From: Pseudoprimorskyibacter sp.
Lineage (GTDB): Bacteria; Pseudomonadota; Alphaproteobacteria; Rhodobacterales; Rhodobacteraceae
Reading direction: 5' to 3'
Length of the DNA stretch: 35,652 nucleotides
NCBI GenBank assembly: GCA_029251265.1
Contig: JAQXDR010000011.1
Coordinates: forward strand, 1 to 35,652
Shown here piece by piece: positions 1-35,652 of this stretch (the stretch's first letter is position 1; each line of letters opens with the position of its first letter). Both the position numbers and the translations under genes were made by a program. A model generated the notes under the pieces. That model made no database searches and was not told where the DNA came from. It worked only from the letters and a program-made list of their open reading frames with translations.

Positions 1-1516
1 AGTGCCGAAAGTGACTTTCTGAAGACGACGCAAGCGCCTTCCTTATCGGGCTTTGCATGTTTGCTGCGGTGCAGGAAAGATTTTGGCCAGTTTACCGAGG
101 TTTTGGGCGGTGGCGGCGAGGAGGAATTCGTCGTTTGCGCCGCATGGGCCTCGTAACCGTAATCGACCAAGCCCGAGAATTTGCTTGAGGTGGGCGAACA
201 GCATCTCAACTTTCTTTCGCAACCGCATTGAGATCGCATATTGTTTGGTCTTGGCAATGTCGCGTGCCACCTGATGGGCGTCTTAATGTTCTTCGCGGGT
301 AATCTTGCGCGCATCTGCTTTCGGGCAGCATTTCATTTTTGATGGGCAGGCTTGGCAGGTGTGTTTTAGCGCTTGGTACTTGGCGACACGCTTACCGCTA
401 GGGCCACGGTTCGGATCGGAGTAATTGCGGCGAAACTGTTTGAACGGTTCACCTTCAGGGCAAATGTACTGGTTGTTCTCAGGGTCCCATTCAAAGTCGG
501 TTCGAGACCATGTGCCGTCTGTTCGGCCAGCTTTATCCAGCACGGGAATGTGAGGCATGATATCGCGATCCAAGCGCCATCCCAACATCGGGCCAGAGCC
601 GTAAGCGCTTTCCGCAATCAAACGCTCTGGATCGATATCATGGCGATCCTTGATACGGTCCAACATGGTGCGCACTGAACCGACTTCGGCCTGCCAGATC
701 GATCTTGTTCCTTCGACATCCACGATGACGCTGTGGTCGGTGTCGATCAGGTAATTGGTGGAATAGCTAAAGAACGCTGGGCCTTTACGGGCTGCCGTCC
801 ACTGGCTTGCGGGATCAGAATGGGACGTAAACTTGGGCTTGACCTCTGATGCTGCACCGAACGCCGCATCATCCAAGATATCCAGATATTCCTTCACAGC
901 ACGCGGCGCATCGCTTGGATTAATGGTGTTACGATCCCAATCTTCTTTTGGCGTGGTGTTTTGCTTGTTCGCATCAGCCTCGATCAGACTGGCATCTGCG
1001 GTAAGGCGCTGCCCGCTCACCAAACCATCCGCGATGCACCGCGCAACAGTCTTCTCGAACAGATGACGCAGCAATGCGCTTTCCCGAAAGCGCCCATGTC
1101 GGTTCTTGGAAAAGGTCGAATGGTTTGGGATTGGATCAGATAGATCGAGGCGGCAAAACCAACGATACGCCAGATTCAAATGCACCTCTTCGCACAGCCG
1201 CCGCTCAGACCGGATGCCTACGCAATACCCGACCAATAGCATGCGGATCAGCAGTTCAGGATCGATGGATGGACGGCCTGTGTGGCGATAAAACTCGGCT
1301 AAGTATTGGCGAATGTCATTCAGATCGACGAAACGGTCAATCGAACGCAACAGGTGATCTTGCGGGACATGCTCTTCCAGCGAGAACTCATAAAACAGTG
1401 CGCCTTGTGCTTCTTGCTTTGGCCCTAAATCGAAATTATCCCCCGTTGCTAAGGACGATTGACTCAGTGGCCAAACTTCAATTCAACAAGAGTTTTTCAA
1501 CAAAATTGGCCAAGGT
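1..1516 (-). mobile_element. Degenerate IS1182-type insertion sequence
   Basis: The stretch is filled by one broken transposase gene read on the minus strand. The transposase-proximal end lies near 1486-1516, where the minus strand reads into a GTTGAAAAACTC-like terminus of the kind seen at ends of this IS group. I could not find a matching inverted repeat in bases 1-42, so the other end may lie outside the window or be eroded. The outer coordinates are estimates. Confidence 0.5.
43..1428 (-). pseudogene. IS1182-family transposase, interrupted by an in-frame stop
   Basis: The minus-strand frame encodes a typical IS1182-type transposase: an N-terminal helical domain (FYEFSLEEHVPQ, then RSIDRFVDLNDIR), an acidic catalytic stretch (TADASLIEADANK), a Cys-rich patch near CPSKMKCCPKAD, and a C-terminal block RKKVEMLFAHLKQILGLGR. 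A TAA at 283-285 cuts the frame just after KITREEH-like sequence; the same frame continues without a shift to the true stop at 43-45. The codon is probably a mutated Glu codon. The catalytic glutamate of the EMLFAHLK block lies beyond the stop, so the truncated product should be inactive. The usual ATG is also missing: the position just before GPKQEAQ is TTA (1426-1428), so the exact 5' end is uncertain. Confidence 0.85.
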
Positions 1517-1749
1517 CACGAATTCAGGTCTTGTGCTGTGGGCATGATCAGCGCAAAAAATGCTGCTTCTGCCCAATGTTTGGTGTCGCGATGCAGAAAA
1601 GGACCCGGTCATTCACACAAACCGTAGCGAGTAGGTAGTGGCCGTTTCAGACACTGCGGACCTCAGTGTTTTGTCCTCTTGTATTACTGACGAACTTCTT
1701 GCTCAGTTTGAGTTAGCAGTTCCACATTTAAATCAAGGATGACCAATTC
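1429..1749. other. Intergenic region between IS remnant and sulfatase
   Basis: About 320 bases hold the IS terminus (to about 1516) and the upstream region of the sulfatase. I see no coding sequence and no tRNA. The sulfatase ribosome binding site AAGGAT sits at 1735-1740, nine bases before its ATG. No promoter stands out clearly. Confidence 0.5.
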
Positions 1750-3240
1750 ATGAAGGTTGCTGGTAAAAACTTGCTCATCGTTATTTCAGATGAACATCGT
1801 AAGGATGCAATGGGGTGTGTCGGCCATCCCTTGGTGAAAACGCCACATCTCGATGCTTTGGCTGCTCGCGGTACGATTTTTCAAAATGCCTACACGCCCT
1901 CTCCGATGTGCGTGCCCACCCGGGCAAGCATTGCCTGTGGCGATCATGTGCACAAGATTGGCAATTGGGATAGCGCGACGCCCTTTTGCGGCGAAAGACG
2001 GAGTTGGATGCGGCATCTGCGCGATCAGGGGGTGGGTACCACGTCCATTGGAAAGTTACATTTTCGGTCAGGTGAAGACGACAACGGCTTTGTCGAAGAA
2101 ATTCTGCCGATGCATGTTGTTGGTGGCGTCGGATGGGCCATTGGCCTGTTGCGCAAGGACCCGCCAGACTACAACTCCGCCGCAGAATTGGCCGACCACG
2201 TTGGTGCTGGCGAAAGCACCTATACCGACTACGACTTGGCGATTACTAATGCGACCGAACACTGGCTCAAGGCCCCACAGCGTAAAGACAAGCCGTGGGC
2301 GGCCTTCGTATCGCTTGTCAGCCCGCATTATCCCTTAACTGCGCCGCAAAAATACTATGACATGTACGATACTGACGAGGTCGACCTACCAACGGCGTAT
2401 GATAGCGCAAAGTACCTGAGGCATCCCGAACTACAGAACATCGCAAATTTTTTCAACTATGATCAGTATTTCGACGAACAAAAAATGCGCGAAGCGAAAG
2501 TGGCCTACTATGGGCTTACAACATTCATGGATGATTGTGTCGGCAGGATTTTGGCGGCGTTGGACGAAAGCGGTCAAACCGAAGATACGGTGATACTCTA
2601 TGTCTCAGACCATGGCGATATGATGGGTGATCAGGGTTTTTGGACCAAGCAAGTTATGTATGACGCATCAGCTGGCATACCCATGATTGCTGCGGGTCCG
2701 GGCTTTCCTGTGGGGCGTCGCGTCAAAACCGGCACGACCTTGCTCGATATTGCCGCAACGGCTGTTGACGTGACGGGTGTTGAACACGATCAAGTAAGCC
2801 TCAGCCTGCCAGGACTTTCGTTGCGCAGCATTGCCAATGAGGAAAATGATCCGGAACGGACGATATTCAGTGAATACCACGATGGCGGCTCCACCACAGG
2901 AACATTTATGGTCCGTTGGGACCACTGGAAATTTGTCTACTATGTGGACCACGCACCTCAATTATTCGATATGGTCGCTGACCCCAACGAGTTTAGCAAT
3001 CTTGCGGTGGATCACACAAACGACCCCAAGGTTCAGGCAGCTTGTAAAGAAGGCGAAAGGCGGTTGCGCGAAATTTGCGACCCTGAGGCAATCGACGCCC
3101 AGTGTTTTGAGGACCAGAAGCGCCGCATAGAAGAGCTTGGTGGACGAGATGCCTGCATCAACGCGTATGTTTTCAACCATACGCCAACGCCCATTGAGCA
3201 AGAGAAACTTCAGGCGTCTTCGGAGATGGTTGACAAGTAA
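1750..3240 (+). CDS. Sulfatase family hydrolase (choline-sulfatase-like)
   Basis: A 496-residue enzyme of the alkaline phosphatase superfamily, sulfatase branch, predicted to cleave a sulfate ester (a phosphonate or phosphate monoester is the main alternative). The N-terminus has the metal-binding Asp in LLIVISDEHR (D14), followed by the sulfatase signature CVPTR: Cys54 is the residue turned into formylglycine by a separate maturase. A second metal site, SDHGD (D287, H288), and the trailing GFWTKQVMYDASAGIPMI match the family. There is no signal peptide, which suggests a cytoplasmic enzyme acting on an imported substrate, as for choline sulfate. AAGGAT at 1735-1740 supports this ATG. It is alone on its strand, between an IS remnant and decayed repeats, so it may belong to an accessory region. 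The substrate is not readable from sequence. Confidence 0.85.
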   Translation: MKVAGKNLLIVISDEHRKDAMGCVGHPLVKTPHLDALAARGTIFQNAYTPSPMCVPTRASIACGDHVHKIGNWDSATPFCGERRSWMRHLRDQGVGTTSIGKLHFRSGEDDNGFVEEILPMHVVGGVGWAIGLLRKDPPDYNSAAELADHVGAGESTYTDYDLAITNATEHWLKAPQRKDKPWAAFVSLVSPHYPLTAPQKYYDMYDTDEVDLPTAYDSAKYLRHPELQNIANFFNYDQYFDEQKMREAKVAYYGLTTFMDDCVGRILAALDESGQTEDTVILYVSDHGDMMGDQGFWTKQVMYDASAGIPMIAAGPGFPVGRRVKTGTTLLDIAATAVDVTGVEHDQVSLSLPGLSLRSIANEENDPERTIFSEYHDGGSTTGTFMVRWDHWKFVYYVDHAPQLFDMVADPNEFSNLAVDHTNDPKVQAACKEGERRLREICDPEAIDAQCFEDQKRRIEELGGRDACINAYVFNHTPTPIEQEKLQASSEMVDK

Positions 3241-3342
3241 CGGCCAAAGGTCGGTTTGGATTTGGCACTTGATGATAGACGTCAATGTCCGCTTCGCTGA
3301 AATGAGCTGCTTAGCAGCCAGAAACCTGCGGTAAGTGCTAGC

Positions 3343-3405
3343 TAATGCTGCGTGAGCAATAGCTGCACCAGCAAAAGGCAACTTTGTCCCACGACATGTG
3401 AGTTC
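3343..3405. repeat. Diverged 63-bp direct repeat, copy 1
   Basis: This block aligns without gaps to 3518-3580, with about 46 of 63 bases identical by eye. The best preserved parts are AATGCTGCGT, AGCAATAGC and TTTGTCCC, and the 3' end AGTTC. Neither copy is coding. It may belong to a dispersed intergenic repeat family. Confidence 0.6.
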
Positions 3406-3517
3406 TTACACCGTGCGGCGAAAGTTAAGTTTGAAATCAACCGCAGTTGGCCAGTTTGAACGGCTGCTTCGGTGCACAATGCGTTATTGCCAAACATTCA
3501 TCACTGCAGTTACGAGA

Positions 3518-3580
3518 AAATGCTGCGTCAGCAATAGCCGCAATTGCACGAGTCCGTTTTGTCCCGCGTTGTGTCAGTTC
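3518..3580. repeat. Diverged 63-bp direct repeat, copy 2
   Basis: Second copy of the repeat at 3343-3405, in the same orientation, 175 bases downstream, equal length. The differences are scattered substitutions, which suggests an old duplication or two independent insertions of one element type. Confidence 0.6.
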
Positions 3581-3644
3581 AGGAAGAGCGCAGCGAATAT
3601 CAGGTTTTGCCCGTTCGCAAGTAGGCTTCAACTTCCGAAGCAGA

Positions 3645-4013
3645 TTACGGGGCTAGATCTCGCACAAATGGGCAGAATGAAGATGACGCGTGTAGCTTAT
3701 TGCATTGGGTCAAAGACAAAGATACGCCTTCGCGCTGCTTCAACCGCGACACCATGGCCAGAAGATTGTCCGCGCGTGGGTTTCCCTTGGCGCTGAGCAT
3801 TCGCATCAAGCTCTTAGGGTCCTTGTCCATGTCTTGCGCCAAGGCCTCAAACCCCACTGTGGCGTTCACGTAGTCGCGCAACAGCACCTTACCCGTCTCC
3901 AAATCGTCGCTGAGCATCGCTTCGATGGCTTCGCGGAACAGGCCCGCACGAAACTCAGGATCGCGCTCAGCGCGCGCTTTGATCGTATATTTGAAGTCTT
4001 TCGTCAGGGGCAT
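3645..4013 (-). CDS. HigA-type antitoxin of a RelE/HigB-family toxin-antitoxin pair
   Basis: A 122-residue protein of the probable addiction-module antidote family (HigA-like, XRE DNA-binding fold). It begins MPLTKDFKYTIKARAERDPEF and contains the typical LLRDYVNATVGFEAL and KSLMRMLSAKGNPRADNLL blocks, the latter being the helix-turn-helix part. The start ATG (4011-4013) lies one base after the ancestral toxin stop, the usual coupled layout with toxin first. The last 20 or so residues, after GVSLSL, do not look like the family and probably come from a changed downstream junction. It would bind and neutralise the toxin and repress the operon, but the toxin gene next to it is broken. The frame is also open upstream into the toxin remnant, so a fused read-through product is conceivable. 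Confidence 0.8.
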   Translation of the reverse strand: MPLTKDFKYTIKARAERDPEFRAGLFREAIEAMLSDDLETGKVLLRDYVNATVGFEALAQDMDKDPKSLMRMLSAKGNPRADNLLAMVSRLKQREGVSLSLTQCNKLHASSSFCPFVRDLAP

Positions 4014-4014
4014 G

Positions 4015-4342
4015 TCAGTCACCTTTCTCTTTGCGAGCCTGTAGTCGTCCCAATAAGCTTTGGCCTGCTCGATATCTTTCGACTGGCGCTTTTTCGTGCC
4101 GCCACAGAGCAGGATCACAAGCGTATCGCCGTCCTTGCCGAAATAGACGCGGTGGCCGGGGCCGAAAGAGATGCGCCAGTCGGACACGCCCTGCCCGACT
4201 GGCTTCAAATCGCCCTGATTGCCCACCTCGATCCGTGCAGCGCCATTCTGACCTTTAGGGCAGCCGCTGTGTCGAGATCGTTGAACCAATCTTCAAACGG
4301 TGTTTTTCCCGCCTCAGTGACATAGACAACAAGCTTATTCAT
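4015..4342 (-). pseudogene. RelE/HigB-type toxin gene, frameshifted twice
   Basis: The gene starts at ATG 4340-4342 with the normal toxin N-terminus (MNKLVVYVTEAGKTPFEDWF). After about codon 36 the family sequence continues (ARIEVGNQGDLKPVGQG, then FGPGHRVYFGKDGDTLVILL and GGTKKRQSKDIEQAKAYW) only in the next frame. Near the end it must shift again to reach the expected ARKEKGD tail and the TGA at 4015-4017. Both shifts go the same way and fit one lost base each, near 4240 and near 4035. The family product is an mRNA interferase of about 100 residues; here no complete toxin can be made. The order toxin then antitoxin, one base apart, is kept. Confidence 0.8.
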
Positions 4343-4386
4343 TAGGCTAATTGGTGACACATGCGTTACTATTTGTCAATATCGTA

Positions 4387-5868
4387 CTAAAAAAGTGGTC
4401 CGAACAAAGCTTGAATTCTGGCCCTATCTTCGACGAAGCTCCGATCGCAAAAAATTCTGTAGATCAGGTCTTTGATCTCTGCTGCATCAAGGTTTGGCAA
4501 AGCATCTGCGGTCTCCTGACAGATTCGATTCAACCCATTCTTCGCTGCTCTCCGTTGCGGTCCGCCAGCGTCTTCGACTAGCTCATCGTCGGCCACTTGC
4601 GGAAGCCGTACATAGGCCGTGTTTGTAAGCTGTCTTAGGGAGTCTTGCGCTGCTGCATGATGACCGGAAAGATATTGTATGATCCCGACTTCTGGCGTCC
4701 AAGGTAGGTACCTGAGCTGCTGTGCCTTTAGGTTTCCAGTATCAATCGCACTTTGCAAAGTTTCAGTCTTTGCGTCTAGATCGAGCAAGGCCAGAATAGA
4801 AGTTTGCTCGGGGACGAGACCGCCTCCATTTTTTAGCATGTTCAACACGTTGTTGATTCCCCCAATCTCAACGAAGTGCACCGTAGGCGCATAGGCTGCC
4901 CGAGCTCCCAACCGGTCTGCCACCATACTCTGCCACAGAATCTCAGAAATCCTGCGCGCAGCTCGGTCTTCAACGTAAATCAGATAGTCTGGTGCCCTTT
5001 CTTCACCAAACCCAAGTTGCCCCAGAGCATATGTTGGAAAACACTTTTTCAGGACCTTGGTCTCATCACCCTCCTTGACCAAGAAACTCAAATAATTTCT
5101 ACCAAAATATTTGATTAGAGAGGCCGAGTGAGTTGAGACAATCGTCGTAAGGTTCTTCTGTGCCGAGATTTCCTTAAGGTATTCGACAAACTTGATCTGC
5201 GCCATTGGATGCAACGCCATTTCAAGCTCATCGATCAAGACTAATGAATTGTTTGGGCAATCCTGCAAAGATAGCATCAACTTCAGAACGCAAAGCTCTC
5301 CTAGCCCAAAGTTTTTTTCCGTGTGATATTTCGCTGGATTACCTCTTCCTACACGAAGCAAGAACGCTTGATTACCTGCTCCTGTTGTAAGGTTAATCAC
5401 TTTCAGTTGATCAAACTTATCAGTCTCAAACACCTGATTAAGCGATGCTATCAACGCTGCCCCGGCGGATCGGACGCGTGCCGGGACAAAATCTTGAGCG
5501 TTAGGTGTAATTCTGTCGGCTACGGCACCAGCATAAATCACATTTGGAAACCCAAAATCTTGGATCAATCCGGCTCCACTTCGGGGACGTGGCGTCCAAC
5601 GCTCGCTACGATAGCCATACACAACCGATCTGCCATTAATTGAATACTCAATTGTTGCGTTGCCGTAGTTATCTAACTGCACTGACTGTGCAGACGTAGC
5701 AAAATGGACGGGAAAAGCGTTCTTGTACCCAATCCGTCTCAAACAGGCCAAAAGAGTTGTTTTTCCAGAACCGTTTTCCCCTGAAAGAAGATGAAGTCCT
5801 GGCCCCGGAATTTCATAGTTGAAGTTTGAAATACCCTTTAGATTACGAATCGTAATGGTTCCCGGCAT
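4387..5868 (-). CDS. AAA ATPase with C-terminal TOPRIM-like domain (OLD-family-like)
   Basis: A 493-residue ATPase of the OLD/AAA_21 type. Visible motifs: Walker A GENGSGKTT (about residues 30-38), an ABC-type signature around FGLGE (187-191), Walker B LVLIDELEMALHP (209-221) and a switch His in STHS (H247). The C-terminal third has a TOPRIM-like pattern: YVED with Glu300, IGGINNV, then LLDLDAK with Asp363 and Asp365. Proteins of this build are nucleases or nucleic-acid sensors, and several act in phage defence (OLD of P2, Gabija GajA). I see no partner helicase, toxin or reverse transcriptase beside it, so it would be a stand-alone gene. It is intact although its neighbours on both sides are broken. 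The ribosome binding site before the ATG is weak. Confidence 0.8.
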   Translation of the reverse strand: MPGTITIRNLKGISNFNYEIPGPGLHLLSGENGSGKTTLLACLRRIGYKNAFPVHFATSAQSVQLDNYGNATIEYSINGRSVVYGYRSERWTPRPRSGAGLIQDFGFPNVIYAGAVADRITPNAQDFVPARVRSAGAALIASLNQVFETDKFDQLKVINLTTGAGNQAFLLRVGRGNPAKYHTEKNFGLGELCVLKLMLSLQDCPNNSLVLIDELEMALHPMAQIKFVEYLKEISAQKNLTTIVSTHSASLIKYFGRNYLSFLVKEGDETKVLKKCFPTYALGQLGFGEERAPDYLIYVEDRAARRISEILWQSMVADRLGARAAYAPTVHFVEIGGINNVLNMLKNGGGLVPEQTSILALLDLDAKTETLQSAIDTGNLKAQQLRYLPWTPEVGIIQYLSGHHAAAQDSLRQLTNTAYVRLPQVADDELVEDAGGPQRRAAKNGLNRICQETADALPNLDAAEIKDLIYRIFCDRSFVEDRARIQALFGPLF

Positions 5869-6045
5869 GGTTGGATCAGTCCTAAAAGTTGTGTGCCCTT
5901 CAACCTTTCATCTGCTGGCGCGAGTGTGAAGGCTCCCGTATCACTTGATTGCTCGACGGAGCTGTTCGGAAACGAATGGCCATTTGATTGAACGCGCTTC
6001 ACATTCAGTGCGTCATCCCCCGGTCCATCTCAATCTCCCGTTCCT

Positions 6046-6747
6046 CTAATTCTGTCTCAGCCTCTCTTCGGCGGCTTTCACTAATTTCAAGCTGGTCTCG
6101 GGTTGCGTGCGCAGCTTTCCGTAGTTCGAGCCCTCGTTCAGCAAGCCGTGCAACGCAGCCACGGACGCTGTTTGCGATTGAATGGCGTCAATGAGGGCTT
6201 CGGTGCGGTCGGGATTGCCGCGCAACACTTCGGGCAAGGGTTCGCGGGTGACGGTTATCGGCTGGCGGCGGGCAACGGTGAGCGCGTCGAGGTCAACGCG
6301 GCCCGCCAGCATCGCGCGGTTTAGCCAGCGGACGATCTGATTGAGGTTCCCGCCAATGCGCCCGACGGCCAGCACCAGCGCCGGATCAACGTGCGGGATG
6401 GGCTTGCGACGGCGGGCTTCGGTGAGGCCAAGCGCCTCGCGCAGCAAGGTCGCGGTGGGCAGCCGCGCATGGTGGTCCGCCTGCAACGCCGTCGCCTTCT
6501 CTCGGTCTTCCGCTTGCTTCTCAAAATAGGCCAGCCACCGCCGCGACTGAAACCAGTTGTCGAAAAAGCAGACTTTGGAGCGGGTGAAACCGGCGCTTTC
6601 GGTGGCGTAGGCTTGGACCGCCTGCCGCAAGTCCTCCGGTGCGATCCCGTCTTTCATGGCCCCTTCGATCAGGGCAAGGCAGGATGCTTTGCCGCGCAAA
6701 CGGTCAGGCGGATATGCTGCCAAAATCTTCTCAGTATCTTCATCCAC
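6046..6747 (-). CDS. Mobilisation/replication-type protein fragment with MobC-like segment
   Basis: An open stretch of 233 codons beginning at a GTG. Residues 1-75 (EKILAAYPPDRLRGKA, SAGFTRSKVCFFDNWFQ) look like the C-terminal part of a plasmid helix-turn-helix replication-type protein. Residues about 100-160 (LREALGLTEARRRKPIPHVD, then GRIGGNLNQIVRWLNRAM) match the MobC relaxosome accessory family. The two halves are normally separate genes, so this may be a deletion fusion. The same frame runs upstream through a TGA (6781-6783) and a TAG (6817-6819) into the helix-turn-helix pseudogene, so it is probably the tail of that broken gene and not an independent gene. Near its end another frame carries a Glu/Arg-rich stretch, a possible further shift. 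Function now is doubtful. Confidence 0.55.
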   Translation of the reverse strand: MDEDTEKILAAYPPDRLRGKASCLALIEGAMKDGIAPEDLRQAVQAYATESAGFTRSKVCFFDNWFQSRRWLAYFEKQAEDREKATALQADHHARLPTATLLREALGLTEARRRKPIPHVDPALVLAVGRIGGNLNQIVRWLNRAMLAGRVDLDALTVARRQPITVTREPLPEVLRGNPDRTEALIDAIQSQTASVAALHGLLNEGSNYGKLRTQPETSLKLVKAAEERLRQN

Positions 6748-6812
6748 CGCCGCCTCGCGCCTGCTAAAAGATGTTTCTTTTCAGAGGTTCAATGGTAAGG
6801 TTCCTGTGTTTT

Positions 6813-6886
6813 GAGACTACCCCCGTCTCACCCTTGAGACTTTTCCACCTCGTTTTTGAGACGTTTCCCCCGTCTCATTTTGAGAC
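6813..6886 (-). repeat. Iteron-like array of four GTCTCAA direct repeats
   Basis: On the minus strand GTCTCAA recurs four times, starting at 6886, 6862, 6840 and 6817, with steps of 24, 22 and 23 bases. At least two units continue into TGAGACGGGGG, giving an inner dyad (GTCTCA...TGAGAC). The array lies inside the broken helix-turn-helix gene and also encodes its repetitive SQNET/VSRVRR stretch, so it may be either an iteron set for plasmid replication or only a coding repeat. Confidence 0.55.
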
Positions 6887-7215
6887 TCAACCCTGTTGGG
6901 GCCGCTACTGCCACCCTTCGGGCGGGCGCTTGGGCCAAGGGTGATGTCAAGGTGCAGCTCATACTGATTGGACTCACGCCCGCCATCGCCGTCACCTCGA
7001 GCATGGCGGGTGATAAGGCCGCAATCCTCTAATGCCATCATGTGACGGAACAGCGTTGCGCGGCCCATCTCGCACTCGTCCGCCAACCGCTGTGCGCTTG
7101 GGTTGCATTGGCCAGTTTCCTTGTTGTGGAAATCCGCTAGTTAGGTCAGCACGATCTAGGAGGCGGGCTTTAAGCCTTTGACATTCGCGGCCCAGATCAA
7201 CGCCATGCCACTCAT
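6817..7215 (-). pseudogene. Plasmid-type helix-turn-helix protein, broken by in-frame stops
   Basis: Reading from ATG 7213-7215 gives MSGMALIWAANVKGLKPAS, then a TAG (7156-7158), IVLT, a TAA (7141-7143), and LADFHNKETGQCNPSAQRLA, DECEMGRATLFRHMMALEDC and GLITRHARGDGDGG without any shift. This is the winged helix-turn-helix (HTH_36-like) domain common in replication or mobilisation loci of alphaproteobacterial plasmids. The frame reaches a third stop, TAG 6817-6819, and a fourth, TGA 6781-6783, after which typical downstream sequence (KETSFSRREAAV) continues into the 6046-6747 reading frame. One frame holding family sequence for nearly 1.2 kb with four stops points to an old gene killed by point mutations. 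A shorter product starting after the TAA would lack the first helix of the domain. Confidence 0.75.
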
Positions 7216-7408
7216 GACGCCACCTGACGCGCCAGAAATGGGCTGATTGCATGAAGCCTGCCACCTGATTCTGCGGCTCGGCGTTGTGGAACAAAACCAG
7301 ATTTCTTTGTGTCACATTTGTGCCAATAGGAAACATGCGTTCCTGCATCGTTCTGCAAAAGGCTACATTTACTCGCATAGCAAGTACCTTTGCCTGTTGC
7401 TGTTTTTA

Positions 7409-7481
7409 CTGGGGTTCCGTATGTCCGGCGGTGGGACACCCTTCCCCAACGAAGGGCAACTATCTGTAAGGTTAGAGACAA
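7409..7481 (+). promoter_or_regulatory. Structured leader of serC, possibly the serC RNA motif
   Basis: Directly upstream of serC lies a hairpin with arms CCCTTC (7439-7444) and GAAGGG (7451-7456) and the loop CCCAAC. Upstream G-runs (TGGGG at 7410-7414, TGGG at 7432-7435) can pair with the loop, which would make a pseudoknot. The stretch ends at the weak AAGG ribosome site (7469-7472). A conserved cis-regulatory RNA called the serC motif is known in front of serC in alphaproteobacteria; the position fits, but I have not matched its consensus. Confidence 0.4.
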
Positions 7482-8636
7482 ATGATAAAAGAACAACCGG
7501 CAACGCGGCCGAAAAATCCGCGTTTTTCATCTGGCCCATGCGCCAAACCTCCTGCCTTTTCACTGCAAAGACTGGCTGACGCACCGCTGGGACGCTCGCA
7601 TCGCGCTGGTGTGGGCAAAGCCAAATTGAAGACAGCCATCGAAGACACCCGTGAGGTGTTGGGCATACCCGCTGACTATAAAATCGGGATCGTGCCCGCA
7701 TCCGACACAGGAGCCGTCGAGATGGCGATGTGGTCCCTGCTGGGCGCCAGACCAGCAACAATGGTTGCCTGGGAAAGCTTCGGATCAGGCTGGGTCACGG
7801 ATGTTGTAAAACAGCTCAAGATCGAGGCCGATGTTAAAACGGCTGATTATGGCGAGATCGTTGACCTGAATGCTGTAGATTTCGATACAGACGTTGTCTT
7901 TACGTGGAACGGCACGACGTCCGGTGTGCGTGTGCCCAATGGTGACGCGATCCCATCAAATCGTGCAGGTTTGACAATTTGTGATGCGACCAGCGCTGCC
8001 TTCGCACAGGATTTACCTTGGGACAAGCTGGATGTGACGACATTCTCTTGGCAAAAGGTTCTGGGGGGCGAGGCCGCTCATGGCATGATCGTCCTTGGCC
8101 CACGTGCTGTGGAACGTCTTGAAAGCTATACTCCGCCATGGCCCCTGCCCAAAATTTTTCGCCTGACCAAAGGTGGCGAGCTGATTGAGGGCATTTTTTC
8201 AGGCGCTACGATCAATACCCCTTCGATGCTGGCGGTCGAAGATTACCTGCTGGCGCTGGACTGGGCCAAATCCGTGGGTGGTTTGCAGGGGTTGATCGCA
8301 CGGGCAAATTCCAACGCACAGGCCATTCACGACTTCTGTGATGCGCATGACTGGATCACCAATCTGGCCAAGGACCCTGCGACGCGATCAAACACCAGCG
8401 TGTGTCTGAAATTTAACGACGCCCGGATTTCCAACGGCCCCGCCTTTGCCAAAACCATCGCTAAAAGACTGGAGTCAGAAGGCGTTGCCCTCGACATAGG
8501 TGCCTACCGCGATGCACCTGCAGGGCTCAGGATTTGGTGTGGTGGCACCGTTGAAACATCCGATATTCAGGCGATGTTACCGTGGCTTGCTTGGGCATTT
8601 GAGACGGAAGTCGCTCTGTTGAGTGATGCCGCATAG
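7482..8636 (+). CDS. serC: Phosphoserine aminotransferase SerC
   Basis: A 384-residue class V PLP-dependent aminotransferase that converts 3-phosphohydroxypyruvate and glutamate to phosphoserine, the second step of serine synthesis in the cytoplasm. It starts with the usual [13 protein letters not shown]. The PLP-binding lysine is K192 in [15 protein letters not shown], and [20 protein letters not shown] forms the substrate and PLP phosphate region. Length is normal for the alphaproteobacterial form. The ATG at 7482 follows a structured leader, and serA lies about 200 bases downstream on the same strand, so the two likely act and may be transcribed together. Confidence 0.97.
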
Positions 8637-8835
8637 CGCCCTCGTAAAACTTGTGCCGCTGATCGAAATCAAGCGAACCAATTTTGCGCACCGCACCCCT
8701 GACCAAGATTGGGCAGGGATACCAAACAGCACACACGGTCCGCCTGACTGACTAAGGCTGTTTTGGTCCGAACACACATATGCTCGTCCTAGTGAAGGGG
8801 CGAACGTCTTTCACGCTCTTTCAGAGAAACATACA

Positions 8836-10431
8836 ATGACACCCAAAGTACTCGTATCCGACAAACTTAGCGAAACCGCCGTTCAGATTTTCCGTGATCG
8901 CGGCATTGACGTGGATTTCATGCCAGAATTGGGCAAGGACAAAGAAAAGCTCGCTGAGATCATTGGCCAGTATGACGGACTGGCTATCAGATCGGCAACC
9001 AAGGTCACTCCCAAGATCCTCGCCGCTGCGACAAACCTGAAGGTGATTGGTCGCGCCGGTATTGGCACGGATAATATCGACAAAGAGGCCGCGTCGAAAA
9101 AAGGGGTCATTGTCATGAACACCCCCTTTGGCAATATGATTACAACGGCCGAACATGCGATCGCAATGATGTTTGCCGTCGCCCGTCAGATCCCAGAGGC
9201 CAGCGCCTCGACCCATGCGGGCAAGTGGGAGAAGTCCAAGTTCATGGGCGTTGAGTTGACGAACAAAACCCTTGGCGTCATCGGCGCAGGCAACATTGGC
9301 GGCATTGTCTGTGACCGCGCGCGTGGTCTGCGCATGAAAGTTGTAGCCTACGACCCTTTCCTGTCCGAGGAAAAAGCCGCAGAAATGCAGGTTGAAAAGG
9401 TGACATTGGACGAGCTGCTGGCCCGTGCCGATTTTATCACTTTGCATGTGCCTGCCACCGACCAGACACGCGGGATGTTGAACCGAGAAAAACTGGAAAT
9501 GACCAAAAAAGGCGTGCGGATCATCAACTGCGCACGTGGTGGCTTGGTAGACGAGGACGCCCTTGCCGATCTTTTGAAATCTGGTCACGTTGCAGGTGCA
9601 GCTTTTGATGTCTTTGCCGACGAACCAGCAACAGAAAACCCGCTGTTTAATCTGCCCAACGTAGTGTGCACGCCCCACCTTGGGGCCGCCACAACTGAAG
9701 CCCAAGAAAATGTGGCCCTGCAAGTCGCTGATCAGATGGCAAATTACCTAAAGACAGGAGCCGTCGAAAACGCCCTGAATATGCCATCCGTCACCGCCGA
9801 AGAGGCTAAGGTCATGGGACCGTGGATAAAGCTTGCCGATTACCTTGGCAGCTTTATCGGGCAGATGACAGACGAACCCATTCAGGCCATCAACATTCTT
9901 TACGATGGTGCGGTCGCAGGAATGAACCTAAAGGCACTGAACTGCGCCGCGATTGCAGGCATTATGAAGCAGGTCAACCCTGACGTGAATATGGTCTCGG
10001 CACCGGTGATTGCCGCCGAACGCGGGGTCAAGATATCAACAACAAACCAGGCGAAATCAGGCGCCTTCGACGGATATATCAAGGTCACGGTCGTCACGGC
10101 CGAACGCGAACGCTCTGTCGGTGGCACGGTGTTCAGCGATGGCAAGCCAAGGTTTATTCAGATTAAGGGCATCAATATTGATGCAGAAATCGGGCGACAT
10201 ATGGTCTACACCACGAACGAAGACGTCCCCGGCATCATAGGCTCGCTTGGGGCAACCATGGGCACAAACGGCGTAAATATCGCAAACTTTACCCTAGGTC
10301 GCAAAGAAGCCAAAGGCGAGGCCATCGCTTTGCTGTACGTTGATGAACCTGTACCCGCCCCCGCACTTGATGCACTGCGTGCAACCGGGCTTTTCAATCA
10401 AGTCAAAATGCTCAGCTTCGATGTGGCCTAG
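8836..10431 (+). CDS. serA: D-3-phosphoglycerate dehydrogenase SerA
   Basis: A 531-residue NAD-dependent dehydrogenase that oxidises 3-phosphoglycerate to 3-phosphohydroxypyruvate, opening the serine pathway. It has the N-terminal substrate domain, the Rossmann motif GVIGAGNIGGIV (about 150), the catalytic arginine in INCARGGLVDE and the catalytic histidine in CTPHLGA. After the intervening domain (TDEPIQAINILYDG) comes a C-terminal ACT domain (VYTTNEDVPGIIGSLGATMG), the serine-sensing type of regulatory module. This is the long form. The gap of 199 bases after serC holds no gene. A hairpin follows its stop. Confidence 0.97.
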   Translation: MTPKVLVSDKLSETAVQIFRDRGIDVDFMPELGKDKEKLAEIIGQYDGLAIRSATKVTPKILAAATNLKVIGRAGIGTDNIDKEAASKKGVIVMNTPFGNMITTAEHAIAMMFAVARQIPEASASTHAGKWEKSKFMGVELTNKTLGVIGAGNIGGIVCDRARGLRMKVVAYDPFLSEEKAAEMQVEKVTLDELLARADFITLHVPATDQTRGMLNREKLEMTKKGVRIINCARGGLVDEDALADLLKSGHVAGAAFDVFADEPATENPLFNLPNVVCTPHLGAATTEAQENVALQVADQMANYLKTGAVENALNMPSVTAEEAKVMGPWIKLADYLGSFIGQMTDEPIQAINILYDGAVAGMNLKALNCAAIAGIMKQVNPDVNMVSAPVIAAERGVKISTTNQAKSGAFDGYIKVTVVTAERERSVGGTVFSDGKPRFIQIKGINIDAEIGRHMVYTTNEDVPGIIGSLGATMGTNGVNIANFTLGRKEAKGEAIALLYVDEPVPAPALDALRATGLFNQVKMLSFDVA

Positions 10432-10454
10432 GTGGTCACAGGCCTAAAATCCGC

Positions 10455-10480
10455 AAAGTCCGGCACCACTGCCGGGCTTT
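10455..10480 (+). terminator. Hairpin terminator after serA
   Basis: The arms AAAGTCCGGCA and TGCCGGGCTTT enclose the loop CCAC and pair over 11 positions with one G-T pair. It starts 23 bases after the serA stop. The following T-run is short and broken, so termination may be partial. Confidence 0.6.
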
Positions 10481-10556
10481 GTACTCTTTGGGATCATCGA
10501 AAATTTGTAATGCGGTCTCTCTTTGCATCCTTTGGTACGTTCGATAAGGCTCTGTA

Positions 10557-11297
10557 ATGAACACAGTCTACGCAATTGGCGATATTCATGGTCAGGCCGA
10601 CGCTTTGGATCAGGCCTTGGACCGGATTGAACGTGACGGGGGCCCTGACGCTCCGGTTGTTTTTATCGGCGACTATGTAGATCGCGGACCCGACAGCAAC
10701 GGCGTTTTGCAACGCCTGATCGACGGCACGGCTCAGAGACGCAACTGGACATGCCTGAAGGGCAACCACGATCGTTTGATGGCATGGTATCTGGATAATC
10801 CCGCGTATCACGATCCATATTTACTGGCAGGCTATCACTGGCTGCACGACGCAATCGGTGGCCGGCAAACCCTTGCCTCTTACGGATTGCACCTACCAGA
10901 ACGCATCCGCATGAAGGACGCAGCCACCGAGGGACGGATGGCCGTGCCACCAAGCCATCTTGCATTTTTGCGACAGCTGCCTTTGACACATAGTCTTCCC
11001 GGATATGTTTTTGTTCATGCTGGCATACGGCCCGGCATTTCAATGCAGACACAAGATCCCGAAGATCTTTTATGGATAAGACAAGGTTTTTTGGACAACA
11101 TCCAAGATCACGGCGCCTTGGTGGTACACGGCCATTCTGCTGTACCGCAGGTCACATTGTATCCCAACCGGCTGAATCTGGATGGTGGGGCTGGATACGG
11201 GCGACCTTTGACCCCGGTAGTGATCGAAGGAACCGAAATTTTTGCTCTTAAGGCCACAGGCAGACACAGACTGACGCCACAGCCTATCAGTGGTTGA
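10557..11297 (+). CDS. Calcineurin-like metallophosphatase (serine/threonine phosphatase type)
   Basis: A 246-residue metal-dependent phosphatase. The family motifs are in order: GDIHG (residues 8-12), GDYVDRGPDS, GNHDRL, HAGIRPG and VVHGHS, which together bind two metal ions and the phosphate. The closest named groups are bacterial PP2A-like serine/threonine phosphatases and ApaH-type Ap4A hydrolases. Sequence alone does not separate protein from nucleotide substrates. There is no signal peptide or membrane segment, so it is cytoplasmic. It sits between serA and a glutathione S-transferase-like gene on the same strand with its own gap of 125 bases upstream. Confidence 0.88.
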   Translation: MNTVYAIGDIHGQADALDQALDRIERDGGPDAPVVFIGDYVDRGPDSNGVLQRLIDGTAQRRNWTCLKGNHDRLMAWYLDNPAYHDPYLLAGYHWLHDAIGGRQTLASYGLHLPERIRMKDAATEGRMAVPPSHLAFLRQLPLTHSLPGYVFVHAGIRPGISMQTQDPEDLLWIRQGFLDNIQDHGALVVHGHSAVPQVTLYPNRLNLDGGAGYGRPLTPVVIEGTEIFALKATGRHRLTPQPISG

Positions 11298-11355
11298 TCA
11301 AAGCAGGCTTTCACGGCAAACAGGGGGCTGAATATAAATTGGTCTTCTCCCGCTC

Positions 11356-12027
11356 ATGCTTACTGCAAAACTCTATCATGTCCCCCTATCTCCTTTTTGT
11401 CGCAAAGTCCGTCTCAGCTTAGCTGAGAAGAAAATCGAAGTCGAACTTGCCGAAGAACGGTATTGGCAACGGGATCCGGACTTTCTGCGTCGCAACCCCG
11501 CCGCAAAGGTGCCAGTGCTGCGATTAGACGGTATGGTGATGGGCGAAAGTGCTGCCATCTGTGAGTATCTAGAGGATGCCTATCCAACCCCGCCCCTTAT
11601 GCCCAAGGGGGCCGAAGCACGCTATGAAGTGCGCCGACTGGTCGGGTGGTTTGACGACAAGTTCCATACCGAGGTCACAGCAAACCTGATATATGAAAAA
11701 GTGAACAAAAAGATTATGGGGGCAGGTTTTCCGGATAGCACCAAGGTCAAAGCGGGCGCTCGGGCAATCAAAGTACATCTTGATTATATGGCTTGGTTGC
11801 TAGACAGCCGTCGCTGGTTGGCCGGTGATGTTATGACACTTGCCGATTTTGCAGCCGCTGCGCATCTGTCCGCTTTGGATTATATATCAGATGTGGACTG
11901 GAACAGGCATGACGCAGTCAAAGATTGGTACGCCAAAATAAAAAGCCGTCCGGCCTTTCGCAGTATATTGGCCGATCAGGTGCCGGGGTTTCCAGTTCCG
12001 TCCCATTACGCAGATCTGGACTTCTAG
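11356..12027 (+). CDS. Glutathione S-transferase family protein
   Basis: A 223-residue protein with the N-terminal thioredoxin-like fold of cytosolic glutathione S-transferases: LYHVPLSPFCRKVRL at the active-site end, KVPVL with the cis-proline, and the glutathione-contacting ESAAICEYLED. The C-terminal helical domain (WLAGDVMTLADFAAAAHLS) has the conserved Asp in the N-capping box. Substrate and reaction are unknown; it may conjugate, reduce or only bind. Its stop codon TAG is followed at once by the GTG start of queG, so the two genes are probably translated together. Confidence 0.88.
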   Translation: MLTAKLYHVPLSPFCRKVRLSLAEKKIEVELAEERYWQRDPDFLRRNPAAKVPVLRLDGMVMGESAAICEYLEDAYPTPPLMPKGAEARYEVRRLVGWFDDKFHTEVTANLIYEKVNKKIMGAGFPDSTKVKAGARAIKVHLDYMAWLLDSRRWLAGDVMTLADFAAAAHLSALDYISDVDWNRHDAVKDWYAKIKSRPAFRSILADQVPGFPVPSHYADLDF

Positions 12028-13071
12028 GTGGAACTGCGGGCCGAGCTGATACGGCAGGCTCGGGCCGAGGGCTTTGATGATGTCGCTTTGTGTCGACCGG
12101 ATTCCGTGCCTTGGGTTATGCCGAAACTACTGGCATTTCTGGAGGCTGGGCACCACGGACAAATGCAGTGGATGGCAGAGCGCACGCATTGGCGCGGGGC
12201 GCCAGATCAGCTTTGGCCGGAAGCGCGCACAGTTGTTATGCTGGCCGAAAATTACGGCCCGGATCATGATCCATTAGACATTCTGGATCATCCCAATCAA
12301 GCGGCGATCAGTGTTTATGCGCAGAACAGAGATTATCACGATATAGTCAAAAAGCGGCTGAAACGGCTGGCCCGATGGTTGATTGCCACTGGTGGCGGAG
12401 AAGTTAAGGTGTTTGTAGATACCGCGCCGGTTCCGGAAAAAGCTTTGGCGCAAGCCGCTGGACTGGGCTGGCAAGGCAAACACACCAATCTGGTTTCACG
12501 ACAGTTGGGCAGCTGGTTCTTTCTGGGGGCGATATTTACAACGATTGATTTGCCGACCGACACGCCTGCGGTTGATAATTGCGGGTCTTGTCGCGCCTGT
12601 CTGGACATCTGTCCAACTGACGCCTTTCCCGCCCCCTACCAGCTGGATGCACGGCGCTGCATTTCTTATCTGACCATCGAACACAAGGGACGCGTTGATC
12701 CCGCCCTGCGGCCAGCACTCGGCAACCGGATCTATGGGTGTGACGATTGCCTGGCAGTCTGCCCTTGGAACAAATTTGCAAAACGGGCATCAGAGACAAA
12801 ATATCATGCGCGTGACGACCTAAAGGCCCCCCAATTGGCAGAGCTGGTAACACTTGATGATGCGGCGTTTCGCACCAAATTTTCCGGCAGCCCAATAAAA
12901 CGGATTGGGCGTAACCGGTTTGTACGAAACGTTCTTTACGCCATTGGAAATTCTCGCATGCGCGAGCTTTATGATTGCACACAGGCATTGACAAACGACC
13001 CTGATCCCGCTGTGGCAGATGCAGCACAATGGGCGATAGTCCGTTTATCTTGTGGTCAGTTCTCTTCCTAA
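12028..13071 (+). CDS. queG: Epoxyqueuosine reductase QueG
   Basis: A 347-residue cobalamin-dependent iron-sulfur enzyme that performs the last step of queuosine formation, reducing epoxyqueuosine in the wobble position of tRNAs with GUN anticodons. It has the DUF1730 N-terminal part with [20 protein letters not shown], which includes the catalytic Asp, and two [4Fe-4S] cluster motifs: [16 protein letters not shown] and [18 protein letters not shown]-like helices follow. The GTG start at 12028 directly abuts the stop of the upstream gene, with no room for a separate leader. Length is normal. Confidence 0.96.
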
Positions 13072-13185
13072 GGCCAGCCAACGCTCAGATCACACACGCA
13101 ACTCTCTGACTATCCCAACCAAACGCAGGCATTGCCGGGTCGGGGAGAGCTTGTTAGAAGCTTACGACCGAAAAAGGAATGTAAT

Positions 13186-13866
13186 GTGCCAAGTTTGTGG
13201 AAACGGTTAAAAGCCTGGGAGAAGTCCGTTCACAACAGTTACGTTGCAGACATTAGCACCCCGGAAAATTTAAAACGCGCACGGTTTTACATGCGCTGGC
13301 TGGACCATGAGGTTCTGCGTGTCTACTGGACCAATCTGTATGAAGTTACCCCCGGTGTTTGGCGGTCCAACCACCCCACTGAAAAAAGATTCCGCGACTA
13401 TAAAGAGCAGGGGATCAACACCATCCTCAATTTGCGCGGAGCTATCGACAGACCGTTCTATAGTATCGAGCGTCAACTGTGCGACCAAATCGGATTGGAT
13501 CTGCACAGTGTAAGTATGCAAGCAAAAATCGTCCCCAAGGTAGAGACGATGAAAACGCTGATCCATTTGTTACGTACTTTGCCAAGGCCGTTCCTGATGC
13601 ATTGCAAATCAGGCGCGGATCGAACGGGCTTAGCATCCGCTGTGTATCTTTTGGTGATCGAAGGTAAACCCCTCGCCGAAGCACAGAAAATGTTATCACG
13701 GCGCTTTGTCCATTTTGATAACCGTGGAACAGGCGTTCTGGATCATATACTGCGCTGCTACGGCGTCTACCATGCGGCGACCGGGCAGGATTTTGAAACA
13801 TGGCTAGATGACGGCTATGATCCAGCGGCCATCACTGCCGATCACCTGTCCAACTATAATAAATAG
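13186..13866 (+). CDS. Tyrosine/dual-specificity phosphatase-like protein
   Basis: A 226-residue protein with the cysteine phosphatase loop HCKSGADRTG (C140, R146), preceded by a DSP-type fold (YEVTPGVWRSNHPTEKRF, GINTILNLRGA). It likely removes phosphate from a protein, a phosphoinositide-like lipid or a sugar phosphate; related bacterial proteins vary. I take the GTG at 13186 as start because AAAAAGGAA (13171-13179) lies at the right distance. The frame is open further up to a TTG at 13132, but that part (GRGELVRSLRPKK) has no family character. There is no signal peptide. Confidence 0.85.
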   Translation: MPSLWKRLKAWEKSVHNSYVADISTPENLKRARFYMRWLDHEVLRVYWTNLYEVTPGVWRSNHPTEKRFRDYKEQGINTILNLRGAIDRPFYSIERQLCDQIGLDLHSVSMQAKIVPKVETMKTLIHLLRTLPRPFLMHCKSGADRTGLASAVYLLVIEGKPLAEAQKMLSRRFVHFDNRGTGVLDHILRCYGVYHAATGQDFETWLDDGYDPAAITADHLSNYNK

Positions 13867-13886
13867 AATATCTCATATATTCAAAG

Positions 13887-13900
13887 AGATAGAACTATCT
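13887..13900. terminator. Small dyad between convergent genes
   Basis: AGATAG and CTATCT flank two A bases, in a very AT-rich gap between the stops of the phosphatase gene (plus strand) and the PPC-domain gene (minus strand). ATTATTTTAA follows on the plus strand. It is a weak candidate for a two-way terminator. Confidence 0.35.
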
Positions 13901-13906
13901 ATTATT

Positions 13907-14722
13907 TTAACTGCAACCGGAACAGGCCTCTATCATAAGTATTTCAAATGTAATCAATACGGCACCCTTACCTTCGAGTATCCGACCCTGAAACACGCCA
14001 CCGTCTGGATCAACACACACCAAATCAAGTGTGTTCGGCACACAATGCATTTGTGGAAAAAGCAACGCCTCGGAAATGGGTGACGCCATGTCACGACCCG
14101 TGGCAAATCCAGCACCAATCAGGCTTCCTATACCGAGGATATGAGCCTTTTTCCAACCTCTGTTTCGTAATACCTCTGACACAGCCGACACCAGATCCAC
14201 ATGCGGCGCAAGCCGTACCAGCGCACCATTTCCCTGCATGTTGACCGTGGACATGTGATAGATGGGAAACCCTGTCTCGGGATCTTGGCGCAGATCCAGC
14301 CGGGGGCCTTTCCAACGCCACATCACGACACGCGTGCTGTGGGCGACCGTTACTTTTCCGGGCAGTAGATGTCCCATACAGGCGCGCCCATCCTGCCACA
14401 GCGCATGGGCATGGAACCAGGGGGAATCATCGCGCCAACCCAAAAGGGCAGTTCCAGCCTGAACGTCTGCGTATTGCCCGCTGTGGGTGTCACTGTACCA
14501 CGCCGCGTGATGACCGTCAGCAGATTGCGCAGGCATGACGTAGCAATAGGGGCCCATCACCAACCCTGCCAGATCCACAGCTGCCCCATCCCAACCAGCC
14601 ACATGTGAATGCAGCACATCCAATAGATCAGCACCGGACGGCAAGGTGACTTCGATCCGCTCAACTGAACATGCCGCCTGATCAATCCGGTTGGGCACCT
14701 CAGGGCCCGGATGACGGATCAT
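13907..14722 (-). CDS. Protein with two PPC/DUF296-like domains
   Basis: A 271-residue protein. Residues about 20-140 carry the PPC (plant and prokaryote conserved, DUF296) hallmark: WFHAHALWQDGRACMGHLLP with H104, H106 and H118 as likely metal ligands, then VTVAHSTRVVMW. Residues about 170-270 look like a second, weaker copy (ILGIGSLIGAGF, GGVFQGRILEGKGAVLITFE) without the His triad. Single-domain relatives form trimers and bind metal or DNA; the role of the tandem form is not known to me. Its ATG overlaps the stop of the acyl-CoA synthetase gene, so it belongs to the same unit and may serve acyl-CoA metabolism. Confidence 0.75.
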   Translation of the reverse strand: MIRHPGPEVPNRIDQAACSVERIEVTLPSGADLLDVLHSHVAGWDGAAVDLAGLVMGPYCYVMPAQSADGHHAAWYSDTHSGQYADVQAGTALLGWRDDSPWFHAHALWQDGRACMGHLLPGKVTVAHSTRVVMWRWKGPRLDLRQDPETGFPIYHMSTVNMQGNGALVRLAPHVDLVSAVSEVLRNRGWKKAHILGIGSLIGAGFATGRDMASPISEALLFPQMHCVPNTLDLVCVDPDGGVFQGRILEGKGAVLITFEILMIEACSGCS

Positions 14723-16347
14723 TGCGGATCAGTTGGCCAAAGACCTTGCTGCTGCAAGGTTTCGCGCACCAGCTTTTTGGTAATCTTGCCGTATCCAGAC
14801 TTTGGCATTTCGCTCAGAAAAATGTAGCGATGCGGATGTTTATAGCTTGCCAACTGATCGCCAATATGTGCCGCCAGCTCGGCCGCAGAGGGCGCACTGA
14901 TCCCATCAGGTGCCACAATTACGGCAAGCCCAACCTCACCCCACTTGGGATGAGGTATTCCCAATATGGCAACCTCGCTAACGCAAGGATGGGTCAAAAG
15001 ATGTTCTTCTATTTCGCGCGGATAGACGTTTGAGCCACCCGAAATATACATGTCCGATGCACGTCCTGTGATATAAACATACCCCTGGTCGTCCATATGG
15101 CCCAAATCCCCGGTCAAAAACCACCCATTTCGAAACGCTTTTTCATTGGCGTCTGGATCATTGTAATAGCCTGCACAAACCGCAGGGCCGGCAACGCAAA
15201 TCTCGCCAGTTTCAAACGGGGCAACCGTTACGCCCGTGTCCGATTGAATTGCCACGTGCACCCCCGTACGCTCATACCCGCAAGTCCCGACACGCGCATG
15301 AGCATCGTCGAGGTGATGGTCCTCACGAGGAAGAACCGTGATCGCGCCAGTCACTTCGCCCAACCCAAAATACTGCACAAGCACCGGCCCCAATGCGCGT
15401 ATGGCATGTTTTTGATCAGCACGGTACATCGGCGCGCCTGCATAAATCACATACCGCAACGAGCTGTGATCATAGGTCTCAACAGCCTGATGTTCAGTTA
15501 GCATTTTTACAATGGTGGGAACGGTGAACATATTGGTCACACGATGCGTTTCGATCAATCGCCATGCATCCGCCGGATCAAAGCGTCCCGCTGGCATCAA
15601 GACCGAACCGACACCGGCTGCAATTTGGGCGAGCTGATGCATGCCTGCACCGTGGCTTAGCGGTGCTACGACAAGGCTCATGTCCTTCGATGGCGTGGTT
15701 GCCGGCATCAGATCGTTCAAATGGTTAAGGGTCGTGAACGTCAACTGGCCATGTGTCAGCACAACGGCCTTGGGCCGTCCCGTGGACCCAGACGTAAAAA
15801 ATAGCCATGCCGGGTCGTCACGGTCAACATCGGCATTCGGAGCTATAACTGGTAAGGTATTCTCAGCCAGATCATACAGTGTTGTGATCGGTGTGCCAAA
15901 TCCGTCTCCAATACAAATCACATCGTTCAAGCTTGGGTTTGCGGCACAGCAGGCAGTGGCATGTTCTGGAAAGTCTTCGTGACAAACCATCAACCGAGCT
16001 TGGGATTTGACGGACAAATAGGCAACTTCGTCCGGACTTTGCCGATAATTGGACGGCACCCACACAAGTCCCGCACGCCAACAGGCAAGCATAACCTCAG
16101 TCATTTCAAAACAGTTCGAGGACTGCACCAATACCCTGTCACCCGGTTCCATATTGAACTTCGTGACCATGGCCTGAGCAAGTGCAGTGACCGTTTTGTC
16201 CAGCTGGGCCCATGTTATAACCGTCTGGTCCTGAATCAATGCCGGTAGGTCAGGCAAACGCCGCGCATTACGGGTCAGAAAATGAGCAAGGTTATGGCCA
16301 CGGGTGGACCATGGCAAAGACGGGTCGCGGTTCGCATTTGCGGTCAT
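14719..16347 (-). CDS. Acyl-CoA synthetase (AMP-forming)
   Basis: A 542-residue member of the ANL adenylating enzymes, predicted to activate a carboxylic acid to its CoA ester through an acyl-AMP. Core motifs: the P-loop WLFFTSGSTGRPKAVVLTH, YFGLGEVTGAI, the hinge region FLTGDLGHMDDQGYVYITGR, ASDMYISGGSNVYPREIEEH and the catalytic lysine in SGYGKITKK. Its ATG overlaps the thiolase stop (ATGA), and the next gene overlaps its own stop in the same way. The thiolase partner suggests breakdown of a fatty, aromatic or steroid side-chain acid. The exact acid cannot be read from sequence. Confidence 0.92.
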   Translation of the reverse strand: MTANANRDPSLPWSTRGHNLAHFLTRNARRLPDLPALIQDQTVITWAQLDKTVTALAQAMVTKFNMEPGDRVLVQSSNCFEMTEVMLACWRAGLVWVPSNYRQSPDEVAYLSVKSQARLMVCHEDFPEHATACCAANPSLNDVICIGDGFGTPITTLYDLAENTLPVIAPNADVDRDDPAWLFFTSGSTGRPKAVVLTHGQLTFTTLNHLNDLMPATTPSKDMSLVVAPLSHGAGMHQLAQIAAGVGSVLMPAGRFDPADAWRLIETHRVTNMFTVPTIVKMLTEHQAVETYDHSSLRYVIYAGAPMYRADQKHAIRALGPVLVQYFGLGEVTGAITVLPREDHHLDDAHARVGTCGYERTGVHVAIQSDTGVTVAPFETGEICVAGPAVCAGYYNDPDANEKAFRNGWFLTGDLGHMDDQGYVYITGRASDMYISGGSNVYPREIEEHLLTHPCVSEVAILGIPHPKWGEVGLAVIVAPDGISAPSAAELAAHIGDQLASYKHPHRYIFLSEMPKSGYGKITKKLVRETLQQQGLWPTDPQ

Positions 16348-17513
16348 TTTGCGCGCTCTAGGATCGACACATAGTTGGCCACGGCGGCTCCTCCCATATT
16401 AAAGACACCTGCCAGATTCACATCAGGCAACTGCATGCCACCAGCATCGTCCATCAATTGCATCGCGGCCATGACATGTTGTGACACCCCCGTTGCCCCC
16501 AAAGGATGACCACGCGCTTTCAGCCCCCCGGAAGGGTTCACCGGCAACGCCCCATCTCGGGCGACAATACCCTCGCGGATAGCGCGCGCGCCCTGCCCGC
16601 GCGGCATCAAGCCCATTGCCTCGTATTCCAACAGCTCAGCGATGGTAAAACAGTCATGTGTTTCGACCAGGTCCAGATCCATCAGGTCAATACCTGCATA
16701 ATCCAGCGCCTGCGTCCACGCACGGCGAGCGCCTGCGAACTCTGTCGGATCGCGTCGTGACAGGGCCAAGACGTCGTTCGTTTGCACCCGCGACCGAAAC
16801 CGAATGGCACGTGGGGCATCCTGAGCAACTTCGGGCACCGCAAGAACGATCGCGACAGCCCCATCCGAAATCAAAGAGCAATCCATACGTCGCAGCGGTC
16901 CGGCCAGACGCGGGTTCTTTTCGCTGATCGTGTTACAAAATTGAACGCTGAAATCGCGCCGCATGTGGGCGTAGGGGTTCAAAACTCCGTTGGCATGGTT
17001 TTTCGCTGCAATCATCGCTAACGCTTTGGATTGATCGCCGTTGTCCTGAAAGTAGCGATCTGCAATCTGACCAAAAATGCCGGCAAAACCACCCTCTACC
17101 TCTGCCTCTTCATCACGGTAACACGCAGACAGGGTCACATCACCAACTTCGGCAGAACTGACACCCGTCATTTTTTCCGCCCCAATGACAAGCGCCACGC
17201 GGCCCCGTCCCGCCGCTAGAAAATCAAGCCCCGCATGCAAGGCGGCAGACCCTGTCGCACAGGCATTTTCCAGATGAACAGAAGGCACAGATGCCAATGC
17301 AGGTATTGCCATGCCAGCAAGAGCACCTTCAAATCCCTGTCTCGAAAACCCGTTGTTGTAGACCCCGACATAAAGCCCATCTATGTCTTCTGCGCCAACT
17401 TCGGCATGGCTCAGCGCTTGGGGAATGACCTCTGCCATCAAGGATTCGACATCCTCTGCATCGGACCGACCAAACCGGCTATGAGCCCAACCGATAATTT
17501 GAGCCTCTGTCAT
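16344..17513 (-). CDS. Thiolase family protein (SCP-x/lipid-transfer type)
   Basis: A 389-residue thiolase-fold enzyme that should cleave or form a beta-ketoacyl-CoA. The nucleophilic Cys85 is in LENACATGSAALHAG and the catalytic His in GGLKARGHPLGATG. The C-terminal FNMGGAAVANYVSIL replaces the second Cys motif, as in SCP-x-like thiolases. I choose ATG 17511-17513 because AAGGAGAAGG stands just before it on the minus strand; the frame is open about 20 codons further up without family character. First gene of the three-gene unit with an acyl-CoA synthetase and a PPC protein; a dyad about 130 bases upstream may control it. Confidence 0.9.
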   Translation of the reverse strand: MTEAQIIGWAHSRFGRSDAEDVESLMAEVIPQALSHAEVGAEDIDGLYVGVYNNGFSRQGFEGALAGMAIPALASVPSVHLENACATGSAALHAGLDFLAAGRGRVALVIGAEKMTGVSSAEVGDVTLSACYRDEEAEVEGGFAGIFGQIADRYFQDNGDQSKALAMIAAKNHANGVLNPYAHMRRDFSVQFCNTISEKNPRLAGPLRRMDCSLISDGAVAIVLAVPEVAQDAPRAIRFRSRVQTNDVLALSRRDPTEFAGARRAWTQALDYAGIDLMDLDLVETHDCFTIAELLEYEAMGLMPRGQGARAIREGIVARDGALPVNPSGGLKARGHPLGATGVSQHVMAAMQLMDDAGGMQLPDVNLAGVFNMGGAAVANYVSILERAK

Positions 17514-17641
17514 CGCCTTCTCCTTGATTGCCCCGAACCGTTCCAGCTTTTGGCGCCTAAGGTATATGTCCATAGCGCGCGCGTGCGCCCAAACGTCAAC
17601 GCCGCCAAAATTTGGTATACTATTGCTAATTTAGACCACGA

Positions 17642-17669
17642 TTGACAAACGTCATTCAATGATTGTCAA
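17642..17669. promoter_or_regulatory. Inverted repeat upstream of the thiolase operon
   Basis: TTGACAA (17642-17648) and TTGTCAA (17663-17669) form a 7-bp inverted repeat with a 14-bp gap, and TCATT-C-AATGA (17652-17662) forms a second dyad inside it. It lies between the thiolase gene and the end of the TauE gene. On the minus strand the outer arm is a perfect -35 hexamer, TTGACA. It may be an operator over the promoter, for example for a TetR- or GntR-type regulator of acyl-CoA genes. Confidence 0.45.
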
Positions 17670-17744
17670 GCAACGCGGTCCTTTTCAATGGGACCTAACA
17701 ACAAAATCCTATCTGGCCAGCCTCATGCGACAAGCTACCGTTCG

Positions 17745-18575
17745 TCAGCCAGCAACAGCTGCCTGAAGCATTCTTAGGGCAGTGATCCCCAAGAAGAGGG
17801 CAAAGGCACGCTTGATCCATTTGGTATCCAAACTGCTGGCGAGCCCGGCACCGAAAGGGGCCAGTAAAACCGTAAACGGTAAAATCAAGATTGTCGCCGC
17901 TATATTCACATACCCAAGCGACAAAGGTGGGCGACCCGGCACATCCCAGCCTGAGATTATAAAGCCAACCGTCGCGGGCAATGCAATGATCAGTCCAAAG
18001 CCAGCCGCCGTTCCCACCGCGCGACGGATATTGAAAGACAGAGCGGTTAGGATTGGAACCGAGAACGTTCCACCCCCAATTCCCATAAGCGCCGAAAAGC
18101 CACCGGTTAGAAAAGCTATCACCCAATTCGAAGCGCGTTTTTGCGGCAGTCCATCCCGGACTACCAGCGCTTTGGGAAGCGCCATGTTCAAGGCAACCGC
18201 TAACGCACAAAACCCAAACACACCCTTTAACCCCGCGGGGTCAATCACCTTGGCCGCTAATCCCCCAGCCAGTGCGCCCAATGCCATGGCAGGGGCCCAC
18301 AAGCGCAGTAAGGCCACGTCGACATTGCCCTTGCGCCAATGGGCCCTGGTAGATGACACGGATGTAAAAATGATTGTTGCAAGCGACGTTGCAACCGCCA
18401 TGTGCATTGTGAGTTCAGGCGGAAAGTCGACAAGGCTCAACATCCAAAACAGCATGGGCACGATAACAATACCACCACCAACGCCCAACAGGCCTGCCAA
18501 AATGCCTGCAACGCTTGATGATATGGACAGAACCACCAGCAAGATCAGTATGTCGTACGATGTCAGGTCTGCCAT
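17745..18575 (-). CDS. TauE/SafE-family anion permease
   Basis: A 276-residue inner-membrane protein with about eight hydrophobic segments. It shows the family repeat with glycine-rich loops: GILAGLLGVGGGIVIVPML near the N-terminus and LMGIGGGTFSVPILTAL in the second half. Members export sulfite, sulfoacetate or related anions, but many have unknown substrates. It could start at ATG 18573-18575 or the GTG just before it. It lies downstream of nqrF on the same strand, with a hairpin in the gap whose 3' arm overlaps the likely ribosome binding site GGGGGAA. Confidence 0.88.
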   Translation of the reverse strand: MADLTSYDILILLVVLSISSSVAGILAGLLGVGGGIVIVPMLFWMLSLVDFPPELTMHMAVATSLATIIFTSVSSTRAHWRKGNVDVALLRLWAPAMALGALAGGLAAKVIDPAGLKGVFGFCALAVALNMALPKALVVRDGLPQKRASNWVIAFLTGGFSALMGIGGGTFSVPILTALSFNIRRAVGTAAGFGLIIALPATVGFIISGWDVPGRPPLSLGYVNIAATILILPFTVLLAPFGAGLASSLDTKWIKRAFALFLGITALRMLQAAVAG

Positions 18576-18579
18576 CACA

Positions 18580-18603
18580 TTCCCCCAAAGTTTTGTGGGG
18601 GAA
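18580..18603 (-). terminator. Hairpin between nqrF and the TauE gene
   Basis: TTCCCCCA and TGGGGGAA (outer arms, 8 bp) enclose eight bases. On the minus strand it follows the nqrF stop by about 60 bases. It could end the nqr transcript, but it has no T-run in that direction. Its 3' arm carries GGGGGAA, the likely ribosome site of the permease gene, so it may instead hold back translation. Confidence 0.5.
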
Positions 18604-18662
18604 TAAAGTGGGCAGAGACCTATGGCAAGGCCACCATTCCACGCACAGGCCGACTTAGGATG

Positions 18663-19886
18663 TTACCCGCCAAAATCATCCAGCATGATATCTTCTTTAT
18701 CGACGCCCAATTCAATCAGCATGTTTGTCACAGATACATTCATAATTGGGGGACCGCACATATAATACTCGCAGTCCTCGGGATTGGGATGGTCTTTAAG
18801 ATACTGCTCATAAAGCACGTTGTGGATGAACCCCTTGTGGCCGTCCCAATCGTCCTCTGGCAGGGCATCAGACAGCGCAACATGCCACGTGAAATTTGAA
18901 AACTGTTCGGCAAGCGCGTCAAAGTCTTCGACAAAGAACATTTCACGCCGTGATCGCGCGCCGTACCAAAAAGTAATTTTGCGATCACGGTTTTCCAAAC
19001 GCTTAAGCTGATCAAAAATGTGACTGCGCATAGGCGCCATGCCCGCGCCACCGCCAACAAAGACCATCTCTTTCTGTGTATCCCGCGCATAAAATTCACC
19101 AAACGGACCCGATATGGTCACCTTGTCACCCGGCTTGAGGTTAAAGATGTAGGACGACATCTTGCCGGGCGGAATACCAACTGATCCGGGCGGAGGCGAG
19201 GCAACCCGCACGTTCAGCATGACCATCCCCTTTTCCTCGGGGTAGTTGGCCATGGAATAGGCCCGCTCTAGCGGTTCATCGACAACGGATTGATATTGCC
19301 ACAGGTTGAAACGATCCCAATCTTCGCGATAGTCGTTTTCCACATCAAATTCAGTATAATTGATTTTGTGGGCAGGTGCTTCAATCTGGATGTATCCACC
19401 CGCCCTGAAATTCACATCTTCGCCTTCTGGCAGATCCAAAATCAGGGCTTTGATAAAAGTCGCAACATTTTCGTTGGACCGAACCGTACATTCCCATTTT
19501 TTGACGCCAAAGACTTCTTCCGGGACCTCAATTTGCATATCTTGCTTGACGGCCACCTGACAGGAAAGACGATCCCCGCAGGCAGCCTCTCTTTTTGTGA
19601 TATGGCTTTCTTCTGTGGGTAAAATGGATCCACCACCTTCATGAATTTTGACCCTGCACTGTGCGCAGGTTCCCCCGCCACCACAGGCAGACGGGACGAA
19701 AAGCTTCTGTTCTGCAAGGGTTTGCAAAAGCTTGCCACCGGCGGGCACGGAAACAGTCTTTTCTCCGTTAATGGTGATATTAACGTTCCCAGTAGACACC
19801 AATCGCGACCGCGCCGTCAAAATAACACTCACCAACGCCAAAACGATCAGTGTAAAAAGCAAGATACCTAAGCTAAATGTTGCCAC
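18663..19886 (-). CDS. nqrF: Na+-NQR subunit F (NADH dehydrogenase, FAD and 2Fe-2S)
   Basis: A 407-residue subunit that accepts electrons from NADH and feeds the Na+-translocating quinone reductase. One N-terminal membrane helix is followed by a plant-type ferredoxin domain with cluster cysteines C68, C74, C77 and C109 ([18 protein letters not shown]). The FAD domain has RAYSMANYP and the NADH domain [13 protein letters not shown] and YYMCGPP, ending in LDDFGG. It starts with GTG (19884-19886), 13 bases after the nqrE stop. Last gene of nqrABCDEF. Confidence 0.97.
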
Positions 19887-19899
19887 GTGTTGTGCCCCC

Positions 19900-20508
19900 T
19901 CAGAGTTTCACGCCGCTGAACGACATAAAGGCCATAGCCATAAGGCCCGCAGTGATAAAAGTAATCCCCAAGCCCTGTAAACCATCTGGAATATCAGAAT
20001 ATTTCAGTTTTTCGCGCACCCCGGCCATGGCGGTAATCGCCAAAGCCCAACCAAAGCCGGATGAGACGCCGTAAGTCACGCTTTCGGTAAAGTCATAGCC
20101 GCGTTCAACCATGAAAAGCGATCCGCCCAAAATGGCGCAATTCACTGTAATCAAGGGCAGAAATACACCCAACGCATTGTAGAGCGGCGGAAAATACTTG
20201 TCGAGCACCATCTCAAGGATCTGAACCAGCGCCGCGATAACACCGATGTACGAAATCAGGCCCAAAAAGGTCAAATCCACATCCGGAAAACCAGCCCATG
20301 CCAATGCTCCGGGTGCCAGCAAATATCCTAGGATCAGATTGTTTGCAGGCACCGTAATCGATTGAACGACCATCACCGAAATGCCTAATCCAATCGCAGT
20401 CGAGATCTTTTTTGAAACGGCGATGAACGTGCACATGCCAAGAAAAAACGACAAGGCGAGGTTTTCAACAAAGATCGCTTTGACAGCAAGCGAAATAAGA
20501 TCTTCCAT
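19900..20508 (-). CDS. nqrE: Na+-NQR subunit E
   Basis: A 202-residue membrane subunit with six hydrophobic helices. It is one of the paired subunits (with NqrD) that hold a shared iron centre inside the membrane: the conserved Cys lies in [11 protein letters not shown] and in [16 protein letters not shown]. Related to RnfA. Its ATG overlaps the nqrD stop by one base, so translation is coupled. Confidence 0.96.
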
Positions 20509-21161
20509 TAGTGCGCCTCCACTGTCTGAATTTTATATTCACGCTCTTCGACTTGCGCAGGCTTCCATGTGCGGAATCCCCAAATCAGCAATCCAATGAT
20601 AAAAAAGGCAGATGGCGGTAATAAAAGCAGCCCGTTGGGCACATACCACCCCCCGTTGTTGACAGTTTCAAGGATCGTAACGCCGAACAAACTACCCGAA
20701 CCAAACAACTCACGGATGACCCCAACAAGCATCAGGATTAAACCATACCCCAGGCCGTTGCCCACGCCGTCGATAAAGCTGTCAACCGGCGGATTTTTCA
20801 TGGCAAATGCTTCAGCCCGCCCCATGACAATGCAGTTGGTTATGATCAAACCGACAAAGACGGACAAAGTCTTTGAAATTTCAAACGCATAGGCTTTCAA
20901 CATTTGGTCGACCAAGATCACCAAGGACGCAATGATAACCATCTGGACAATGATCCGGATCGATCCAGGAATTTGACTGCGGATCATCGAAATGAACATA
21001 GACGAAAAGCCAGTGACCAAGGTCACCGCAACAGCCATCACAAATGCCACCTGAAGCGACGATGTCACAGCCAGAGCCGAACAAATACCCAGCACCTGCA
21101 AGGTAATCGGGTTGTTGTCGACCATCGGATCAATCAACATTTCCCTGCGTGTTTGCGCCAT
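20508..21161 (-). CDS. nqrD: Na+-NQR subunit D
   Basis: A 217-residue membrane subunit with six hydrophobic helices, related to NqrE and RnfE. It has the conserved Cys in [11 protein letters not shown] and in [15 protein letters not shown], which with NqrE coordinate the membrane iron. [19 protein letters not shown] is the family-typical loop. The ATG overlaps the nqrC stop by one base. Confidence 0.96.
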
Positions 21162-21964
21162 TAGACGTCCCCCGCTTTGAGGTTTTCCAAGAAAGGACCA
21201 AAGCCTGCCTCGCCCATCCAGAACTTGACCAGATTATCAACGCCGGCCGTGGTTAACGTCGCCCCGGCCAGTGCATCAATATGGTACTCTTTACCTGCTG
21301 CGGGTTGGGTTTTGGCAACGGTGATTTGCAACTGTCCGTTGTCATCCGCCAGCCGTTTGCCATTCCACAGAGCCTTCCAACGCGGGTTATCAACTTCGGC
21401 ACCAAGGCCGGGAGTTTCGGCGTGTTCATAAAACTGAAGAGCAAAGATATCGTTGCCGTTTTCCTCGATGGCAATAAAGCCATACAAAGTTGACCATAGC
21501 CCATATCCGTGGATCGGCAGAATGACTTTATCGATAGCACCAGAGTTATCGCGTAGCAGGTAAATTGTTACATACTGACCTTTGCGCCCAATCCCTGCTG
21601 GATCATCGTCAAGGGCTATAGAGGTTGCGGGATCATCTGCGGCCCTGCGATCATCAAATGTTGCCGGATCAAATTGATCCGCAAAGGTTCCGTTGGCCAA
21701 TTCCAGTACATGAGGCTCAAAGGCCTGAAAGGCTTCAACAACATCAGCACCCGGGTCATAAATTCCGGCAACTTGCAAGATATTGGTTTGTTTGTCTTTG
21801 AGCGCATTAACAGCCTGAACGGGCCGCAGAGCAACGGCGGCAGCCGATACCACCATGGATGCAACAAGACAAAGCGTCACCGCAACAAAGACTGTTTTTC
21901 CAACACCGTCAGCCGGAGCATCCAGAAAACGGCGGATTGGACCTTTGGGTGTATTCTCAGACAT
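21161..21964 (-). CDS. nqrC: Na+-NQR subunit C (covalent FMN)
   Basis: A 267-residue subunit with one N-terminal membrane helix (about 24-46) and a periplasmic FMN-binding domain. The flavinylation motif is DALAGATLT, with Thr238 as the expected FMN attachment site; ApbE, encoded nearby, should perform it. I start at ATG 21962-21964, which overlaps the nqrB end by eight bases; an open extension of 13 codons upstream lies wholly within nqrB. The domain [11 protein letters not shown] is typical of the family. Confidence 0.95.
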
Positions 21965-23156
21965 GGCGCTTCGCCCTGCGTTTGATGTTGGCCTGAACGA
22001 CAAAATGGTCGATCAGCGGCGCAAAAACATTTCCAAACAGAATGGCCAGCATCATTCCCTCTGGAAAGGCTGGGTTAATGACACGGATCATGACGACCAT
22101 AACGCCGATCAGCGCACCATAAATGTAACGACCAGTGTTGGTGTGGGAGCCTGAAACCGGCTCTGTCACCATGAAAACAAGCCCGAAGGCATAACCGCCT
22201 ACAACCAGATGCCAATACCACGGCATAGCAAACATTGGATTGGTGTCCGACCCCACGACATTCAGCAGCATCGAAAAACCAATCATGCCAGCCAGACAGC
22301 CAACCACCATTCGATAATTACCGATTTTCGTAGCCAATAAGAACATCAGCCCAAACAGACAGGCCAATGTTGATGTCTCGCCCATCGAGCCGGGAACAAA
22401 CCCAAGAAAGCTGTTCCACCACGTCATACCCTGACCAGCCAGCGCCTGCATGCCATCTGCCGCAGAAACAGCCAGAGCCGTCGCGCCGGTATATCCATCA
22501 ACCGGCACCCAAACGCTGTCGCCGGAAAGTTGCGCGGGATAGGCGAAGTACAAAAACGCCCGACCGGTCAATGCTGGGTTCAAGAAGTTTTTGCCGGTTC
22601 CGCCAAAAACCTCTTTGCCGATAACAACACCAAAGATAATCCCAAGCGCAACCTGCCAGAGTGGCGTCGTTGCCGGCAAAATCAACGCATACAGCATTGA
22701 TGAGACGAGAAAGCCCTCGTTGACTTCGTGCTTACGCACGGTCGCAAAAATAACTTCGAACAAGCCCCCTGCAACCAGCGTTGTGATGTAGATTGGCAGG
22801 AAATACGTCAGCCCGTGCAACATGTTCGCAAGGGGATTGGCAGGGTTGAACCCGATACCCAGCCCCCCAATGATAGCCGCACGCCATCCCGAAGCGCCAA
22901 AATCAGCGATCGCCATGTTGGTTTGATAGCCTGTATTATAGAGCGCCATCAGGATACACGGAACGGTCGCCAGGACCACGTAGGTCATGATCCGTTTCAT
23001 ATCGATATAGGACCGTGCATGTGGCGCGGCTGTTGTCACCGCTTTCGGCGTATAGAGAAAGCTTTCCACCATCTCGTAGAGGGGAAAGTAGCGTTCCCAC
23101 TTGCCGCCTTTTTCAAAATTTGGCTCTATTCGATCAAAAAAGTTACGCAATCCCAT
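21957..23156 (-). CDS. nqrB: Na+-NQR subunit B (covalent FMN, membrane channel)
   Basis: A 399-residue integral membrane subunit, about ten helices, which forms the Na+ path and binds FMN and riboflavin. The flavinylation motif DGYTGATAL places FMN on Thr226. The N-terminal stretch [15 protein letters not shown] and the segment [20 protein letters not shown] are family hallmarks. The start is four bases after the nqrA stop, and the end overlaps nqrC. Confidence 0.97.
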
Positions 23157-23160
23157 CAGG

Positions 23161-24504
23161 TCAGCCTTCCTTTTCGATTTTTGTGAGACTGTCTCTCAGA
23201 GCCTGTCCATATTCGTATTTGGCAGGACAGGCGAACCCAACAAGACCAAGATCTTCTTCGTCCAATTCAAGGGCGCCCAATGCCTGTGCCTGATCTGTAT
23301 CCATCACCAGAAGAGACCTCAAAAGCTGCGTTGGCAGAAAATCATGCGGCATAAGTTCTTCGAATGTGCCCAGCGGAACCATTGCACGCCGCCCACCATT
23401 CAAGTTGCTGGTAAAGGCATACAGCTTTTTGGACATGGCAGAGCCAAGAACGGGCTGAAACGCAAATTTTGATGGCATGGGACGCACCCATCCCAGAGGG
23501 ATTTGTGCCCTATCCTCTTCGATAAGCGTGATTTGCCGCGCATATCGGCCGAGGTAGGCGCTTGGCCCCTGACCTGCGCGGCCCGACAATACCGACCCAG
23601 AAATCATACGCACCGCCATGCCCTGCGGCAGGTCGTGTGCCAAAAGATCGCTCATCGAGGCGCCCATAAGCGTTTGCACCAAGCGCGGAGCAGCGCATGC
23701 AGGACCGGACAATGCCACAACCCGAGAGGCGTCATGATACCCTGTCAGGAAAAGCCGGCCAATTACCAAAACGTCTGCATACCCAATTGTCCAGACTGTC
23801 CGCGTCGCGCTTGGCGGCTCTAAAAAGTGCATGTGCGTGCCCGCCAACCCTGACGGGTGCGGTCCCGAAAATCCAACACATTCAATCCCAGGTATATCGC
23901 TGCCCGGCAGTTCTGCACCGAGGGCTTGGCACAGGTATGTGGTGCCTTCTGACAGCTTTGCGATGGCCGCCAAGCCCGTGGAAAAGGCGTTGGCCTCGGC
24001 CATGATGATAGGTACGGGATTGGGCGCCAAAGGTTCTGAATCCATCGCCGTCACATAGATTGCAGCGGGGCGGGTTTCCGGACTGGGTACCTTGGAATAT
24101 GGCCGGGTCCGAAATGACGTCCATAATCCAGCAGCGCACAGCTTTTCCATCACACCATCGGCCGTATCTATGCTGCCAGTATCGGCGAAAGACACAGGCT
24201 CTGCCGCGTCGTTATCAAGCTCTATCTCAACACTAATTAATTTGCGTCGTGCACCGCGATTGATAGATTTGATCCGTCCGGACGCTGGTGACACAACCTT
24301 GACCGATGGCAGATCTTTATCCGTAAGAACAGGACTGCCAGCAGCCACAACATCGCCTTGCTGAACGGTAAGGCGCGGCTTGAGCCCAATATAGTCATCC
24401 CCAAGCACTGCAACGGTGCTGATAGATGGGACACCCTGAACCCCAGAGCCAGCCACCCCGGTGATTGGCAGATCCAGTCCCTTGCGCAATGAAAATTGTC
24501 GCAC
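23161..24504 (-). CDS. nqrA: Na+-NQR subunit A
   Basis: A 447-residue peripheral subunit on the cytoplasmic face, part of the quinone-binding region. It starts with GTG (24502-24504) in the family-typical [15 protein letters not shown], then [20 protein letters not shown] and a biotin-carrier-like part with [13 protein letters not shown]. The C-terminal part has [15 protein letters not shown]. First gene of nqrABCDEF. The divergent gene apbE begins 95 bases away, and an inverted repeat in this gap may control both. Confidence 0.96.
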
Positions 24505-24525
24505 GTCGACCTCGTTTTGATTCTG

Positions 24526-24547
24526 TTTGTGTGCTTATGCATACAAA
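24526..24547. promoter_or_regulatory. Inverted repeat between nqrA and apbE
   Basis: TTTGTGTGC (24526-24534) and GCATACAAA (24539-24547) pair at eight of nine positions with a TTAT centre. It lies in the 95-base divergent promoter gap, 22 bases from the nqrA start and 53 from the apbE start. A shared operator is likely; the bound regulator is unknown. Confidence 0.5.
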
Positions 24548-24599
24548 GTTTCAAAAAGTAAGTGCGTCTTAAAGTTCCATAGCATTTTCTGGTTGAACA

Positions 24600-25682
24600 A
24601 TGCAGATAATGCCGAAATTACGTGCGTCATTCTTAACGGAGGGATTCCCTTTGACTGGCCTTGCAAAATTATCGCGCCGTAGCTTTATGGTTCTTCCAAT
24701 AGTTGCGGCTGCCTGTAAACCTGCTGCCAGCGTTCTAGAGCTGTCAGGCCTAAGCATGGGCACCACTTGGAATGTTGTTGCAGTCAACGCACCAAAGTCT
24801 GTTGACAGTGACACCGTGATGCAAACCATCAACGCTGCGTTGTCAGAAGTTAATTCACAGATGTCCAACTGGGACCCGCAGTCAGAGGTGTCCCGAATTA
24901 ACGCGAGCATGTCGGCAGAGACGCATCATCTGTCAGCAGGACTATCACATGTGATGCAAGCAGCTGAATCTGTGCGTGACGCCAGTTCGGGCCGATTCGA
25001 CACCACAGTCGGTCCGCTGGTCGAATTGTGGGGGTTTGGCGCAACAGGCAGTCGATCGCACGTACCCACTGAGGATGCGGTCGCGCAATCCTTGAGCCGT
25101 GTAGGGCATGGCAATACGCTACAAATTGGCGACGGGACGCTTCGAAAGACGTCCTTGGATGCGCAGATTTATCTTGCAGCCATCGGCAAAGGGTATGGCG
25201 CTGATCGTGTTGGTGCCGCGCTGCAAGAGCTTGGCATTTCCGATTTTATGGTAGAAATTGGCGGTGATCTTTATGCATCGGGTCGCAATCCTCAAGGCGG
25301 TCAGTGGCAAATTGGAATTGAAGCGCCGCAGACATGGACGCGTGGGGTGATGCAGGTTGTGGGTATATCGGATTTGGGCATGGCCTCATCTGGTGATTAC
25401 CGCAACTATTTTGAACAGGACGGGCAACGTTTTAGCCACGTGATAGACCCGACGACGGGCAGGCCAATCACACATCGCACTGCCTCTGCCACTGTTCTGG
25501 CAGAAAACGGAATGCTTGCGGATGCCTGGGCCACTGCAATGCTCACTCTGGGCCGCGATAAAGGGCTGGAGATAGCGGAAAAAAACAATATCGCCGTTCT
25601 TTTTGTGGATCGCGACCCGTCTGTTCGCGAACTACGGTTCACAACGACTGCAAGCTCGCAATTTACTGCGCTACAGGCCTAA
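24600..25682 (+). CDS. apbE: FAD:protein FMN transferase ApbE (lipoprotein)
   Basis: A 360-residue flavin transferase that attaches FMN to threonines in NqrB and NqrC. The N-terminus has SRRSFMVLPIVAAAC, a lipoprotein-type signal ending at Cys39, so it should be anchored at the outer face of the inner membrane. Family motifs: LSGLSMGTTWNV, FDTTVGPLVELWGFG, AAIGKGYGADRV, GGDLYASGRNP, FSHVIDPTTGRPI and the metal-binding Asp in GMLADAWATAML. Start could be ATG 24600 or 24609. nqrM follows directly, so both maturation factors form one divergent unit beside the complex they serve. Confidence 0.95.
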   Translation: MQIMPKLRASFLTEGFPLTGLAKLSRRSFMVLPIVAAACKPAASVLELSGLSMGTTWNVVAVNAPKSVDSDTVMQTINAALSEVNSQMSNWDPQSEVSRINASMSAETHHLSAGLSHVMQAAESVRDASSGRFDTTVGPLVELWGFGATGSRSHVPTEDAVAQSLSRVGHGNTLQIGDGTLRKTSLDAQIYLAAIGKGYGADRVGAALQELGISDFMVEIGGDLYASGRNPQGGQWQIGIEAPQTWTRGVMQVVGISDLGMASSGDYRNYFEQDGQRFSHVIDPTTGRPITHRTASATVLAENGMLADAWATAMLTLGRDKGLEIAEKNNIAVLFVDRDPSVRELRFTTTASSQFTALQA

Positions 25683-25949
25683 GTGGATCACCACCTGATG
25701 TTGGAATTTTTCCTTGCCTTTGGTCTTTTGATGGCCGTCATGGTTGGAATGGCGCTTGGCGTGATCTTGTCCGGCCGCACGATCAAGGGCAGTTGCGGCG
25801 GATTGAATGCTATCAGTGATGCAGACCATTGTTTGGTCTGCAAAAAAGAGATTGACCCAGACAGTCCGCTGCGGGACCGACTTGCCTGCCCACGCGCGCG
25901 CAAAATGCTTGAAAACGCAGGGCTTGATCCAGAGGCACCACCTAGCTGA
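25683..25949 (+). CDS. nqrM: Na+-NQR maturation protein NqrM
   Basis: An 88-residue protein of the DUF539/NqrM family: one membrane helix (about 9-30), then four cysteines (C38, C50, C53, C69) in the pattern CGG, CLVC and ACP. NqrM is needed to deliver or insert the iron between NqrD and NqrE. The GTG start directly follows the apbE stop TAA, which means translational coupling; an internal ATG at 25698 is the alternative. Its end overlaps a short opposite-strand gene by eight bases. Confidence 0.94.
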   Translation: MDHHLMLEFFLAFGLLMAVMVGMALGVILSGRTIKGSCGGLNAISDADHCLVCKKEIDPDSPLRDRLACPRARKMLENAGLDPEAPPS

Positions 25950-26124
25950 CGTCTATAGGTACAAATGCTAGTATCGCAAAAGACGATGCCGTAAAAAGAC
26001 CAAAGACCCACAACTGCCACCTCGGACCTTCCGCTACCCACGAGCGGCGATATTGGTATCCACTAAGACACGCCAAGACAAACACGATAGTGGCCAGTTT
26101 CGGCGTCAAAGTGAGATACAGCAT
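25942..26124 (-). CDS. Small membrane protein of unknown function
   Basis: A 60-residue protein with two hydrophobic segments (about 8-24 and 37-56) joined by a basic loop, GYQYRRSWVAEGPRWQLWVFG. I do not recognise a named family, but the layout, with an aromatic-rich loop and clean membrane helices, looks like a real short gene. It converges on nqrM and overlaps its last bases. GAGGGC lies about seven bases before the ATG. Confidence 0.55.
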   Translation of the reverse strand: MLYLTLTPKLATIVFVLACLSGYQYRRSWVAEGPRWQLWVFGLFTASSFAILAFVPIDVS

Positions 26125-26516
26125 GCTCTGCCCTCTTTTCAGTTTCTGTAGAATTGCAAGACTGTAAGGCCGGTGCCACGGCTTTGCCTAACTATTTTGG
26201 TTGCACAATGTATATGGCTTGTGTGTCACAGGGTCCGCAGCCACATAAAAACCAGAAGTGATCCTGACGTCTAAACTTTATGGCCGCGTATGACAGCCCC
26301 GAATACGCTGCGACCCTTTGCATAATATTGCACTATGCTACGATTCCACATGGTCACCGTGCCCAAAAGGCATTGAAAAGTGCTTCATTTACAGAAATCA
26401 CTAAGGGAATGCGACGAATTACCCATATACAACAGCGTCTGCAGACGCTAGGTGCGTCAGACTTAGGTGTTCTCGATCCCTGCGAGAGGCCAAGCCTATG
26501 TAGGACGGATCTCCAC
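26125..26516 (+). promoter_or_regulatory. Long leader region of the DEAD-box helicase gene
   Basis: About 390 bases without a separate gene. Near its end lie a perfect 16-bp palindrome, AGCGTCTG/CAGACGCT (26434-26449), and a small hairpin with arms TCTCG and CGAGA (26471-26487). Both are within 85 bases of the helicase ATG and may act as an operator or as RNA structure. The helicase frame is open upstream to 26280, but that part does not look like protein of the family. Confidence 0.45.
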
Positions 26517-28709
26517 ATGACCAAACCGCTCACCGATGCCCTAATTGCCAAGGGCTATGACACGCTGACTGATGTCCAAAACGCAGTCACCGCACCTGGA
26601 CTGGACGCATCAGATCTTTTGGTGTCAGCTCAAACCGGATCGGGGAAAACAGTCGCATTTGGACTGGCGATCGGTCCGACTTTGCTTGCCGATGATGACA
26701 CATTACCGCAGGCAGATACGCCGCTGGCATTGGTGATCGCGCCAACACGCGAACTGGCCTTTCAAGTGAAAAGAGAGCTTAGCTGGCTGTACGCGGGCAC
26801 GGGCGCGCGCGTAGCATCATGCGTGGGCGGAATGGACATGCGTGACGAGCGTCGGACACTGGCACGCGGCGCGCACATCGTCGTTGGTACACCTGGGCGT
26901 CTACGGGATCACATTCAACGAGAGTCGCTGGATATGAGCACTCTACGAGCCATTGTTCTGGATGAAGCTGACGAAATGCTGGATTTGGGCTTTCGTGAAG
27001 ATTTGGAATTCATGCTCGGCGAGGCGCCCGAAGACCGACGCACATTGATGTTTTCCGCGACCGTCCCGCCGATGATCGAAACACTGGCGCGGTCTTATCA
27101 GCGTGATGCGGTACGTATTACAACCAGTGCCGGTAAATCCCAACATGCCGATATCACGTATCAGGCCCTTCGCGTGGCGCATGGGGATGCTGAAAACGCA
27201 CTGATCAACGTCTTGCGCTACCACGAAGCCCAAAGCGCCATCGTTTTTGCGAACACCCGTTTGGCTGTAAGCCGGCTTGCCGCCCGTTTTGCAAACCGTG
27301 GTTTTGCCGTTGTCAGCCTGTCCGGAGAGTTGAGCCAGTCAGAACGCAGCCATGCGCTTCAGGCTATGCGCGATGGACGTGCACGCGTCTGCGTCGCGAC
27401 GGACGTTGCCGCACGTGGCATCGATTTGCCCAATCTCGACCTTGTGATCCACGCCGAACTTCCCACAAATTCCGAAGCTTTGCTGCACCGTTCGGGTCGC
27501 ACCGGGCGCGCTGGACGCAAAGGAACATCAGCCCTAATTGTGCCACCACGTTCAGCGAAAAAGGCCGAACGCTTGCTGCGATTCAGCAAGATCAAGGCAG
27601 AATGGACCGAAGCACCATCTGCAGATGAAATCCTGCGCCGCGATGAAGAACGGCTTTTGTCAGATCCTGCATGGGATGAAGAAATCACTGCAGACGAGAC
27701 GGACTTCGCGACGAAACTGCTGGACCGCTTCTCACCTGAAACCATCGCTGCCGGTTACCTTCGGTTGCACCGCAGTCGGTATTCCGCACCAGAAGTCCTT
27801 TCAGAACCTGATGCGCCTACGCCACGCAAAGAACATGCCTCGTTTGGTCCCAGCCAGTGGGTATCGTTATCCGTCGGGCGGTCTGATCGCGCAGAACCAC
27901 GCTGGCTATTGCCATTGCTATGCAATGCAGGCGGACTATCCAAAGAAGACATCGGGGCCATCCGGGTGCAAGACAAAGACACCCACGTCGAGGTTAGGCA
28001 AGCCAGCTTTGCGGGTCTAATGGCCAAACTGGATGAAAAAGGTGTTTTAGAACAGGGAATTGCGATCACAGCCATGGATCGCGCACCGGAACACGGCCCG
28101 GGCTCGTCAAGACCTCCGAGGGGTAAGCCCAAACCCAGCGCAGACAGAACCAATAAACCACGTCACGAAGGCAAAGACGGTGCTATGGGACGGTCATCGT
28201 CGAAACCAAAACCTGCAAACGCGTCGTTCAAGAAAAGCTATAGCGGTGGATCCGACACCGCCGCGGATAATCGTAAACCACGCCACGTACCCGATCGTCC
28301 AGCCAACAAGCCCTACGCCAAAACCAATGACAAACCAAGTTCGGTCACAAAAGACGCACCACAGGGCAAACCGGCTGCAAAGTACGGAAAACCTTCAGAT
28401 GACAGAGCCCGTAGCAAACCATCAGAAAAGGGTGGTGCAAAACCCTATGGCAAGCCATCTGGCAAATCCGGGAGCAAATCGTTTGCAAAGCCCTCTGGAA
28501 AGCCTGGCTCCAAACCCTATGGCAAGCCTACTGCAACTTCTGTGGATGGCGCATCGCCAAAGCCAAAAGGAAAAACATCAGGCAAACCACGCGCATCTGC
28601 GCTTGCTGATCCATCGAAACGCGTATCTCGATCGGGCAAGGCAGCGCCTCACAGAGGCGCAAGAACTGGTGGTGATATGCCGCCTAAACGTAGAAAAACT
28701 CGTGACTAG
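26517..28709 (+). CDS. DEAD-box ATP-dependent RNA helicase with DbpA-type RNA-binding domain
   Basis: A 730-residue helicase. Core motifs in order: AQTGSGKT (I), PTRELA (Ia), TPGR (Ib), LDEADEM (II), FSAT (III), ATDVAARGIDL (V) and HRSGRTGRAG (VI). After about residue 460 comes a DbpA-like RNA-binding domain (WVSLSVGRSDRAEPRWLLP, IGAIRVQDKDTHVEV). The last 180 residues are low-complexity, rich in Lys, Pro, Ser and Gly with repeats such as KPYGKPSGK, probably a disordered RNA-binding tail. Likely role: unwinding structured RNA in ribosome assembly or in the cold (DeaD/CsdA class). I start at ATG 26517-26519, where the Q-motif region begins; GGACGGA lies upstream. Confidence 0.9.
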   Translation: MTKPLTDALIAKGYDTLTDVQNAVTAPGLDASDLLVSAQTGSGKTVAFGLAIGPTLLADDDTLPQADTPLALVIAPTRELAFQVKRELSWLYAGTGARVASCVGGMDMRDERRTLARGAHIVVGTPGRLRDHIQRESLDMSTLRAIVLDEADEMLDLGFREDLEFMLGEAPEDRRTLMFSATVPPMIETLARSYQRDAVRITTSAGKSQHADITYQALRVAHGDAENALINVLRYHEAQSAIVFANTRLAVSRLAARFANRGFAVVSLSGELSQSERSHALQAMRDGRARVCVATDVAARGIDLPNLDLVIHAELPTNSEALLHRSGRTGRAGRKGTSALIVPPRSAKKAERLLRFSKIKAEWTEAPSADEILRRDEERLLSDPAWDEEITADETDFATKLLDRFSPETIAAGYLRLHRSRYSAPEVLSEPDAPTPRKEHASFGPSQWVSLSVGRSDRAEPRWLLPLLCNAGGLSKEDIGAIRVQDKDTHVEVRQASFAGLMAKLDEKGVLEQGIAITAMDRAPEHGPGSSRPPRGKPKPSADRTNKPRHEGKDGAMGRSSSKPKPANASFKKSYSGGSDTAADNRKPRHVPDRPANKPYAKTNDKPSSVTKDAPQGKPAAKYGKPSDDRARSKPSEKGGAKPYGKPSGKSGSKSFAKPSGKPGSKPYGKPTATSVDGASPKPKGKTSGKPRASALADPSKRVSRSGKAAPHRGARTGGDMPPKRRKTRD

Positions 28710-28741
28710 GTGGCGTTCTGCCTAGACTGTTTGCAACAGCG

Positions 28742-28755
28742 CCCGCCGATGCGGG
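28742..28755 (+). terminator. Hairpin after the helicase gene
   Basis: CCCGC and GCGGG enclose CGAT, 32 bases after the helicase stop. The nearest T-run is GGCTTTT about ten bases further on, so it is a weak terminator candidate. Confidence 0.35.
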
Positions 28756-28935
28756 TGGTGTGTGGCTTTTCAAGTTTTCATAAGCTGGTATTCGATCTTA
28801 AATTCTTGTGGGAATCGTCGTGGCAAATGATCTTTGATCGGGTCGCTCATTCAGGTGTGTAAAACTGCGCCTCAAACCATTTGAAAAACGGACTAGAAAT
28901 CTGCGCTGTTTAACATGGTAGTCTATTCATAATGG

Positions 28936-28963
28936 AACGCATGTGATCGGTATCACATGCGTT
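28936..28963. terminator. Perfect hairpin overlapping the ABC permease stop codon
   Basis: AACGCATGTGAT (12 bases) and its exact complement enclose CGGT. On the plus strand the 3' arm runs into a short TTTT, so it can end helicase-side transcripts. On the minus strand the first arm includes the stop codon (TGA, 28953-28955) of the permease gene. It lies between convergent genes and may work in both directions. Confidence 0.6.
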
Positions 28964-29783
28964 TTACACGGCCCATCGATAAGCCGGTCGCGAGATAATG
29001 ACGTACAAAATACACCAGTCCCAGGCCGGGAATGATTGTCAACACGCCCGCAGCGCAGAGTATTGGTAAATGAACAAACCCAAGCGGCCCACCCGCCCTG
29101 AATAACACAGCAACGATGGGTTTTGCTTCGGTCGTTGTAAGGGCATTCGCCAAGATAAGTTCTACCCATGACGCCATAAAACAGAAAAAAGCCGCAACGC
29201 CGATACCTGGTGCAGCAACCGGTATCAGAATCTTGACTGCAAATGAAATCCAACCTCGCCCATCTATTTTGGAGGTTTCGTCAATTTCTGGCGGGATCTG
29301 CTTGAAAAATCCCTCAAGAATCCACACCGCGACTGGCACGGTAAACATACAATGCGCCAGTGCGACACCTAACACCTTATCCATAAGCCCAACCTCGGAA
29401 TACAGTTGAATCAGGGGCAGAAAAAGAACCGCAGACGGCGTCATACGTGAGGCTAAAAACCAAAAAAACAGATGTTTATCGCCGAGAAACTGGTAACGAG
29501 AAAATGCGTATGCCGCCGGAATCGCAACCGCGAGCGACAAAAGAACATTCAGTCCTGAGTATATTGCAGCATTCACAAACCCAAGGGTCCATCCTGGATC
29601 CGTCAATATATAAAGATAATTGTTCACCGTCGGGTTTTTCGGGAAAAAGGATAATCCAGACGTTGCCTCATCTTGGGTCATGAAACTGATAATGACCAAC
29701 CAATACAATGGCAGGAAAACAAATATTGCGTATACCAGTGGAATGACGGGCCGCTGACGATATGGTTTGAAGGCTTTAATCAT
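28953..29783 (-). CDS. ABC transporter permease, MalG-type (carbohydrate)
   Basis: A 276-residue inner-membrane permease with six predicted helices. The EAA-type loop that docks on the ATPase is at about 168-190 (EIDETSKIDGRG, then ILIPVAAPG). N-terminal VIPLVYAIFVFLPLYWLVI and the family stretch YAFSRYQFLGDK fit CUT1-type sugar permeases. Its start overlaps the partner permease end by eight bases. No ATPase or binding-protein gene lies next to it; the gene after it is the convergent helicase. Confidence 0.9.
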   Translation of the reverse strand: MIKAFKPYRQRPVIPLVYAIFVFLPLYWLVIISFMTQDEATSGLSFFPKNPTVNNYLYILTDPGWTLGFVNAAIYSGLNVLLSLAVAIPAAYAFSRYQFLGDKHLFFWFLASRMTPSAVLFLPLIQLYSEVGLMDKVLGVALAHCMFTVPVAVWILEGFFKQIPPEIDETSKIDGRGWISFAVKILIPVAAPGIGVAAFFCFMASWVELILANALTTTEAKPIVAVLFRAGGPLGFVHLPILCAAGVLTIIPGLGLVYFVRHYLATGLSMGRVKRM

Positions 29784-30633
29784 CTGATGCCGTCATAATG
29801 CGAAACAGGGCCCACGCCAAAGTCAGCATAATCAGCATGTAGATGAGCGCCGAGGCACTGGCCTCACCAAAATCGAATTCTTTCATCGCTGTCTGAATCA
29901 GATCCTGCGACAGAAACGTAGTTGATTTTCCCGGTCCACCTCGTGTGATCATGAACGGCTCTATGTACACCATAAGGCCGTCGATCAACCGCAGCAGTAG
30001 CGCAATGATCAAAACACGCTTTAATCGGGGCAGTTCTACATGAAAAAAGATGGCGCGGCGGCTGGCCCCGTCTATCTGGGCCGCTTGGTAATACGCTTGT
30101 GGTATAGCAACAAGCGTGGCGTAGCTGAGCAACACAACCAATCCCACCCAATGCCAGACATCTGCCAGCACAATAATCATCCATGCTGTGATGACGTTGT
30201 TAAGATCATACAAATCAGTGACACCTGACGCCAACACACCCAAAGGCCCAATTGATGCGTCGGATATGACTTTCCATATCAACCCGACAATGAACCACGG
30301 GATAAGCAACGGAACCGCTGCAATCATTATGAAAAACGTGGCTTGCCGACCAAAGCGAGGCAGGTGCAGTGCGATCCACACGCCCAATGGAATTTCAATC
30401 GCAATAACAACAATGGCATACAAAAAAGTACGTCCCAAGGTGCCCCAGAACTCCACCGAGCCCAAAACCGTTTCATACCAATGCGCACCCACCCAGATGA
30501 AGTTATTACCAAAAAACACATCGTGAAGCGAATAGTTGATCACCGCCATAATTGGCACAACAAAACTGAACGCCAAAAGCGCCGAAGCTGGCATAACCAA
30601 CCAAAAGGCACTATTTTTCGTCCGTTTTTTCAT
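29776..30633 (-). CDS. ABC transporter permease, MalF-type (carbohydrate)
   Basis: A 285-residue inner-membrane permease, partner of the MalG-type gene. Six helices; the EAA loop is AAQIDGASRRAIFFHVELPR, close to the C-terminal third. The stretch MITRGGPGKSTTFLSQDL is typical of CUT1 sugar permeases. I start at ATG 30631-30633, with AGGG just upstream; the longer frame adds 26 codons without family character. It begins 90 bases after the TRAP large permease on the same strand, so both systems may share one transcript. Confidence 0.9.
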   Translation of the reverse strand: MKKRTKNSAFWLVMPASALLAFSFVVPIMAVINYSLHDVFFGNNFIWVGAHWYETVLGSVEFWGTLGRTFLYAIVVIAIEIPLGVWIALHLPRFGRQATFFIMIAAVPLLIPWFIVGLIWKVISDASIGPLGVLASGVTDLYDLNNVITAWMIIVLADVWHWVGLVVLLSYATLVAIPQAYYQAAQIDGASRRAIFFHVELPRLKRVLIIALLLRLIDGLMVYIEPFMITRGGPGKSTTFLSQDLIQTAMKEFDFGEASASALIYMLIMLTLAWALFRIMTASDD

Positions 30634-30723
30634 TTCAACCCTATCCAGACATATCTCAGGCAAAAGGACTATAAAGTTTAAACGTCTGTCAACATCCTTA
30701 AGCGCAGGCACATCCTTAGATCA

Positions 30724-32217
30724 CTACAACACCACCAATGTAATGACGGGAAAGGCAACAAGGATAGCCACGCGGACAAGATCCGACGCCACAAAGAAAA
30801 GGACCGCCTTGTAGGTCTCGACCATCGGTGTTTCACGATCCATTGAGTTGATCACAAACAAATTGAGCCCCACAGGAGGCGTGATCAATCCAACCTCAAC
30901 GACAATCAAAACAAGAATGCCGAACCAAATAGCCGTATGTTCCAGTTCGGTGCGACGCTCTACAGATTTGGTGACACGAATTCCCAACTCGCGCTGAATG
31001 TTGCGAGCAATCTCTTCGCCATTGGCAAGCGCATGCTGCAATGCGTCCATGGTTTCAGGTGCAAGCTGCGGCGGCGGGGTAGCTGCCAAAGCCGCATTTA
31101 CGGCCTCATGTTGCAATGAAATCAGATCAACCAGCCCAAAATCCAACACCGAAATAACCGGGAAAAATATTGGAATTGTCAGCAATATCATTGACAAGCT
31201 GTCCATTAAACAGCCCAATAACAGATAAAAACACAAGATCAGGATCAGAACAGTCCATGGGCTATATCCTTGCCCCACGACCCATTCCGAAATTGTCTGT
31301 GGCACCTGCGTTAGTGCAAGAAACCCATTGTAGAACCCTGCTCCCAAAACAATGAAAAATATCATTGCCGTTGATTTTGCCGTCGCACTAAAGCTTTCTG
31401 TCAGAGTCTTGCGCGTCAATCCGCCATTGAACCAAGCGATCACAGCCGTACCCAAGGCACCGATTGCAGCTGCTTCGGTCGGAGTGAACCAACCTAAATA
31501 GATCCCGCCAACCACAACAATAAAAACGACCAGCACTGGCCACGTGCTTGCCAATGCTTTGAAGCGTTCGGCATATGGCATCCTTGGCCGGGTTCCGGCA
31601 CGATCGGGATAAATGCGCACATAAACGGAAATGGCCAGCATGTAACCCAATGCAGCCAACAATCCCGGAATAAAAGCGGCTAGGAAAAGCTTGGCGATAT
31701 TCTGTTCAGTAAGGATTGCATAGATCACCAGCACAACTGAGGGTGGGATCAAAATGCCAAGGGTGCCTCCGGCGGCTAATGTAGCCGTACTGAAACCACC
31801 AGAATATCCGTAACGTTTCATCTCGGGCAGCGCCACACGGCTCATGGTCGCCGCTGTGGCCAGCGAGGATCCACAAATTGCCCCAAATCCTGCACAAGAC
31901 CCGATAGCCGCCATTGCAACACCGCCCTTGCGGTGTCCCAGCCAGCCCTCGGCCGCCTTGAAAAGCGCCTGGCTCATACCACCGAGGGTCGCAAAATATC
32001 CCATCAGCAAAAACATGGGGACAATAGACAAGCTGTAGCTGGAAAAGGTGGTATAAACCTCGGTCTTTAGTCGCCCCATAGGAACCTGTGTATCGCCGAT
32101 AACCAATACTGTTCCAACAAAGCCTGTCACAAACATTGCCAGACCAATCGGCACCCGCAAAAAGATCAATAACATCAGGGACGGGAAAGACCACAGCCCG
32201 ATCTCAATCGCACTCAA
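30724..32217 (-). CDS. TRAP transporter large permease (DctM type)
   Basis: A 497-residue membrane protein, the transport subunit of a TRAP (Na+-driven, binding-protein-dependent) uptake system. Family sequences: GLAMFVTGFVGTVLVIG, SSLATAATMSRVALPEMKRYGY, GGTLGILIPPSVVLVIYAILT and GCLMDSLSMILLTIPIFFP, then EVGLITPPVGLNLFVI. It is about 65 residues longer than usual because of an insert at about 361-427, rich in Ala, Glu and Gln, just before AIWFG. It starts with TTG (32215-32217), overlapping the small permease stop as TTGA. Confidence 0.93.
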   Translation of the reverse strand: MSAIEIGLWSFPSLMLLIFLRVPIGLAMFVTGFVGTVLVIGDTQVPMGRLKTEVYTTFSSYSLSIVPMFLLMGYFATLGGMSQALFKAAEGWLGHRKGGVAMAAIGSCAGFGAICGSSLATAATMSRVALPEMKRYGYSGGFSTATLAAGGTLGILIPPSVVLVIYAILTEQNIAKLFLAAFIPGLLAALGYMLAISVYVRIYPDRAGTRPRMPYAERFKALASTWPVLVVFIVVVGGIYLGWFTPTEAAAIGALGTAVIAWFNGGLTRKTLTESFSATAKSTAMIFFIVLGAGFYNGFLALTQVPQTISEWVVGQGYSPWTVLILILCFYLLLGCLMDSLSMILLTIPIFFPVISVLDFGLVDLISLQHEAVNAALAATPPPQLAPETMDALQHALANGEEIARNIQRELGIRVTKSVERRTELEHTAIWFGILVLIVVEVGLITPPVGLNLFVINSMDRETPMVETYKAVLFFVASDLVRVAILVAFPVITLVVL

Positions 32218-32822
32218 TGGGCCGTCTCCTTGGCTTCAGGTAAAAGGTCGCGACCTGCGGCCAATTCGGCGACACGCATAATGCCCATGTAGGTTCCAAT
32301 CACCGCAGCAATGACAGCCCCTATAAGGCTAAGACCAAAGGCCCACCACACAGGAAATTGTAATAAAAATGTTGTTTCACATGTGCGGGAAAAAAATGTC
32401 TCGCAGCCTCGCATTTTCGACATTGTGCCACCGAACAACTGGACGGCAATCAAAATCAGTACGCCTGCAAAAATCACCTCGGTCATTGCGCGCAAGAGCC
32501 GATTCATCGGTTTGGACATATGATTGGTGAAAATATCTACCGAGGCATGGCCCCCGGTGATTTGGCACAGTGGCAAAAAGCAGAAGATGGCAAAAGCAAT
32601 CCCTGCCTCAATCAGTTCGTAATCCCCATTGACCGGTCCAACGCCCAAGGCAATCAACCAATTCGCGAGGCCAGGCAATGCCCCTTGCACGACATCCCCA
32701 TGCAAGACTGCATTCGCCTCACGGCCAATAACCGAAGCAAACGTCAACAAAACCAGAACCGAAAGAACACATCCCCCCAGTACGGCCATTGCCTGTGACA
32801 AGCGATACATCGCGCTGTGCAT
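32214..32822 (-). CDS. TRAP transporter small permease (DctQ type)
   Basis: A 202-residue membrane protein with four helices, the small permease of the TRAP system. The helix with LVLLTFASVIGREANAV and the later LPLCQITGGHASVDIFTN are typical of DctQ. I start at ATG 32820-32822, preceded by GGGAGA on the minus strand; the frame is open 20 codons further without support. The stop overlaps the large permease start. The binding-protein gene lies about 70 bases upstream. Confidence 0.9.
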   Translation of the reverse strand: MHSAMYRLSQAMAVLGGCVLSVLVLLTFASVIGREANAVLHGDVVQGALPGLANWLIALGVGPVNGDYELIEAGIAFAIFCFLPLCQITGGHASVDIFTNHMSKPMNRLLRAMTEVIFAGVLILIAVQLFGGTMSKMRGCETFFSRTCETTFLLQFPVWWAFGLSLIGAVIAAVIGTYMGIMRVAELAAGRDLLPEAKETAH

Positions 32823-32890
32823 CAGATCTCCCGGGGGAAAAATACAAAAAGATAGGGCACCGAGCATCAGCGCCCTATCCAAAACTGCTA

Positions 32891-33919
32891 TCAGCCGTCG
32901 TAGGCGTCCATCAGCGCACGTGCCTGATCAATCATGGCCTGCCCATCAATTCCACGGGCGTTCATGTCCGCAACCCAGCTGTCATAAATCGGTGCGACCG
33001 CTGCGACCCACGGGGCAGTATCCGTGACGGTGATGATCTCGTTTCCATTCTCAACAGCCAACTGACGTGCGGGTCCATCCGCATCAGCCTGCGTGCCGCC
33101 TGCAAAGACCGAAAAATCATGACCGGATTGCGCATCAACCACCGCCTGAAGATCTGCAGGCATGCTTTCAAACGCATCTTTGTTCATCGCCAAAACAAAC
33201 GTCAGCGTATAAAGCGCGGGACCTTCAAATTCCGTATGATAATCAACCAGTTCAGGTACTTTAAGCGCCGCGGTCACCTCCCAAGGGATGGTTGTTCCAT
33301 CGATTACACCTTTGGAAAGACCTTCGGGAACAGCTGGAACAGGCATTCCGACCGGTGTAGCACCTGTCAGCTCAAGCAACTGGTTTACGAGCCGCGACCC
33401 ACCCCGGATTTTTAGACCCTGAAGATCTTCGACCGTTTCAACCGGCTCGGCGGTGTGGAACATACCAGGACCGTGCACCCATGTGCCCAAAATTTTAAGA
33501 TCCGCGAATTCCCCATCTTCCATATGTTCTTCAAACATCTGCCAGTAGGCAGAGCTTGCCGCGCGTGCATCCGTCACGAGGAAAGGCAATTCAAACACTT
33601 CGGTCGTGGGAAAACGGCCCGGTGTGTAGCCAACCACTGTCCACACGATGTCAGCAACGCCATCAATAGCTTGATCCATTAGCTGAGGCGGCACACCACC
33701 CAATTGCATAGACGGGAAACGGTCGATCTTAATACGTCCGGCTGATGCGTCTTCGACACTGTCTGCCCAGACGTCCAGCACCAGTTTAGGTACGTTGGCC
33801 TGTGCTGGCAGGAATTGGTGTAATTTCAAGGTCACGTCTTGGGCCATGGCTGTGCCAGTCATCATGGTTGTGGCAAGTAAAGCCGCACCAAGTCCCATCA
33901 GGCTCCGTCTTGTGGTCAT
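32891..33919 (-). CDS. TRAP transporter substrate-binding protein (DctP type)
   Basis: A 342-residue periplasmic binding protein. The signal peptide (TRRSLMGLGAALLATTMM, cleavage after AMAQ-like AMA) starts with a twin-Arg-like pair. The mature part follows the DctP pattern: LHQFLPAQANVPKLVLDVWA, FPSMQLGGVPPQLMDQAIDG and the ligand-binding Arg region LQGLKIRGGSRLVNQLLELT. Substrates of this family are mostly carboxylates, so a sugar acid or keto acid is plausible beside gnd, but this is not readable from sequence. GGGAGGAT precedes its ATG. Confidence 0.93.
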   Translation of the reverse strand: MTTRRSLMGLGAALLATTMMTGTAMAQDVTLKLHQFLPAQANVPKLVLDVWADSVEDASAGRIKIDRFPSMQLGGVPPQLMDQAIDGVADIVWTVVGYTPGRFPTTEVFELPFLVTDARAASSAYWQMFEEHMEDGEFADLKILGTWVHGPGMFHTAEPVETVEDLQGLKIRGGSRLVNQLLELTGATPVGMPVPAVPEGLSKGVIDGTTIPWEVTAALKVPELVDYHTEFEGPALYTLTFVLAMNKDAFESMPADLQAVVDAQSGHDFSVFAGGTQADADGPARQLAVENGNEIITVTDTAPWVAAVAPIYDSWVADMNARGIDGQAMIDQARALMDAYDG

Positions 33920-33996
33920 TTTGTATCCTCCCGGTTTCCTCTGTTTGCACTATTGAGCGAAACAAAAAGCTTTGCCAGAAAAAGATTCACCCACCA

Positions 33997-35418
33997 TCAG
34001 TTCAGATGCGCGCCCAACCAAGGACCATGATGTGCCCCGGAGCGATCCACCCGCTCGAAACTATGCGCGCCAAAGTAGTCACGTTGACCTTGCAACATAT
34101 TTGCGGTTGTGCGTGCGGTTGCAAGCGTATCGGCGTAGGCCAAAGCCGCAGACAAGGCGGGAACCGCAATGCGCGCCGCCTGCGCCGCAAGCGTTACCTT
34201 GCGCAGCCCAGGCATGGTCTGATCCAACACCTTCGAAAAATACGGTGTTAAGGCCAAATGCGCCTTGGGATCGGACCGCAAGGCAGTCGCCATATCATTC
34301 AGCATAGCCGATCGGATGATACAGCCTTCGCGCCAGACCTCCGCGATCTCTGGCATGGGCAAATCCCAGCCATTTTCTTCACTCGCACGGTTCAAAAGAT
34401 CAAATCCCTGCGCGTAACACAGTACCTTTCCAGCGATCAAAGCGTGTTCAAGGTCGGTATCGGTGACTGCATCATGTGGCATAGATGTTGACTCAGTTGC
34501 TGCAAAACGCGCCGAACCGCGCAGTCGAAGATCGCGTGCAGCGGACAAATTGCGTGCAGCCACAGCGGCTTCGATTACGGGAACTGGAACACCCAACATC
34601 TGCGCTTCGATTGCAGTCCAGCGACCAGTGCCTTTCTGCCCAGCACGGTCAAGAATAACATCCAGCATGGGGTGGTTTGTCTCTGGATCTATCGCTGCGG
34701 CGACTTTGCCAGAAATCTCGATCAGATAGCTTTGTAATGCGCCGTCATTCCAACCGGCAAAGCGTGTCGCAATCTGGGCTGCAGTTTGACCTTGGCCATC
34801 ACGCAGGATGCCATAGGCCTCTGCGATCAGCTGCATGTCGGCGTATTCGATTCCATTATGCACTGTCTTGACGAAATGCCCCGCGCCCCCAGAACCCATC
34901 CATGTCGCGCAGGGCGTGTCTTCGTACTTGGCAGAAATTGCAGTCAAAATATGGGCCACGCGATCCCAGCCAGATTTCGGACCACCACCCATGATCGACG
35001 GACCAAACCTTGCGCCTTCTGCTCCGCCTGACACGCCGATCCCAAGAAATGGCCAGCCTTCTTTTTCGGCGAGGGCAGCGCGCCGCGCACTGTCATGGAA
35101 ATTGGCGTTGCCGGCATCAATAATCAGATCATCATCGTCCAGAAATGGCCGCAAGGCCGCAATCTGGGCATCAACCGCAGAGCCAGCTGGCACCATCAGT
35201 AAAATATTACGCGGTCTTTCAAGGGCCTGAACAAAATCCTCTAGCGCAGCTGCAGCGACGATATTGTCTGCCAGCGCACCGGCCTCGACCATAAACTCAT
35301 CAATGCGTGAAGCTGTGCGATTTGTCACCGCCACTTGGAAACCGTTATCGGCAATATTCATTGCCAGCATGGCGCCCATGGTACCCAGTCCAAGCACCCC
35401 AATTTCAGCTTTTGACAT
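33997..35418 (-). CDS. gnd: 6-phosphogluconate dehydrogenase, decarboxylating
   Basis: A 473-residue NADP-dependent enzyme that oxidises 6-phosphogluconate to ribulose 5-phosphate and CO2 (oxidative pentose phosphate pathway). The N-terminal NADP motif is GVLGLGTMGAMLAMNIAD with the NRT loop. The catalytic and substrate residues are in GSGGAGHFVKTVHNGIEYAD (Lys, His, Asn), and the C-terminal GQRDYFGAHSFER closes the active site of the neighbouring subunit. Length is standard. On the minus strand TTGACA (35474-35479) lies upstream and may be a -35 box. First gene before the TRAP system on the same strand, 77 bases away, suggesting joint use in sugar-acid catabolism. Confidence 0.95.
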   Translation of the reverse strand: MSKAEIGVLGLGTMGAMLAMNIADNGFQVAVTNRTASRIDEFMVEAGALADNIVAAAALEDFVQALERPRNILLMVPAGSAVDAQIAALRPFLDDDDLIIDAGNANFHDSARRAALAEKEGWPFLGIGVSGGAEGARFGPSIMGGGPKSGWDRVAHILTAISAKYEDTPCATWMGSGGAGHFVKTVHNGIEYADMQLIAEAYGILRDGQGQTAAQIATRFAGWNDGALQSYLIEISGKVAAAIDPETNHPMLDVILDRAGQKGTGRWTAIEAQMLGVPVPVIEAAVAARNLSAARDLRLRGSARFAATESTSMPHDAVTDTDLEHALIAGKVLCYAQGFDLLNRASEENGWDLPMPEIAEVWREGCIIRSAMLNDMATALRSDPKAHLALTPYFSKVLDQTMPGLRKVTLAAQAARIAVPALSAALAYADTLATARTTANMLQGQRDYFGAHSFERVDRSGAHHGPWLGAHLN

Positions 35419-35509
35419 GACGTGCCCTTTTTGGTTAGCGGTAACATACCTAGATGTTTTTTGTCGCAGAAAATGTCAAGATACACCAGCGCAAAGCTTG
35501 CAAAAGGTG

Positions 35510-35652
35510 TGACCTGCGCCCCAAGTTCCCTCCACGTTTAGGAGGGCCCTTGGTTTGATCTTTGATGGGGTTATGCCGCCAGTTTGTCCATCCTGATTTT
35601 CTCTGCAAATTCAGATGGGGTTAAATTTCCAATAGATGAATGTGGTCTTTGA
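35510..35652 (-). mobile_element. IS3-type insertion sequence, end present, rest outside the window
   Basis: From 35510 the sequence begins TGACCTGCGCCCCAAGTTCC, a terminus typical of IS3-group elements that start with TG. It runs to the end of the window and holds the last codons of the transposase. The other end is not in the window. Confidence 0.7.
35571..35652 (-). CDS. IS3-family transposase (OrfB), C-terminal fragment at window edge
   Basis: The minus strand reads RPHSSIGNLTPSEFAEKIR and then MDKLAA before a TAA at 35571-35573. The RPHSSIGNLTP-type end is the standard C-terminus of IS3-group integrase-like transposases. Only the last 26 codons lie in the window, so completeness of the gene cannot be judged. 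Confidence 0.85.
   Translation of the reverse strand, partial: QRPHSSIGNLTPSEFAEKIRMDKLAA

Follow-up and report, generated by a model that had tools for sequence, protein, structure and literature searches.

A tandem PPC protein with a divided histidine and acid site, linked to an acyl-CoA synthetase, as a candidate metal-dependent beta-keto-acid enzyme

What does a protein built of two PPC domains do when its gene overlaps that of an acyl-CoA synthetase? The question was raised by a locus in Pseudoprimorskyibacter sp. (contig JAQXDR010000011.1), where the window, i.e., the whole stretch of DNA analysed, was 35,652 nucleotides long. Three successive genes lay on its minus strand. The first encoded a thiolase-fold protein of the PRK07516 type; its longest open reading frame spanned 16344-17573 (409 aa), and because homologues mostly aligned from residue 15-26 of that frame (from residue 6 in three cases), the start is likely to be at 17513, residue 21, giving a product of 389 aa (16344..17513). 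This protein matched NCBIfam NF005704/PRK07516 (620 bits, above the subfamily cut-off of 412) and contained the thiolase Cys (CATG), HDCF and GHPLGATG motifs, the second of which we take to correspond to an SCP2-like label. Both HDCF and GHPxGATG were present in all 88 matched relatives, and the Cys pattern in 79. The second gene (14719..16347, 542 aa) encoded an AMP-forming acyl-CoA synthetase (ACS) that matched the NCBIfam equivalog NF005676/PRK07470 (804 bits, above the cut-off of 774), while the third (13907..14722, 271 aa) encoded the tandem PPC/PCC protein.

As originally predicted, stop and start codons overlapped by ATGA (tcat on the forward strand) at both the thiolase/ACS joint (16344..16347) and the ACS/PPC joint (14719..14722). 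Of the 89 loci having both genes, 84 showed ATGA or GTGA, in frame with the ACS, at the thiolase/ACS joint, and 39 of the 80 named loci had a start codon for PPC at the corresponding -4 position, as counted with a script that favoured such starts. Overlaps of this kind are a common packing of co-transcribed genes. For this reason, and because the thiolase is often absent (it was found in only 2 of 13 stretches of 11-17 kb, L171-L183), the fixed three-gene stoichiometry that had been drawn from the overlaps was rejected as unsupported.

A shared pathway, which the overlaps had also suggested, fared better. Thiolase and ACS both lay beside PPC on the same strand in 69 of the 80 named loci, so that the gene order is more than chance, and in 20 of 24 loci from the family of the window; a PPC gene without its two neighbours was not the rule among relatives. 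The ACS alone adjoined PPC on the same strand in 70 of the 80 named and 23 of the 24 family loci. These sets partly overlap, as contigs identical in length show (e.g., L044/L051 and L036/L062), and the named loci, having been found with patterns from one subclade, are biased towards it; genes were counted by tblastn, since in GC-rich DNA greedy ORF calling overlooks some genes and garbles others. A less biased draw across the phylum (398 genomes) placed the ACS next to 20 of 21 full-length PPC genes, the window being among the 21. Within the family, the PPC protein occurred in 23 of 295 genomes and the ACS ortholog (E <= 1e-170) in 22, all of them among the 23 with PPC. At 11 of the 80 named loci the two genes were fused into a single open frame, and at ten loci (L172, L173 and L176-L183) the ACS-PPC arrangement was kept although the DNA read there contained no thiolase. 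The tight pair is therefore ACS and PPC.

Linkage as constant as this, together with fusion, is what would be expected if PPC were a non-catalytic helper of the CoA ligase or thiolase, acting in channelling or stability, and there is a precedent in DUF35 proteins, which serve thiolase-like aldolases as partners. That explanation is nonetheless improbable. PPC also occurred without an ACS of this type (e.g., L126, L031 and L124), and a pure scaffold would have no need of the invariant residues described below, which are kept even where the protein is split into two genes. In all, 10 of the 80 loci had PPC without an adjacent ACS on the same strand, three of them beside a gamma-glutamyltransferase and one beside transketolase genes; at L092 the ACS was next to PPC and divergent. 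Related modules without a nearby PPC gene were seen at L204 (thiolase, ACS, IclR and TRAP) and L201 (ACS and TRAP).

The identity of the protein was established by profile and by fold. It matched Pfam PF03479 (PCC) at 29.6 bits (gathering cut-off 25), the best stretch being residues 168-263 in the second copy, and 66 of 70 tandem members matched the same profile at E <= 0.01. Both halves matched PF03479 as separate rows in the relatives G484 and G341 (split genes) and G353 (one gene), the first half of G353 at 21.6 bits, under the cut-off. When the genome itself was searched with PF03479, nothing came up at E <= 0.001; as the protein does score above the gathering cut-off, this marks a limit of sensitivity rather than absence; a scan of the genome contigs with the window protein as sole query found no relatives. 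Since a single-sequence AlphaFold prediction reached a pLDDT of 35, an alignment-based AF2 model of the monomer (pLDDT 95.4) was used instead. Its top fold matches were PPC structures (Z 13.8-15.0, model residues about 12-174, i.e., domain 1), and in Foldseek 8 of 8 rows at E <= 0.001 were likewise PPC; the single-domain PPC/PCC entries compared were 2h6l (AF0104), 2dt4, 3hwu, 3htn, 2p6y, 2hx0 and 2nmu. The modelled fold thus shows the first copy to be PPC too, as had been foreseen. Comparison of the two domains by hhalign was weak (probability 48%, E 0.00018, 30 columns), and the tandem claim therefore rests on Pfam and the fold.

The domains divide conserved residues between them. Domain 1 (about residues 15-162; 14237..14680) contained H104, H106 and H118, which were kept in all 70 aligned relatives, and D147 (68/70), E149 (70/70) and T150 (69/70). 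Domain 2 (about residues 163-271; 13910..14236) had no His triad; it carried the loop G197-x-G199-S200 together with E218 and T258-x-E260, with S200 and E218 in 70 of 70 and E260 in 67, the other three having Asp. H104-x-H106..G117-H118 was complete in all 70, the first Gly of GGH being mostly replaced; a spacing-limited search for HxH..GH recovered 64 of 70 in the first copy and 0 of 70 in the second, which bears out the expectation that the triad is confined to the first. In single-domain PPC proteins, by contrast, loop Gly, Glu, HxH and GGH stood together in one domain in 30 of 30, and the final Glu in 28 of 30; when the count was repeated without choosing the reading by the His pattern, 30 of 30 were open and 30 of 30 had HxH..GGH. 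Loop Gly, Glu and HxH..GGH did not coincide within either domain of the tandem protein, where the Gly-Ser loop was retained in domain 2 (Gly in 67 and Ser in 68 of the 68 sequences placed). Judged by these motifs, the tandem PPC protein is a divided subfamily of PF03479. Ten loci took the division further, the two halves being adjacent separate frames with the motifs distributed likewise, and the His triad and acidic residues were each retained in 10 of 10.

At sequence level the His triad and the Gly loop are clearly divided, the acids less so. E218 and E260 were equated with the two glutamates found in single-domain proteins on the strength of the window alignment and a few relatives: all 10 and all 7 sequences placed at these positions had E, while 60 and 63 of the 70, respectively, were not placed. 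At the last acidic position of domain 1, the 26 placed sequences included 15 with Asp and 3 with Glu.

The original prediction had allowed that the tandem protein might be a regulator or an acyl-CoA sensor as well as an uncharacterised enzyme. The AHL proteins of plants contain PPC domains, and 3hwu, 3htn, 2hx0 and 2nmu were deposited as putative DNA-binding proteins. A role as regulator, DNA-binding protein or sensor is very improbable, given that an IclR-type regulator is already present in 66 of the 80 operons, that conservation centres on a His triad and acidic residues, and that the fold ranking next after PPC is an enzyme; it is the reading as an enzyme that gains support.

That enzyme was acetolactate decarboxylase (ALDC). 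In structure comparison with domain 1, nine ALDC or ALDC-like entries followed the PPC structures (Z 6.9-9.5), among them 6j92 (Z 9.5, rmsd 3.8, 117 aligned) and 4bt2 (Z 8.9, rmsd 3.4, 114 aligned); PTD012 came below them at Z 4.3 and all other listed rows had Z <= 4.1. The superposition covers domain 1 only, and Z < 8, as in 4 of the 9, could reflect no more than a shared arrangement. For 8 of these entries the ALDC range fitted to domain 1 began at residue 80-107, i.e., it was the later, His-bearing part. Foldseek alone ranked ALDC no better than E 0.0095, at query TM-scores of ~0.25, and a profile comparison by hhalign was not significant (probability 0.4%, E 0.15), its sole aligned stretch being the His motif. 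Three families were matched in all by the 70 tandem members and PF03306 (ALDC) by none of them, nor did a PF03306 profile search of the genome produce a match.

The likeness to ALDC (PF03306; 4bt2, 4bt3, 6j92, 1xv2) therefore concerns the fold of the His-bearing part, the HxH..GGH motif, and a layout in which a glycine loop with Glu is kept apart from the His triad, each in its own part of the chain. The order of the parts is reversed: in seven ALDC sequences GLGT..LDGE came first and HxH..GGH second (H170-x-H172..GGH183 in the alignment). Since the order is opposite, the division of labour may have arisen separately. ALDC also differs in context, the tandem PPC protein sitting in an acid-degrading CoA operon. 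ALDC also converts the other acetolactate enantiomer, via a tertiary ketol rearrangement. A second enzyme of possibly related structure, with a weak structural score, is PTD012/C11orf54 (1xcr, family DUF1907), a three-His Zn protein that decarboxylates a beta-keto acid, the sugar acid 3-dehydro-L-gulonate (commentary PMC12435205).

The remaining neighbours indicate the kind of substrate. Besides IclR, the 80 named loci frequently included TRAP (67) and SDR (65) genes, a gene content that marks a catabolic operon. In the genome of the window, the missing operon genes were sought with a single TRAP query and a single SDR query, which found distant relatives only, the best at 34% and 39-40% identity. 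The DctP-a protein of 40 PPC loci was 61.6-73.4% identical to PDB 4oan (468-482 bits), and that of L202, where the PPC genes are split, 79%. The 4oan entry is a TRAP solute-binding protein of Rhodopseudomonas palustris, reportedly modelled with (S)-2-acetolactate. In the 18 kb read of its own gene neighbourhood (L200), no PPC, ACS or thiolase of the PPC-operon kind was found, and another AMP-ligase adjoined it. A review lists 2-acetolactate as a TRAP ligand (PMC5812351). These relationships hint at an acetolactate-like acid as the leading candidate substrate of the operon. The best PDB hit of DctP-b, 4p8b, was considered as a second acetolactate link and dropped, having only 237 bits.

Our preferred interpretation, tentative and with confidence just short of even, makes the tandem PPC protein a metal-dependent enzyme acting on beta-keto acids, most likely a decarboxylase, that works beside the CoA ligase and does not bind DNA. 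Its two PPC-fold domains would derive from a duplication after which each retained a different half of one active site: domain 1 would hold the metal through HxH..GH, domain 2 would contribute the GxGS loop and two acidic residues, and the halves together would rebuild an ALDC-type site. In the proposed pathway, the TRAP transporter would import a small hydroxy or oxo acid (in this genome the transporter may be encoded elsewhere or replaced), SDR enzymes would oxidise it to a beta-keto acid, and the tandem PPC enzyme would remove CO2 or otherwise split or rearrange the beta-keto unit. Activation of the acid, just before or after this step, would fall to the adjacent CoA ligase, and the thiolase, where present, would cut the product to acyl-CoAs. 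Were a mono-acid to lose its sole carboxylate in this way, the CoA ligase would have no group left to act on, and so either the substrate would be a diacid or the chemistry would be different.

An alternative would have the protein act on the CoA thioester made by the ACS, through a ketol-type rearrangement, hydrolysis or retro-Claisen cleavage of a 2-hydroxy-3-oxoacyl-CoA, and so feed or replace the thiolase. The ACS being the tightest partner, its fusion to PPC, its retention with PPC at the ten loci where no thiolase was read, and the ketol rearrangement of ALDC are all in keeping with this; to our knowledge, however, no enzyme of the PPC/ALDC fold uses a CoA substrate, and we consider it rather unlikely. 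The beta-keto-acid reading can itself be extended to a statement about the whole group, which seems possible, at confidence well under even: that these proteins constitute an undescribed enzyme family, in which an active site spread over two degenerate PPC domains (joined, in two genes, or fused to the CoA ligase) follows the logic of ALDC in opposite order and carries out a decarboxylation, or a step on the carbon skeleton, that is linked to CoA and belongs to a route of acid degradation in Alpha- and other proteobacteria.

Among the control genomes, both bacteria and archaea had PPC proteins, and a search of the literature yielded no enzyme function for them. The tandem form, its His/acid site divided and its gene joined to that of a CoA ligase, provides a concrete enzyme hypothesis for the entire PPC family; if it is true, single-domain PPC proteins, which have all of the residues together, would be metalloenzymes and not DNA-binding proteins. 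The module was found in Rhodobacteraceae, Paracoccus (including Paracoccus denitrificans, L107), Rhizobiaceae, some Halomonas and other proteobacteria, and in these organisms it points to an undescribed organic-acid pathway.

The three minus-strand genes in the window overlapped by ATGA at 16344–16347 and 14719–14722, as stated in the original prediction, and encoded a PRK07516-type thiolase, a PRK07470-type acyl-CoA synthetase (ACS; 14719–16347) and a protein of 271 residues (13907–14722) whose match to the PPC/PCC domain (PF03479) exceeded the Pfam threshold. The thiolase start predicted at 17513 was backed by most homologues, but three homologues aligned further upstream. A TauE/SafE permease gene (17745–18578, minus strand; PF01925, 168 bits) lay directly upstream of the thiolase, while a small DSP/tyrosine-phosphatase-like gene (13132–13866, plus strand) was convergent with the PPC gene.

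The three-gene order was checked for conservation. Among 80 loci, found with patterns from one subclade and therefore biased towards it, thiolase and ACS accompanied PPC on the same strand in 69, and ACS in 70. Rhodobacteraceae provided 24 regions (23 full-length PPC copies and one partial), some shared with the 80 loci; thiolase and ACS were present in 20 and ACS in 23, while two of the four regions lacking thiolase were close to contig ends (L034, L040). The PPC protein was matched in 23 of 295 genomes from this family, and orthologs of the window ACS in 22, all of them among those 23 (at E <= 1e-170, a threshold of our own setting that excludes weaker orthologs from the count); in the remaining genome, G017, ACS was truncated by the contig end. 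A phylum-wide draw of 398 genomes produced 21 full-length PPC genes, including that of the window, and ACS was adjacent to 20, the exception being L139. Thiolase occurred in 2 of 13 stretches (L171–L183) and hence was not universal. ACS and PPC are therefore the core pair, with thiolase as a frequent third partner. The PPC start codon was placed four bases inside the end of ACS in 39/80 loci. A gap of 731–816 bases separated the two genes in another 8, with an SDR gene inside it in the six named by the ORF table, and in 11 they formed a single open frame (811–822 codons, counted from the ACS match); these fusions were found in Neorhizobium, Rhizobium, Agrobacterium and relatives.

Ten of the 80 loci had PPC without an adjacent, same-strand ACS; these included L092, where ACS adjoined PPC but was divergent, and three with PPC beside a gamma-glutamyltransferase gene. 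Modules with ACS and TRAP transporter genes but no nearby PPC also exist (L201, L204); like the ten loci, they count against the enzymatic reading proposed below. A gamma-glutamyltransferase-like gene, named from its L124 copy, was seen just upstream of tandem PPC in L123, L124 and L129. The second PPC copy of genome G221 (L050, 9388–9924, minus strand) matched mainly from profile position 124 onward, has an ill-defined start region and is possibly decayed, while the thiolase match in L035 (6292–7466) was spread over two different frames, reflecting either sequencing error or a decayed gene.

The structural model of the window PPC protein (single chain, built with 70 aligned sequences) had a pLDDT of 95.4, and its predicted fold matched that of PPC: all eight Foldseek matches at E <= 0.001 were single-domain PPC structures, the first entitled 'metal-containing protein AF0104', and acetolactate decarboxylase (ALDC) appeared only from E = 0.0095 and weaker. 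A second structural comparison also placed PPC structures first (Z = 13.8–15.0), followed by nine ALDC or decarboxylase-like entries (Z = 6.9–9.5, five above 8), then human PTD012 (Z = 4.3), all other listed entries being at 4.1 or below. In 8 of the 9 ALDC entries, the part superposing on domain 1 began at residue 80–107, i.e., it was the histidine-bearing part. The fold comparison covered domain 1; domain 2 was identified as PPC by Pfam and by PDB profile matches to 2p6y, 2hx0 and 2nmu.

Single-domain PPC proteins from a phylum draw (n = 30) combined the loop Gly, Glu, HxH and GGH within one domain in every case, and the final Glu in 28. The tandem proteins divide these residues between their domains. 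Domain 1 had H104, H106, G117, H118 and E149 in 70/70 relatives, while domain 2 had S200 and E218 in 70/70 and E260 in 67, with Asp in the other three; the HxH..GH pattern was found in domain 2 of none of the 70, so that the His triad was confined to the first copy, as anticipated. When the tandem sequences were aligned to a model of the single-domain proteins, His stood at both HxH positions of domain 1 in every sequence that could be placed (68/68), and domain 2 had the loop Gly (67/68) and adjoining Ser (68/68). The division is less certain for the acidic residues: those of domain 2 were Glu wherever placed (10/10 and 7/7), with 60 and 63 of 70 sequences unplaced, and domain 1 had Asp (15) or Glu (3) at the last acidic position among 26 placed. 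In ten loci (L042, L069, L073, L079, L166–L170, L202) the halves were separate, neighbouring frames, and both residue sets were retained in all ten: H, H, GH and D-x-E-T in the His half, and Ser, Glu, Thr and Glu in the other. Both halves would therefore seem to build one site, since conservation after the gene was split is otherwise hard to explain. In L042, L069, L073 and L079 the split form shared its locus with the one-gene form, and a nearby gene of cluster c15 was judged by eye to be AsnC/Lrp-like.

The usual neighbours of PPC, counted at identity of at least 45% to representatives, were a TRAP transporter (67/80), an IclR-type regulator (66/80) and SDR dehydrogenases (65/80), a gene set such as makes up a regulated operon for uptake and degradation. 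TRAP, IclR and SDR genes were absent near the window's PPC copy, where the TauE/SafE permease could stand in for the transporter. PPC loci carried several TRAP sets. One type of solute-binding protein, DctP-a, was 61.6–73.4% identical to PDB entry 4oan in 40 loci, and the binding protein of L202, a locus where thiolase, ACS, IclR and TRAP genes accompany the split PPC form, was 79% identical. The exact 4oan protein was located in L200 (8927–10036, minus strand; 309/309 residues, 100%), beside DctQM and another AMP-ligase; the 18 kb read at that locus showed no relative of the PPC, ACS or thiolase genes described here. The 4oan structure was reportedly modelled with (S)-2-acetolactate. A review places 2-acetolactate among the TRAP ligands found in the project behind 4oan (PMC5812351). 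Seven genomes of 6–8 Mb (G504, G329, G570, G616, G645, G664, G448) had a 4oan-type TRAP gene on the same contig as ACS-PPC, approximately 142–261 kb away. In L031 (1736–8606) and L126 (173–8879), PPC occurred with TRAP, IclR, SDR and two transketolase-like subunits, with neither thiolase nor ACS beside it; this arrangement is suggestive, though no more than that, of a decarboxylase that yields a hydroxyketone. L126 also had a molybdopterin oxidoreductase gene after PPC.

ALDC and PTD012 (C11orf54) are two enzymes of related structure with known activity. PTD012, which binds zinc through three His and is structurally related to ALDC, was shown in 2025 to decarboxylate 3-dehydro-L-gulonate, and the substrates of the two enzymes are alike in bearing a beta-keto group (commentary PMC12435205). 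In seven ALDC sequences the residues were shared out similarly but in reversed order, the invariant GLGT..LDGE preceding HxH..GGH. Sequence profiles failed to link the PPC family with ALDC (probability 0.4%), although the only stretch they aligned over was the His motif; the PPC protein is therefore proposed to work like an ALDC, not to be one.

Given these activities, and neighbouring SDRs that could produce a beta-keto acid, the PPC protein is most likely a beta-keto-acid decarboxylase. The CoA ligase is the weak point, for a substrate that lost its sole carboxylate would have no group left to activate. A diacid substrate would resolve this, as would action of PPC on the CoA ester, and neither is preferred. 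Searches of open-access literature turned up no description of this operon, nor of an enzymatic role for any PPC protein. The operon brings known folds and enzyme types into a new arrangement, probably with a new activity.
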